Of a stretch of DNA of 51,641 bases, positions 1-51,641 are shown piece by piece. Made by a program: the position numbers and the translations under genes. The stretch's first letter is position 1; the number at the start of each line of letters is the position of its first letter. The notes under the pieces were generated by a model, which ran no database searches, was not told the DNA's origin, and worked only from the letters and a program-made list of their open reading frames with translations. The DNA comes from Terriglobales bacterium (GTDB lineage Bacteria > Acidobacteriota > Terriglobia > Terriglobales > Acidobacteriaceae): NCBI GenBank assembly GCA_030038475.1, contig JASHOU010000060.1, positions 1 to 51,641 on the forward strand, read 5' to 3'.

Positions 1-625
1 ACAAAACTATCACCAGCGCTCCCAGCACGACACCGACAGCATTCGTGAGACCGATCTGCAACGGTCGGCCAACCGCTTCACGCCACAAACACCACATCCC
101 TCCGGCAATCATAGCCAGCGACACGAGCACGGGCGCGATCACCGGGCCGACCCACGGTACCGGAATCAGGAAGAGAATGTCCCACGTGAACAGCGAAGCC
201 GGCCAGGCTATGAGCAGCTTCAGGCAGGCGTAGAACATGATGTCCCAGACGCCGAAGGCGATGGCGAACGCCGCGGCCCATTGCCGGGCATTGTGGGCGA
301 CGGCCAGCGCAATCGCAGCCAGCATCAGCATCGTGGCGGTCTCGCGCCCGATTTCGACCACGAGCGTCTTTGACTGCTCCGGCCCGGCCGCCCGCATCTG
401 GTCCAGAGTCAGGAGCGGGAACATTTCGTCGGGACTCCGATTGGGATAAAAATGGCGTCGCGCGGGCTCGTGCAAGATCCGGAGATAGCTGACAACGGCG
501 GCTTCGAGGTAGCCGAAGGCTGCGGCAAACAGCAGGAGGATAACGACCGGGCGCAGAAAGAGGGACCAGACCGCTGGATGGGGTTCGCTCTGTCGCCGGC
601 CCGCTCCCACGATAGGGTGTCTCAC
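1..625 (-). CDS. integral membrane protein, C-terminus cut by window edge
   Basis: An open frame of 208 codons starts at GTG 625 and runs off the left end of the window, so the C-terminus is missing. The product has a short polar N-terminus (about residues 1-18), a hydrophobic segment at about 20-50, a soluble stretch with a conserved-looking FYPNRSPDEMFPLL segment, and then at least four more hydrophobic segments rich in Ala, Ile, Val and Trp. No family is recognised. No ATG precedes the GTG in frame and the upstream Shine-Dalgarno is weak (AAAGGG about 10 bases away), so the start is tentative. The gene diverges from the atoE-like transporter, with 251 bases between them. Confidence 0.72.
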   Translation of the reverse strand, partial: MRHPIVGAGRRQSEPHPAVWSLFLRPVVILLLFAAAFGYLEAAVVSYLRILHEPARRHFYPNRSPDEMFPLLTLDQMRAAGPEQSKTLVVEIGRETATMLMLAAIALAVAHNARQWAAAFAIAFGVWDIMFYACLKLLIAWPASLFTWDILFLIPVPWVGPVIAPVLVSLAMIAGGMWCLWREAVGRPLQIGLTNAVGVVLGALVIVL

Positions 626-675
626 CGGTAAAGACCCTTTACTCGTCGTTTGAATGCCACTGCAACGCCAGCTTA

Positions 676-715
676 AACCGACGGAAATGCAGTCTGTGGA
701 ATTCCGCCGTCGGTT
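676..715. promoter_or_regulatory. 9-bp inverted repeat between divergent genes
   Basis: AACCGACGG at 676-684 is repeated in perfect inverted orientation as CCGTCGGTT at 707-715, 22 bases apart, with a small GGAATTCC palindrome in the loop. It lies between the divergent membrane-protein and transporter genes, where it could be an operator or a leader hairpin. No T-run follows, so an intrinsic terminator is unlikely. Function is inferred from position only. Confidence 0.3.
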
Positions 716-876
716 GCGCCTGCATTATAGAAGAGGCAGCTATACCAACTGCGAATCATAAGCGCTGCATAATCGGCTTCCTTTGCGCGAAACAAGCGCT
801 ACAATGGCGGGCGTATTTCAGCAGAGGACCGGCAAAAATTCAAAGATACCGCCGTCGGGCCCAAAAGGAATCCACT

Positions 877-2292
877 ATGCACATGCCACGCGGGAAGCAA
901 GCGGAAGTTCAGGAACAACCTCTGGTTCGCTTTGGCTTGGGGCTCGCCAACTGGAGCGAGCGCTGGTTCCCCGATCCACTGGTCTTTGCGCTGCTGGGAG
1001 TTGTCGTGGTCTTTGTCGTGGGTCTGGTGCTTCGTCAGGACGCGGCCAAATTGGCCATCCAGGGCGGCAAGAACTTTTGGACCCTCGTCCCGTTCACCAT
1101 GCAGATGGTGATGATCATCATCGGCGGCTACGTTGTCGCCTCGACGCCGATCGTCTATCGCGCCATTCGCGCACTCGCCGAAATCCCGAAAACGCCGCGC
1201 GGCGCGGTTGCGATGGTCGCGTTATTCTCCATGCTAACGTCGCTCATTTCCTGGGGCTTAAGTTTAATTTTCAGTGGCCTCTTCGTTCGCGAACTCGCCA
1301 ATCGCGTCAAGGGGATGGACTACCGCGCTGCGGGCGCCGCGGCATATCTTGGCCTGGGGGCTGTGTGGGCCATGGGACTGTCATCTTCCGCCGCCATGCT
1401 GATGGCAACCAAGACTGCCATGCCGCCATCGTTGTTCAACATCAGCGGCCTCATCCCGCTTACGCAAACTCTCTTTTTGTGGCAGAGCGTCGCGACCACG
1501 GCGATCCTCATTGTGCTGTCGGTGCTGATCGCATACCTCTCGACGCCGTCGCCCGAAAACGCCCGCACTGCCGAATCCTACGGCATCCAATACGAGCCGA
1601 TTCGTCCCCATCTCGAAGAAAGAACCAAGCCCGGCGAATGGTTGGAATACAGCCCGCTGCTGACAATTCTGGTGGCTGCGCTGTTGTGCTGGTATCTGGT
1701 GGACGTATTTCGCACCTCGCCTCAGGGCGCGCTCGCGGCGCTCGATCTGAATACCTACAACCTGATGTTCATCACGGTTGGGCTTTTGCTCCACTGGCGA
1801 CCCAAGCGATTTATGCGCGCCGTTGCGGAGTGCGTTCCCGCGACCGGCGGCGTGCTGATCCAGTTTCCGTTCTACGCCGTCATCTTTGGAATGATCGTCG
1901 GCACCGGGATCACGCAGGCGCTGGCGAACCTTTTCGCTTCGATCAGCACGCACAACACATATCCATTGCTGGTGGCGATCTATTCGGCGGTGCTCGGAGT
2001 TTTCATTCCTTCTGGCGGCAGCAAGTGGGTGATCGAAGCACCTTATGTGCTGCAAGCCGCGAATCTGCACCAGGTGCATCTCGGTTGGGTGGTGCAAATT
2101 TACAATGCGTCGGAAGCGCTCCCGAATCTCGTCAATCCCTTTTGGATGCTGCCTCTGCTCGGCATCCTGAAATTGAAAGCTCGCGACATCGTCGGCTACG
2201 GCGTACTGCAGTTGATGGTGCACATACCGGTTGTATTTTTCTTGTGCTGGTTGTTTGCGCGCTATATAGCGTACATTCCGCCGATGAAATAA
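877..2292 (+). CDS. atoE: short-chain fatty acid transporter, AtoE family
   Basis: The 471-residue protein is hydrophobic throughout, with about ten to twelve membrane segments. It matches the AtoE/short-chain fatty acid transporter family in length and in landmarks such as NWSERWFPDPLVFALL near the N-terminus, WGLSLIFSGLF near residue 125, and IPSGGSKWVIEAPYV near 380. Family members import short-chain fatty acids such as acetoacetate or butyrate at the inner membrane. The ATG at 877 has AAAAGGAA 6 bases upstream; a second ATG two codons later is possible. No ato thiolase or CoA-transferase genes lie beside it, so the substrate is inferred from the family alone. The gene converges on the coiled-coil protein gene. 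Confidence 0.85.
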   Translation: MHMPRGKQAEVQEQPLVRFGLGLANWSERWFPDPLVFALLGVVVVFVVGLVLRQDAAKLAIQGGKNFWTLVPFTMQMVMIIIGGYVVASTPIVYRAIRALAEIPKTPRGAVAMVALFSMLTSLISWGLSLIFSGLFVRELANRVKGMDYRAAGAAAYLGLGAVWAMGLSSSAAMLMATKTAMPPSLFNISGLIPLTQTLFLWQSVATTAILIVLSVLIAYLSTPSPENARTAESYGIQYEPIRPHLEERTKPGEWLEYSPLLTILVAALLCWYLVDVFRTSPQGALAALDLNTYNLMFITVGLLLHWRPKRFMRAVAECVPATGGVLIQFPFYAVIFGMIVGTGITQALANLFASISTHNTYPLLVAIYSAVLGVFIPSGGSKWVIEAPYVLQAANLHQVHLGWVVQIYNASEALPNLVNPFWMLPLLGILKLKARDIVGYGVLQLMVHIPVVFFLCWLFARYIAYIPPMK

Positions 2293-2302
2293 GGAGCACA
2301 CC

Positions 2303-2373
2303 GGCTACGAGCTTCGAGCCACGAGCAATCCTAAGTGAGGTGCTCGAAGTTGCAAGCTCGCAGGTCGCAGCTT
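2303..2373. repeat. heptad repeat array, two inverted halves
   Basis: The left half (2303-2326) reads as 7-base units GGCTACG, AGCTTCG, AGCCACG. The right half (2342-2373) reads GCTCGAA, GTTGCAA, GCTCGCA, GGTCGCA in the opposite sense, so the two halves can fold on each other. The array fills the space between two convergent genes and runs into the stop codon of the coiled-coil protein gene (TAA on the minus strand, 2372-2374). Similar 7-bp arrays occur elsewhere in the window. Confidence 0.6.
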
Positions 2374-3118
2374 ATTGCGATGGCGGGTTGCTGGGCGGAG
2401 GTGTTGTTGCCGGCGTCGTCGCAGGCGGCTTCGGTTTCGTTGTGGTCTTCTTTTTTGCCGGAGGCTTCTTCGCCGGCTCGGTATCGTCCACGATGATCTT
2501 CTTCGGCGGCGGGGGCGGCGCCGCGGACAGCGTTTTTATCTGCGCGCGCAAACGCGTCAACTCAGCTTCTTTGTTCACCGCCAGCTTCTGCACGCGTTCG
2601 CCGAGTGAGCGTCGCGCACTCTCGAGACCCGTCATGTCGTTATTCAGGCTTTGGAACTCGTCCTTGCTTCCGAACGCGCCCGCCGATTCCACCACCGAAC
2701 CAAAGACGTCGTACAACGCATCGAGTTCGCGGTAGAGTTTGAAACTCGCTCCCAGATCCTCGGGCGCATTGCTCGCCTGCGAGATGATGTCGGGCAGCGC
2801 CGACTGCAGATTGCGCTGAATCGATTCCACGTTCGCCAGCGTCTGCTGTTTGGTTGTAGCGTCGGTCTTCCATTTTTCGATGCGCATCTTTCCCACGTCC
2901 GCCTGCATGTTCGTCGCCGTCTGCTGCAACAGCGTGAGGATGCCGTTCAGTTCGCTGACCGAAGCGTAGGCAACCGGCGCTTGCGCATCGGCTGGGCTCG
3001 CGGCGTCCTGAGCGCTCATCGTTATTACTGGCGGCGCCAGACATGCCGCAAAACCGAGAAGCGGCCAAAGAAGAAGGCTCCGTGAGTTCAATATGGGGCT
3101 CCAGATATGTGCTGGCAT
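2372..3118 (-). CDS. secreted coiled-coil protein with Pro/Lys/Thr-rich tail
   Basis: From the ATG at 3118 the product is 248 residues. A signal-peptide-like segment (SLLLWPLLGFAACLAPP, about residues 14-30) is followed by a helical region with heptad character from about 55 to 195, and then a low-complexity tail rich in Pro, Lys and Thr (about 200-248) that starts with a run of prolines. The open frame extends further upstream through the antisense of the tRNA gene, which cannot be protein, so the start is placed at 3118, just before the signal peptide. The basic Pro/Lys tail may contact the cell wall or another polyanion. No family is recognised. Confidence 0.65.
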   Translation of the reverse strand: MPAHIWSPILNSRSLLLWPLLGFAACLAPPVITMSAQDAASPADAQAPVAYASVSELNGILTLLQQTATNMQADVGKMRIEKWKTDATTKQQTLANVESIQRNLQSALPDIISQASNAPEDLGASFKLYRELDALYDVFGSVVESAGAFGSKDEFQSLNNDMTGLESARRSLGERVQKLAVNKEAELTRLRAQIKTLSAAPPPPPKKIIVDDTEPAKKPPAKKKTTTKPKPPATTPATTPPPSNPPSQ

Positions 3119-3238
3119 TTTTCCAGCATATCCTAGTCGAGGTTGCCAGTCGGAGTCGAGCGTGGAGGCCGAATTTCGTGGAACTAGCCCACCGGGTATG
3201 ACGACGGCGTGCCGGAGGCCGAAGTCATGCAGGTGAGT

Positions 3239-3267
3239 TTGACGGAGCGGCAAAGCTAAGCGAGAAT
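3239..3267 (+). promoter_or_regulatory. possible sigma-70-type promoter of tRNA-Ala
   Basis: TTGACG at 3239-3244 (five of six to the -35 consensus) and GAGAAT at 3262-3267 (four of six to the -10 consensus) are 17 bases apart and end about 20 bases before the tRNA. That would give a leader of about 13 bases. Confidence 0.4.
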
Positions 3268-3287
3268 TGAATACGGCAATCCGATGT

Positions 3288-3363
3288 GGGCCTGTGGCGC
3301 AGCTGGGAGCGCGCTTCCATGGCATGGAAGAGGTCGTCGGTTCGATCCCGACCAGGTCCACCA
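3288..3363 (+). tRNA. tRNA-Ala, anticodon GGC
   Basis: The 76-base sequence folds as a standard cloverleaf. The acceptor GGGCCTG (3288-3294) pairs with CAGGTCC (3353-3359), giving the G3-U70 wobble pair that marks alanine tRNAs. The anticodon stem CTTCC/GGAAG encloses the loop ATGGCAT with anticodon GGC. The T-arm has GGTTCGATCC. A73 is followed by an encoded CCA at 3361-3363. It stands alone between the coiled-coil protein gene and a phosphoesterase gene, both on the other strand. Nothing else is seen in the rest of this 380-base gap. Confidence 0.95.
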
Positions 3364-3498
3364 AATCTTCCAAAAACTAGACTTGGAGTAGTAGCGAAAT
3401 TCGGGTTATGACTGGTGTCATGACGCACTGCGGTGAGGCTTCATCACGAAATCCGGCCCGATCGTTTCTTTTCGCGAGCCCGAGGCGATGGTCGGAAT

Positions 3499-5223
3499 TC
3501 AGTCGTTGTCTGGCGGCGTCGGTGGAGACTTATCGTTGAGAAAATGTTCCGCCTTCAGCACCGCCGGGATTGGCGTGAAGGTTAGTGGCGTCTGCTTAAA
3601 GTCGAAGCAATCCGACAAATCGTCCGTTGTGGTATACGAATCCGCATACCCGACCGCGGGATCGATTTCCCCCAGCGAAAAATTTTCTTCAACGAACTTG
3701 AGGATGCTGCCAAAGTCATTCAGCTGGTGCGAGATGTACTGCGGCTTGGCATAGGGTGAAATCACGATCAGCGGCACGCGCAGCCCGTATTCATACGAGT
3801 CGCGAATCGCCGGCGGAGGCTGGTGATCGTACCATCCTCCCCAGTCATCCCAGGTAACGATGATCGCCGTGTTCGGCCAGTAGCCGTATTCGGGATTGCC
3901 GATCTGGTTCACGATGGACGCCACCCACGAGGGCCCATTGTCTTCGCTGTTGCCGGCGTGATCGGAGTTGCTGCCCGTAGGAATTACCCAGCTCACGTTG
4001 GCAAGCTGTCCGTTAGCGATGTCGGTAAGGATCTGCGCGCCCGATCCTTCGAGCACAACGTTGTTGGTCCAGTCGGCGCCAGTGCACACGCTCGATTCGG
4101 ATGGATAGGGCGGCTCAGGCACGCAGATGTGCTGAATCGCGTCCGGGGCCGTCCAGATCGAGCCTGCCGTGGGTACGTAATACTTCCAACTGAGATTGGC
4201 GGCATCGAGCAGATCGGTCAGAGTTGGATGTTCGAAGCAGAGCTGGGTGATCAAGGTCTCGGGCGTTTCCGGACTCGCCTGACTGATATCGATAGCATCG
4301 ATGTCAGCACCGGGAGCCGCAAGGCAACCCGACTGGCCACCAGTGTTGAGCGGATTATCTGCAGCCGATATGGTGCTGGTTGCGTCGATTCGCGATGTAC
4401 CCGCAAGGATGTACTGATGAGCCGGGAAACTTGGCCCCTCGTTGGTTTGGAACATCCGGTCGCCGAAGGTGTAGGTCTCGGCCATCGTGAAGTAGGGTTG
4501 CACATCAGACGGCTGCACGTATTGGTATTGCGGATAAGTCGGACAACCGCTGGGGCCACAGCCGATCTGGTAAGCGCCATCCATGGCGCAAGTGTTGTTC
4601 GCGGAATTGTAGTCGCAAGCTTGAAGGAACGAGGCGTGAACGTGGTCGAGGTCATAGGTCGTTACCAGCGAGACCGGCGTAAGCGGGATCGTCTGTCCGT
4701 TCGCAATTAGACCCTGGGTCGCGATGTCGGCCCCGCGACTCATCAGCACCGTGTCGTGAAACAGGTTGTCGGGAGTTCGATTCTCCTGAAAGATAATCAC
4801 TACGTGGGTAATCAGCCCTGCTTGTATTTGTCCATCGACAGTGAGGTTCAGCGATGTGCTGCTCGTCGACGCACCGGACGTGCCCGTGATCGCCAACGTC
4901 ACCGGTCCCGTGGCCGCCGTGGCGCTGGCCGCTAAGGTTAGCGTACTGGCAGTGGTTGCAGAACTCGGTTCGAAAGTCGCGGTCACGCCGTTGGGCAAGG
5001 CTGAGATGGAAAGATTGACAGAACCGCTGAAGCCGTTTTGCGGCACGATGGTGATAGTGCTGGTCGTTTGCCTGCCCTGTGTGACGGTTGCGAAGCCGGG
5101 CGAAGATGAAAGCGTAAAACTCCCAGTCGTTTGTCCATCGGATGATCCGCCTCCGCAACCGGCAAGCAGCATTGCAAGGTAAGCCACCGAAATGAACAGC
5201 AGCCCAACATTCAGTCGCTGCAT
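3499..5223 (-). CDS. lipoprotein phosphoesterase (PF04185 type) with N-terminal Ig-like domain
   Basis: The 574-residue protein begins with a lipoprotein signal, lipobox LLAGC with Cys23, followed by a Gly/Ser linker. A beta-rich Ig-like domain lies at about 35-130. The rest is a phosphoesterase of the phospholipase C/acid phosphatase AcpA superfamily: ENRTPDNLF at 147-155 supplies the metal-binding Glu and the Ser/Thr nucleophile region, and WDDWGGWYDH near the C-terminal third matches the second metal-binding motif. Such enzymes hydrolyse phosphate mono- or diesters outside the inner membrane. AGAGGAG lies 7 bases before the ATG at 5223. A related enzyme without the Ig-like domain is encoded at 44841-46502. 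The substrate cannot be told from sequence. Confidence 0.85.
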   Translation of the reverse strand: MQRLNVGLLFISVAYLAMLLAGCGGGSSDGQTTGSFTLSSSPGFATVTQGRQTTSTITIVPQNGFSGSVNLSISALPNGVTATFEPSSATTASTLTLAASATAATGPVTLAITGTSGASTSSTSLNLTVDGQIQAGLITHVVIIFQENRTPDNLFHDTVLMSRGADIATQGLIANGQTIPLTPVSLVTTYDLDHVHASFLQACDYNSANNTCAMDGAYQIGCGPSGCPTYPQYQYVQPSDVQPYFTMAETYTFGDRMFQTNEGPSFPAHQYILAGTSRIDATSTISAADNPLNTGGQSGCLAAPGADIDAIDISQASPETPETLITQLCFEHPTLTDLLDAANLSWKYYVPTAGSIWTAPDAIQHICVPEPPYPSESSVCTGADWTNNVVLEGSGAQILTDIANGQLANVSWVIPTGSNSDHAGNSEDNGPSWVASIVNQIGNPEYGYWPNTAIIVTWDDWGGWYDHQPPPAIRDSYEYGLRVPLIVISPYAKPQYISHQLNDFGSILKFVEENFSLGEIDPAVGYADSYTTTDDLSDCFDFKQTPLTFTPIPAVLKAEHFLNDKSPPTPPDND

Positions 5224-5500
5224 AAGAGACTCCTCTTAACACCCTGGAGCAGACTTGAAGCCTTCAACCGTACCAGGGGACGATTGAACTTCCGCTCTGA
5301 GCTAGCCGGGCTTTCGGTGTCGTGTGTGTTGCTCGGACCGTTATTTACGAGTTGATGCGTGAACCCGATTATTGGGATGCACCTCGATGCGCTCGTTTGT
5401 TCACTTGGCTGAAGCGGAATTCTCAAAGTTGAGGAGTAACTGAATCCAGCTGGATCGCGGAACCCATCTGGACCGACGCCGCGTCTTTCCGCGGCATTTC

Positions 5501-7312
5501 CTATTTACGTCCGTACTCGAAATCCACCAGGCCGTCGCGATAATCGATCTTCACGTCGAGCAGCCGAAGCATATCAAAACCGAGAAAACCGGAAATCTCG
5601 GTTCCCATCTCGCCGCTTATGCCGGAGAGATCGAAGGTCACAATGTTCTGCTGCTCGCGCACGCGCGCAAAACGCAGCGTGGCATTGGAACGATAGACTT
5701 CATTCACGGTGCCGCTCAATCCGCGCACGCGCTGGAAGTAGTCCGGACTCACCTTTCCCATCTGGCTCCCAGCGCGTAACGACAACATATTGTCGAACGC
5801 GCCCGTGTCGAGCCCAAATAGCATGGGTTTCGAGTCGTTCACATTAGTCGGCACCAGAATCAGGTGGCCAAAACGGAAGACTTTCGTCCAGTTGGCCATC
5901 TCCCGGGCAACGTAACGATCTTTGGGCGGTGATGCGGGCTGAGGGAACGTCTTTGAATCCGGCGGACCGGAACTTTGCGCTGAAGAATAGCCCCCAGCAG
6001 ATTTTTGCTCGCCGGAATCAGCGTTTGCCGCGGTCTCTCTTTGGTCATCAGTGTTGGCTTGCTCGTCGCCGTTGCTGTTGAGTGACTTCGGTGCGACGGT
6101 ATCCTCTGGGCGCTTTGGCAGCGGAGAGAGTTTGAGCCGCATTTCCGGAATGTCGATGTCAACCAGATAAGTTGCGAAAACATCCGCGCCAAGCAATCCG
6201 GTCTCGTTGAGAACAGCGGCCTGGTTGCTGACGACTACGAGGCAGTCCTGAAATTCCAGGTCTCCGATTCGGATGTGATCCGCGACTGCGGTATAGCCGG
6301 TGCGCGACCCCCGATCGCCGATGCCGCCGTAATGCACGGTGGAGATGCGGGTTAATCCGGCGTTTTCCGCGACTTTACGTCCGATGATGATTCCGCTCGC
6401 GCCGGTGTCGAGCTGGAATTCAGCATTCTGATCATTGATGGTCGCCGAAAGACTCACGCCCCGAACCAGCCCCGAGGCCCACCGGCGTCGCGCCTCCGCG
6501 TACATCTTGCTTAGCTTGATCTCGGTCTGCTCCACCTTGCTGACTTGTTGGCAGTCGTGTGGAGGTTTATCTGCTGTTTTCCGGAGGAACTCCAAACGCT
6601 CGGTCAACTGCTCTGTCTCATCTGCATCGGCGGCATGTGGGCCGGCAAGATAGGCCTCAAGTGACGCCAACTTTCCTTTGCGTGGAAGGAGACGGAGCCA
6701 CGCCATTTGTACGTCGATATCGTTCGGGGCAATGTCGTGCGCAATCTTTAACTCGCCGTAGGCGACGCCGTACATTGAGTAAGCCCGGTAGATACGCGCG
6801 AGGCCGAGATAAGAATGCACCTCTTTTGGATCGTGCTTTTTCGCCGCGAGATACGATAACTCGGCATCCGACATTGCGCCGAGGCGGAACTGCACATCAC
6901 CCTTTGCCGCGAGCAATGCGGCGGAATTTGGCTGCTCGGCCAAGGCGGCGTTCGCCGCGTCGAACGCCTCATCAATTTTCTGCTGACGCAGCATCGACCG
7001 CACGAGTCCAACCTGCGCTGGCACCAGCTTGGTATCGTTTTTCACGAGGGCCCGATAACTCGCTTCGGCTGCGGCGAACTTGCCGGAGCGATAGAGTCGG
7101 TCGGCGGCGGCGATTTCGGAATCGCTCGTTGGACTCTTCGCCGCGTCGCCGGGAACTTGGGCAAAAAGCATAGATTGCCATAAAAGAATTAGAAGAACAG
7201 CGATGGTGGATAGTTGTGAGCAGGAATGTAAACGAAAATTGCGCCAATCCGACTGCTGGCAGGTTATTTCGGTGCGTTCCCGAACCACGCGCAGCATTGC
7301 GCCAATCGCCAT
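5501..7312 (-). CDS. TPR protein with two retropepsin-like aspartyl protease domains
   Basis: From the ATG at 7312 the product is 603 residues. A single hydrophobic signal or anchor segment (TIAVLLILLWQSMLFAQ, about 36-52) is followed by TPR-like helical repeats at about 65-230. Then come two aspartyl-protease-like domains, each with its own active-site motif: DTGAS at 302-306 (followed by GIIIG) and DTGAF at 502-506. A Gln/Ser/Pro-rich linker joins them at about 405-470. Retropepsins act as dimers, so two copies in one chain could form an intramolecular pair, as in pepsin. The frame is open further upstream but would overlap the divergent M23 gene. ATG 7297 is an alternative start, and neither has a clear ribosome-binding site. 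Confidence 0.75.
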   Translation of the reverse strand: MAIGAMLRVVRERTEITCQQSDWRNFRLHSCSQLSTIAVLLILLWQSMLFAQVPGDAAKSPTSDSEIAAADRLYRSGKFAAAEASYRALVKNDTKLVPAQVGLVRSMLRQQKIDEAFDAANAALAEQPNSAALLAAKGDVQFRLGAMSDAELSYLAAKKHDPKEVHSYLGLARIYRAYSMYGVAYGELKIAHDIAPNDIDVQMAWLRLLPRKGKLASLEAYLAGPHAADADETEQLTERLEFLRKTADKPPHDCQQVSKVEQTEIKLSKMYAEARRRWASGLVRGVSLSATINDQNAEFQLDTGASGIIIGRKVAENAGLTRISTVHYGGIGDRGSRTGYTAVADHIRIGDLEFQDCLVVVSNQAAVLNETGLLGADVFATYLVDIDIPEMRLKLSPLPKRPEDTVAPKSLNSNGDEQANTDDQRETAANADSGEQKSAGGYSSAQSSGPPDSKTFPQPASPPKDRYVAREMANWTKVFRFGHLILVPTNVNDSKPMLFGLDTGAFDNMLSLRAGSQMGKVSPDYFQRVRGLSGTVNEVYRSNATLRFARVREQQNIVTFDLSGISGEMGTEISGFLGFDMLRLLDVKIDYRDGLVDFEYGRK

Positions 7313-7439
7313 TTTGCGGATCGTCACTTTGCGGATTCTAGCGTAGTTTCTGGTGAATCGTGAGCGCGATCGCCCATCTTCCGTCGCCATCCCAGATCGC
7401 GCATCCCAGTGAGTAACAGTAAAGTTCGGTTCATCAGTT

Positions 7440-8474
7440 ATGTTCGCTCTTCGAAGTGCTAGCCTGAAATGGATGCGCGGCCGTTCCTTAGATGTCTGGC
7501 GACGCGTGGTGTTCGCCGCATTTCCGATCATTCTGCTGGCCGTACTGCACTCGGCCATAGCATTTGCCGACACGGCTTCGACACACTGGACGGTCGTCCA
7601 GCAACCCGCCCGTCTCGTCAATGGCAGCCCGGTGCTTTTCCGGGTCACCACGCCGAAGAGCGTTCAGAAGCTCTCGGGAAGCTGGCTGGGCCATGAGATC
7701 GCATTCAGCCTGGACGCACCCGATAAGTCATCGAGCCATAAATCACCGACCCGCAAAACATGGTTTGCGCTCGCCGGAGTCAGCCTTGAAACCAAGCCCG
7801 GAACCTATCCGCTCACGCTTCATGGCGCAACCAACTCCGCGCAATCTGCGGGAACTCACGACGCACAACCGGAACAGCAGGCAAGCGGAGCATCCACCGC
7901 AAATTCAATTTCATTCGAAAAGAAAATCCGTATTGCGCACCAGCGCTATCCTGTCGTGCCGCTGAAAGTTCCCGACCGGTATACCGCGCCCAGCCCGGAA
8001 GACCAGAAAGAAATCGAGAAGGACAAGGCAATCAAAACCGAGGCCTTCAAAACTTTGACTCCGGAGCGCGAATGGCAAGGCTCGTTTGCGCCGCCCGTGA
8101 CCGCGGAAATTTCCGATGTGTTCGGGGTCGAGCGTGTTTTTAACGGCTCAGTCCAGAGCACGCATCAGGGGCTCGACTTCCGCGTCCCGAGCGGAACCTC
8201 CGTTGCGGCGGTGAACCGCGGGCGCGTGATCCTCGCACAGCCTTTGTTCTTTGAAGGCAACTGCGTCGTGATCGACCACGGGCAGGGACTGCTGACGCTC
8301 TATCTTCATCTTTCGAAATTCTTGGTGAAAGAAGGCGACGAGGTGACGAAGGGCCAGCCGATTGGCCTGAGCGGCGGCACCGGACGCGCCACCGGCCCGC
8401 ATTTGCACCTGGCCGTGCGCTGGCAGGGGGAGTATCTGGATCCGCAGGCGTTGCTGAAGTTGAAATTGCCGTGA
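7440..8474 (+). CDS. M23 family metallopeptidase (LytM domain)
   Basis: The protein has 344 residues. A signal-anchor segment (VVFAAFPIILLAVLHSAIAFA, about 23-43) is followed by a beta-rich N-terminal region and a short charged helix (about 185-205). The C-terminal LytM domain (about 222-335) carries the zinc ligands H242 and D246 (in HQGLD) and H323 (in GPHLHL), plus the catalytic H290 in LYLHLS. Enzymes of this family cut peptide cross-links in peptidoglycan in the periplasm. All key residues are present, so it is likely an active endopeptidase rather than an EnvC/NlpD-type activator. It is divergent from the TPR-protease gene, 127 bases away. Confidence 0.88.
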   Translation: MFALRSASLKWMRGRSLDVWRRVVFAAFPIILLAVLHSAIAFADTASTHWTVVQQPARLVNGSPVLFRVTTPKSVQKLSGSWLGHEIAFSLDAPDKSSSHKSPTRKTWFALAGVSLETKPGTYPLTLHGATNSAQSAGTHDAQPEQQASGASTANSISFEKKIRIAHQRYPVVPLKVPDRYTAPSPEDQKEIEKDKAIKTEAFKTLTPEREWQGSFAPPVTAEISDVFGVERVFNGSVQSTHQGLDFRVPSGTSVAAVNRGRVILAQPLFFEGNCVVIDHGQGLLTLYLHLSKFLVKEGDEVTKGQPIGLSGGTGRATGPHLHLAVRWQGEYLDPQALLKLKLP

Positions 8475-8501
8475 AGATGCGGACGCAGCCGTGAAGATGG
8501 A

Positions 8502-8556
8502 GATCCTTCGCTGCGCTCGGCGCGCTTCGCTTCCCTCGCTTCACTCAGGATGACAA
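8502..8556. repeat. REP-like palindromic element
   Basis: A segment bounded by GATCCTTCGCTGCGCTC at 8502-8518 and CTCAGGATGACA near 8545-8556 has self-complementary ends (ATCCT/AGGAT) around a CG-rich core. A nine-base direct repeat, GTGAAGATG, precedes it at 8471 and 8491. It sits between the converging M23 and lhr genes. This shape is typical of short dispersed bacterial intergenic palindromes, but only a genome-wide count could confirm a family. Confidence 0.4.
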
Positions 8557-8588
8557 TGCTTTGGGGGTAGTCGCGGAGCCTACAGATG

Positions 8589-8643
8589 AGAGCCAAGAGG
8601 CTAAGCGCCAAGAGCCTGAGGCTAAGAGCTAAGACCCAAGAGC
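8589..8643. repeat. heptad repeat array at the lhr 3' end
   Basis: Read on the minus strand, 7-base units CTCTTGG, GTCTTAG, CTCTTAG, CCTCAGG, CTCTTGG, CGCTTAG follow one another. The array begins inside the last codons of lhr and includes its stop codon at 8629-8631, so the final Leu-Gly-Ser of the helicase comes from repeat sequence. Confidence 0.6.
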
Positions 8644-11600
8644 CATCAGCACCTCTTCCGCGTCCCAAACTCCGTCGCGGAATGCGACATTTCTTCCCGA
8701 GATCGCAGGGATTCGCTCGCCGGGAACAATAACTCCAACCAGGTTCAACGGATCGGCCGCCGCGATGACGATGCGCTCGCCGCCGGTCTGCGGGAGCTTG
8801 CGATGAGCCCGCAAGGACTCGACAGCAACTGGCAGCGCGAACTGTTCTCCGATGAACCCATCGACAAATCGACCGCCGCGCACCTCGCCACGATCTTCAA
8901 GGCGGCGATAGCCGATCTGCAATTCGCGCCATCGCGGCAGATTGGTTTCGCGCGCCAGCAGGTCGCGGAAAACGACGCCATAGCGCCGCAATAACATCCA
9001 GCAGCACGATTCGACGCTGCGGTCGCGGTCGGCGCCTTCGGTATGCAACAAAGACCATCGTCCTGGCGCATGACGTGGACGACGCACTTTAGCAATACTC
9101 TTTCCGAATCCCGCGCCCGATGCGGTTTTCGGCGTCACCAATGTTCGCAGGTTCTCGAATCCGTCCGCGGTCACCAATCCCGCCGCAACCAATTCCCAAA
9201 GGCCGGTTTCGACCTCTGCTTTGAGCCGGCCGGTGGCGCGGACCATGTCGGCAAAAAACAACGCCCCGCGCTGCTTCAAGAGTTCGAGCAAGGCCTGCGC
9301 CACCGGACTCAGGAACGAACTCGACGAATCTTCCGCCGCGGGATGATGCGCTCGCATCCAGTCGGCATCCTCGCGCACAAAAAAAGCAATCGGCACAACG
9401 CGGGTGGGAATCACGCGCCGCCGGCTCTCGTTATTTTCGATGGCTTCGAGCGTTGCCGGATGCGGAGACAACCGTCCCCACCCTACCGCGCCTGACAGGC
9501 AAAGCTGATCGAGATGTGCCGGATCGTAATCCGAAATTCGCCGCGCCAGCACAAACCGCTCCCAGGCGCTCGCGGGAATCTCGAATCCTTGCAGTTGGCG
9601 GATTACTTCGAGCGTGCCATGTTCGCCGCGGACCTGCGTCCCGGGCGCGACGTGCTGCCACTTCAAAAGCCAACTCATGAACTGCGAAGCTGTGACCGGT
9701 GCAATTTGTTTGCGCAGCGTTGCCACGGTCAGGCGATGAATGCGCGCCAGCAGTCGCCGTTCGCACCACTCGATTTCCGGTTTGCTTGCCGCCGCCGCCG
9801 TTACCTCAGCGGCTAAAGCCGTCGAGGGCCGGTCGTCGATCGCAGCGCTGAAGCGCTGCGCCGCCTCAAGACCCGATGATTCAGGTGGCCGGAATTTACC
9901 GCGCAAAATCGCGCCGCTAGCTTCCATGCGAAGCAAGGCCTTCTCGATCTCAGTCGCTTGCAGGCCCAACAACTCGCCAATCTCTGTGGCGGTCGTGGGT
10001 CCAAGATGCGCCATCCATCCCTGCACCGCGGTCAGCACAGCATCGTCAAAACGCACCGTCGAGGTACGGGTTGTGTCGGCGCCGTTGTTGTGCGCAGCTT
10101 TCGGGTCAGAGCTGTCCGCGGATTCGGGGTGCAGCGCCTGTAACCATTCTGCACGCTCGGCAGCGATCCAATACCGTTTACCAGCGACTTCCGACTCAAA
10201 AGCACGATTCTGTTCTTGCAGAATGTTGAAGAAAGCAATCCAGTTTGAAGTGCTTCTTGGGTTTGCTTCCCGAGAACTGAGAACCGCGAACTGAGAACTG
10301 TTTTCCGGCACCATTACCAATGCGTGCAGCACATCGTGCAGTTCGTCGGCGTCGCGCACGTCTGGCCACGCCTCCTGCTGCACCTGCGCGATGGCCGCAG
10401 GATCGAGCGCGCCGACTTCTTCCAAGACCGACTCCGGCAGCACGCGCCGCATCTCGACCGCGCGGGCGCGGCGCTCTTCGAGCGGAGCATCGTCGAGATA
10501 TGCGTACGGATTCGCATTAAGGATCTCGTGCGAGAATTGCGACGGCACCGGCGTGTCGACTGCGAGGCAGCGAATTCGTCCCTGCTCAATACCGCGAAGC
10601 ACTTCGGTAAGCCCCTCGATATCGAGCGCCTCGGTGAGCACATCCTTCATCACTTCCTTCACCAGGGGGTGGTCGGGAATCTGAATGTCTCCGGCAATGT
10701 TTTCCTGGCAAGCAGCCACATCGGGAAAAACCGAGGCGAGCAAATCATCGGAGCGAATGCGCTGAATCTGCGGCGGTACCTTCTTGCCGCCCTGGAAACG
10801 CAGCAGCGCCAACGCACGGGTCGCATCCCATCGCCAGCGAGTGCCAAAGATCGGAGATGCGAGGGCCGCTTGCTCGAGGATCGGCGGCATCGTCTCCGAA
10901 TACAGAAAGTTGAAAACGTCGGCCAGGGGAAAGCTGTGTTGCTCGGCGAGCGCAATGTTCAGGCCGTTGTCGGTGGCGGCAGCCTGCAATTCGAAATTGA
11001 ATCCGCGGCAAAAGCACTTGCGCAACGCCAATCCCCAGGCCTTGTTGATGCGCCCGCCAAAAGGCGCGTGGATGATAAGTTGCATCCCGCCACCTTCGTC
11101 GAAAAAGCGCTCAGCGATGATTGTCGCCTGCGTGGGCACATCGCCGAGCACGGCGCGGCCTTCGAGAATGTACTGAATCAATTGCTCGGCGCCGGCCACA
11201 TCGAGCCCGCACTCTTTGTCGAGCCAACTCACAACTTCGGCCACAATCGGAAGATTGCGCCATCCCTCGACCGGAACCAGGCCGGGCAAGCGGTCGCTGA
11301 TTTCTTTGCGCAATTCGCCGAGTTGTTGCGAGAGCTCGGAGGTGCGCGCCGGAGCCTCTCCGCGCCAGAACGGGACCGTCGGCGGCGTGCCATGAGCATC
11401 TTCGACCAGCACGCGCGACGTTTTCGACTCGACGCGGCGAATGCGCCACGAAGTGTTGCCGAGCAGCATGATGTCGCCCGCCATGCTTTCGACGGCGAAA
11501 TCTTCATCGACGGTGCCGACGCTTGCGCCGTCGGGTTCTGCGACCACAGAAAACAAAGCATTATCGGGAATCGCCCCGCCGCTCGTAATCGCGGCCAAAC

Positions 11601-13128
11601 GCGCGCCACGCCGCGCTCGCAGCTTGCGATTGATTCTGTCGTGATGCAGGTAAGCGCCGTAGCGGCCGCGTTGAGAAGCAATGCCTTCGGAGAGCATTTC
11701 TACGACGGCGTCGAAGGTTGCGCGGGCGAGGTTGCGGTAAGGATACGCTCGCTTCACCAGCGCGAATAATTCATCTTCGTCCCATCCTTCACTTGTAACG
11801 CCGGCGTCGGCGTCCGCTCCGGCTGAGGCGCTGCGAGAAGCGGCGCAGCAAGCCACGATTTGCTGCGCCAGCACATCGAGCGAACCTTCGGGGAAGATCA
11901 GACGGTCGAGTTCACCGCAGCGAATGGCGCGAACGAGCACGGCGCACTCGGCAAGATCGTCGCGCGTGGTAACGAAAAACCGGCCCTTTGGAACTGCGCC
12001 GCGCCAATGCCCGGAACGGCCGACGCGCTGCAAGGCGACCGCAATCGAGCGCGGCGAACTGATGTGGCACACCAGATCGACGGTTCCCACGTCGATGCCA
12101 AGTTCGAGTGAAGCGGTTGCGACCAGCACTTTCACCTGGCCTTCTTTCAGTTTTCGCTCGGCCTCCAACCGCAGCTTGCGCGACAAACTGCCGTGATGCG
12201 CGGCAACGTTCTCTTCGCCAAGCCGCTCGCCCAATTGATGAGCGATGCGCTCTGCCAGACGCCGTGTATTGACGAACACCAGCGTCGAACGGTGCGCATT
12301 CACCAATTGCACGATGCGCTCGTAAATCTCATCCCACATTTCGTTCGACGCGACCGGTCCCAGCTCAGACGACGGAACCTCGACTCCAAGATCGAGCGTG
12401 CGCTTGTGACCGACGTTGACGATTACTGGAACCGCGCGCGCTTTTTTCGGATCAGAGCAGCCCGCAAGAAAATGCGCCACTTCTTCAACCGGCTTCTGCG
12501 TGGCGGAGAGACCGATGCGCACGGGCGGGCGCTCAGTCAGCGCCTCCAGCCGTTCCAGCGAAAGAGAAAGATGCACACCGCGCTTGTCATCGGCCACAGC
12601 GTGAATCTCGTCCACGATCACGGTTTCGACGTCGCGCAAGATGGCGCGGCTCTTCTCGGCGGTAAGAAGGATATAAAGCGATTCGGGAGTGGTGACGAGG
12701 ATGTGCGGAGGGCGCTTCAACATCGCCAGGCGGTCTTTGATCAAGGTGTCGCCCGTGCGAACGGCGGTGCGGATTTCCGGCATCAGCAGGCCACGATCGC
12801 CCGCCATCTGCAAGATTTCTCCCAGCGGGATTTCGAGATTTTTCTGGATGTCGTTGCCGAGTGCCTTGAGCGGTGAGACGTAGAGCACTTCGGTGCGGTC
12901 GTGCAGATCTCCGGCGAGCGCCTTCGAAACCAGGCGATTGATGCAGGCAAGAAAAGCGGCGAGCGTTTTGCCGGAGCCGGTGGGGGCGGAGATGAGAGTG
13001 GTGTGGCTGGCGAGGATGTGCGGCCAGCCCTGCTCCTGTGGTTCGGTCGGCGTGGAAAAGCGCGCGGTGAACCATTCCTGAACGAGAGGATGCGCCCAAG
13101 CCAGCGAAGAGGAGACTGCAGACGGCAT
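8629..13128 (-). CDS. lhr: Lhr-family ATP-dependent helicase
   Basis: The 1499-residue protein matches the long (Lhr-core plus C-terminal) form of the large helicase-related family in length and order. Motif I is APTGSGKT (48-55), motif II is DEIH (173-176), motif III is SAT (208-210), and the second RecA domain with VALQRVGRSGH lies near 350-380. Winged-helix, beta-barrel and large C-terminal domains follow. Lhr proteins translocate 3' to 5' on single-stranded DNA and unwind DNA or RNA-DNA hybrids in repair. The long C-terminal half is kept here. Residues of about 943-953 (SSQFAVLSS) are encoded by a 7-bp repeat array, an unusual in-frame insertion. The start at 13128 precedes the typical N-terminal HP...W..F region. 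It diverges from kdsC. Confidence 0.92.
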   Translation of the reverse strand: MPSAVSSSLAWAHPLVQEWFTARFSTPTEPQEQGWPHILASHTTLISAPTGSGKTLAAFLACINRLVSKALAGDLHDRTEVLYVSPLKALGNDIQKNLEIPLGEILQMAGDRGLLMPEIRTAVRTGDTLIKDRLAMLKRPPHILVTTPESLYILLTAEKSRAILRDVETVIVDEIHAVADDKRGVHLSLSLERLEALTERPPVRIGLSATQKPVEEVAHFLAGCSDPKKARAVPVIVNVGHKRTLDLGVEVPSSELGPVASNEMWDEIYERIVQLVNAHRSTLVFVNTRRLAERIAHQLGERLGEENVAAHHGSLSRKLRLEAERKLKEGQVKVLVATASLELGIDVGTVDLVCHISSPRSIAVALQRVGRSGHWRGAVPKGRFFVTTRDDLAECAVLVRAIRCGELDRLIFPEGSLDVLAQQIVACCAASRSASAGADADAGVTSEGWDEDELFALVKRAYPYRNLARATFDAVVEMLSEGIASQRGRYGAYLHHDRINRKLRARRGARLAAITSGGAIPDNALFSVVAEPDGASVGTVDEDFAVESMAGDIMLLGNTSWRIRRVESKTSRVLVEDAHGTPPTVPFWRGEAPARTSELSQQLGELRKEISDRLPGLVPVEGWRNLPIVAEVVSWLDKECGLDVAGAEQLIQYILEGRAVLGDVPTQATIIAERFFDEGGGMQLIIHAPFGGRINKAWGLALRKCFCRGFNFELQAAATDNGLNIALAEQHSFPLADVFNFLYSETMPPILEQAALASPIFGTRWRWDATRALALLRFQGGKKVPPQIQRIRSDDLLASVFPDVAACQENIAGDIQIPDHPLVKEVMKDVLTEALDIEGLTEVLRGIEQGRIRCLAVDTPVPSQFSHEILNANPYAYLDDAPLEERRARAVEMRRVLPESVLEEVGALDPAAIAQVQQEAWPDVRDADELHDVLHALVMVPENSSQFAVLSSREANPRSTSNWIAFFNILQEQNRAFESEVAGKRYWIAAERAEWLQALHPESADSSDPKAAHNNGADTTRTSTVRFDDAVLTAVQGWMAHLGPTTATEIGELLGLQATEIEKALLRMEASGAILRGKFRPPESSGLEAAQRFSAAIDDRPSTALAAEVTAAAASKPEIEWCERRLLARIHRLTVATLRKQIAPVTASQFMSWLLKWQHVAPGTQVRGEHGTLEVIRQLQGFEIPASAWERFVLARRISDYDPAHLDQLCLSGAVGWGRLSPHPATLEAIENNESRRRVIPTRVVPIAFFVREDADWMRAHHPAAEDSSSSFLSPVAQALLELLKQRGALFFADMVRATGRLKAEVETGLWELVAAGLVTADGFENLRTLVTPKTASGAGFGKSIAKVRRPRHAPGRWSLLHTEGADRDRSVESCCWMLLRRYGVVFRDLLARETNLPRWRELQIGYRRLEDRGEVRGGRFVDGFIGEQFALPVAVESLRAHRKLPQTGGERIVIAAADPLNLVGVIVPGERIPAISGRNVAFRDGVWDAEEVLMALGS
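10271..10300. repeat. heptad repeat array inside lhr
   Basis: Units GAGAACT, GAGAACC, GCGAACT, GAGAACT follow each other across 30 bases within the coding region of lhr. The same unit family makes the array at 37414-37486. On the coding strand it adds the residues SSQFAVLSS to the helicase without breaking the frame. Confidence 0.75.
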
Positions 13129-13313
13129 GAAACCGATTGTAGCGGGGTTTGGTGATTTCGTAAAACGTTCGCCCAGAAATCAGCGACGAAACGTAGGCAT
13201 GTCGAGCATTTCCTCGCTCATTCTTGCAGGTAGCGCCCCGACACAGAATTGTACATGTGCTGAGATGTGCTCGGTAACGGTAGTTACGGCTCCAGCCTGC
13301 TAGAATTCCGGCG

Positions 13314-13955
13314 ATGCCTAAACCTTCCGCCGCTGCTCGCGCCCGCAAAATTAAACTCATTTTGTTCGACGTCGATGGCGTGCTCACCGACGGCAAAATC
13401 TGGATTTTTCCAGCTCCGGCGGGCACACAACCGAGCCAGAGGAGCGCTCTCGAAAAATCGGCGCAGGGGGCGGCGTCGACCGAGGATGAGGGTGGCTTCG
13501 GGATCCGCTGTGCGAGCCTGATCGAAGCCAAAGGCTTTCATGCCCACGATGGCACTGCCATTTCGCTCGCTCGCCTTGGCGGCATCAAGACCGGAATCAT
13601 CACCAAGCGCATCTCGGAAACCGTTGCCCTGCGTGCGCGCGATCTGAAGATGGATCACATTTACCAGGGCGTGCAGGACAAGGCGTCGGTGTTGACGCAG
13701 ATCTTGAAAAACGACGGAATCACCGCTGCCGAGGCCGCTTTTGTCGGCGACGATGTGATTGATCTGCCGGCCATGCGTAAGTGCGGCTTGGCGATCGCGG
13801 TCAAGAACGCGCGTCCGGAAGTCAAGGCCGAAGCCCATTGGACTACACCCCATGCCGGCGGCGACGGCGCAGCGCGCGACGCCGTCGAATACATCTTGAA
13901 AGCGCAGGGTAAATGGAAAAGCGCAGTGGAAGCCTATATTTCCGAAAGAAGTTAA
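13314..13955 (+). CDS. kdsC: 3-deoxy-D-manno-octulosonate 8-phosphate phosphatase (KdsC), HAD family
   Basis: KdsC removes phosphate from Kdo-8-phosphate in lipopolysaccharide core synthesis. The 213-residue protein carries HAD motif I FDVDGVLTDG (18-27; D19 nucleophile, D21 acid/base), motif II at GIITKR (94-99), and motif III GDD (145-147). No cap domain is present, as expected for this C0-type tetrameric enzyme. The KGFHAHDGTAISLARLGG stretch (73-90) is characteristic. A polar low-complexity stretch at about 39-68 seems to be an insertion of about 28 residues compared with typical members of 170-190 residues. It lies where the beta-hairpin that reaches the neighbouring subunit would be. 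The gene diverges from lhr. No other Kdo genes are in the window. Confidence 0.85.
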   Translation: MPKPSAAARARKIKLILFDVDGVLTDGKIWIFPAPAGTQPSQRSALEKSAQGAASTEDEGGFGIRCASLIEAKGFHAHDGTAISLARLGGIKTGIITKRISETVALRARDLKMDHIYQGVQDKASVLTQILKNDGITAAEAAFVGDDVIDLPAMRKCGLAIAVKNARPEVKAEAHWTTPHAGGDGAARDAVEYILKAQGKWKSAVEAYISERS

Positions 13956-13961
13956 GACCCC

Positions 13962-13980
13962 TAACAGGCTGCGGAAAAAT
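13962..13980 (+). repeat. IS-like inverted end, left copy
   Basis: TAACAGGCTGCGGAAAAAT lies seven bases after the kdsC stop codon. It matches the reverse complement of 16390-16408 at 17 of 19 positions, including a perfect GGCTGCGGAAAAAT core. Sequences with a GGCTGCGGAAAAA core resemble ends of IS5/IS1182-type elements. Confidence 0.6.
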
Positions 13981-14136
13981 TCAGTTAGACGTGGAGCCTC
14001 GGTATGTAGCAGACATGATTGATATAGCGCATTACGCGGGCGTGCAGCGGCGGTGTTGCGACCAAGAGGCAGGGATTTGGCAGAGGAGTGAGTTCTTGTG
14101 GCTCGACGTCTGTCCTGGTTCACAGCCGCGCTGGGC

Positions 14137-15012
14137 TCAATCCAAGCCGCGGAGGGGCTTTACTTCAGTGACGCGACCGTCGGGGCCGAAGACTATGCTG
14201 AAAACAATGTCCGCGGAAACCAGATTGGTGTAAGTGAAGTAGAAGTACCAGCGGTAGCCGTCGTGGAGTTTGGCATGAAGGCGCTCGATGACCTCGGCTT
14301 CGGATAGTTGGATGTTCTGGCCCCCTACCATATCGTAGATCCGGTAAACGCCGTCTTTCCCCCTCCCTAAATTCATGGCTGGAATGTTGGCCGCATCGGC
14401 GTTGTCATCGTGCGGGAATTCGGAACTCGCGCGTAAGAGCTCGCAATTCGTAACCGCGTGGAGCACCTCTGGGACGGTCATGCCGATGTGAACAGCGTTG
14501 TATGCCGTTTTTGCCCTGTAGAAGGAAAGACTGACAGGCCCGAACGCAAGAGACAATAACAGCAGCAGCGCCAGCGCGGTGGTAGCAACAGACCTGAAAG
14601 TACCGCGGATCGTGCGCACCGATAGTGGACGTTTCGGAGCGGGCGGCGCGTTGGCTCGCGCTTTTGGAAAGTTCGAGAAGCCGAGCTGCCTACCCAAATA
14701 AGGCGATCCGTAATATAGCGCCAGCCCGGAGGGCACTAATGTGATTCCGACAAAAACGCCAACATCGATCCAGCGAGCAAGCCCGGCGGCAAGCATAATC
14801 GCGAGCACTGCCGTGACGGCAGGTCGAGCGGCGACCGCAGAGCGCGGGTTGGGTGGCGCGGGCGGCTTTGGGAAATTCGGAAAGCCCACGCGCCGAGTCA
14901 AAGAAGGCCAGCTAAAGAACAACAATGACCAGAGGATCACAAAGAGCAGGACCGGGAAGTAGGCGGGGACGACGAGGATGAGCAGATAGGCCAGCACCGC
15001 GGCAAGCAGCAT
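14137..15012 (-). CDS. membrane protein of unknown function, twin of 15228-16064
   Basis: The 291-residue product has four or five hydrophobic segments (about 1-32, 68-100, 138-160) separated by Pro-rich loops with repeated FPNFPKPP/FSNFPKA motifs. A soluble C-terminal domain of about 110 residues starts at GMTVPEVL and ends VFGPDGRVTEVKPLRG. The same architecture and motifs occur in the neighbouring gene, so they are tandem duplicates. Similarity to the twin continues 13 codons upstream of the ATG at 15012, to a CTG at 15051 where the twin has its GTG start. Either CTG is used or the original start was lost and translation now begins at 15012. No family is recognised. Confidence 0.7.
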   Translation of the reverse strand: MLLAAVLAYLLILVVPAYFPVLLFVILWSLLFFSWPSLTRRVGFPNFPKPPAPPNPRSAVAARPAVTAVLAIMLAAGLARWIDVGVFVGITLVPSGLALYYGSPYLGRQLGFSNFPKARANAPPAPKRPLSVRTIRGTFRSVATTALALLLLLSLAFGPVSLSFYRAKTAYNAVHIGMTVPEVLHAVTNCELLRASSEFPHDDNADAANIPAMNLGRGKDGVYRIYDMVGGQNIQLSEAEVIERLHAKLHDGYRWYFYFTYTNLVSADIVFSIVFGPDGRVTEVKPLRGLD

Positions 15013-15138
15013 GGTGATGCCAAGACAGCGGATTGTAATGTTGAGTTTCAGGGGCTGCGGGCGGGGCCCGTCCTATAAGCATGAAGTAAGTGACGCAAGA
15101 GGCAAGGTTACGTTGGTGTGTCGCCTCGGGTTCGCAGA

Positions 15139-15212
15139 GCGAGCGGAGGCTCGCTGCGCTCGACTGGACAGCCGAAAGCCTACCCCTGAGCGAAGTCGAA
15201 AGGCGGCTGTCC
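15139..15212. repeat. palindromic intergenic element between the twin genes
   Basis: Two hairpins follow each other: GCGAGC (15139-15144) with GCTCGC (15149-15154), and GGACAGCCG (15166-15174) with CGGCTGTCC (15204-15212), a perfect 9-bp stem. The 215-base gap between the twin membrane genes is mostly this element. It resembles short dispersed intergenic repeats. Confidence 0.45.
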
Positions 15213-15227
15213 GTCCGTGGGGTGTTT

Positions 15228-16064
15228 TTAGTCCCAGCCGTGGACGGGCTTTACCTCGGCGACGCGTCCGTCGGGGCCGAAAACCACGGCGAAGGAAACG
15301 TGCATCGGCGTCATGTTGACGTAGATGTAGTGGAAACTCCATTGGTAGCTATCGTGAAGTTTTATGTGGAGACGATCGATCGCCTGCGCTGCCGTCAGTT
15401 CGACAAACTGCTGGGTTCCGTAATCATATGTTCGGTACGCACCCTCTTTGCCCCAGCTCAGGTGCACCGACGGAATGTTGTCACCATCAGAGTTTCGGTT
15501 GTAAGGATAGTTCGAAGTAGCCTGAAAGAGATCGCAGTCCTTCACACTGGGGAGCACTTCCGGAACCGTCATGCCGACGTGGATTGAGTCGGACGCTTTC
15601 TCGGCCCTCCAGAAGCTGAGAGCAATGGGAGCCATTACAATCGAAGAGACTGCGACCAGCGCCAACAAGGCGCCTAGGGCCCATGCCAGCCCTCTTTTGC
15701 GATTCAAAGACAACTTCCTGTCCAGGTAAGACCATCCGTAATACAGCCCCAGCCACGCTGGCATGAACGCGATCCAACCGACATCGGGGTCGAGCGACCG
15801 CATAATCCCTACTGCCAGCACCGCAGCAAGCCAAAACGTGACGGCCAGACGACCTATGTTTGCAGGGCGACCGTTCGCTGGCGGCTTGGGAAAGTTGAAG
15901 TTCAGCTTTCGGCTCAAGTATGGCCAGCCGAAAAACAGCGCTCCCCACGACGGCAAGAACAGCAGGCCGGCCGCATCTTCACTGAACAGCGCGATGACCG
16001 AGATCAACACGATAGCGACCGCCAGCGTGACGCCCAGACGACGGATTATGAGGTCGAATTTCAC
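15228..16064 (-). CDS. membrane protein of unknown function, twin of 14137-15012
   Basis: The 278-residue product starts at a GTG (16064) with a weak AGG-containing site upstream. Hydrophobic segments lie at about 8-55 and 70-150, with the motifs FFGWPYLSRKL, FNFPKPP and LYYGWSYLDRKL. A C-terminal soluble domain begins GMTVPEVLPSV and ends VFGPDGRVAEVKPVHGWD. It shares order, length and motifs with the next gene downstream. The GMT-x-x-E-V start of the soluble domain resembles small periplasmic sensor or SmpA/BamE-like folds, but this is only a loose likeness. Both genes lie between a pair of IS-like ends. Confidence 0.72.
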   Translation of the reverse strand: MKFDLIIRRLGVTLAVAIVLISVIALFSEDAAGLLFLPSWGALFFGWPYLSRKLNFNFPKPPANGRPANIGRLAVTFWLAAVLAVGIMRSLDPDVGWIAFMPAWLGLYYGWSYLDRKLSLNRKRGLAWALGALLALVAVSSIVMAPIALSFWRAEKASDSIHVGMTVPEVLPSVKDCDLFQATSNYPYNRNSDGDNIPSVHLSWGKEGAYRTYDYGTQQFVELTAAQAIDRLHIKLHDSYQWSFHYIYVNMTPMHVSFAVVFGPDGRVAEVKPVHGWD

Positions 16065-16206
16065 AGGATGACCTGCAGGTCTTTCCTAACAAGAATGCCG
16101 CAGGGGACGAGAGATGCAAGTTACATAGGTGACTGCTTAGACGCGATGCGAGCAGCCGGATTTGGCCTGAGCAGTTCGCACTTTTGTTGGTAAGTCTTGG
16201 GACTGA

Positions 16207-16362
16207 TCCAGTGAGAAGTTGTTGCGGTCACTCTTGCTGCAAGCGCTGTACTCGGTGCGCAGTGAGCGAATGTTGATGGAACAGGTCGACTACAATCTGC
16301 TGTTCCGCTGGTTCGTGGGCTTGAACATGGATGACGCCATTTGGGACGTAACCGTGTTCACC
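16207..16362 (+). pseudogene. transposase fragment, IS5-like (DUF772 region)
   Basis: About 52 residues, SEKLLRSLLLQALYSVRSER and onward to MDDAIWDVTVFT, match the N-terminal DUF772 part of IS5-type transposases (LLMEQLDYNLLFRWFVG signature). An in-frame TGA at 16204 precedes the match, and the similarity stops at 16362, shortly before an IS-like end at 16390-16408. The catalytic domain is missing, so this is a dead remnant. Confidence 0.8.
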
Positions 16363-16389
16363 GGTGAGTTAGTCGCAGCCGGTGCATCC

Positions 16390-16408
16390 ATTTTTCCGCA
16401 GCCAGCTA
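16390..16408 (-). repeat. IS-like inverted end, right copy
   Basis: The reverse complement reads TAGCTGGCTGCGGAAAAAT and matches the left copy at 13962-13980 in 17 of 19 positions. It follows the transposase scrap by 27 bases. TAAGAC occurs beside both copies (13953-13958 and 16406-16411) but overlaps this end, so it is only a doubtful target duplication. Confidence 0.6.
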
Positions 16409-16429
16409 AGACGTGACACCTGAAATTCG

Positions 16430-16482
16430 CCCACCGGTTGCGTTCTTGGGGCGTGCTCGGGTTCGCAACCGGTGGGTTTTTT
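16430..16482 (+). terminator. intrinsic terminator, 13-bp perfect stem
   Basis: CCCACCGGTTGCG (16430-16442) and CGCAACCGGTGGG (16464-16476) form a perfect 13-bp stem, with six T on the plus strand directly after (16477-16482). No intact plus-strand gene lies upstream, so it may belong to the lost insertion sequence or to an unseen transcript. The remaining part of the gap 16065-16602 shows no other gene. Confidence 0.75.
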
Positions 16483-16602
16483 ATTCTCCCTACTCACCCT
16501 GTTGTTTTCAGGAGGAATAACTTTTGCAAACCCAGGTTCGCCAGGAAAGTTTCGCAGACCCGGCAGAATTTTCTTCTTGTGCCTTCGCTGGCAGAACGTG
16601 TT

Positions 16603-17367
16603 TTAGGCAGCCTTTGCGGAGCGACTTTGGTCGAGATAGTCGGCGACAATCCACGCCGCTGCGGCTATTGCCAGATTCTCCGCGTTGCCAGCCCAGTTCG
16701 TAAGATCATGAGGATCATGGGTAAAAGGCGCCGGCAGCCAAATCAGCAACCCGAAACCTACTATCATCGCCGTAAGTAGTCGAGCAGCTAAAAGGGCCAA
16801 GCGTCCAGAGAGTAAAGCGATGGCTGCTAGCGCAAACAAAATCGTAGTTGTTATCGCCCAGAACATTTGTCCCGGAGGAATCCATTTGGGAACGAATTTT
16901 GCAGTTTCAGAAAGGTAAACGAGTTGTTCGACCGTGAATGAGACGACACAAATTCCGAAAAAGAAGTACCCAATACGAGCCGTTTTCGCCGCTTGCGCCG
17001 AATCGCTCGGCTCAAGAGAGGCATAAACGATCAGCGCCCCGGCGACCAGGGAAAATTGCTCAAAAAAGTTGCCTAGCTCATCATAAACCTGCGGCCTCTC
17101 AATGAAGAGCGGCAGCCAGAGCAACGCAAAAAAAAGATAGAGTGTCCCCAGTGCGATAGCGCCAGCTCGCGCCGTTCTAGCCCATTGAATCGCAACGCCC
17201 CCAAGGATCTCGATGGCAGCGACGCTGTACAGGAGAATCTCGCGGTGAGGAACGTTCCCAAGCGGCCGGATCTGTTGCCAATCGTTAAAGTCATGCCAGA
17301 CCAAAGCCAGGACGCCGAAACCGACGGCCGCCAATCCATAGATGTGACGTCCCAGATGAAATCTCAT
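16603..17367 (-). CDS. DoxX-like integral membrane protein
   Basis: The 254-residue protein has seven or eight hydrophobic segments and begins with a short arginine-containing tail. The pattern (HDFNDWQQIRPLG near residue 25, EILGGVAIQW near 52, then repeated four-helix-like hydrophobic segments) resembles DoxX/DUF-type small membrane proteins, but the match is loose. No catalytic motif is visible. It stands alone, 125 bases from the TPR protein gene upstream on the same strand. Confidence 0.65.
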   Translation of the reverse strand: MRFHLGRHIYGLAAVGFGVLALVWHDFNDWQQIRPLGNVPHREILLYSVAAIEILGGVAIQWARTARAGAIALGTLYLFFALLWLPLFIERPQVYDELGNFFEQFSLVAGALIVYASLEPSDSAQAAKTARIGYFFFGICVVSFTVEQLVYLSETAKFVPKWIPPGQMFWAITTTILFALAAIALLSGRLALLAARLLTAMIVGFGLLIWLPAPFTHDPHDLTNWAGNAENLAIAAAAWIVADYLDQSRSAKAA

Positions 17368-17492
17368 CTCGGCACCTAAGCGGCCGCATCAGGCGGGATC
17401 AGCAGCCCAACGAGTCGTTCAGCACGTCTGAGACAAACGAAAGAGGCGTGTTTTGCGCTCCTAAATCATTTTCCGCACTAAGTTATCAACGT

Positions 17493-18299
17493 CTAATTGG
17501 GAATGACGACCGTCTTTGCCGCCATCAGTTCGGTAAAGCGAGGGTCCTTGCGCAAGGTGCCGAACTCCTCATCCTTGTAGACGCTTTTCATGTTGTAACC
17601 CTCTTCCATCGCCTTCTTCAAATAATGGAGCGAGCGGTCGTTCACGCCGGCTCTGGCGAACATCTTGGCGAGCACATAATCGTAGTGGGCGCGATCCTCC
17701 GGAGACGGCAGTTTGGCCTGTACTCCTGCGTGGGAGGTTTCGTCGAAGATATCGGGGTCAAGCTGAATTGCCTTGGCGTAGGAGTGAATGGCGTCCTCAA
17801 ATTGTCTTTTGCCGAAATACGCCGTGCCCAGGTTGCTGTAATAGGAGGGGGCGTCGCTCTTGAGCGAGATCGCTTTGTTGTACTGCTTGATCGCGCCGTT
17901 ATAGTTGTGCGTGATGTAATAGGTCACGCCAAGGTTGTTGTAGGCGTCGGCATGCCCATGATCGGCTCGGATGGCGCGTTCAAAACTCTTCCTCGCCTCT
18001 TTGTAATGCTGCATCATGAGTTGACAGATCCCGATCTTGTTCAATACAGAAGCGTTGGTCGGCGCAAGCTTCGAGGCAGCCACGTAATAGTCGATGGCGT
18101 CGAGGAAGTTCTTGTCGGTTCGCAGATCGTCGCCGTGCTGTTCGAGATCGTCGGCCGACGCCCCGGGCGCAGGCGGCTCGGCGCGATGCAACGGCGGCGG
18201 GTCAATGGCCAACTGTTCGCTGGTTTGGCTGTGCAATGGAAGAGCAAAAAGCGCTAAGAAGAGAACCACCGAGGAACTGACGCGGATCCAGGAAAACAT
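17493..18299 (-). CDS. secreted TPR-repeat protein
   Basis: The 268-residue protein has a signal peptide (VVLFLALFALPLHSQ, about 11-25), a Pro-rich linker, and then four or five TPR units from about 50 to 190, for example DAYNNLGVTYYITHNYNGAI and SYYSNLGTAYFGKRQFEDAI. A C-terminal helical region of about 70 residues follows. TPR proteins act as scaffolds; the partner is unknown. A GGTGGG lies close before the ATG. The next gene downstream is a DoxX-like protein; upstream is the penicillin-binding protein gene, also on the minus strand. Confidence 0.78.
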   Translation of the reverse strand: MFSWIRVSSSVVLFLALFALPLHSQTSEQLAIDPPPLHRAEPPAPGASADDLEQHGDDLRTDKNFLDAIDYYVAASKLAPTNASVLNKIGICQLMMQHYKEARKSFERAIRADHGHADAYNNLGVTYYITHNYNGAIKQYNKAISLKSDAPSYYSNLGTAYFGKRQFEDAIHSYAKAIQLDPDIFDETSHAGVQAKLPSPEDRAHYDYVLAKMFARAGVNDRSLHYLKKAMEEGYNMKSVYKDEEFGTLRKDPRFTELMAAKTVVIPN

Positions 18300-18420
18300 A
18301 TCCCACCCCCGCTGAACCTACAAAACTTCGGAGTTTCGCAGGATTTCAACGCCCCACACTCACCTTAGTTGCAACTTTAATGCCGTAAGTCGAGCATTTT
18401 TGCGGTTCTATTTAGCCCAA

Positions 18421-21033
18421 TTACTGCGGCGGCAAGTTGTTATCGCTGCTCTTAGTCTGCGACCCAGATGGGGAGGATCCATTCTTGTCATTCTTGTTGG
18501 AGCCGCTGTCTCCCTTGAACACGCCAACAATCTTGCCGAAGAAGCTCTTCTTCTTTTGCGCCTCTTGATCGGGTTGGACACCGGCTTCAGCCTGCGGGTT
18601 CCCGTTGGTCGTCGGCGGAGGCAGTGGCTTTACCGAATTGCCTCCAAACAGACGCGAGAAAAATCCCTGCACGCCCGTGCCTTGGTCGCAGGTGTCGCGC
18701 GGTTCGGTTCCGGCAACAAAGGCAATCGTGTAATCGTCGGGACAGGTTGGCGTTGCCAGCCGGTTGGTGATTTTGTCGAGTTGAACATCGACTACCCCCT
18801 GGGGCTGGGTGAAAGGCTGCACATCGGCATACTGTGGCAGCGCAACCGCCTTCTTCATGAACTCGGCCCAAACCGGAGCGGCCGTCTGCGCGCCGCTCAA
18901 GCGAATGTCGCTGTAATCGTCATACCCAACCCACACAATGCATAGCAGGTTGCTGGTATATCCCGCGAACCAGCCGTCGTGCGAAGTGCCGGTTTTGCCT
19001 GCCGCTGGGGCTGTAAATCCGCGGGTGCGTACGCCATAGGCGGTGCCAAAGTTCATCACGCCTTCCAGCATGTTGGTCATAACAAAGGCAATTCGCGGAT
19101 CGAGCACCTGAGTCTTCGTAGTTCCAAAATTAACAACGACGTCGCCGGTGGAGTTACGAACGGAATTGACTAGAACGGGAGTAAGTCTTACGCCGCCGTT
19201 GGCAAAGCTGGTATAAGCGCCTGCCATATCGACCGGAGTTGCGTCGTAAGCGCCCAAGGCCATCGCCGGCGTAGCCTTGACGGAGACAATCCCGGCAGCC
19301 TTGGCCAAATCGGCAACCTTGTCATAGCCGACTTCCTCGGCCAATTTCACTGTCGCATTATTGAGGGAAAGCGCCAGCGCGTAACGCAGCGTGACATCGC
19401 CGTGGTATTCCTCTTTGTAATTGCGTGGCTCGTAAATCTGGTCTCCGTAGCTAAACGTCGAGGGTTCGTCCGTAACCGTGGAAGCTGGAGTAATCACGCT
19501 TGTCGAGCCATCGAGAGCGGTGTTCATCGCGGCCGCGTAGACAAAGGGTTTGAAAATGGAGCCGGTTGGGCGCTTGGCCAGCGCATGATTGAGTTGGCTT
19601 GCCCCATAATTGCGTCCGCCGACCAGCGCCCTGATTTCCCCGGTGTGGGGATCCATTGCGATTAGCGCCACTTGCGCCTGCGGACCGGGAGCCACTGTGG
19701 TTTCATACTTGTTCTTTCCCACCTTGGTCCGATGAGTCCGCATTTTCGTGACTTGCTCATCCACCAGCTTGATGCCGGTTTCGACCGCCTGCGCAGCCGC
19801 CTTTTGCAGTTCAGGATCGAGCGTCGTGTAGATGCGGTACTGCTGGTCGTTCACCTCGCGCTCGTTGAGTTTGCCAACGATGATGTCGCGCACCATGTCG
19901 ACAAAGTACGGAGCATCGCTCGCTTCCACATTCGGCGGAGCGAGTTTTAGCGGTGTAGCTTTGGCTTTGGTGGCTTGATCGCGCGTGATGGCGCCGGTCT
20001 CAACCATCGCCTCGATCACCGTGTTACGCCGCTCAAGAGCGCGATCGGGATGGCGATACGGCGAAAGATAGCTGGGCGCCTGAATCAATCCCGCCAGCAG
20101 CGCGGCTTCGGGCAGGGTGATGTCTTTGAGGTCTTTGTTGAAATAAGAGCGCGATCCCTCGGCCAAGCCGGAAATGGTGAAGGACCCGCGCTGTCCCAGG
20201 TCGACGCGATTGGCGTAAAACTCAAAGATCTGCTGCTTGGAAAACTTCTGCTCCAGCTCGACCGCAATCAGCATCTCGATCAGCTTGCGTTTTAGCGTCT
20301 TCTCCGGGGTCAGAAAAAACGCTCGCGAAAGCTGCATCGTAATCGTCGAGCCGCCTTGTTCGTGGCGTTTATGAGTGAAATCGATCCACGCTGCTTCCGC
20401 CAACCGCATTAAATTCACGCCATTGTGCTGAAAGAAGCGCCGATCCTCGATCGACGTAACCGCCTCTACCATCACCTTGGGAATATCGTCGTATTTCACC
20501 AGTTGCCGTTTCGAGCGCTGCTCGGCATCGAACATCGAGGTCAGAATCTGGGGCTCGAGTTCGTAAGCCGCCAGTTCACCCGCCGCGCGGCTCTTGATGT
20601 CGGAAACCTGGCCGTCGGAGACGGTGATGGTCGCAGCTTCAGGGCTGTGATACGACTGCGGCCCAGGCAAAACTTCAATCCCTCCACCGTGCAGAAGACG
20701 ATAACTGCCGAGCGGAGATTCGCCTTCCTTCTCCGCATAACCTGCGCGGTGCAACTCGGCCGCGATTTCCGAGACAGTCTGCTTTTCGCCTACTCTCACG
20801 ACTTGTGGCGCGGCATAGATCTTGGCCGAACTGGCGAATACCGGGCCACGGAAACGCTCTTCGATGATGCGGTCGTACTTTACATACCAATAGGAAAAAA
20901 ATCCGATTACCACGAGCGACACCGAAAGGAAGCCGAGAAGGGCAAAGCGCACGACGGGATCGCGCGCAAGCGCGCCACTCTTGCCCCGCTGGACAGCGCG
21001 ACGAGCCGCCGGAATTTTCAACTTAATGGCCAT
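18421..21033 (-). CDS. class A penicillin-binding protein (PBP1-type transglycosylase/transpeptidase)
   Basis: The 870-residue bifunctional enzyme polymerises and cross-links peptidoglycan. A cytoplasmic basic tail and one membrane anchor (about 30-50) are followed by a small domain at about 62-145 like the UB2H region of PBP1B. The GT51 glycosyltransferase domain has its catalytic Glu at E196 in EDRRFF, with GGSTITMQL at 227-235. The transpeptidase domain has all three motifs: SIFK with nucleophile S492 and K495, SLN at 556-558, and KTG at 680-682. The C-terminal ~100 residues are low-complexity (Pro, Gly, Asn, Ser, Lys). The UB2H-like region suggests a PBP1B-type regulation by an outer-membrane lipoprotein, though no LpoB-like gene is nearby. 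Confidence 0.93.
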   Translation of the reverse strand: MAIKLKIPAARRAVQRGKSGALARDPVVRFALLGFLSVSLVVIGFFSYWYVKYDRIIEERFRGPVFASSAKIYAAPQVVRVGEKQTVSEIAAELHRAGYAEKEGESPLGSYRLLHGGGIEVLPGPQSYHSPEAATITVSDGQVSDIKSRAAGELAAYELEPQILTSMFDAEQRSKRQLVKYDDIPKVMVEAVTSIEDRRFFQHNGVNLMRLAEAAWIDFTHKRHEQGGSTITMQLSRAFFLTPEKTLKRKLIEMLIAVELEQKFSKQQIFEFYANRVDLGQRGSFTISGLAEGSRSYFNKDLKDITLPEAALLAGLIQAPSYLSPYRHPDRALERRNTVIEAMVETGAITRDQATKAKATPLKLAPPNVEASDAPYFVDMVRDIIVGKLNEREVNDQQYRIYTTLDPELQKAAAQAVETGIKLVDEQVTKMRTHRTKVGKNKYETTVAPGPQAQVALIAMDPHTGEIRALVGGRNYGASQLNHALAKRPTGSIFKPFVYAAAMNTALDGSTSVITPASTVTDEPSTFSYGDQIYEPRNYKEEYHGDVTLRYALALSLNNATVKLAEEVGYDKVADLAKAAGIVSVKATPAMALGAYDATPVDMAGAYTSFANGGVRLTPVLVNSVRNSTGDVVVNFGTTKTQVLDPRIAFVMTNMLEGVMNFGTAYGVRTRGFTAPAAGKTGTSHDGWFAGYTSNLLCIVWVGYDDYSDIRLSGAQTAAPVWAEFMKKAVALPQYADVQPFTQPQGVVDVQLDKITNRLATPTCPDDYTIAFVAGTEPRDTCDQGTGVQGFFSRLFGGNSVKPLPPPTTNGNPQAEAGVQPDQEAQKKKSFFGKIVGVFKGDSGSNKNDKNGSSPSGSQTKSSDNNLPPQ

Positions 21034-21278
21034 GAATGAGGCTGTGCCTGATACACAGCAATTCGCTGTCCGAAACCTTATGGAGCCAGATGTGGTTCTG
21101 CCCTTGATTCTAAATCACCAAGCAAACCCTACAAGCAGTTGGATGCGTGTCAAACAAGAGACAGGTGTGTCAGGCCATGTTTTGCAACCATTCAAAGGCA
21201 AGGTGAAGTCGGCTATGGCTTCAGAAGAAAAATAATCATTGCGGCGAAGAATCAATGCCGAGACCCAACGGTTGACCG

Positions 21279-21635
21279 CTAGAACACACCCTTATTCTTG
21301 GTGGATAGATGGAATTGCAGGTTCGTCGAGTAGCCGGGCAGGTCGAGGGGAACGGTGTAATCGGCTTCGATGTTCAAACTGCCGTTGCCAAAGCTGCCAA
21401 CGCGCGAAACGTGCACTTGCTTGGGCGTCAGTTCGATATCGTAATCGCGGGCGTGCTTAATGACCTCGTCTCGAATGTCGTCTTCCGAGCGCGAGCTGTA
21501 GGTCGCCTGCACGGCTTCGGTCTTGAGGGCATCCTCGAGTTCATAATTGGAAAAGTATGGCGGAATCAACTTAAAGCCCACCAGAACCAACGCTCCAAGG
21601 AGGGCGATCCAGAAGGTCAATTTGAGAGTTGCCAT
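21279..21635 (-). CDS. small protein with N-terminal membrane anchor
   Basis: The 118-residue product starts with a membrane segment (LTFWIALLGALVLVGFKLIPP, about 5-25), followed by a soluble domain that begins with an acidic amphipathic helix and ends in beta-strand-like segments (GNGSLNIEADYTVPLDL). The ATG at 21635 is preferred over an upstream in-frame TTG at 21644. It sits between the proS and penicillin-binding protein genes on the same strand. The layout resembles DUF4845-type small anchored proteins, but identity is not certain. Confidence 0.6.
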   Translation of the reverse strand: MATLKLTFWIALLGALVLVGFKLIPPYFSNYELEDALKTEAVQATYSSRSEDDIRDEVIKHARDYDIELTPKQVHVSRVGSFGNGSLNIEADYTVPLDLPGYSTNLQFHLSTKNKGVF

Positions 21636-21749
21636 AACAGACAATCGCCAAATCGCTGGTTGCGACTTCCAATCGCGAGTTTCCCGTTTTGCGCCTTACG
21701 GTTTGTTCAAGCCACGTTTATCCGCACGCCGGCGGACAATGCCATTTTC

Positions 21750-23549
21750 TTACGTAGGCATTTGGCGCAGTCGCTTGAAATACTCGCTGATCGCAGAAAT
21801 CTTAACGTCCTCCTTGTGCAGAGTCGAGCGCTGAACGACTTCTACAGTATCGTCGGTAACTTTCTTGCCAATGTTGATTCTAAAGGGGATACCGACCAAA
21901 TCGGCGTCCTTGAACTTGACTCCGGGGCGCTCGTCGCGGTCGTCGAGCAGAATGTCATAGCCAGATTCTTCGAGTTGGCGAGCGATCCCCTCGGCGGCGG
22001 TGCGAATCTTCTCATCCGAGGAGTTGGTGCTGACCACTACGACCTCAAAGGGCGCGATCGCGGGCGACAGCCAGAAGCCGTTTTCGTCGTTATTCTGCTC
22101 GACGGCAGCGGTCAGGATGCGCTCGATGCCGATGCCATAACTTCCCATGATCGGAGCCACTTCTTTGCCATTACGGTCGAGCACCGTCGCTCCCATGGAA
22201 TGGGTGTACTTGTATCCGAGCTTGAAGATGTGGCCGATTTCTACCGCGGTATCGATGCGCAGCGCTGCGCCGCAGTTGGGACACGGTTCGCCCGCGTTGA
22301 CACTGCGCAGGTCAACATAGGCTGTAGGATGAAATGTCTTCCCTGGCGTCAAGTTCTTGACGTGGTAGTTCTCCTTGTTCGCGCCCCCGATCAAGTTGAC
22401 GCGCTCTTCGAGAGCCTTGTCGACCAGCAATATAGGCTTGCGAGGTTCCTCCATGTTTTTCGCCCAGTCGACGCCGAGCGGACCGAGATATCCAGCGGGC
22501 GAATGGAACAGCGCGAGAATTTCCTCTTCCTGCATCGGACGCACGTCTTTGCCGCCGAGTGCTGTTGAGAGCTTCACTTCGTTCATCTGGTGATCGCCGC
22601 GCAACAGTACCACCACCGCCCGCGATACAGGGCCTGGCTCCCACTTGGTGGGAATGCGTGTCGTTCCCCTTTCCGGCTCCTCTGCAGAAATCATCATGGC
22701 CAGCGTCTTGATCTTGTTCTTCGGCGACACGCCCAGAAACCGCGCCACCTCCTCAATCGTCTTCTGTCCCGGAGTATGCACTTCGAGCGGCTTGCCGTCG
22801 CCTTCGGGTTGCAAATCCTCGACCGGAGCGAGTTTCGAGGTTGCCTTCTCCAGATTGGCGGCGTATCCGCATTGCGCGCAGCTCACGACCAAGTCTTCGC
22901 CTGCGGGAGTGCGCACCATGAACTCCTGCGACTGCGATCCACCCATCGCGCCCGAATGAGCGTCGATGACCACGTACTTCAGACCGCAGCGATCGAATAT
23001 CCTGCAGTAAACGTCGTGATGCTTCTGGTACGAAGCGTCGAGTCCGGCCGCGTCGATATCGAACGAGTACGAATCTTTCATGGTGAACTGGCGCACGCGC
23101 AGCAATCCTGATTTGGGGCGCGGCTCGTCGCGAAACTTGGTTTGAATCTGATACCAGATCTGCGGCAGTTGCTTGTAGCTGCGCAGTTCCTTGCGCGCGA
23201 TGTCGGTCATGATCTCTTCATGCGTCATGCCGAGGCATAAGTCGGCGCCCTTACGGTCTTTCAGGCGAAACATGTTCTCGCCCATCACCGACCAGCGGCC
23301 ACTCGCTTCCCAGATTTCGCGCGGATTGAGCGCGGGCAAGTAGAATTCCTGGCCGATTTTGTCCATCTCCTCGCGGACGATGCGCATGATCTTTTGCGTG
23401 GAGCGGTTGCCGAGAAAGAGAAACGAGTAAATGCCGGCGCCGAGTTGGCGGATGTATCCGGCGCGGACCAGCAGTTTGTGGCTGGCAACTTCGGCATCAG
23501 CGGGAGCCTCGCGCAGCGTGGGAATGAAGACTTGCGACCAGCGGTGCAT
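21750..23549 (-). CDS. proS: prolyl-tRNA synthetase, bacterial type
   Basis: The enzyme charges tRNA-Pro with proline. From the ATG at 23549 it has 599 residues, slightly longer than the usual 570. Class II signatures are in place: motif 1 around [19 protein letters not shown] (about 26-44), motif 2 in the [21 protein letters not shown] region near 140, and motif 3 in [18 protein letters not shown] near 445. An editing-type insertion domain lies between motifs 2 and 3, and an anticodon-binding domain is at the C-terminus. A TTG five codons upstream is an alternative start. The 366-base leader upstream holds tandem repeats and a long hairpin. Confidence 0.95.
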
Positions 23550-23609
23550 GGTTGTGGTTTCCAATCGTTCGGGAAATTCGAGCCACGAAAATTTCGAGAG
23601 AGAAACTTT

Positions 23610-23668
23610 GATTGTAAATGAGGCGATTGCAAAACGACGGGATTGTAAAACGGCCGGGGATGAAAACG
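23610..23668. repeat. tandem imperfect repeat in proS leader
   Basis: Four short units, GATTGTAAATG, GATTGCAAAACG, GATTGTAAAACG and GATGAAAACG, start at 23610, 23625, 23641 and 23659, a period of 15-18 bases. The array lies 60-120 bases before the proS start codon. Related GATTG/CAATC-rich motifs appear near the starts of the genes at 21635 and 7312. Confidence 0.5.
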
Positions 23669-23714
23669 AGCGATTGATCTAATTAGCGTTCGCTGAATCA
23701 GACCTGCCAAAGTT

Positions 23715-23767
23715 CGGGGCAGCATCGAGGTCCGTCTTGGGGGGACGGCGCACCTCGGGCTGCCCCG
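23715..23767. other. long stem-loop in the proS upstream region
   Basis: Three nested complementary blocks stack: CGGGGCAGC (23715-23723) with GCTGCCCCG (23759-23767), CGAGGT (23726-23731) with ACCTCG (23752-23757), and CCGTC (23732-23736) with GACGG (23744-23748). This gives about 20 paired bases with small bulges and a 7-base loop. No T-run follows on either strand, so it is not a canonical terminator. It may be a leader RNA element of proS or an intergenic repeat. Confidence 0.6.
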
Positions 23768-23915
23768 TTCCGATCTGCCTTATTGTGGCGCGGGACGTGT
23801 CGAAAGTCTGTGATGGCGCACACAGCGAATTTGTGATGAAAGAGTGCGAAGTCAGATTGCTGGTCACTCAATGCAATCGAAATGTTACGCCTACCCGCCC
23901 CAGCGCTCTTTCTTG

Positions 23916-24338
23916 TTAGAGGTTGCAGCCGCTTTTCTTGCCGAACGTCAGTAGACCAATGTCGGTTATTCCAAAATAATTGAAGACGCCCTTGCCGATG
24001 TGGCCGTTGCTGGCGCGAGCGGTGAACACCTGGTAGGCGCAACAGTCGCCTTCACCGGACGGGTACGTGAAGGTTACAGTGATGAGTCCATCGACGACGG
24101 TGAAATAACCGCCATACGGGTTTTCCTGCCCGTTCAGCACGGCCTCGCCGCTGTGCGGCCAGCCGTAGCTTCCATCGTCGGTCAGAGATATGCAGTAGGC
24201 GCCGTTATCGCGCTGCGACTCGGTCACGGTCGCCGGCCAATTGCCGGTGTAGTTCTGCGCCATGGCGGCGCTGGTCGTAAGCGAAAGGGCTGCAATCGCC
24301 AACATTGTTGCGATGAATCTACGAATGTGTCTGGTCAT
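23916..24338 (-). CDS. small secreted protein of unknown function
   Basis: The 140-residue product has a clear signal peptide (about 1-28, ending SAAMAQ) and a compact beta-rich mature domain with two adjacent cysteines (GDCCAY) and two more in YCISL and GCNL. Disulfides are therefore likely. GGAGG lies about 7 bases before the ATG at 24338. Gly-rich turns such as DDGSYGWPHSG and NPYGGYF suggest a small beta-barrel. No family is recognised. It stands between the metalloprotease and proS genes on the same strand. Confidence 0.7.
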   Translation of the reverse strand: MTRHIRRFIATMLAIAALSLTTSAAMAQNYTGNWPATVTESQRDNGAYCISLTDDGSYGWPHSGEAVLNGQENPYGGYFTVVDGLITVTFTYPSGEGDCCAYQVFTARASNGHIGKGVFNYFGITDIGLLTFGKKSGCNL

Positions 24339-24514
24339 TCTCCCGCCTCCCGGTGAGCGTTGTTCGTTTCACTGCGCCATGAAACATACCCAAGGAGGAC
24401 TAGCCAGTTGTCATTAGGATGTAAAACCCTTGTAAACAACTTTGATGGGCGGCGTCAGAGGTAGCGTTGAAGACACTACTGGCTGTGTGCGCAGGCGCGA
24501 CCCAGGATCCCGCT

Positions 24515-27010
24515 TCACTCCCAGTCGTCGCTCCCGATGGGGTCGCCGTCAGGCGGGGTCGCCGGTGAGGTCAGGTGCAGTTCGGCGGGATTTTTCTGGA
24601 AGCGATCGATTTGGCTCTCAGCAAAGAAGAGCTGCGCGCGGACGGCGGCGTCTTTCGCCGACGGCGCTTGCGTTGCAATCCATTTTTTCAATTCGTTGAG
24701 CTTGAGCGTGGCAACAGGGCGGACTTGAGCGGACGCATGTTCGTCGCCGGCCAGTGTGATCAGGCGATCCAGAACAACTGCATCAACTGTGCGTTGGATG
24801 GCGCCGTTATAGCCTGAAGCAGGCTGCGCCTTCCATGTGGCGGTGAGCAGGTTGCCCAGCAATTCATCAAAGCCTGGGTTAGCAGAATCGAGCGCGTGAT
24901 ACTCGATCATGCGCTGGGCGCGCTCCGGCTGGAGCAATGCGGCGACCACGATTTCGGCGGCAGCCTCGGCGGGCGCAAGCGAATCGAACGCCGGTGAAGT
25001 GCGCGGGGAAAAATTCTCGCGACCCGTCGGATACTCTGGCGGACGCGGCGGAATCGTCTTAAGCAGAGATTCAGGAAGAGCGAGCACTTGCGGTGAAAGT
25101 GTGTTGAGCACGGCGCGAATCGCGGCCCGCTGCTGCGCGGCCGGAATAATCCTGGGCGCTGTTTGGTTGTCTTTGACTCCTCGAAGATCGAATGAATAGT
25201 CGAGCCCGCCAATCGACTTTGCAACCGCAGTGACCTGATAGCGGTGGTAGAGATAGATGGGAACCAGAACATCTTCGAGGGTTGCCATCGGAGTGTGTTC
25301 GGGAATCGCACTCTCAGAAAGATTCTTCAAAGCGGCCGCGCGCACGGCCATGACGCGAGTCAAACCATCGAGGGTATTGTTGCCTGTGTCCCAAAGATGC
25401 GCGATTGGGCTCGCGGAGCCGAGCGGGCGCGCATCCTGATCGGTGAGAAATAGCAAACCTCGACCAAAGGCGTCGGCGAGAATTTTGTCGAGCGCGGCCG
25501 TTTCATCCTTTTCATGTGACAAATCGCTGTAGCCATAAGCGATCGAGACCTTGTCCCACTCGCCGATGCCGACCGCGTAGGCATTCGAAACATCGGGCCG
25601 GCCATCGGCTCCAAGAGTGACGGTTGGAGGCGGGTAATCCATGACGGAACTGCGATTCACGATACTGGCAGCGTAATTGTGCATGAGGCCGAGGGTGTGG
25701 CCGGTTTCATGCGCGGCCAGTTGACGAATGCGGGCGAGCGCCATTTCGTTGGCTCGCTTCAGGGCCGAGGGGTCGTTTCCGAATGGATCGAGAAGGCCTT
25801 GCGCAATCAGAAATACCTGCCGAATTCGCAGCGCGTCGAGATTGACATGGCCATTGATAATCTCTCCGGTGCGCGGATCGGCGATGGCGTTGCCATAGGC
25901 CCAGCCGCGCGTGGCGCGTGGAATCCATTCAATGACGTTGTAGCGAATATCCATCGCGTCAACGCCCTCGGGCAGCAATTTCACCTGAAACGCGTCCTTG
26001 TATCCGGCGGCGGTGAACGCTTGATTCCACCAGCTTGTCCCTTCGAGCACGGCGGAGCGAATCGGTTCCGGAATGGCGCGGTCGATGTAATAAACGATGG
26101 GTTTCACCGGTTCGCTCATCGAGGCTGACGGATCTTTCTTGGCGAGACGGTAGTGAGCGATATATCGTTTCACGATAGATTGATCGACCGGCGTCGCAAA
26201 ATCCATGAAGCTGATGCCGAAGAAACTGGAGCGGGGATCGTCGGCGCGTTCGTGGAATCCGGCCGGAGGAGCCTGGATGAAAGAGAAGTGCTCATGCACG
26301 GTGATTGCGCGCGGATCGGGTGTCACTTGCTCAACCCAATGGCCGGGATTTTCTCCGACAAAAGTCAGGGTGGATTCGACATCGGTGTTCTCGGGAAAAG
26401 TTTTGGTTCGGGGAAGGTAGATGGCGGAGCGCGACGGATCGACTTTATAAGTGCCTTGCTTGAGCGCGGCGAGTTTCGCCGCGACTTCGTGCGCATCGCT
26501 CAGGAAAAACGGCGTGGCGTCGACCAGCACCGATTTGCCATCTTCATCCTCAGCGGCCGATTCGAAGCCCCACAAAACCGATTGCGCGAACGCCTGTTGC
26601 ACAGCTGCTTGTTGCTCAAGATCATCGGTGATCGCGCGGTAGCGCTCGTTTTCTGCGACCAGAAGAACTCGTGGACCGCTGCGTTCAAAATGAACGACGT
26701 TCGTCTTTCCCGGCTGGCCGCGGTCGAGGCCAACATCATTGGAACCCACACCGTTGGGAAGCGATTCGTGGTAGAGAAACGGCGTATCCCATTTGTCGAT
26801 TTGGAGCCAGAGTTTTCCCTCGCGTGCGTCCCAGTAACAGGTGAAAAAGCCCGGCAGCTTCTGCATGCCTGCGGTTTTCTGATCGATCGTCTTGCGCGCG
26901 GAATCGGCTGGAGGAGCCGTTTTGCGCGCAGCATCGGGCGTGGAATTCTGGGCAGGCGCGGCGATTTCGAACGTCAGGAATACCAGGAACGCGAGCAAGG
27001 CGCGTTTCAT
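24515..27010 (-). CDS. secreted zinc-dependent metalloprotease (DUF5117/DUF5118 type)
   Basis: The start at 27010 is chosen because GGAGG stands 9 bases before it and a signal peptide follows (MKRALLAFLVFLTFEIAAPA). The 831-residue protein then has a beta-rich region that matches the DUF5118/DUF5117 pair typical of these exported proteases. The catalytic domain has HETGHTLGLMHN with zinc ligands H434 and H438 and catalytic E435, followed by the third His in the extended HExxHxxGxxH pattern at H444. A long C-terminal helical domain ends the chain. A longer frame upstream (to 27088) lacks a signal peptide at its start. It probably degrades extracellular or periplasmic protein; the substrate is unknown. 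Confidence 0.85.
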   Translation of the reverse strand: MKRALLAFLVFLTFEIAAPAQNSTPDAARKTAPPADSARKTIDQKTAGMQKLPGFFTCYWDAREGKLWLQIDKWDTPFLYHESLPNGVGSNDVGLDRGQPGKTNVVHFERSGPRVLLVAENERYRAITDDLEQQAAVQQAFAQSVLWGFESAAEDEDGKSVLVDATPFFLSDAHEVAAKLAALKQGTYKVDPSRSAIYLPRTKTFPENTDVESTLTFVGENPGHWVEQVTPDPRAITVHEHFSFIQAPPAGFHERADDPRSSFFGISFMDFATPVDQSIVKRYIAHYRLAKKDPSASMSEPVKPIVYYIDRAIPEPIRSAVLEGTSWWNQAFTAAGYKDAFQVKLLPEGVDAMDIRYNVIEWIPRATRGWAYGNAIADPRTGEIINGHVNLDALRIRQVFLIAQGLLDPFGNDPSALKRANEMALARIRQLAAHETGHTLGLMHNYAASIVNRSSVMDYPPPTVTLGADGRPDVSNAYAVGIGEWDKVSIAYGYSDLSHEKDETAALDKILADAFGRGLLFLTDQDARPLGSASPIAHLWDTGNNTLDGLTRVMAVRAAALKNLSESAIPEHTPMATLEDVLVPIYLYHRYQVTAVAKSIGGLDYSFDLRGVKDNQTAPRIIPAAQQRAAIRAVLNTLSPQVLALPESLLKTIPPRPPEYPTGRENFSPRTSPAFDSLAPAEAAAEIVVAALLQPERAQRMIEYHALDSANPGFDELLGNLLTATWKAQPASGYNGAIQRTVDAVVLDRLITLAGDEHASAQVRPVATLKLNELKKWIATQAPSAKDAAVRAQLFFAESQIDRFQKNPAELHLTSPATPPDGDPIGSDDWE

Positions 27011-27148
27011 CAAAGTGTCCTCCGGGGACAGCAAGCCGTTATGGTAAATGAATTGACTTTGGGCGTCTCGCGCCTCGCACCTGGACACTGATCGTTAAGT
27101 GGCCCGCTCATTTCAAAGAGAGCGATGGATGGGGCAATGGCTGGTTTA

Positions 27149-28081
27149 CTACGCTAGAGCGGCGCGATATAAGGCGACGAGTTTTGCCCAGGCACGCTCG
27201 GCTTGGACCCTATCGTAGATCGGCGCGCCGTCGCGCATGGGCATATCGGGTATGCACCATCCGTGCTGGGCTGGATAGACTTCGATTTCGGCTACCACCC
27301 TGGCGGCGGCAAAGGCGTCCCTCAGTTTGTCCTTGGCATCGGGTTGTTTCGCATCGTCGTTGGCTGCGATGCCAATATACATGCGCGCCTTGATCTTCGG
27401 CGCGAGCAGATGCGGGCTGTCGGGTTTGTCGGTGACCAGGCCTCCGCCGTGGAACGATGCGCCCGCGCCAATGCGATCGGGCACGGTTGCGGCGGTCCTC
27501 ACTACGAGCGCGCCGCCCATGCAATAGCCCTGGGTTCCGATCTTTTTTGCCTTGTTCACCTCCTTTTGCGCGTCGAGGAAGGCAACGTAGGCGACTGCAT
27601 CCTTTTCGGCGTTGCCGGGCGCGTTCACCGAGGCCATCAGCGGCCTGATTTTCGCCATGTCGTCTGGGTTCTGGAAGTTGAATTTGGAAGCGTCGGTGAA
27701 AGGCGCTTTAGAGACGCGATAAAAGGGATTGGGCACGAGGACGGAATATCCCTCGGAGGCGAGGTTCCTGCCAATGGTGCGAAACGACGGCCGCAAGCCG
27801 AATGCGTCGGGCCAGATCAAGACGCCGGGATAGGAATCGCTTTTCGCGGCTGATTTCGGATTCGACTTGGGATGAAAGAACGCGGCGTCGCAAGTTCCAT
27901 CGGGAGTTTTGATCTCGACGTCGGTTTCGACCAGTTCAATGCCAACTTCGGCGGCAGCGGTCGATGATGATGACACGGTTGCAGCAATGCCCGCACCGAC
28001 CAAGAGGGCTGCAAAGTCGCGACGTGTGATGTCTCCGGGATGCGGGTCGTTCGCTGTCGGATTTTTCTTGTCGTCGATCAT
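27149..28081 (-). CDS. dienelactone hydrolase family protein, Tat-exported
   Basis: The 310-residue alpha/beta-hydrolase has an N-terminal twin-arginine signal (TRRDFAALLVGAG, about 19-31) with a hydrophobic stretch after it, so it is probably folded before export. The nucleophile elbow GYCMGG has Cys187, as in dienelactone hydrolases. Asp242 or Asp243 and His273 (in AQHGWC) complete a plausible Cys-Asp-His triad. In the family such enzymes cleave lactones or esters, including breakdown products of chlorocatechols. No catechol-pathway genes are nearby, so the substrate is open. It is divergent from glgC, 180 bases away. Confidence 0.82.
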   Translation of the reverse strand: MIDDKKNPTANDPHPGDITRRDFAALLVGAGIAATVSSSSTAAAEVGIELVETDVEIKTPDGTCDAAFFHPKSNPKSAAKSDSYPGVLIWPDAFGLRPSFRTIGRNLASEGYSVLVPNPFYRVSKAPFTDASKFNFQNPDDMAKIRPLMASVNAPGNAEKDAVAYVAFLDAQKEVNKAKKIGTQGYCMGGALVVRTAATVPDRIGAGASFHGGGLVTDKPDSPHLLAPKIKARMYIGIAANDDAKQPDAKDKLRDAFAAARVVAEIEVYPAQHGWCIPDMPMRDGAPIYDRVQAERAWAKLVALYRAALA

Positions 28082-28261
28082 AGCTTTTGAAAAGTTTACT
28101 GTATTTAGCCGCCGGACCGCACTTCAAGTCCAAGGAAGGCGGCTGACCGGCTGTTCGGTCGGTGGGAGGATTTCGGCATCTGATGTTAGGCTGCCCGTAT
28201 GCTAGTATTTCGCGTTATCGAGCAGCGTTGGCCTTGCGCGCTGCATCCATAAGCTGTGCCG

Positions 28262-29512
28262 ATGAAAGACACGCTCGGAATCCTGCTTGCCGGCGGCGCC
28301 GGCGAGCGACTGTATCCGCTGACACGCGACCGGGCGAAACCTGCGGTGACCTTCGGTGGCATTTACCGCATCATCGATATCACGCTTTCCAACTGCGTCA
28401 ACTCGGGGCTCCGCCGGGTTTTTATTCTCACGCAATACAAGGCACTCTCGCTGAACCGGCAGATTCGCGAAGGCTGGAACATTTTCGGCCGTGAAATTGG
28501 CGAGTTCATCGAGATTCTGCCGCCGATGAAGCGGGTGAGCGAAAACTGGTACATGGGAACGGCGGACGCGGTTTATCAGAACATCTATTCCATCGGCTCG
28601 GAGCAGCCGAAGTATGTGCTCATTCTTTCGGGCGACCACATCTACAAGATGAATTATGAGCGCATGCTCAAGCAGCACGTCGATGCCGGCGCCGACGCCA
28701 CTGTCGCCACTTTGACCGTGGACCCGTCCGAGTCGCGGCATTTTGGGGTGGTGGAGATCGACCGCGAGCATCGCATCGTGGGCTTCCACGAGAAACCGAA
28801 ACAGACCGACATTCGGTCGCCGTATGATCCGACGAAGATTTCGGCATCGATGGGAATTTATATTTTCAATACCGAGGTGCTGATTCCGGTGCTGCTGAAG
28901 GATGCGGAGGACCCGGATTCCAGCCACGATTTCGGCAAGAATGTTCTGCCGAAGATGCTGGGCGATTACCGCGTTTTTGCCTTCAACTTCGTCGACGAAA
29001 ACAAAAAAGAAGCGCTGTATTGGCGCGACGTGGGAACGCTGGAAGCGTATTACGAAGCCAATATGGATCTGGTTTCGGTTTCGCCGGTGTTCAACCTTTA
29101 TGACGATCAATGGCCGATTCGCACTCATCAGCGGCAGTATCCGCCGGCAAAGTTCGTCTTTGCCGAAAGCGGACGAACCGGCCACGCCCTCGATTCGCTG
29201 GTTTCTCCGGGCTGCATCATCTCAGGCGGCGTAGTGCAGAACTGCCTGCTGTCGCCCGACGTGCGCGTGAATTCCTACACGGAGATTGAGAACAGCATTC
29301 TGTTTTCGCACGTCAACATAGGACGCAGTTGCCGCATTCGCAAGGCCATCATCGACCGCGACGTACACATACCGGAAGGGACCACGATCGGTTACGACAC
29401 GGAGGCCGATCGCGAGCGCTATTTCGTCACCGACAGCGGCATTACGGTGGTGACGCGCGATTACTCATTATTTGAGAACCCGGTGAGCGTGGATTATTTC
29501 ACCAGTGAGTAG
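28262..29512 (+). CDS. glgC: glucose-1-phosphate adenylyltransferase
   Basis: GlgC makes ADP-glucose, the first committed step of glycogen synthesis. The 416-residue protein has the nucleotidyltransferase signature LAGGAGERLYPLTRDRAKPA (8-27), the substrate-binding GDHIYKMNY near 120, and GFHEKPK near 175. A C-terminal left-handed beta-helix lies at about 300-415, as in bacterial GlgC, where it shapes allosteric control. ATG 28262 is chosen; a GTG two codons upstream (28256) is possible. No other glg genes lie next to it, so it is separated from a typical glycogen operon. Confidence 0.93.
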   Translation: MKDTLGILLAGGAGERLYPLTRDRAKPAVTFGGIYRIIDITLSNCVNSGLRRVFILTQYKALSLNRQIREGWNIFGREIGEFIEILPPMKRVSENWYMGTADAVYQNIYSIGSEQPKYVLILSGDHIYKMNYERMLKQHVDAGADATVATLTVDPSESRHFGVVEIDREHRIVGFHEKPKQTDIRSPYDPTKISASMGIYIFNTEVLIPVLLKDAEDPDSSHDFGKNVLPKMLGDYRVFAFNFVDENKKEALYWRDVGTLEAYYEANMDLVSVSPVFNLYDDQWPIRTHQRQYPPAKFVFAESGRTGHALDSLVSPGCIISGGVVQNCLLSPDVRVNSYTEIENSILFSHVNIGRSCRIRKAIIDRDVHIPEGTTIGYDTEADRERYFVTDSGITVVTRDYSLFENPVSVDYFTSE

Positions 29513-29518
29513 GAGAGC

Positions 29519-29541
29519 AGGTCTCAGGTGTCAGGTCTCAC
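29519..29541. repeat. short heptad repeat after glgC
   Basis: AGGTCTC, AGGTGTC, AGGTCTC follow each other directly downstream of the glgC stop codon. It is a three-copy relative of the other 7-bp arrays in this window. Confidence 0.5.
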
Positions 29542-29576
29542 GAAAATTGTTCAATAGGGATCCCGATCGGCGGATA

Positions 29577-29795
29577 TCAAATCGCTCCGCTGACGGCCAA
29601 GACCTTGTCGCCGAAGATCTTGCGCATGCGGGCCCGGAAGTCGGGCATCTTTTTCTTGTTCTTGCCCTCCTCGCTTTCCGGCACCAGGCGGGCGATGACG
29701 CGGCGGCGCTTGGTGATTTGGATTTCCTCTCCCTGGCGCAGAAGGCGTTCAATCTTCTTGAACTCGTAGCGGAGATCGCGAACCGAGGCTTTCAT
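29577..29795 (-). CDS. Phd/YefM-type antitoxin, orphan
   Basis: The 72-residue product begins MKASVRDLRYEFKKIERLL and continues GEEIQITKRRRVIARLVPE, the N-terminal DNA-binding part of prevent-host-death (Phd/YefM) antitoxins. The C-terminal half, which normally wraps the toxin, is basic (NKKKMPDFRARMRK). In this family the toxin gene usually follows directly, but here glgC lies next on the opposite strand, so no toxin partner is visible. It may be a remnant or a stand-alone regulator. Starts at 29798 or 29807 are also possible. Confidence 0.7.
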   Translation of the reverse strand: MKASVRDLRYEFKKIERLLRQGEEIQITKRRRVIARLVPESEEGKNKKKMPDFRARMRKIFGDKVLAVSGAI

Positions 29796-29852
29796 CATGC
29801 GATACATTATGGCATCACAAACGAACGTACCGCGCGGATCTGATGCGAGCCT

Positions 29853-30341
29853 CTAATGATTGGTCAGATCTTCGGCCAGCAAGTGAGCTTTCTCGGCCAG
29901 GATAGTGGCTCTGCGCACGTCACCTTCCCGCAACGCGGAACGCGCGCCATCCATGTAGTTGCGGATTTGTTCCACAGTTCCCTGCTGTGGCGGCTGAAGT
30001 TCGCGTACAGAAAGTTGTTTCAGTTGGTCGCCGGTAGAATTCAGCCACTGTTCGGCATTGCGGCGTTCGCGCTCGGCTTCTGCCGGAGTCATGCCGGGGA
30101 CGATCTGTGCCGCGGGTTCGCGCGCACCTCCTTCGCGCACCACGACCTTGTGCGGAGGGGAAACTGACGCCGAGTTGCGTGGCTTCGAGGTTGGGCTCGC
30201 GGAAGAGGGCTCCTTATTTGCTTTTTGGGCCGGCGCCGCTGGTTTCTTTGTTGTGGGTGCAGGCGTTGGCGCAACCGGAGTTTGTCCCGAAGCTGAGAAG
30301 CTCAGCCAAAGGGCAAGTAAAAATCCGCAGGCGGATCGCAT
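29853..30341 (-). CDS. secreted protein with Pro/Ala-rich linker and C-terminal helical domain
   Basis: From the ATG at 30341 the product has 162 residues: a signal peptide (about 1-20, CGFLLALWLSFSASGQ), a long Pro/Ala/Thr/Lys-rich linker (about 20-75), and an alpha-helical C-terminal domain with VPGMTPAEAERERRNAEQWL and a final helix pair. No family is recognised. The helical end with repeated AL/RA patterns looks like a TPR-like or tether domain. The start could be at 30374; neither start has a clear ribosome-binding site. It is followed by the antitoxin gene on the same strand. Confidence 0.6.
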   Translation of the reverse strand: MRSACGFLLALWLSFSASGQTPVAPTPAPTTKKPAAPAQKANKEPSSASPTSKPRNSASVSPPHKVVVREGGAREPAAQIVPGMTPAEAERERRNAEQWLNSTGDQLKQLSVRELQPPQQGTVEQIRNYMDGARSALREGDVRRATILAEKAHLLAEDLTNH

Positions 30342-30407
30342 AACTGTGTCAAAAGGATTGTTTCCCACCCGCATCAAGAACGCAAGGATGGTGCCGTTGG
30401 TCGGCTG

Positions 30408-31010
30408 CTAGTCAGGCGTAAGAATCGTTTCGATAACGTGGGCCAGCATTGCGGCGTAGGCAGGCAAGTCAAGACTCGGAGCCAGGAGTTTTTGCACGGT
30501 TAATCCTTGAATCGTAGAGAAAACGAGACGCGCTGTGGTGTCGGGCACCAGGGTTGGTTTCACGTGCCCGGTGGCTTGGCCCTTCTGAATCACTCTCGCT
30601 AGCGCCTCGATCATCCCGTTATAGGATCTGGTGGCTAACTGCATTAATCGGGGCACATGGAGCGCTTCGGCCATAAGTTCAATGTCGATACGGATGGCCC
30701 CAGCGTCGGCGGATTCCAACAAGCGGACGAATTTTTCCAACCCGGCTGCGATCACTTGGGGAGTCAATTCGTTGGCTTGCTCGATGGGCGCAAACAGAAC
30801 CCGATTCCGGTCAGTCGACAACGCCGCCAATGCTTCGACGATATCTTCCTTTCCCTTGAAATATCCGTAAACAGCGCCGGGGCTGAGTTGGGCCTCGCGA
30901 CAAATATCATGCATGGTGGTGCGCTGGAAGCCATTGATCATAAAGCAGTTCAGGGCAGCCTTGAGGATCTGTTCCCGCCGCGCTTGAATGTGAGCTTCGG
31001 TTACTTTCAC
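30408..31010 (-). CDS. TetR family transcriptional regulator
   Basis: The 200-residue protein has the TetR helix-turn-helix at about 12-58: QILKAALNCFMINGFQRTTM, then AQLSPGAVYGYFKGKEDIV. The C-terminal ligand-binding part is all-helical and divergent, as usual. A GTG start at 31010 follows GAGG 5 bases away. It probably represses the divergent CPBP protease gene and itself, because a palindrome lies in the 77-base gap between them. The ligand cannot be told from sequence. Confidence 0.88.
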   Translation of the reverse strand: MKVTEAHIQARREQILKAALNCFMINGFQRTTMHDICREAQLSPGAVYGYFKGKEDIVEALAALSTDRNRVLFAPIEQANELTPQVIAAGLEKFVRLLESADAGAIRIDIELMAEALHVPRLMQLATRSYNGMIEALARVIQKGQATGHVKPTLVPDTTARLVFSTIQGLTVQKLLAPSLDLPAYAAMLAHVIETILTPD

Positions 31011-31025
31011 TCCCGCCTCAAAGAA

Positions 31026-31039
31026 AACGAATGTTCGTT
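31026..31039. promoter_or_regulatory. putative TetR operator
   Basis: AACGAATGTTCGTT is a perfect palindrome with a two-base centre (half-sites AACGAA and TTCGTT). It lies 15 bases from the TetR gene start and 48 bases from the CPBP gene start, where a repressor could block both promoters. Assignment to this TetR is inferred from position. Confidence 0.55.
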
Positions 31040-31087
31040 CTTTACATAGAATGGTTATTCTTTTATATTTACCGGGCGAGGTGACTT

Positions 31088-31849
31088 ATGTCCAGCCTTC
31101 CCACGCCGCAGCCCGTAATCAACCAGGCACAGTACGGGGATTTCAGATTGCTCATCCTGCACCTGGCTCCGGGTGCGCTGACAACTCTCGTCTATCTAGC
31201 CTTTTCACCGCTCGCCGTCCGTCTGCATCTTCCAGCTTTGTCGGCACTGCTCCTAGCGATTATCGTCGCGCTGCTTCCGCTGGAAATGGGGCACCTGCTG
31301 TTGCAAGGCAAAAGACTGAACGGCCGCTGGTCGCTGGAGGGAGTTGTACTCTACCAGCGGGATTGGCGTGGCTGGCGTTATCTCGTGATGGCCGTCGGGC
31401 TGGGCATCCTGTCGATTGCAGGATTTGCACTGTCGGCGCCGCTCGACCGCTTTTGGCAGCACGCCGCCTTCGGCTGGCTGTCCGGCTGGTATGTCTTCTC
31501 GGACGTTCGGCAGTATGCCCAGTTCAGCCGCTCGGTAATGATCATGGTGTTGTCGGCTCGGCTGGCGGTGGATGGGTTCCTGGGTCCAATTGTTGAAGAG
31601 CTTTATTTTCGCGGTTATCTGTTGCCGCGAATGTCACGCCTTGGATGGGCAGCACCTTCGCTGAACTGCGCTTTGTTCGCGCTCTATCACTTTTGGCAGC
31701 CTTTTAACCTGCCCACGCTATTTTTTGTTTCCTTGCCGATTGTGTTTGGGGTTTGGAAAACCAAGAGTGTTCGGGTGGGCATCTACACGCACGTTCTGCT
31801 GAACGCGATGGGAGGGATACTGTCGCTCGTGGCGGTCCTTCGGCATTAG
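31088..31849 (+). CDS. CPBP family intramembrane metalloprotease
   Basis: The 253-residue membrane protein has about six to eight transmembrane segments and the three CPBP (CAAX protease/bacteriocin-processing) motifs: EELYFR with E170, E171 and R175; the second-motif His at H201 (FALYHF); and HVLLN with H235 and N239. These residues bind zinc and form the active site inside the membrane. GAGGTG stands just before the ATG. In many bacteria these proteases modify or mature small peptides, but no peptide gene is seen nearby. It is divergent from the TetR regulator. Confidence 0.85.
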   Translation: MSSLPTPQPVINQAQYGDFRLLILHLAPGALTTLVYLAFSPLAVRLHLPALSALLLAIIVALLPLEMGHLLLQGKRLNGRWSLEGVVLYQRDWRGWRYLVMAVGLGILSIAGFALSAPLDRFWQHAAFGWLSGWYVFSDVRQYAQFSRSVMIMVLSARLAVDGFLGPIVEELYFRGYLLPRMSRLGWAAPSLNCALFALYHFWQPFNLPTLFFVSLPIVFGVWKTKSVRVGIYTHVLLNAMGGILSLVAVLRH

Positions 31850-31883
31850 ACTTTTTCAGCAAGTTATCAACCCAAGAAGAAAA

Positions 31884-31913
31884 CGGGGAAGCGTTGCCGT
31901 TGCCGCTTCCCCG
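31884..31913 (-). terminator. intrinsic terminator of the Asp-box protein gene
   Basis: CGGGGAAGCG (31884-31893) pairs with CGCTTCCCCG (31904-31913), a perfect 10-bp stem with a 10-base loop. On the minus strand the sequence that follows is TTTTCTTCTT, so it mainly serves the gene at 31954-33960. It may also stop the converging CPBP transcript. Confidence 0.75.
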
Positions 31914-31953
31914 GTTCGTACTTCAATTCAGATTCAGTTCGGTTCGTTCAGTT

Positions 31954-33960
31954 CTACTCAGAGCTGGTGGCTTCCGCGGCGGCGCTGATGGATTCATCTT
32001 CGGGTTGCAGGATGACGCCATCAAATGGAGTCGCGCCAACGAAACGTCCGCCAATGATGCTGACTCGGCGAAGAGGGAATCCACTGTCGGGCCCGCGCTG
32101 CCAGGAACGTCCGCCGTCGCGGCTCTCGAAGATCACGCCGGTCGCATCGCTGGTAGCGAGGAGACGTTTGTGCGTGGCATCGAAGCTGACGGAGGTGATG
32201 TCTTTGCCGGGCAGGCCGTTAATGGCGTGCTCCCAGGTGGCGCCAGCGTCGCTGGTGCGGAAGGCGCCTTCGCGGGAGGCGATGACAAACTGGCTGTCGG
32301 AAGCGACGGCCACGCTGTGGATGTTACTCACATAGCTCGGCAGACCGGCCACTTTCCAGGTTGAGCCGTTGTCGGTCGAGACCAGCACACTCGAATGCGT
32401 GGCCGCGACCACGGTATCGCCTGTGGATCGCGCGGCAACGAAGTCGGTTTGACCGAGCACCGGGCCGCCTTTCCAGATCTTGCCCTCGTCGCGACTCCAG
32501 TAGATGCCAGCCGTAGTTGCCGCCATCCAGCGGATGGAACTGAGATCGAGATCGTTGACGCGCGCTTCCAGTTGCGACTTCGTGTAAGTGGTTTTGGTGT
32601 ACGCCTTGCGTGAACCCGTGCGCGCGACCTTCTGCGTATGCTCGGTCGCGACCACATTCATGGAATGCCATTCGTTGCCGCTGCGTTCGAGGGAATACAC
32701 GCCGTGGTTGGTGCCGGCGACCAGCATTCCGTTCGCGGATTGCTTTAGCGCGAAGACGTCTTTTCCGCCGAGACCAGCCGCTTTCTGCTGCCAGTGCTGC
32801 CCGGCATCGTGGGAATAGAAGACACCACCGTACTCGCGGTCGTTGACGACGCCAACGTAGAGCGTGTTGGCATCCTTGTTATCGGCCAGTATCGCGGAAA
32901 CGTAGCGGTGGGCATAGCCCTTGTTGGAAGTGGCCCAGGTGGCAGAGCCATCGATCGAAGCCATAACACCGCTGCGGTCGGTAGCGAGCAGCACGCGATT
33001 GGAATCGCGCGGATCGACCAACACATCGTTGACGACGACTTCGGGGCTGCTCACGCGCTTCCAAGACTTGCCAAGATCGGTGGTCTTCCAGAGGCCTTCG
33101 GTGGTTCCGGCGTAGACGATGTTTTCATTCGTCGGATCCTGCTTGAGCACACGCGTGCGGCGAGCCGAAAAGGGAATGCCCTGTATCTTGCTGAAGGCAT
33201 TGCCGGCGGTATCGCTCTTGTAGATGCCGGAGCAAGCGCTGGCGAAGACGATGGAGGGATTGTCGTGGTCGACGATTAACGAAAACACGTCGGAGTCGTC
33301 GATCATACCTTTATTAATATGCTGCCAGTCGGCGCCGCCATCGGAAGTTTTCCAGGCGAGGTGCCGGGTTCCGGCATACACGGTGTTGGGATCTTTGGGA
33401 TCGATGGCCACGGATTCGATATTTTTGATTTCCGCGGAGTTGGCTGGCGACAAACGCTCCCAGGAGTTGCCGCCGTTGTTGCTGCGGTAGACGCCATCGA
33501 GCGCACCGGCGACGAGAACCCTGGAGTCGCCTTTGTACATGGCCAGGGCGCGGATGGACTTGCCGTGCATACCGGGGAGCACATCCCAGTTGCGGCCGCC
33601 ATCGCGGCTACGGAAGATTTCGCCGATCTGCTCGCTGGACGTGCTCCAAGCCGACACATAAATATTGCTGGAGTCCTGCGGATCGATGACGATGTGGTCG
33701 AGGACGTAATCGTCGCCGCCGAGCCGCGCCAGGCGCGACCAGGTGTTTCCGGCATCATTCGAGGTAAACATCTGGCCGGTGCTGGTGCCGAGCAGAATGT
33801 GATCGGGATTGTGCGCGTCGTACGCCAGGCTGCGCGCATCGCCGCCATCGGGACCCAACACCTGCCACGGCCCTGAGGCCAATACGGCGGTGCTGAAAAG
33901 AGTGACGGCAAGAAGCAAAAAACCACTGCGGAGAACGTTCCGTTTCCCTCTGAAATTCAT
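31954..33960 (-). CDS. exported Asp-box (BNR/sortilin-type) beta-propeller protein
   Basis: The 668-residue protein has a signal peptide (SGFLLLAVTLFSTAVLASG, about 12-30). It then shows at least ten Asp-box motifs of the S-x-D-x-G-x-x-W form, for example SNDAGNTW, SRDGGRNW, SNNGGNSW, SHDAGQHW, STDNGSTW and SRDGGRSW. The repeats are spread over the whole length, as expected for one or two propellers of the sialidase/sortilin or Ycf48-like type. These folds often bind proteins or glycans. No catalytic sialidase residues can be named, so it is probably a binding or assembly factor. Its own terminator follows. Confidence 0.82.
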   Translation of the reverse strand: MNFRGKRNVLRSGFLLLAVTLFSTAVLASGPWQVLGPDGGDARSLAYDAHNPDHILLGTSTGQMFTSNDAGNTWSRLARLGGDDYVLDHIVIDPQDSSNIYVSAWSTSSEQIGEIFRSRDGGRNWDVLPGMHGKSIRALAMYKGDSRVLVAGALDGVYRSNNGGNSWERLSPANSAEIKNIESVAIDPKDPNTVYAGTRHLAWKTSDGGADWQHINKGMIDDSDVFSLIVDHDNPSIVFASACSGIYKSDTAGNAFSKIQGIPFSARRTRVLKQDPTNENIVYAGTTEGLWKTTDLGKSWKRVSSPEVVVNDVLVDPRDSNRVLLATDRSGVMASIDGSATWATSNKGYAHRYVSAILADNKDANTLYVGVVNDREYGGVFYSHDAGQHWQQKAAGLGGKDVFALKQSANGMLVAGTNHGVYSLERSGNEWHSMNVVATEHTQKVARTGSRKAYTKTTYTKSQLEARVNDLDLSSIRWMAATTAGIYWSRDEGKIWKGGPVLGQTDFVAARSTGDTVVAATHSSVLVSTDNGSTWKVAGLPSYVSNIHSVAVASDSQFVIASREGAFRTSDAGATWEHAINGLPGKDITSVSFDATHKRLLATSDATGVIFESRDGGRSWQRGPDSGFPLRRVSIIGGRFVGATPFDGVILQPEDESISAAAEATSSE

Positions 33961-34057
33961 GAACGTAGGTTGACCCCTGCGAACGATATTCGCCTGCGCT
34001 CAACTCTAGACAGCCTAGCATGGCGGCGGCAAGGTTACTTTAGAACAAAAACAAAAC

Positions 34058-34082
34058 GGCCGGTGGGGTGAACCCACCGGCC
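34058..34082 (-). terminator. bidirectional-looking intrinsic terminator
   Basis: GGCCGGTGGG (34058-34067) and CCCACCGGCC (34073-34082) make a perfect 10-bp stem with a 5-base loop. On the minus strand it is followed by GTTTTGTTTTTG. It lies between the OmpA-like gene (ends 34104) and the Asp-box gene on the same strand, so the two genes are transcribed separately. Confidence 0.82.
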
Positions 34083-34103
34083 TTTCGTGCTTCTCTCACC
34101 TCT

Positions 34104-35735
34104 TTATTGCGCCTTCTTGGCCGCTTTTTTGGCCGCCGGCTTGGGATGATCCGGGATCGGCTTGACCTGCGACTCATCGACAGGGGTCGTCGAACTTGCA
34201 TTGGGGAAGGTCGCGCCGGCGGGAACAATCCACTGCTCCGTCGTCGGTGTACCGGCATTGCCTGTACGGCACTCGATGCGGCTCGGATCGATGTTGAACT
34301 GTGCCTCACCCGAAACCAGGAAGGCCTTTACATCAACCGCGCGTTCGGCCGCTAGGTTCTTGCGCTTCTCGTCGGGGCCGGCATTGCCGACGACCACGAG
34401 CTTGGCGTCTGGGTCGCGTTGCAGAGCATGGGCCGGATCTTCCAGCGCCTGCTTGCAGTCGTTATCTACACGCCACGGCTTCTTGATCTTTACCGAACGC
34501 GAATAGTCGCACTCGTTCAGCTTAGTCGCTAGCGGCGGCGGGGGTGGCGGAACCTCAACCGTCACCGTGCTCGAGCTAGAAGCGGTCAAGCCGCGCGAGT
34601 CGGTACACGTGGCGCTGATGGTGATGGGACCAGCCGCAGCGCCGGTGGTATTGAGAGTCGCGGAGTTTCCATTGCCCGAAATGCTGCCGCCGGTGGACGT
34701 CCATCCACCTACGGTTACCGGAACGTTATCCGGGCTGGTGCAACTGCAACTGATGGTAGACGTGCCGCCGGTCTGCAGCGTCGTCGGATTGGCCGAGCAC
34801 GACATCTGCGGCGGATTCTTTGGCGGCTCCTTCACGGTGAAATTGGCAGTGCAACTGGCCATGTTGTTCTTTTTGGCCTTGGGGTCGGTAACGGTGGCGG
34901 TAACGGTGTAGTTACCACCGCTGACGCCGTTAGTGTCGATGGTTGCGCCGGTATCCTTGCCCTCGATCTTGCCGCCGTTGCTCGACCAAGCATAGGTTAC
35001 GGTGTGCTTGGGATTGAAGTTGCTCGCGGTAACGGTGGCGTGTACCGGCTCGCCGACCATGACCTCCGTGGGCTGAACGGAACAGGAGGCCGCAACCGGA
35101 ACTTCGGGAGGAGCTCCGCCCATATTGAAGACCAGACCGGTGCGCAGCAGAGCGCCGTCGAAGTTTTCGTTCAGGTTACCTGGAAAGGTCACCTGCGAGT
35201 ATTGGAAGTCAGCTTCGAAGACGCGGAGCGAGATCGGCCTCCACAGCTTGAGATCCATGCCGCCGCCAAGAATCGCGGTGAAACCATTGACTGGGCTGAG
35301 GGCATCGGTTTTGATGCGCCCAAATCCAACCAATCCGTGGACGAAAAAGTTTACGCCATCGCCTCGGTAGGTGAGTTTTGGTCCTCCGGTGACGGTATTA
35401 ATACTGTTAGTGTTGCTGTCCGAATTCCCGCCGTAATTTCCTTCAATAGAAAAAAACCTGTTGAAGTTGTAGGAGAGACTGGTGCCAAAGCCTTTGGTGA
35501 GCGAGGGCATATTCGTAGTTGTGGTCGGACTGCCAGGTACGGGCACGCTCCCTCCGGGATTCAACCACTGGTAGCCAACGAAGAGCTCGACTTTGGGTGT
35601 GTCGTCAGACGACCGCGCACTGGGCGCCTGAGGCGGGGTTTGCGCGTTTAGCAAAGCCGGCAACGCAAATAGAACAACGACCAGGACGAGCGCGATCATT
35701 GCGCATCTCCGGTAAGTTTCACGACAAAGAGACAT
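34104..35735 (-). CDS. OmpA-like outer-membrane protein with N-terminal beta-barrel and Ig-like domains
   Basis: The start at 35735 follows GGGAGGA by 6 bases, giving 543 residues. The signal peptide is ALVLVVVLFALPALLNAQ (about 15-32). An N-terminal beta-barrel with alternating Gly/aromatic strands follows (FVGYQWLNPGG, GTSLSYNFNRFFSIEGNYGG). Two PKD/Ig-like domains lie in the middle, each around a single disulfide-like Cys pair. The C-terminal domain has the OmpA peptidoglycan-binding pattern (LVVVGNAGPDEKRKNLAAER and ECRTGNAGT), but here it is shortened. The last residues are Lys/Ala-rich (PAAKKAAKKAQ). It probably links the outer membrane to peptidoglycan. A long in-frame extension upstream is not used. 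Confidence 0.82.
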   Translation of the reverse strand: MSLCRETYRRCAMIALVLVVVLFALPALLNAQTPPQAPSARSSDDTPKVELFVGYQWLNPGGSVPVPGSPTTTTNMPSLTKGFGTSLSYNFNRFFSIEGNYGGNSDSNTNSINTVTGGPKLTYRGDGVNFFVHGLVGFGRIKTDALSPVNGFTAILGGGMDLKLWRPISLRVFEADFQYSQVTFPGNLNENFDGALLRTGLVFNMGGAPPEVPVAASCSVQPTEVMVGEPVHATVTASNFNPKHTVTYAWSSNGGKIEGKDTGATIDTNGVSGGNYTVTATVTDPKAKKNNMASCTANFTVKEPPKNPPQMSCSANPTTLQTGGTSTISCSCTSPDNVPVTVGGWTSTGGSISGNGNSATLNTTGAAAGPITISATCTDSRGLTASSSSTVTVEVPPPPPPLATKLNECDYSRSVKIKKPWRVDNDCKQALEDPAHALQRDPDAKLVVVGNAGPDEKRKNLAAERAVDVKAFLVSGEAQFNIDPSRIECRTGNAGTPTTEQWIVPAGATFPNASSTTPVDESQVKPIPDHPKPAAKKAAKKAQ

Positions 35736-36016
35736 AGAGTTCCTCCCAATCAATCGAATCGGCTGCAAGGAATTTAGTAGAACCAGTAATGTCTTAGCGC
35801 ACGCACAGATGGGCTGTAACCTGGAAACACAGAATTCTACAGCAAGCACGCAATTTTGCAAGTTTTGTAAGAAAGTATTTAACGTCCCAATGGCGTGGAC
35901 TGTGCTTTCTGGGCGGAGTTGCGAGGATGAAATCTCAAATTGATATTGTATTCTGCGGCGAGTTGCGGTGCGGCGCGCTTCCCGGAATAATGCTGATTGG
36001 GCTTTCGCACAGGAAT

Positions 36017-37408
36017 ATGACGCAGGAACGCGTACTGATAGTAGAAGACGAGGAGAACGAACGCACCGGGCTGGCGGAACTGGTTTCGGGATGGGGCTAT
36101 CGCACCGATACGGCGGCAGACGGCGTGGAAGCTCTGGAAAAAATTCCTGTCTTCGCCCCGTCGATCGTCATCACGGACGTGAAGATGCCGCGCATGAGCG
36201 GCATGGAATTGGTGGAAAAGCTTGCCGAAATGGCGCAGTCGATCGCCGTAATCATGGTGACCGCCCAGAAGGCGACAGATACGGCATTTCACGCCGGCCG
36301 TCTGGGCGTGCAGGACTACATCGAAAAGCCCATCGACTTCCGGCGTTTACGCTCCATCCTGACCAACATCGGCGAGATCGTGAATGCGCGCAACGAGAAC
36401 GAAACGCTGCGCAGGCGCCTGCGCGATAAGGGAGCGCTAGGCCGGTTGGCGGGCGAGTCTACGCGTATGCAGGAGATTTTCCGCCTGATCGAACAGGTGG
36501 CTCCGAGCACGGCTTCGGTGTTGATTACGGGCGAGAGCGGGACGGGCAAGGAATTAGTGGCGCGTACCATCCATGATCTAAGTCCGCGCCGCAGCAAGCC
36601 GTTCGTTCCCATCAATTGCGCTGCCATTCCTGAGACGCTGATCGAAAGCGAGATCTTCGGCCACGAAAAAGGGGCGTTCACGGGCGCGCTCGAACGGCGC
36701 ACGGGCTGCTTCGAACTGGCCGAGGGGGGAACGTTGCTGCTCGACGAGATTGGAGAGATGCCCGTGGCTACGCAGGCCAAGCTGCTGCGCGTGCTCGAAG
36801 ACCACAAATTGCGCCGTCTGGGAAGCAAGGTCGAAACGTCGGTGGATGTGCGCGTGCTGGCTTCGACCAATAAAATTCCCGATGAGGCTGTAGCCAATGG
36901 CGAACTGCGCCAGGACCTTTATTACCGGCTCAACGTCTTCAATATTCACATGCCGGCGCTGCGTGAGCATAAAGAAGATATGCGGGAGTTAGTCAAGAGC
37001 CTGCTCGCCGATATGAACCTGAAGCACGATCGCAAGGTCGCCGACGTGAGCGAGGCGGTGCTCAATATGTTCCAGACTTACTCGTGGCCGGGCAACGTGC
37101 GCGAGTTGCGCAATACGCTGGAGCGCGCCGTCATTGTCTGCGAAGGCGGGCTGATCGAGAGCAAACACCTGCCTCCGGGATTTGGCCAGAGCGTGCGTCC
37201 GGTGGTCAACGATCCCGATGCGGTGCATTTGGGCGTGGGCACCACGGTCGGCGAAGCCGAGAAGCTGCTCATCCTGAAAACTCTGCAGGCAACGAATAAC
37301 AATAAGACGCGGGCCGCAGAGATACTCGGCATCAGCTTAAAGACGCTGCACAACAAGCTGAAGGAGTATGGGCGGCCGCAGGAAGCGGCGATTGTTGAAG
37401 AAGAGTGA
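36017..37408 (+). CDS. sigma-54-dependent response regulator (NtrC family)
   Basis: The 463-residue activator has an intact receiver (D11, D54, T82, K104), an AAA+ domain with Walker A GESGTGKE (172-179), GAFTGA (219-224, the sigma-54 contact loop) and DEIGE (243-247), and a C-terminal Fis-type helix-turn-helix (RAAEILGISLKTLHNKL). It turns on promoters that use sigma-54 after phosphorylation. The start at 36017 gives the typical N-terminus; a longer frame exists upstream. The kinase gene follows with an 84-base gap that holds a heptad-repeat hairpin, so the pair is probably one operon and two-component system. Confidence 0.9.
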   Translation: MTQERVLIVEDEENERTGLAELVSGWGYRTDTAADGVEALEKIPVFAPSIVITDVKMPRMSGMELVEKLAEMAQSIAVIMVTAQKATDTAFHAGRLGVQDYIEKPIDFRRLRSILTNIGEIVNARNENETLRRRLRDKGALGRLAGESTRMQEIFRLIEQVAPSTASVLITGESGTGKELVARTIHDLSPRRSKPFVPINCAAIPETLIESEIFGHEKGAFTGALERRTGCFELAEGGTLLLDEIGEMPVATQAKLLRVLEDHKLRRLGSKVETSVDVRVLASTNKIPDEAVANGELRQDLYYRLNVFNIHMPALREHKEDMRELVKSLLADMNLKHDRKVADVSEAVLNMFQTYSWPGNVRELRNTLERAVIVCEGGLIESKHLPPGFGQSVRPVVNDPDAVHLGVGTTVGEAEKLLILKTLQATNNNKTRAAEILGISLKTLHNKLKEYGRPQEAAIVEEE

Positions 37409-37413
37409 GAAAA

Positions 37414-37486
37414 AGTTCTCAGTTCCCAGTTCTCAGAAACATCCTGTGACTCCGACTGAGAACTGAGAACCGAGAACTGAGAACTG
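37414..37486. repeat. inverted heptad arrays between response regulator and kinase
   Basis: The left arm (37414-37436) is built of GTTCTCA, GTTCCCA, GTTCTCA. The right arm (37456-37486) is built of GAACTGA, GAACTGA, GAACCGA, GAACTGA in the opposite sense. The two arms can pair over about 20 bases with a 19-base loop, forming a stable hairpin right between the two genes and 6 bases before the kinase GTG start, so it may also affect kinase translation. Confidence 0.7.
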
Positions 37487-37492
37487 CCTTTA

Positions 37493-39502
37493 GTGAGTCG
37501 CAAATTCATCATCGTGCTCGCCCTGACCACGCTGTTCACGGCGCTGGTGGTGGGATTTTCCTGGATCTATCTTTCGCAACTGCTGCGCCAGCGGCTGCTC
37601 TGGGCCGATGAAACCGCTTCGCAACTCACCAATGAACTGGAGTATGCGGCCTCGAAAGCGGTGCCCGACCTCACGAGCACGCGCGTGGCTACGGAAAATC
37701 CTAAGGCGATGCGCGCGGCCATCAGCAGCTATCTACAGACCGACGCCAATCTCAACGACATGCTGGAGTCCGTGGTGGATTACTCGCGCATCATCTACGA
37801 CGCCGCCATCATCGATCCGAATGGAGTCGCGATTCTCGATACCGATCCCGCGCTGAACGGCAAGCCGGTTCCCGAACGCCCGCGATTGGCTGAGTTGCGG
37901 GATGCCGGTTTTCGCCGCCAGTTGCGCATGCTCTACAGCGCGAGCACGGTTTATGACGTGAGCATCGGGCTCGAGCTCGATGGCCAGGCCTTTGGCAGCG
38001 TGCGCGTGGGAGTTTCAACTGTGTTTCTGCGCAACGAACTGACGCCGAAACTGCAGCAGGCGGGGTTCTTTTCGGTGCTGGCCATCTTTTGCTCGCTGGT
38101 GCTCTCGGCGGTGGTTTCAAACGTCGCGCTCGGCCCGCTGAAGGCCATCAGCCGTAATCTGGATAGCGCAAGCGCGGGCGCGGTTTTGCCCGACGAAGAG
38201 ACCAACGCCGACGACGAGGTTGGGCTGGTATCGTTGAAGATCGCTCACCTCGGCCAGCAGATTCGCGATACCAACCAGATTTTCTCCGCCCTCAAGGATA
38301 ACGTCGAGCAGGTCATGTCGAAGTTGCAGGATGGGCTTATGCTCTTCACTCGCGATTCGCGCGTGGTGCTGGTAAGCGCCTCGGCAGAGAAATTTCTAGG
38401 CCGCCCCCGCCGGGAAATTCTGGGACGCACGGCGGAGGAGATTTTTTCCGACGGAACGGTTCTGGGCGCGGTGGTGCTACCCGCATTTCAAAAACAACGG
38501 CCGCTGGCACAGTACGAATTCGATGCCGCCGACGGTCGGCGGGTACAGGTCTCGCTCGACTTTATTCAGGAGAAAGGAACTCAAATTGGCGCGCTGCTCA
38601 CGATGCGTGACGCCGAATCTGTACGGCGCATCGAAGATGAGATCGAGATTTCGCGGCGTCTCTCGGCCAGCGGACGGCTGACGCGCGGCGTGGCGCACGA
38701 GGTGAAAAATCCCATCAACGCCATCGTGTTGCACTTGCAGTTGCTGCAAAACAAACTGCAGCAGAACGATCCCGACACACGCCGTCACATGGATGTCATC
38801 GGCAGCGAAATCCAGCGCCTCGACCGCGTGGTGCAGATTCTGGTCGATTTCACCCGTCCGCGCGATTTGCGTCTGGAAGAGATGGATTTGCGCAAGATTC
38901 TGGAGAGCGTATCGCTGCTGGCTGCGCCCGATGCCGCGCGTCATGGCGTGCGGATCGCGCTCGAACTTCCGGGCGCTCCCCGCATTTGCGGAAAAATAAG
39001 TAACAAGCACCTCGGCAACCAACCACTTGCCGGTGAATCCGTATCCGACGAAGCATTATCAGATGAATCGGTGTCCGACGAGTCACTGTCCGACGACTCA
39101 CTGGCCGGCGATGATGCGCTGATGGTGCGGGTCGATCCCGATCTGATGAAGCAGGCTATTTTGAATCTGGTGCTGAACGGCGTGCAAGCCATGAACGCGG
39201 GAGGAACGCTTATGCTCACGGCACGGCGCGATGACGATATGATTCTCGCCGAGGTGCGCGACCAGGGCTGCGGCATTCCGCCCGACGCGCAGGAGAAGAT
39301 TTTTGAGCTTTACTTCACCACCAAAGGCGACAAAGGCGGAAGCGGAATCGGCCTGGCGCAAACCTATCAGATCATGCAGTGGCACTACGGCTCGGTGGAG
39401 TTCGACTCGATCGTCGGAGCTGGCACCACGTTTCGCCTGCTCCTGCCCGCGGCGTCAGGATTAAAAACAGAAAATCAAAAGAACGAACAGATGAGGGCCT
39501 GA
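37493..39502 (+). CDS. sensor histidine kinase with PAS domain and acidic repeat insertion
   Basis: The GTG-started 669-residue kinase has two membrane segments (about 5-27 and 188-212) around a periplasmic sensor domain, a HAMP-like region (about 213-265), a PAS domain (about 270-375), DHp with H402 (GVAHEVKNPINA), and an HATPase domain with N558/N562 (NLVLNG), DQGCGIP and GGSGIGLA. Residues 501-542 are an insertion in the ATPase domain, between strand residues ending RICG and VRVDPDLMKQ. It is a run of Ser/Asp/Glu pentapeptides (see 38993-39118). It likely phosphorylates the NtrC-type regulator encoded just upstream. Confidence 0.9.
   Translation: MSRKFIIVLALTTLFTALVVGFSWIYLSQLLRQRLLWADETASQLTNELEYAASKAVPDLTSTRVATENPKAMRAAISSYLQTDANLNDMLESVVDYSRIIYDAAIIDPNGVAILDTDPALNGKPVPERPRLAELRDAGFRRQLRMLYSASTVYDVSIGLELDGQAFGSVRVGVSTVFLRNELTPKLQQAGFFSVLAIFCSLVLSAVVSNVALGPLKAISRNLDSASAGAVLPDEETNADDEVGLVSLKIAHLGQQIRDTNQIFSALKDNVEQVMSKLQDGLMLFTRDSRVVLVSASAEKFLGRPRREILGRTAEEIFSDGTVLGAVVLPAFQKQRPLAQYEFDAADGRRVQVSLDFIQEKGTQIGALLTMRDAESVRRIEDEIEISRRLSASGRLTRGVAHEVKNPINAIVLHLQLLQNKLQQNDPDTRRHMDVIGSEIQRLDRVVQILVDFTRPRDLRLEEMDLRKILESVSLLAAPDAARHGVRIALELPGAPRICGKISNKHLGNQPLAGESVSDEALSDESVSDESLSDDSLAGDDALMVRVDPDLMKQAILNLVLNGVQAMNAGGTLMLTARRDDDMILAEVRDQGCGIPPDAQEKIFELYFTTKGDKGGSGIGLAQTYQIMQWHYGSVEFDSIVGAGTTFRLLLPAASGLKTENQKNEQMRA
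38993..39118 (+). repeat. 15-bp tandem repeat within the histidine kinase gene
   Basis: Residues 518-537 (bases 39044-39103) are four pentapeptide units, SDEAL, SDESV, SDESL, SDDSL, with a 15-base period. The whole stretch of residues 501-542 is absent from typical HATPase domains, in which ~RICG would be followed directly by the N-box region. It is very acidic (Asp/Glu/Ser) and in frame. Confidence 0.7.
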
Positions 39503-39533
39503 GCGCATCCGCGAGAGCCGGTTTCAGACGACT

Positions 39534-41078
39534 TCAGACTGCATTTCTTACTGCTGGCGCACTCTGCACGATCATCCTGAGTTTACGTATCCCGTCGCGA
39601 ATTTGCTGTTCGTTAGCTCCACCATAGCCAAGAACTAGGCCACTGCTGACCGGCGGTTTCAGGTAGCAAGAAGACAAGGGCATAGCCGAAATGCCCATCC
39701 GGGCGGCGTGTTTTGAAATAGCCACGTCGTTCGTACCCGGCGGAAGCAGTGCCACGAGGTGCATTCCCGCTTCGGCGCCAATTACTTCGAGCATATCTCC
39801 CATCTGCGCGTCGATCGCTTTTACCAGCGCTCTGCGGCGATTCATGTAGAGCATTCGCATCCGCCGGATGTGACGAGCGAAGTGTCCGTCGCGAATAAAA
39901 TCGGTCATCATCGCCTGATAAAGAGTCGAGGAAAAGCCGTCGGCGGTATCACGGGCCGCGGCGAAGGCGCGTACCAAATCCTTGGGAACAACCACGTAAC
40001 CCAGGCGCAATGCGGGAAACATGACTTTGCTGAAGGTTCCTATATAGATGACACGCGCGTCGGCGTCCATGCCTTGAAGCGCCGCGATGGGATAGCTACC
40101 GAACCGATATTCGCTGTCGTAGTCGTCTTCGATGATCCAGGCGCCGGAGCGTGCTGCCCAATTGAGCAGAAGCATACGGCGCGTGGCGCTCATCGTCATA
40201 CCTAGTGGATATTGGTGCGAAGGCGTGACATACACGGCTCGTGCGGCGCGACCTCGACCATCACGACGAACCATTTGCTCTACGTTCATGCCGTCGTGAT
40301 CGACACGGACTGGAATCAATTGCGCTGCGGCCGTCAGGAAAGCCTGGCGCGCGCCGGTGTAGCCCGGCTCTTCGATGCACACGCGATCTTCGGGATCCAA
40401 CAGAACCTGCGCGGAAAGTTGCAAGGCTTGCTGAGAGCCGGTGGTCACGAGAATCTGTGATGGCTCACATCGCACGCCGCGGACTGTTCCCAGATACTCG
40501 GCGATGGCTTCGCGGAATGGCATATATCCCATAGGGCCGCCGTAGGCCATGATGCCCTTTGCCGGCCTTCGAGAATGCTGAGCCACCAGCTTCGACCAGA
40601 CGCCGATGGGAAAATGATCGAGGGCGGGCAGGCTTACTCGAAACGCACCCAGATTGTCGAGCCATGATTGCGGTAGTACGCGTGCCAACGCAGCCCCACG
40701 ATATGACATGCGGCGCGGACGTATGTATTGAACACCAGGCTTTTCCGCTGTTTCATGAATCCCTTTCCGCACTTTTGCTTTTACAGCCACGGCACTCGGC
40801 GAGTCGTACGGGATAGAGCTGGCTACACAGGTGCCGGCTCCAACGAAAGTTTCGAAGTAGCCTTCGGCGAGCAATTGCTCGTATGCGCCCAGCACCGGAA
40901 TGCGTGAAATCTTCAGCTCAGCGGCCAAGGCTCTGGTGGAGGGCACGCGTTGCCCCGGCCGCATTCGACCGTCGAGGATGGCTTGGCGAAACCAGTCATA
41001 TAACTGGCGGTACATAGGAGTCTTGGTGCGGTCGGTAAAGGCAATCGGCGGGAGGAAGCTGGCAGAGATGCGTTTCAT
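39534..41078 (-). CDS. MocR-type GntR regulator with aminotransferase domain
   Basis: The 514-residue protein has an N-terminal GntR winged helix (about 20-85: YDWFRQAILDGRMRPGQRVP) joined to a class I aminotransferase-like domain. The pyridoxal phosphate lysine lies in YIGTFSKVMFPALRLGY near residue 330. MocR proteins such as PdxR and GabR use bound PLP or an amine to control nearby genes, often on a divergent promoter. Here it diverges from the DUF1579 gene, 220 bases away, and direct repeats in that gap fit a MocR site. It converges on the kinase gene. Confidence 0.9.
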   Translation of the reverse strand: MKRISASFLPPIAFTDRTKTPMYRQLYDWFRQAILDGRMRPGQRVPSTRALAAELKISRIPVLGAYEQLLAEGYFETFVGAGTCVASSIPYDSPSAVAVKAKVRKGIHETAEKPGVQYIRPRRMSYRGAALARVLPQSWLDNLGAFRVSLPALDHFPIGVWSKLVAQHSRRPAKGIMAYGGPMGYMPFREAIAEYLGTVRGVRCEPSQILVTTGSQQALQLSAQVLLDPEDRVCIEEPGYTGARQAFLTAAAQLIPVRVDHDGMNVEQMVRRDGRGRAARAVYVTPSHQYPLGMTMSATRRMLLLNWAARSGAWIIEDDYDSEYRFGSYPIAALQGMDADARVIYIGTFSKVMFPALRLGYVVVPKDLVRAFAAARDTADGFSSTLYQAMMTDFIRDGHFARHIRRMRMLYMNRRRALVKAIDAQMGDMLEVIGAEAGMHLVALLPPGTNDVAISKHAARMGISAMPLSSCYLKPPVSSGLVLGYGGANEQQIRDGIRKLRMIVQSAPAVRNAV

Positions 41079-41116
41079 TTGAAAACAATCTTCTTTTGTT
41101 ATGTATCGAGCACGTT

Positions 41117-41151
41117 AAAGTGGTTATATCGTAGCAAATAAGAGTGGCTAT
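41117..41151 (+). promoter_or_regulatory. direct repeats, putative MocR binding site
   Basis: AAAGTGGTTAT (41117-41127) and AGAGTGGCTAT (41141-41151) are near-identical direct repeats with starts 24 bases apart. They resemble the AAAGTGG-type boxes reported for PdxR-like MocR regulators. They lie in the gap between the MocR gene and the DUF1579 gene. Confidence 0.55.
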
Positions 41152-41298
41152 TGTGACAGACCACCGTTCAGGTTAATTTTCTCGTGTGGCGATGGTTTTC
41201 TGGCGAAAGATTGACGATTGACGGCGAGCCCGCCGGCGATCATGACGAAGCATCCTTCGCGAGAAGACCACACACAGACGAATTAATAAGGAGCCGCG

Positions 41299-41901
41299 AT
41301 GAACATCAAAGCCATTCGGGCCTTTCTGCTGGTATGCGTTTTGGTTGTCGTGTTGCAGCCCTTGCGGGGGTTTGCACAGCAAAATTCAGAGGCATCGAGC
41401 ACAAGCCTACACACTGCAACTGAACACGATGGACAACACGATTTTGATTTCGAGATCGGCAGCTGGAAAATTCACCTGAAGCGACTTCAGGACCGCCTGG
41501 TCGGTTCGACGACATGGGTGGATTTTGATGGCACGACGATGACGCGAAAAGTTTGGGACGGTCGCGCCAACCTGGAAGAATTCGAAACCGATAGTCCAAC
41601 CGGTCACATCGAAGGCCTGACTCTGCGCGTATACAATCCGCAGACTCATCAGTGGAGCATCTATTGGGCGAACAGCAAGGATCCGGCTCTGGGCCAGCCC
41701 ATTCAGCCCATGGTCGGCGAATTCAAGAATGGACGAGGTGAGTTTTACGACCAGGAATTATGGAAGGGTAGATCGGTCTATGTTCGGTTTACCTGGTCGG
41801 AGATCACGCCGAATTCGGCGCATTTTGAACAGTCGTTCTCGGACGACGGAGGCAAGACTTGGGAAGTGAACTGGATCACGGACCAGACGCGGGTTCAGTG
41901 A
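41299..41901 (+). CDS. DUF1579-type secreted protein
   Basis: The 200-residue product has a signal peptide (FLLVCVLVVVLQPLRGFAQ, about 10-28) and a mature domain with the typical FDFEIGSWKI start, GLTLRVYNPQTHQWSIYWA middle and FTWSEITPNSAHFEQSFSDD end of the DUF1579 family. The function of the family is not established. AGGAG lies 5 bases before the ATG. It is the first gene of a likely operon with NIPSNAP and DUF1906 genes. Confidence 0.8.
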   Translation: MNIKAIRAFLLVCVLVVVLQPLRGFAQQNSEASSTSLHTATEHDGQHDFDFEIGSWKIHLKRLQDRLVGSTTWVDFDGTTMTRKVWDGRANLEEFETDSPTGHIEGLTLRVYNPQTHQWSIYWANSKDPALGQPIQPMVGEFKNGRGEFYDQELWKGRSVYVRFTWSEITPNSAHFEQSFSDDGGKTWEVNWITDQTRVQ

Positions 41902-41968
41902 CACACGGATCAGTGATCGATGGCGAATCCGACAAAACCCATTGCAGCAGCTAATGCGGAGGCTCCCG

Positions 41969-42298
41969 ATGATCGTCGAAACGCGGATCGTTGAAATGCG
42001 CACCTATAAAACCAAGCCCGGCAAACGCGCCGAGTTCGTTCAGATATTCCACAGCAAGGTTGTTCCAGCCCATGCGGAGATCGGAATGAAACTTCTGGGG
42101 CCGTTTCTCTCGGTCGAAGATCCCGACACATTCTTTTTCATGCGCGGTTTTCCCGACCTCCCTTCGCGTGAGCCGATGAAAGCGAAATTTTACGAAGGGG
42201 AATTATGGAAGCGCGAACTGGAAAACATCCTCATGCCAATGCTGGAAAAATATGAGGTGGTGCTGGTAGAAGACTGCGAAAATCTGATTCACTGGTAG
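41969..42298 (+). CDS. NIPSNAP family protein
   Basis: The 109-residue protein starts MIVETRIVEMRTYKTKPGKR and has the dimeric alpha/beta barrel (ferredoxin-like) pattern of NIPSNAP/NipSnap-domain proteins. GGAGG stands 6 bases before the ATG at 41969. It follows the DUF1579 gene by 67 bases on the same strand. The biochemical role of the family in bacteria is unsettled. Confidence 0.8.
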   Translation: MIVETRIVEMRTYKTKPGKRAEFVQIFHSKVVPAHAEIGMKLLGPFLSVEDPDTFFFMRGFPDLPSREPMKAKFYEGELWKRELENILMPMLEKYEVVLVEDCENLIHW

Positions 42299-42346
42299 TG
42301 GGCGGCACGAGTTGTGACAGCTAACTATCATGAAAAAAGGACGGTG

Positions 42347-43210
42347 ATGAGAGTTGTTCTGTTCGTATCATCAATTCTGGCGTCCATTCTGGCTTTCTCA
42401 ACAGCCAGTTTTCGGCTGACGTCAAATTCGGTCGCGAACGAGCGCCAGCCGGCATATTTGGGATTTGACCGCAACGATTATCCCGGTGATGCGAATCTGG
42501 AATTTTTGCATCGGACGTTCGCTTATAGCGGCTATTGGTTAAATAATCCTCCGGGAGCAAAGTCGAATTCCTGGATCGGCAAGCGGAAAACTCTTCAAGC
42601 CGCAGGCTTTGGGTTCCTGGTTTTGTTCAACGGACGCACCTACGCCGAAATCAAAGCTCGGGGAGACGCGACACGGTTGGGTAAATCCGATGCTGCGACG
42701 GCGATTGCGGCGGCGCGAGCGGAGAGATTTCCTTTCGAGACCATCATCTTTCTCGACCAGGAACAAGGCGGGCGTCTGTTGCCCGAGCAGCGAGCCTATC
42801 TTCATGCCTGGGTGGATGGCGTCAATTCTGCGCATTTTGCCGCAGGCGTTTACTGCTCGGGCATCGCCGCTAAAGAAGATGCGGGCGTATCGGTCGTGAC
42901 CGCCGAAGATATCCGAGAAAATGCGGGCGGAAGAAAAATTACTTATTGGGTGGTCAACGACTCCTGTCCACCGTCGCCGGGTTGCTCCGTTTTGCGAAGA
43001 GATTTGACGCCGGATTCGAGCGGCATCTCGTTTGCGGAGGTGTGGCAATTTGCGCAATCGCCGAAGCGAGCGCATTTCGCCAATGGCTGCGCGAACTACA
43101 ACAAAGATCGCAACTGTTATCCTCCGGACATCGATTCGGCGCGGGGCTTGCACGTGGATCTCGATGAGGCAACATCGAGCGATCCCTCTCACGGCAGAAC
43201 TAAAGATTGA
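42347..43210 (+). CDS. DUF1906 glycoside-hydrolase-like secreted protein
   Basis: The 287-residue product has a signal peptide (VVLFVSSILASILAFSTASF, about 3-22) and a (beta/alpha) barrel of the DUF1906/Rv2525c-like glycoside hydrolase-like family. Landmarks are YLGFDRNDYPG near residue 38, YSGYWL near 60, WIGKRKTLQAAGFGFLVLFNGR near 78 and IIFLDQEQGG near 140. The DQEQ motif would hold the acidic catalytic residue. AAGGA before the ATG at 42347 supports this start over a GTG at 42314. It is the last gene of the three-gene set. Confidence 0.78.
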   Translation: MRVVLFVSSILASILAFSTASFRLTSNSVANERQPAYLGFDRNDYPGDANLEFLHRTFAYSGYWLNNPPGAKSNSWIGKRKTLQAAGFGFLVLFNGRTYAEIKARGDATRLGKSDAATAIAAARAERFPFETIIFLDQEQGGRLLPEQRAYLHAWVDGVNSAHFAAGVYCSGIAAKEDAGVSVVTAEDIRENAGGRKITYWVVNDSCPPSPGCSVLRRDLTPDSSGISFAEVWQFAQSPKRAHFANGCANYNKDRNCYPPDIDSARGLHVDLDEATSSDPSHGRTKD

Positions 43211-43284
43211 GGAAGTAGCGCGAATCGATTTGCAGAAAGGAAAACGAGATAGCCGATAAAGCCGCCTGCGATTCGGCGCAACCG

Positions 43285-43650
43285 CTACTCCGGCGAGAAC
43301 TTCACTTCCACGGTTTCGCGCGATTCATGCGCCGCCTGCTCCCACTTCCAGTTGTGCACGGCATTCACGACGGCCTGCGCAAGAACCGGATGGCCACCCT
43401 TGATATCCACGGTCTTGACGCTGCCATCGGGAGAAACGACGGCCTCAACTCGAACCACTCCCGCCAGAGCCATACTGCGCGCCAGACTGGGATAGGTGGG
43501 CGCGGTCCGCTGAACGACGCGGCGCTTAGCCGCATTCTCCGGTGGGGCTTGAGAGGACGATTGAGACAATAGTGACACGGAGAGAAGCAGCGCGCAAAAA
43601 GCGCTAAATGCAGCTATTCGGTGCCGGGCGGGTCGAGAGATAAGGGCCAT
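43285..43650 (-). CDS. TonB C-terminal domain protein
   Basis: The 121-residue product has a signal or anchor segment (AAFSAFCALLLSVSLLSQ, about 13-30) and a TonB-type energy transducer C-terminal domain: TAPTYPSLARSMALAGVVRVEAVV, DGSVKTVDIKGGHPVLAQAVV, NAVHNWKWEQA. It is shorter than a full TonB, without the long Pro-rich spacer. It may work in outer-membrane signalling rather than transport, since no ExbB/ExbD or TonB receptor gene is near. Confidence 0.78.
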   Translation of the reverse strand: MALISRPARHRIAAFSAFCALLLSVSLLSQSSSQAPPENAAKRRVVQRTAPTYPSLARSMALAGVVRVEAVVSPDGSVKTVDIKGGHPVLAQAVVNAVHNWKWEQAAHESRETVEVKFSPE

Positions 43651-43711
43651 GTCTCGGTCGTGAGTGCGGGGGGTAATTTGAGTCTAAGGAAACTCTAATC
43701 GCAACAAAAGG

Positions 43712-44377
43712 TCACTGCGGTAACGTGACCGTGCGCCCGCCGTTACCTGGAACATTATTTAGGTATTGCAGCTCTACAGCCTGAGCGAGCCGGAAATTGA
43801 GACGGCGGTCAATGCTGAGGACAATATCTTCGTTCTTATCTTTATGCGTGCCCTTCCGCGCAGCGCCGGAAGCGGCGCTAGCCGGCGCATTTCGGTCCTC
43901 GCGCGAACGGCCCTTGACGAAAATGCTGGAGGTCTCAATCATCACGGGCCGCGGGCCGACATTCAGCGTGACCAATACGATGCGCAGATAGCCAGGTTCG
44001 GGCGAACCGCCGGGCGGCCTCGAAGATGGCTTGGCTTCAAGCACGCGTCCCGTCGCGGTCGTGCCGCTGGCGACGACCGTCTGGCCATCGATGGCGATGG
44101 GCTCATCGATGATGGCGGTGAAGCTGTCTCCCGCGTGCGCCGATGCGCTTGAAAGCGCGCTCTGCAAGCGGACCCGGATGGGCGTTCCCTCGAGCAAGTT
44201 TGCGGTTGACGGTATCAGTGACTGGGTAGGCGAAACGCCGGTGGTGCGCGGTGGCCGGTCGAAGGGAAGTTTTTGCGAATCGGCGGAGGTCGAAGAGCCA
44301 TCGCCGGGCGGACGGCTACAGGCGCAGAGCAAACCGAGAATCGCGAGTGCAGCTACGAGATGGACATGAAGGCGCAT
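43712..44377 (-). CDS. lipoprotein of unknown function
   Basis: The 221-residue product has a lipobox (ILGLLCAC, Cys near residue 20) and a Ser/Pro-rich N-terminus. The mature part is beta-rich with TPIRVRLQSALSSASAHAGDSF, then a Pro-rich segment and a charged region with GTHKDKNEDIVL. No family is recognised. A TTG upstream at 44401 is a possible start, but the ATG at 44377 places the lipobox at the expected distance. Confidence 0.6.
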   Translation of the reverse strand: MRLHVHLVAALAILGLLCACSRPPGDGSSTSADSQKLPFDRPPRTTGVSPTQSLIPSTANLLEGTPIRVRLQSALSSASAHAGDSFTAIIDEPIAIDGQTVVASGTTATGRVLEAKPSSRPPGGSPEPGYLRIVLVTLNVGPRPVMIETSSIFVKGRSREDRNAPASAASGAARKGTHKDKNEDIVLSIDRRLNFRLAQAVELQYLNNVPGNGGRTVTLPQ

Positions 44378-44840
44378 GTTTTGCCGAATCCAGAATATCA
44401 ATTTTGGCGGAAGGTGCCGCGCCGGCGGGTGTCGTCGATTCTGGGGAGCTACTGGCGCGGTCGTCTTTCTGCACGAACGCTTTCTTGTTGGACAAGCGTT
44501 TTCTTACCACAAGAGTGCTTCTTGATAGGCGAGCGCATTTTGATGCTGAAGCCGGTTGATGCGATTAGGTAAGTTTTTTCACTTGTTCTGCATGGATCAA
44601 TACAGACGCGGCGTCTGGGGGTCGTTTCCCGCCTTTTTTGCGAAGAATTCATTTGACTCGACTACTACTCTTTCGATAAGAGTTGCGTCACGCCACTTTG
44701 GCGGCCCGGTTTGCTGCTCGGGCCCTCCGAAATCACTTTCCTGCGAAAGCGCGCCCATTCCTCATGACGGCTGCGCAGGCAGTCACAATCTGGCGTTTCT
44801 TTCGGCGTCGTTTTTTTTGGCGCCTCTAGGGAGGATCGAA
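44378..44840. other. 463-base gap upstream of the second phosphoesterase
   Basis: No supported gene is seen here. The phosphoesterase frame stays open upstream to 44556, but the translated extension has no domain and the real start has GGGAGGA and a signal peptide. A T-run near 44574-44579 and a GC-rich block follow without clear pairing. Confidence 0.5.
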
Positions 44841-46502
44841 ATGAAGCTCACAGCCAAAACTCTTTTGCTGATTCTGTCGTTGTATCCAGCTGCGACCCTG
44901 GTCGCGCAAGCTCAAGTCAAACCGAAGTCGTCAGCCTTCCCCTCGCAGATCCAACACGTGGTCGTGATTTTTCAGGAAAACCGCACGCCCGATAATCTGT
45001 TTCACTTTTTGCCGTCGCAATGCACCATTCCATCGGGAGCGAGTGGGCTTGCTGCGTGCATGCCGAGCCCGGTGACCACCAGTTGCTATGACATTTCGCC
45101 CTGCGGCCTATCGAACGAGTCGGGCAGTCCGTTGCCGGTCACGCTGACAGCAGTCCCGTTGTCGGGTAGCACCGATCCAAGCCACGCTCATACGGCCTGG
45201 AATCAGATGTGCGACCCGGATCCGACGAATGGCTACGCTTGTAAGAACGACGGCGCGTGGCAGATCAAGCAGTCGGCAGGGGTCTCCAATCCGACTTCGT
45301 ATGCGTATGTGAGCAGCCCCAAGGTCACCAACTACGATGGCTCCAAGGGACACCTGCTCGATCCCTATATCACCTACGCGACTCAGTATGGCTGGGCAAA
45401 CTTCATGTACCAGACCAACCAGGGTCCCAGCTATCCCGCGCATCAGTTCATCTTCAGCGGGACGTCGGCGATCTCGGCAGCCAATGATGCCGCCTCGACC
45501 TTCATTTCGGAAAATTACAAAAACAACAAAAATGGAGTGGGTTGTCTGGCTGGGGCGAAAACAACCACGACGCAAATTTCTCCCCTGCTCGGCACTCTCG
45601 GCGCGAATTGCACGGCTTACGACAATAACTCGGTCGAGGAATGCCTCTTCACCAATACGGCGCTGACCAAAAGCAACCCGGTTGGCAGTTTCTGCGACAC
45701 CAAGCCCAACATGGGAGAAGTGCTCGACGGCCAGAATGTTACTTGGAAATACTATGCGCCCTCTGCCGGTTCTATCTGGACGGCGCCGAACTCCATTCAG
45801 GATATCTGCGTGCCGCAATTCTCCAACCCGCCAAAGAATACGCTGCTCGAGTGTACGGGCACGGAGTGGAACGCTAACGTCGACCTCAACCTCAAAGGCG
45901 CCGACGTTTTGAACGACATTACCAACTGCAACCTGGCGAGCGTGAGCTGGATAATTCCGGATGGAACGTGGTCGGACCATGCGGGGCTTGGCGACAAATA
46001 CGGTCCTTCGTGGGTAACTGCGATCATCAATGAGATCGGCCAGAACCCGCCTTGCACCTCGGGAATCGATAATGGTCAGACGTTTTGGAACAACACAGCC
46101 ATCATCGTTACCTGGGACGACTGGGGTGGATGGTCCGACAATCAACCGACGATCATCGAATCGGCACTCCCGTGCACTTCGAGCAACTGCCAGGGCGACT
46201 ATCAGCTCGGGTTCCGCGTACCGCTGGTGGTGGTTTCGGCTTACACGCCGGCGGATTACATCGACAATGGGAACTACGATTTCGGCAGCATCCTGCGCAC
46301 CATCGAAGGGATTTACGGCATACCCGAGGGCACGATGGGCTTGGCGGATGCGCGCTCGACGACCGATCTGAGCAACTTCTTCACGGGTTCGGCTCGCACG
46401 TACACATTCGTCCCGGCCGTCGAGCCTCCCAGCTACTTCCTGGGAGAAGAGGCGCAAAAAGGCGCTCCGGTTCCGCCGGATGATGACGGGGATGATGACT
46501 AG
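44841..46502 (+). CDS. secreted phosphoesterase (PF04185 type), related to 3499-5223
   Basis: The 553-residue product has a Sec signal peptide (LLLILSLYPAATLVAQAQ, about 8-25) and then the phosphoesterase domain directly: VVVIFQENRTPDNLF near 40-54 and WDDWGGWSDNQPT in the C-terminal part. It lacks the lipobox and Ig-like domain of the enzyme at 3499-5223. Six or more extra Cys (for example PSQCTIP, TSCYDISPCG, CDPDPTNGYAC) suggest disulfides, unlike the Cys-poor homologue. GGGAGGA lies 5 bases before the ATG. The C-terminus is acidic (PPDDDGDDD). Two divergent copies may hydrolyse different phosphoesters. Confidence 0.85.
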   Translation: MKLTAKTLLLILSLYPAATLVAQAQVKPKSSAFPSQIQHVVVIFQENRTPDNLFHFLPSQCTIPSGASGLAACMPSPVTTSCYDISPCGLSNESGSPLPVTLTAVPLSGSTDPSHAHTAWNQMCDPDPTNGYACKNDGAWQIKQSAGVSNPTSYAYVSSPKVTNYDGSKGHLLDPYITYATQYGWANFMYQTNQGPSYPAHQFIFSGTSAISAANDAASTFISENYKNNKNGVGCLAGAKTTTTQISPLLGTLGANCTAYDNNSVEECLFTNTALTKSNPVGSFCDTKPNMGEVLDGQNVTWKYYAPSAGSIWTAPNSIQDICVPQFSNPPKNTLLECTGTEWNANVDLNLKGADVLNDITNCNLASVSWIIPDGTWSDHAGLGDKYGPSWVTAIINEIGQNPPCTSGIDNGQTFWNNTAIIVTWDDWGGWSDNQPTIIESALPCTSSNCQGDYQLGFRVPLVVVSAYTPADYIDNGNYDFGSILRTIEGIYGIPEGTMGLADARSTTDLSNFFTGSARTYTFVPAVEPPSYFLGEEAQKGAPVPPDDDGDDD

Positions 46503-46523
46503 TGAAATGATGAGGCAATTACG

Positions 46524-46583
46524 GATCTGACACCTAACGCCTAACAAGACTCTGCTTTTCCTGAGACCTGAGACCTGACACTT
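46524..46583. repeat. heptad repeats after the second phosphoesterase
   Basis: TGACACC, TAACGCC, TAACAAG, and after a spacer CTGAGACC, TGAGACC, TGACACT. They lie directly downstream of the stop codon. Two more copies with some changes (CGACACC, TGAGGTC) are seen near 46762-46776. Confidence 0.5.
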
Positions 46584-46600
46584 GCTGTTCTGCCTTTTTC

Positions 46601-46619
46601 ATCACAAATTTATTGTGAT
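46601..46619. promoter_or_regulatory. 19-bp palindrome upstream of the sigma-54 regulator
   Basis: ATCACAA (46601-46607) and TTGTGAT (46613-46619) are perfect inverted repeats with 5 bases between them, a classic symmetric operator layout like that of HTH dimers. It lies 258 bases before the response regulator gene and 99 bases after the phosphoesterase, in an otherwise gene-free stretch (46503-46876). The binding protein is unknown. Confidence 0.5.
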
Positions 46620-46876
46620 GGCTCGCACTTAGCGGCAATTCGTTTCGCTCTACACTTTTCCCAATGAGGTTTGCCCGAGATTCATTCGCGGAAAAGTTGG
46701 GCGCAGTTTTTCCCAGCCTGGAATTCAAGCGAGATTTTCAGCCTCAAAGATTTCTGCTTCCCGACACCTGAGGTCTGCAACCAAAGACCGCACGCGCGCG
46801 GCACCGAACGCGGAACATCTGAATTCAATCTCGAAGATTCAAACTCGATCTTCAATTCGAGCCGGAGAGATTCGCC

Positions 46877-48292
46877 ATGTTAGCAACATCGAGCGCCAGC
46901 GTCCTCAACCACAGCCGTCCGCCCCAGATCGAGGGCGCGAATTTCCTGAACCTGCTGATCGTCGACGACGACCGCAACATCCGCGATGCCTGCCGCGAGG
47001 TGGCGCAGTCGCTGGGATTCAGCACCCAGGTGGCGGAATCTCCGGAGCAGGCTTACCGCGTGCTCGACAGCTTCTCAACCGACGCGGTGCTGCTCGACTT
47101 CCGGCCGGGAGCGGGCGGCCTGGAAGCCCTGCATACCATCAAGAAGCATCGCGCCGACGCGGTGGTTGTGGTGGTCACCGGCCATGGCACGGTGCAGTCG
47201 GCGGTGCAGGCCATGAAAGATGGCGCCTACGACTACGTCACCAAACCCTTCAGCATGGAAGAATTGCGCCTGCTGCTGGAGCGGGTAGCGGGTCATTTGC
47301 GGCTGAAGACGGAAAACCGCGTGCTGCGAGAGACGATCAAATCGCGGCAGGGATACGGCAACCTTATTGGCCGCGCGCCGGAGATGGAGAAGCTCTACCG
47401 CATCATCGCCAAAGCCGGGCAAAGCTCGCATCCAGTGCTGATTCTGGGCGAGAGCGGCACGGGCAAGGAGCTGGCGGCGAAGTCGATCCATTTTGCCGGC
47501 ATCTTCCGCAACAAGCCGTTTATTCCCGTCGATTGCGGATCGCTTGTGCCAACGCTGATCGAAAGCGAATTATTCGGGCACGTGCGCGGAGCCTTCACCG
47601 GCGCAACCAATGCCAAAGACGGCCTTCTCTCTATTGCCGACGGGGGCACAGTGTTTCTCGATGAAATCGGCGAGCTGCCCACCGATCTCCAGGCAAAACT
47701 GTTGCGCGCGATTCAGGAAAAGGAAATCCGCCCGGTCGGCAGCGTGCGCCGCGTGCCGATCAACGTGCGCATTCTGGCCGCGACCAATCGCGATCTGGAG
47801 CGGTTGGTGACCGAGGGCACGTTCCGCCGCGATCTTTTTTTTCGTCTTAACGTGCTCACCCTGCGCATCCCGCCGCTGCGCGAGCGCCGGCAGGACATTC
47901 CGCTGCTGGCGGCACATTTTCTGGAACGCATCGGCCGCGACGCGGGACTGGAAAAGACCATCTCCGATGAGGCGCTCAAGGGGTTGCTCGCTTACGACTG
48001 GCCAGGCAATGTGCGCGAACTGGAAAACTCGCTGGAGCGGGCGTGCGCGCTGAGCAGCGGGAACGAAATTCAAATGCGCGACCTGCCCACCCATATTTAC
48101 GGTGCACCGGTCGAAAAGATAACCAGCAGCCAGCCGTCGAATGGCATCGTCCCAATCGCCGAACTGGAGAAACAAACGATTCTCAATGCGCTGGCGCAGG
48201 TGAACGGAGACAAGATGCTGGCGGCGCGCTTGCTTGGCATTGGTAAAACCACGCTCTATCGCAAGCTGAAAGAATATGAGTCTCAAAATTGA
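46877..48292 (+). CDS. sigma-54-dependent response regulator
   Basis: The 471-residue protein has an N-terminal tail, then a receiver (D30-D32, D74, T101, K123). The receiver loop after D74 (FRPGAGGLEAL) lacks the usual L-P-x-M/D-G pattern. The AAA+ domain has Walker A GESGTGKE (191-198), GAFTGA (238-243) and LDEIGE (261-266). The Fis-type helix-turn-helix is at the C-terminus (LAARLLGIGKTTLYRKL). It leads the signalling cluster with the pseudo-receiver protein and the ETR1-like kinase downstream. Confidence 0.88.
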   Translation: MLATSSASVLNHSRPPQIEGANFLNLLIVDDDRNIRDACREVAQSLGFSTQVAESPEQAYRVLDSFSTDAVLLDFRPGAGGLEALHTIKKHRADAVVVVVTGHGTVQSAVQAMKDGAYDYVTKPFSMEELRLLLERVAGHLRLKTENRVLRETIKSRQGYGNLIGRAPEMEKLYRIIAKAGQSSHPVLILGESGTGKELAAKSIHFAGIFRNKPFIPVDCGSLVPTLIESELFGHVRGAFTGATNAKDGLLSIADGGTVFLDEIGELPTDLQAKLLRAIQEKEIRPVGSVRRVPINVRILAATNRDLERLVTEGTFRRDLFFRLNVLTLRIPPLRERRQDIPLLAAHFLERIGRDAGLEKTISDEALKGLLAYDWPGNVRELENSLERACALSSGNEIQMRDLPTHIYGAPVEKITSSQPSNGIVPIAELEKQTILNALAQVNGDKMLAARLLGIGKTTLYRKLKEYESQN

Positions 48293-48301
48293 CCAAAGAG
48301 G

Positions 48302-48409
48302 ATGAAAGCCGTGCCAGAACAGGATTTTCGGCGCAAGCCGATTCGTCAAGCTATTGATTTTCGAGGCGACAAACAAATGGCCCGGAAAGTGCCTACGGAT
48401 TCCGCATGA
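48302..48409 (+). CDS. possible 35-codon reading frame overlapping the next gene
   Basis: ATG 48302 opens a 35-codon frame (basic, MKAVPEQDFRRKPIRQ and onward) whose TGA stop overlaps the ATG of the next gene in an ATGA arrangement, typical of translational coupling. GAGG directly precedes the ATG, which is too close for a good Shine-Dalgarno. It may be a real micropeptide or a leader frame that couples translation of the gene at 48406. Confidence 0.35.
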   Translation: MKAVPEQDFRRKPIRQAIDFRGDKQMARKVPTDSA

Positions 48410-48927
48410 TTCTACTTGTAACGCCGAGCGAACGCGCCGGCGAGTGCGCGGCGGCGCTGCATGAGGCTACAGGCGAGGCGATCACCGTTTCCGCGGGGCT
48501 GGCGCGGGCGACGACATTGTTGCGCGCGGATTCCTATCTGGCGGTGGTGCTCGATCAATATCTGCTCGAGACCGCTCCGGATGAAGCCGCGAGCACGCTG
48601 CAGCACGTGGGCACGGCCATTCCAGTGCAGGTGAATCTGGCGATCAGCGGGCTCGATCGACTGGTGCGGGAGGTGCGGACCGCGCTCGAGCGCCGCGAGC
48701 GCGAGGAAGCACGCGCCACGCAAGCCGCGATGGCGAAAGTGCACAGCGAACTGAGTAGCACCGTCACCGCGCTGCTGCTCTCAACCGAATTGGCCTGCGA
48801 TTCCAAGGGTCTGCCGCCGGCGGCCGCGGAAAAGATGGATTCCGTGCTCCAACTGGTGAAGAAGCTGCGCAGGCAGCTCGAAAACGCGAGCTCAACCGAA
48901 GAGGCCGAGAAAGCTGTGGGTGCCTAG
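48406..48927 (+). CDS. degenerate receiver plus DHp-like protein
   Basis: The 173-residue product looks like a receiver domain (1-85: MILLVTPSERAGEC, with D50 in VVLDQYLLE in the phosphoacceptor position) followed by a two-helix DHp-like hairpin (95-160: AMAKVHSELSSTVTALLLS). The early acidic pair and Lys of a receiver are missing. In the DHp motif the usual phospho-His position is a Ser, with H113 one residue before it. There is no ATPase domain. It is thus a possible pseudo-receiver or scaffold for the kinase downstream or the sigma-54 regulator upstream. ATG 48406 overlaps the small frame before it. Confidence 0.7.
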   Translation: MILLVTPSERAGECAAALHEATGEAITVSAGLARATTLLRADSYLAVVLDQYLLETAPDEAASTLQHVGTAIPVQVNLAISGLDRLVREVRTALERREREEARATQAAMAKVHSELSSTVTALLLSTELACDSKGLPPAAAEKMDSVLQLVKKLRRQLENASSTEEAEKAVGA

Positions 48928-49028
48928 CGGCGCATCCCTTCACTACGTCCCTAAGTAACTCGTCTTCCAGTAACTCGCCTCGCCTCACACGACCGGCCAC
49001 ATCTTGCCGATAACACCTCCGGCAACTC

Positions 49029-51641
49029 ATGGGGTTCTTCCAATCGTTGTTTTCTGACTTCATGTTTTCTCCCGACTTCATGCCGCATGGCTTCTGCTAC
49101 CTGTGGCAGCCGGGAATGGTATGGCTGCACGTTATCTCGGATGGCCTGATTGCGTTCTCTTATTACTGCATTCCCGTCATTCTCATCTACTTCATGCGGA
49201 AGAATCACGACCGACCCCTGAATACAATTTTCTGCATGTTCGCTGCTTTCGTTCTGGCGTGTGGAACGACCCATGTAATGGAAATCTGGAACGTCTGGCA
49301 TGGCAGTTATCTGCTAGCTGGCGTCATTAAGGCGATCACTGCCGTTGTATCCATTGTGACAGCGGCTATGCTGATAACTTTGGTGCCCCGAGTACTTTCC
49401 TTACGTCGGCAGATTCAGCAGCTAGGCGCGGACGTAACCGAGCGCAAGCGGATTGAAGCGGTACTGAAGGAAAGCCTGGCCACCACCGAAGCGGCCCTTC
49501 GCGATCTGGCCGATCAGAAGTTCGCTCTCGATCAACATGCCATCGTTGCCATAACCGACGTCGAGGGCACGATTACATATGCGAACGACAAATTCTGCGC
49601 CATCAGCCAGTATTCCAGGGAAGAACTGATTGGTCAGAATCACCGCATCCTCAATTCGGGCCACCATTCCCGGGATTTTTTCCGGCAGATGTACCGCACG
49701 ATCGCGCACGGGGAAGTTTGGCGGGGGGAAATCCGCAACCGAGCCAAAGATGGCTCGTACTACTGGGTGGACACAACGATAATTCCATTCCTGGGGCCGA
49801 GTGGCAGGCCGCGGCAGTATGTCGCCATACGCACGGATGTTACCGAGTTCAAAGTAATGCAGGAGATGCGGAGCCGCTTCGCGGCGCTGGTGGAATCGAG
49901 CGATGACGCGATTATTGGCAAAGCTCTTGACGGGACCATCACCGCGTGGAATGCAGGCGCCGAGGGACTGTTCGGCTACAAAGCCAGCGAAATTGTCGGG
50001 AGGCCCATGCTTACGCTTGTGCCGAAGGATCGCACAAAGGAAGTAGTGGAGGTCCTGGCACGGATCAGGCAGGGGCAGAAGGTGCGGCATTTGGAAACCG
50101 TGCGTTTGCGCAAGGATGGTGGGCAAGTTGATGTCGCAGTAACGATTTCTCCCATTCGCGACGTTACGGGCGCCGTTGCCGGCGCATCGGTAGTTGCCCG
50201 CGACATTGGCGAGCGCAAGCGGGCGGGGGAGAAATTGCGTGCAAGCGAGGAGCTATTCCGGCTCTTCGTCGAACAGGCGCCAGCGGCACTGGCCATGTTC
50301 GACCGGGAAATGCGCTACGTGCACGTGACCCAGCGCTGGCGCACCGACTATGGCCTGGGCGATATCGACCTGCGCGGCCGGTCGCACTACGAAGTCTTTC
50401 CCAATCTTCCCGAGCGCTGGCGGGAGGCGCATCGCCGTGGGCTGCGCGGCGAAACCCTGCATTCGGAAAATGACCGCGTTGAATTGGCGGGAAGCCGCGC
50501 GCAGTGGGTTCGCTGGGAAGTTCGCCCCTGGTACGACAAAAGTGGGGCCGTGGGTGGAGTGGTGATCTTCACCGAGGACGTTACCGAACGCCATCAGGCG
50601 GAAAAACAACTGGCCGACCAGACCGAAGAACTAGGGCGGCAGGCGACTGAGCTGCTGCGGTCGCGGCAGGCGCTGCAAGAACAGGCGCTCATGCTGCAGT
50701 CGGTACTGGACAGCATGGCCGAAGGATTGGTCGCGGCCGACGAGCATGGAAAATTCATCCTCTGGAACGAGGCGGCGCAGAAAATCGTTGGCCTCGGTCC
50801 GGCGAATGTGCCCAGCAGCGCCTGGAGCAGCCACTATGGGGTGTTTACCTGGGACACGGTTACGCCCTTCCCAACCGAGCAGAATCCACTGGTGCGCGCC
50901 ATTCGCGGCGAGACAAGCAGTGCGGAAATGTTTCTAAGAAATGAGCGGATTCCGCAGGGAGTTTGGATCGAGAGCACCGGTAATCCCATAAGGGACAAGA
51001 ATGGCAAGCTGCGGGGCGGAGTGGTGGCGTTTCGCGACGTCAGCCAGCGGAGGGCCTATGTGGAGGAGATCCGAAGGCTGAACGAGGAACTGGAACTCAA
51101 GGTGATCGAGCGGACGAGCGAACTGGCCGCGGCCAACAAGGAACTGGAGTCGTTCAGTTACTCGGTATCGCACGACCTGCGCGCGCCTTTACGCCATATC
51201 AGCGGCTTTTCTCAGATGTTGGTGGAGGAATTCGGTCCCACACTCGATCCCCAGGCTAGGCAATATCTCAATCGCATCCAGGCTGGAACGCAGAAGATGG
51301 GGCTGCTGGTGGATGAACTGCTCAATCTGGCGCGGGTTGGCCGTCATGCCCTGCGCTTGCAGCCTGCGCGGTTGACGCCGATGGTCGCAGAAGTTGTAGC
51401 GATGCTCCATTCGGAGTGTGAAGGGCGAAACGTGAAATGGGTGATCCCAGAACTGCCGGAAGTGGAATGCGATCCGGTGCTGGTTAAGCAGATTTTTCAA
51501 AACCTGCTAACGAATGCGCTCAAGTTCACGCGGCCGCGAGCCGATGCGGTAATTGAGGTCGGTTTCGAGGACCAGGCAGAGAACGGAGAAACGGCTTTCA
51601 TGGTTCGAGACAACGGCGTCGGATTCGACATGCAATATGTC
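49029..51641 (+). CDS. ETR1-like ethylene-binding-domain histidine kinase with four PAS domains (3' end beyond window)
   Basis: The 871-codon open frame runs to the window edge. The first 120 residues have three hydrophobic segments that match the ETR1 ethylene-binding domain. D38, Y45, P49, C78 and H82 keep exactly the spacing of ETR1 D25, Y32, P36, C65 and H69, and the Cys/His pair (CGTTH) binds copper in ETR1. A coiled-coil with ERKRIEAVLKES follows. PAS domains lie at about 160-275, 278-400, 400-525 and 550-680, then HisKA with phospho-His in SYSVSHDLRAPL near 720 and the start of HATPase (FQNLLTNALKF). The ATG at 49029 is the first after an in-frame TAA; no strong Shine-Dalgarno is seen. 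Confidence 0.9.
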   Translation, partial: MGFFQSLFSDFMFSPDFMPHGFCYLWQPGMVWLHVISDGLIAFSYYCIPVILIYFMRKNHDRPLNTIFCMFAAFVLACGTTHVMEIWNVWHGSYLLAGVIKAITAVVSIVTAAMLITLVPRVLSLRRQIQQLGADVTERKRIEAVLKESLATTEAALRDLADQKFALDQHAIVAITDVEGTITYANDKFCAISQYSREELIGQNHRILNSGHHSRDFFRQMYRTIAHGEVWRGEIRNRAKDGSYYWVDTTIIPFLGPSGRPRQYVAIRTDVTEFKVMQEMRSRFAALVESSDDAIIGKALDGTITAWNAGAEGLFGYKASEIVGRPMLTLVPKDRTKEVVEVLARIRQGQKVRHLETVRLRKDGGQVDVAVTISPIRDVTGAVAGASVVARDIGERKRAGEKLRASEELFRLFVEQAPAALAMFDREMRYVHVTQRWRTDYGLGDIDLRGRSHYEVFPNLPERWREAHRRGLRGETLHSENDRVELAGSRAQWVRWEVRPWYDKSGAVGGVVIFTEDVTERHQAEKQLADQTEELGRQATELLRSRQALQEQALMLQSVLDSMAEGLVAADEHGKFILWNEAAQKIVGLGPANVPSSAWSSHYGVFTWDTVTPFPTEQNPLVRAIRGETSSAEMFLRNERIPQGVWIESTGNPIRDKNGKLRGGVVAFRDVSQRRAYVEEIRRLNEELELKVIERTSELAAANKELESFSYSVSHDLRAPLRHISGFSQMLVEEFGPTLDPQARQYLNRIQAGTQKMGLLVDELLNLARVGRHALRLQPARLTPMVAEVVAMLHSECEGRNVKWVIPELPEVECDPVLVKQIFQNLLTNALKFTRPRADAVIEVGFEDQAENGETAFMVRDNGVGFDMQYV

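Follow-up and report, generated by a model that had tools for sequence, protein, structure and literature searches.

An in-frame 15-bp repeat in the ATPase-domain loop of a Terriglobales sensor kinase looks like a mark of its genome's mutation habit

Histidine kinases share the GHKL ATPase fold with MutL. Among the described tandem repeats inside genes, that of mutL (PMC2955026, going by the available part of the report) is like the one described here in being a short tandem repeat within an ATPase gene of this fold family. A change in copy number is reported to toggle mutL between functional and non-functional states, whereas the present kinase has gained a longer loop and keeps its motifs intact. 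The intragenic repeats of E. coli tolA (PMC3477136, in the portion accessible to us) also vary in number in frame inside one protein, but they vary between strains with a measured effect, while the variation found here is between species only. The amino-acid tandem repeats of Borgs, as set out in the text at hand (PMC9879509), resemble those reported here in being genome-specific, in frame inside open reading frames, commonly disordered (here probably so, by prediction) and almost always different in unit sequence from site to site. Borg repeats are described as nearly perfect and belong to archaeal extrachromosomal elements, whereas those reported here are diverged, mostly few-copy, found in a bacterial draft genome and of a preferred 15-bp period; the kinase array in particular is not a near-perfect nucleotide repeat. 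Judged by title and abstract opening, none of the matches listed in literature searches describes 15-bp loop growth in Acidobacteria or the kinase insertion.

The window (the whole stretch of DNA that was analysed, 51,641 nucleotides) is part of a draft genome of 4.46 Mb, labelled G000; other G numbers denote sampled genomes and L numbers loci. The named records in which close kinase relatives occur come from metagenome-assembled Acidobacteriaceae, Terriglobia and the like, and many are tagged bog, fen or palsa. The kinase gene (Table 1) lies directly downstream of a gene for an NtrC-type sigma-54 response regulator, which is the probable partner of the kinase because the two genes adjoin. The kinase can be classified as a sensor histidine kinase, as both of its defining domains score over the curated Pfam cut-offs (HisKA 43.4 bits, cut-off 26.9; HATPase_c 75.3 bits, cut-off 26.4) and the catalytic motifs are kept. 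No variation is seen across 27 aligned rows in the residues that we take to represent the H, N, G1, F and G2 motifs, namely H37-E38-V39-K40-N41-P42, N193, N197, D225, G227, G229, F239, G251, G253 and G255. The best solved-structure match is ZraS (PDB 9jfj), by sequence profile and also by the fold of the DHp-ATPase part. ZraS is alike in both respects but, in the profile alignment, has no insertion at the loop that carries the repeat.

Table 1. Positions of the features in the window
Feature	Position	Strand	Basis
NtrC-type sigma-54 response regulator	35927..37408	+	Pfam PF00072, PF00158, PF02954
Sensor histidine kinase, 669 aa, PAS + HisKA + HATPase_c	37493..39502	+	Pfam PF08448/PF00512/PF02518
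Whole insertion, 46 residues (494-539), in the hairpin joining strands 1 and 2 of the ATPase domain	38972..39109	+	Alignments; absent from unexpanded relatives
Seven recognisable 15-bp units, residues 507-541	39011..39115	+	Unit comparison; TRF 39072-39111
IVETR-IVEMR, the window's second 15-bp tandem pair, close to the start of ORF 41942-42298	41971..42000	+	TRF
IRKVT-IRKMA, a further 15-bp tandem pair, in a long open frame; may precede the true start	7305..7336	-	Source genome alone
Other heptamer array	10270-10300
Other heptamer array	29518-29540
Other heptamer array	46560-46578

The in-frame repeat of 15 bp (five residues) is present where the preliminary description had placed it. TRF reports a period of 15 with 2.7 copies and 88% matches. 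Self-identity, computed over the array with 60 bases before it and 15 after it, reaches 0.45 at lag 15 and 0.44 at lag 30, whereas the remaining lags between 5 and 29 give 0.16-0.31. Seven units are recognisable where four had been counted, and read in order LGNQP, LAGES, VSDEA, LSDES, VSDES, LSDDS and LAGDD. Adjacent units are alike at 56 of 90 bases (62%), and any pair of units shares 5 to 13 of 15; when the 35 codons of the array were shuffled 20,000 times, 56 was never reached (shuffle mean 28, maximum 45). The motif RICG (residue 497), previously taken for the end of a strand preceding the repeat, falls inside the insertion; ahead of it, alignment with relatives stops at LELP (490-493). 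The array is preceded by three blocks of five residues (LPGAP, RICGK and ISNKH), which are in register with it and have no recognisable likeness to the units; they may be decayed units.

The history of the loop was read from an alignment of 33 kinases (that of the window, 21 others of its genus and 11 from outside the genus), in which the segment from LP to VRV was measured. Of the 24 genomes of the genus, 23 (counting G000) have a match to the kinase at an E-value of 1e-100; G008 gave no match at that threshold. The segment is 10 residues long in all 11 outside kinases, so that the stretch is indeed an insertion relative to homologues. Within the genus it has 10 residues in eight rows, 12 in six, 17 in three, 21 in one, 22 in one, 32 in two and 56 in the window kinase. 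The locus is therefore a variable-number tandem repeat in the sense that copy number differs between related genomes at one place (seven length states among 22 genus kinases). Fourteen of the 22 are unexpanded (10 or 12 residues), and the loop of G015, a further genus member beyond the aligned rows, is also short. The remaining eight have five different lengths, with one genome for each species, and the fixed common length that would have marked the stretch as an old part of the domain is not seen. Relative to the 12-residue state, six of the eight expansions are exact multiples of five and the other two are one residue short.

At the codon level, the intermediates derive from a single unit, CTG-CCC-AAC-SAN-GAT, which encodes the native LPNxD turn, and form a growth series from LPNED through LPNRD-LPNQD to LPHHE-LPSHD-LTSDD-LTDQD-LPDQN. 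At least 10 changes of loop length are required on a tree built without the loop, on which long and short loops are interleaved; of the sisters L041 and L043, which are 96.5% identical, one has a loop of 17 residues and the other of 10. The eight expanded rows do not form one clade (AU p 8.4e-5, for a group defined after the data had been seen). The other indel blocks in the genus alignment span one or two columns, except near the C-terminal end. The intermediates show that the loop has grown by repeated in-frame 15-bp tandem duplication and deletion starting from the native LPNxD turn. An assembly or binning artefact might be suspected in a draft genome of 216 contigs with 3.47% estimated contamination, but is extremely unlikely given that the units are diverged and that loops of intermediate length are present in a number of assemblies with separate names.

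A group of closely related species whose loop lengthens by almost equal increments from a known starting point, with intermediates present, is of wider use. Such a stepwise series can be used to ask how disordered segments arise, which loops tolerate them and what sets the duplication step.

AlphaFold models were built from 27 sequences and have a confident ATPase core. In the model of the window kinase, the insert sits between strand 121-126 and strand 179-182, with no secondary structure and a mean pLDDT of 42-48 in four blocks of ten. Of the 46 insertion residues, 33 are in segments with pLDDT under 50, compared with 86-94 in the flanking blocks of 10. In the model of a five-unit relative, most of the loop likewise has low pLDDT, with one short helical turn at the loop end. 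The expanded loops are probably disordered, a prediction that stays one because both models are weak overall (mean pLDDT 65.5 for the window kinase and 66.1 for the relative).

A disordered acidic segment could have a function of its own, for example in docking or autoinhibition, and be kept by selection. The net charge of the loop is -8 in both the window kinase and L037, and the acidic disordered C-terminal tail of WalK matters for regulator binding according to the available part of a report (PMC9087282). Differences between adjacent units fall on codon positions 1, 2 and 3 in the numbers 12, 5 and 17 in the window kinase, 8, 3 and 5 in the L034 array and 7, 2 and 6 in the L037 array. The second position is thus the least changed in all three; the excess at the third position in the window kinase is a weak hint of selection on the peptide that is not repeated in L034 or L037. 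However, the net charge is only -1 in the 25-residue loop of L034, and the unexpanded state of 14 of the 22 genus kinases, including the sister of an expanded one, argues further against a conserved role. We consider selection for an acidic segment unlikely.

The array is also distinct from the proteins named for pentapeptide repeats. PF00805, which we take to be the family of these proteins, with the consensus A(D/N)LXX and a small residue two places before the Leu, is not among the five Pfam matches at an E-value of 0.001. In the seven units, the residue two places ahead of the L or V is in turn K, Q, E, E, E, E and D, where that fold would have a small residue.

The preliminary description had further proposed that copy number could vary in a phase-like manner, that is, that the gene is a contingency locus in which fast copy-number change within a population tunes kinase output. 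The seven-residue difference between the closely similar sisters L041 and L043 fits this proposal, as do the effects of repeat number reported for tolA (PMC3477136) and mutL (PMC2955026). Phase variation is nevertheless unsupported, because a 15-bp unit inside an open reading frame never shifts the frame, because adjacent units are 62% alike and because neither the composition of the loop nor its acidity is conserved. A phase-variable simple-sequence locus would have near-identical units whose length shifts the reading frame or a promoter; with units as diverged as these, fast slippage would not be expected. A contingency locus is thus very unlikely, and the growth of loops in unrelated proteins (below) tells against it as well.

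Repeats of the same period were counted elsewhere in G000 and in related genomes, with 93-400 kb sampled for each genome; the G000 stretches were picked around histidine-kinase paralogues and are not random. With the window included, G000 has 23 near-perfect repeats at lag 15 in 387 kb (mean of 0.4 in 5 codon shuffles), against 3 in 400 kb of G015 (a basal member of the genus), 2 in an equal length of G040, from the same family, and none in 50 kb of E. coli. The main counts were made with N masked and the window excluded. The species with expanded loops have 20 in 335 kb (G000), 6 in 101 kb (G014), 5 in 97 kb (G016) and 2 in 97 kb (G020). Close relatives with a short loop have 0 in 106 kb (G007), 3 in 120 kb (G009) and 1 in 105 kb (G003), and basal genus members have 2 in 115 kb (G002), 0 in 93 kb (G001) and the 3 of G015. 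The totals are 33 in 630 kb for the expanded set, 5 in 608 kb for the basal set (p 4.8e-6) and 4 in 330 kb for the close unexpanded set (p 0.0016). The counts of G020 among the expanded species and of G009 among those with short loops tell against the contrast.

The difference at lag 15 persists at looser thresholds, at 14 of 15 and when 23 matches are required in 30-base windows. Under the two strictest thresholds, 4 and 5 repeats against 0 in the basal set fall short of significance (p 0.13 and 0.063). Lag 12 is raised relative to the basal set (25 against 5, p 3.4e-4) and not clearly so relative to the close unexpanded set (p 0.19); lag 18 has a weak excess (12 against 3 in the basal set, p 0.036). 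In the same samples, lags 7, 9, 14 and 21 do not differ between expanded and comparison genomes.

Several other proteins of G000 have lengthened loops or linkers. In a second kinase, HK2, the loop before the G1 motif is 76 residues long, whereas the 17 relatives that could be read have 51-68. In the regulator NtrC2, the linker that leads into the DNA-binding domain has 108, against 57-79 in the 17 relatives readable there. Prephenate dehydratase has 56 at the corresponding site, against 46 in 14 of 20 relatives; two relatives are longer than G000 (65 and 66), and the G014 row holds masked letters. The names prephenate dehydratase and NtrC-type (NtrC2) are our presumptive assignments from reading the sequences. 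For HK2 and NtrC2, 19 relatives each were compared, but the loop could not be read in G023 and G015 (HK2) or in G013 and G004 (NtrC2). The HK2 loci L220-L222, which are paralogues or second pieces, were left out, as were the NtrC2 loci L264-L267. Each of the three growth sites in G000 holds a 15-bp tandem pair. That of HK2 (L093, 16977-17008) is at the end of the lengthened ATPase-domain loop, where the extra stretch has its only visible repetition, a small part of its length. The small protein with the IVETR-IVEMR pair close to its start (Table 1) had matches in 3 of 12 genomes asked. At the pair site, which could be read in L198 and L199 (though not in L197), these relatives have MIIEMPTY and MIVEMRTY; they lack the pair and are five residues shorter.

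In genes shared with relatives, G000 has 20 insertions of at least four residues and the relatives have 3, the commonest size being five residues (6 of 20). This tally covers 38 pairs and 13,676 aligned columns from seven of nine relatives asked, excludes the kinase and its added loci, and may count one insertion against several relatives. Own and relatives' insertions number 10 and 7 for G014, 4 and 3 for G016 and 1 and 0 for G020, so that the excess is marked in G000 only. Because unrelated proteins of G000 also have grown loops, a switch specific to the kinase was set aside as the main reading.

Extra in-frame segments in several unrelated proteins of one genome could also come from a short mobile element that inserted into the loop. 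Rickettsia palindromic elements, for example, enter coding genes. Such an origin is extremely unlikely, since inspection by eye shows no sequence shared by the 23 lag-15 repeats of G000, and since the native turn is the source of the kinase units in relatives.

Mismatch repair probably misses slippage errors as long as 15 bases. G000 has a single open frame that scores over the cut-off for MutS, and MutL has three matches over the cut-off, split over two contigs (G000:C208 and G000:C103). As both proteins are present, loss of mismatch repair is not a simple cause of the duplications. MutS is longer in G000 (2,817 nt for model positions 2-840) than in G010 and G001 (2,649); it has 2,763 nt in G018, and the two pieces of G007 span 2,826. 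For MutL, G000 and five further members of the genus have a model match that is interrupted at positions 223-226, its pieces lying 156-174 nt apart, so MutL may carry a variable insert too.

The proposed model for growth of the kinase loop is as follows. The samples show a tendency, strong in the source species and shared by the sampled relatives with expanded loops, for tandem duplications of 12-15 bp to arise and persist across the genome. These duplications would be generated by strand slippage or unequal exchange. In-frame copies survive where length is tolerated, in loops and linkers, as seen in the few proteins described above, with disorder as a predicted property. The kinase most likely stays active, and the length of its loop would be nearly neutral or have a small tuning effect. 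We regard it as probable that a lineage-specific tendency to short duplication fills tolerant loops and that the kinase insertion is one instance of it, nearly neutral for the kinase. The repeat thus looks like the mark of a mutation habit of the genome more than a switch built into the kinase, and such repeats need not each be a regulatory switch of their own gene. A broader proposal, which we put forward tentatively, is that this lineage of the genus may have a genome-wide process of tandem duplication, with a preferred 15-bp (and 12-bp) period, that inflates loops and linkers of the proteome by up to about 50 residues with no loss of mismatch-repair genes.

Repeats of a different kind are found beside the kinase gene. 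The spacer between the regulator and kinase genes (37414-37487) contains two arrays of 7-bp units, (AGTTCTC)n and (GAGAACT)n, inverted relative to each other, and folds to -31.2 kcal/mol (z -4.55); this spacer has no Rfam match. The nearest report found, going by the part available, concerns TAACTGA direct repeats in Beggiatoaceae (PMC4679880). Paired heptamer-like arrays are clear by eye in 12 of 21 orthologous spacers, and in some of these a different heptamer occupies both arms: AGTACCC in L043, AGGTCTT/AGGTCTC in L036 and L038, and TCAGCCA in L034. Among 12 aligned spacers of 22, selected because their arrays are visible, pairing is preserved by changes on both sides in 12 of 20 predicted pairs. 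Heptamer arrays occur at 3.0-16.4 per 100 kb in ten sampled genomes of the genus (samples L076-L115 and L137-L196), whereas 400 kb of G040 has a single array and 50 kb of E. coli has none. An inverted partner lies within 160 bp for 49 of the 107 arrays from the ten genomes of the genus, and the commonest heptamer is AACTGAG.
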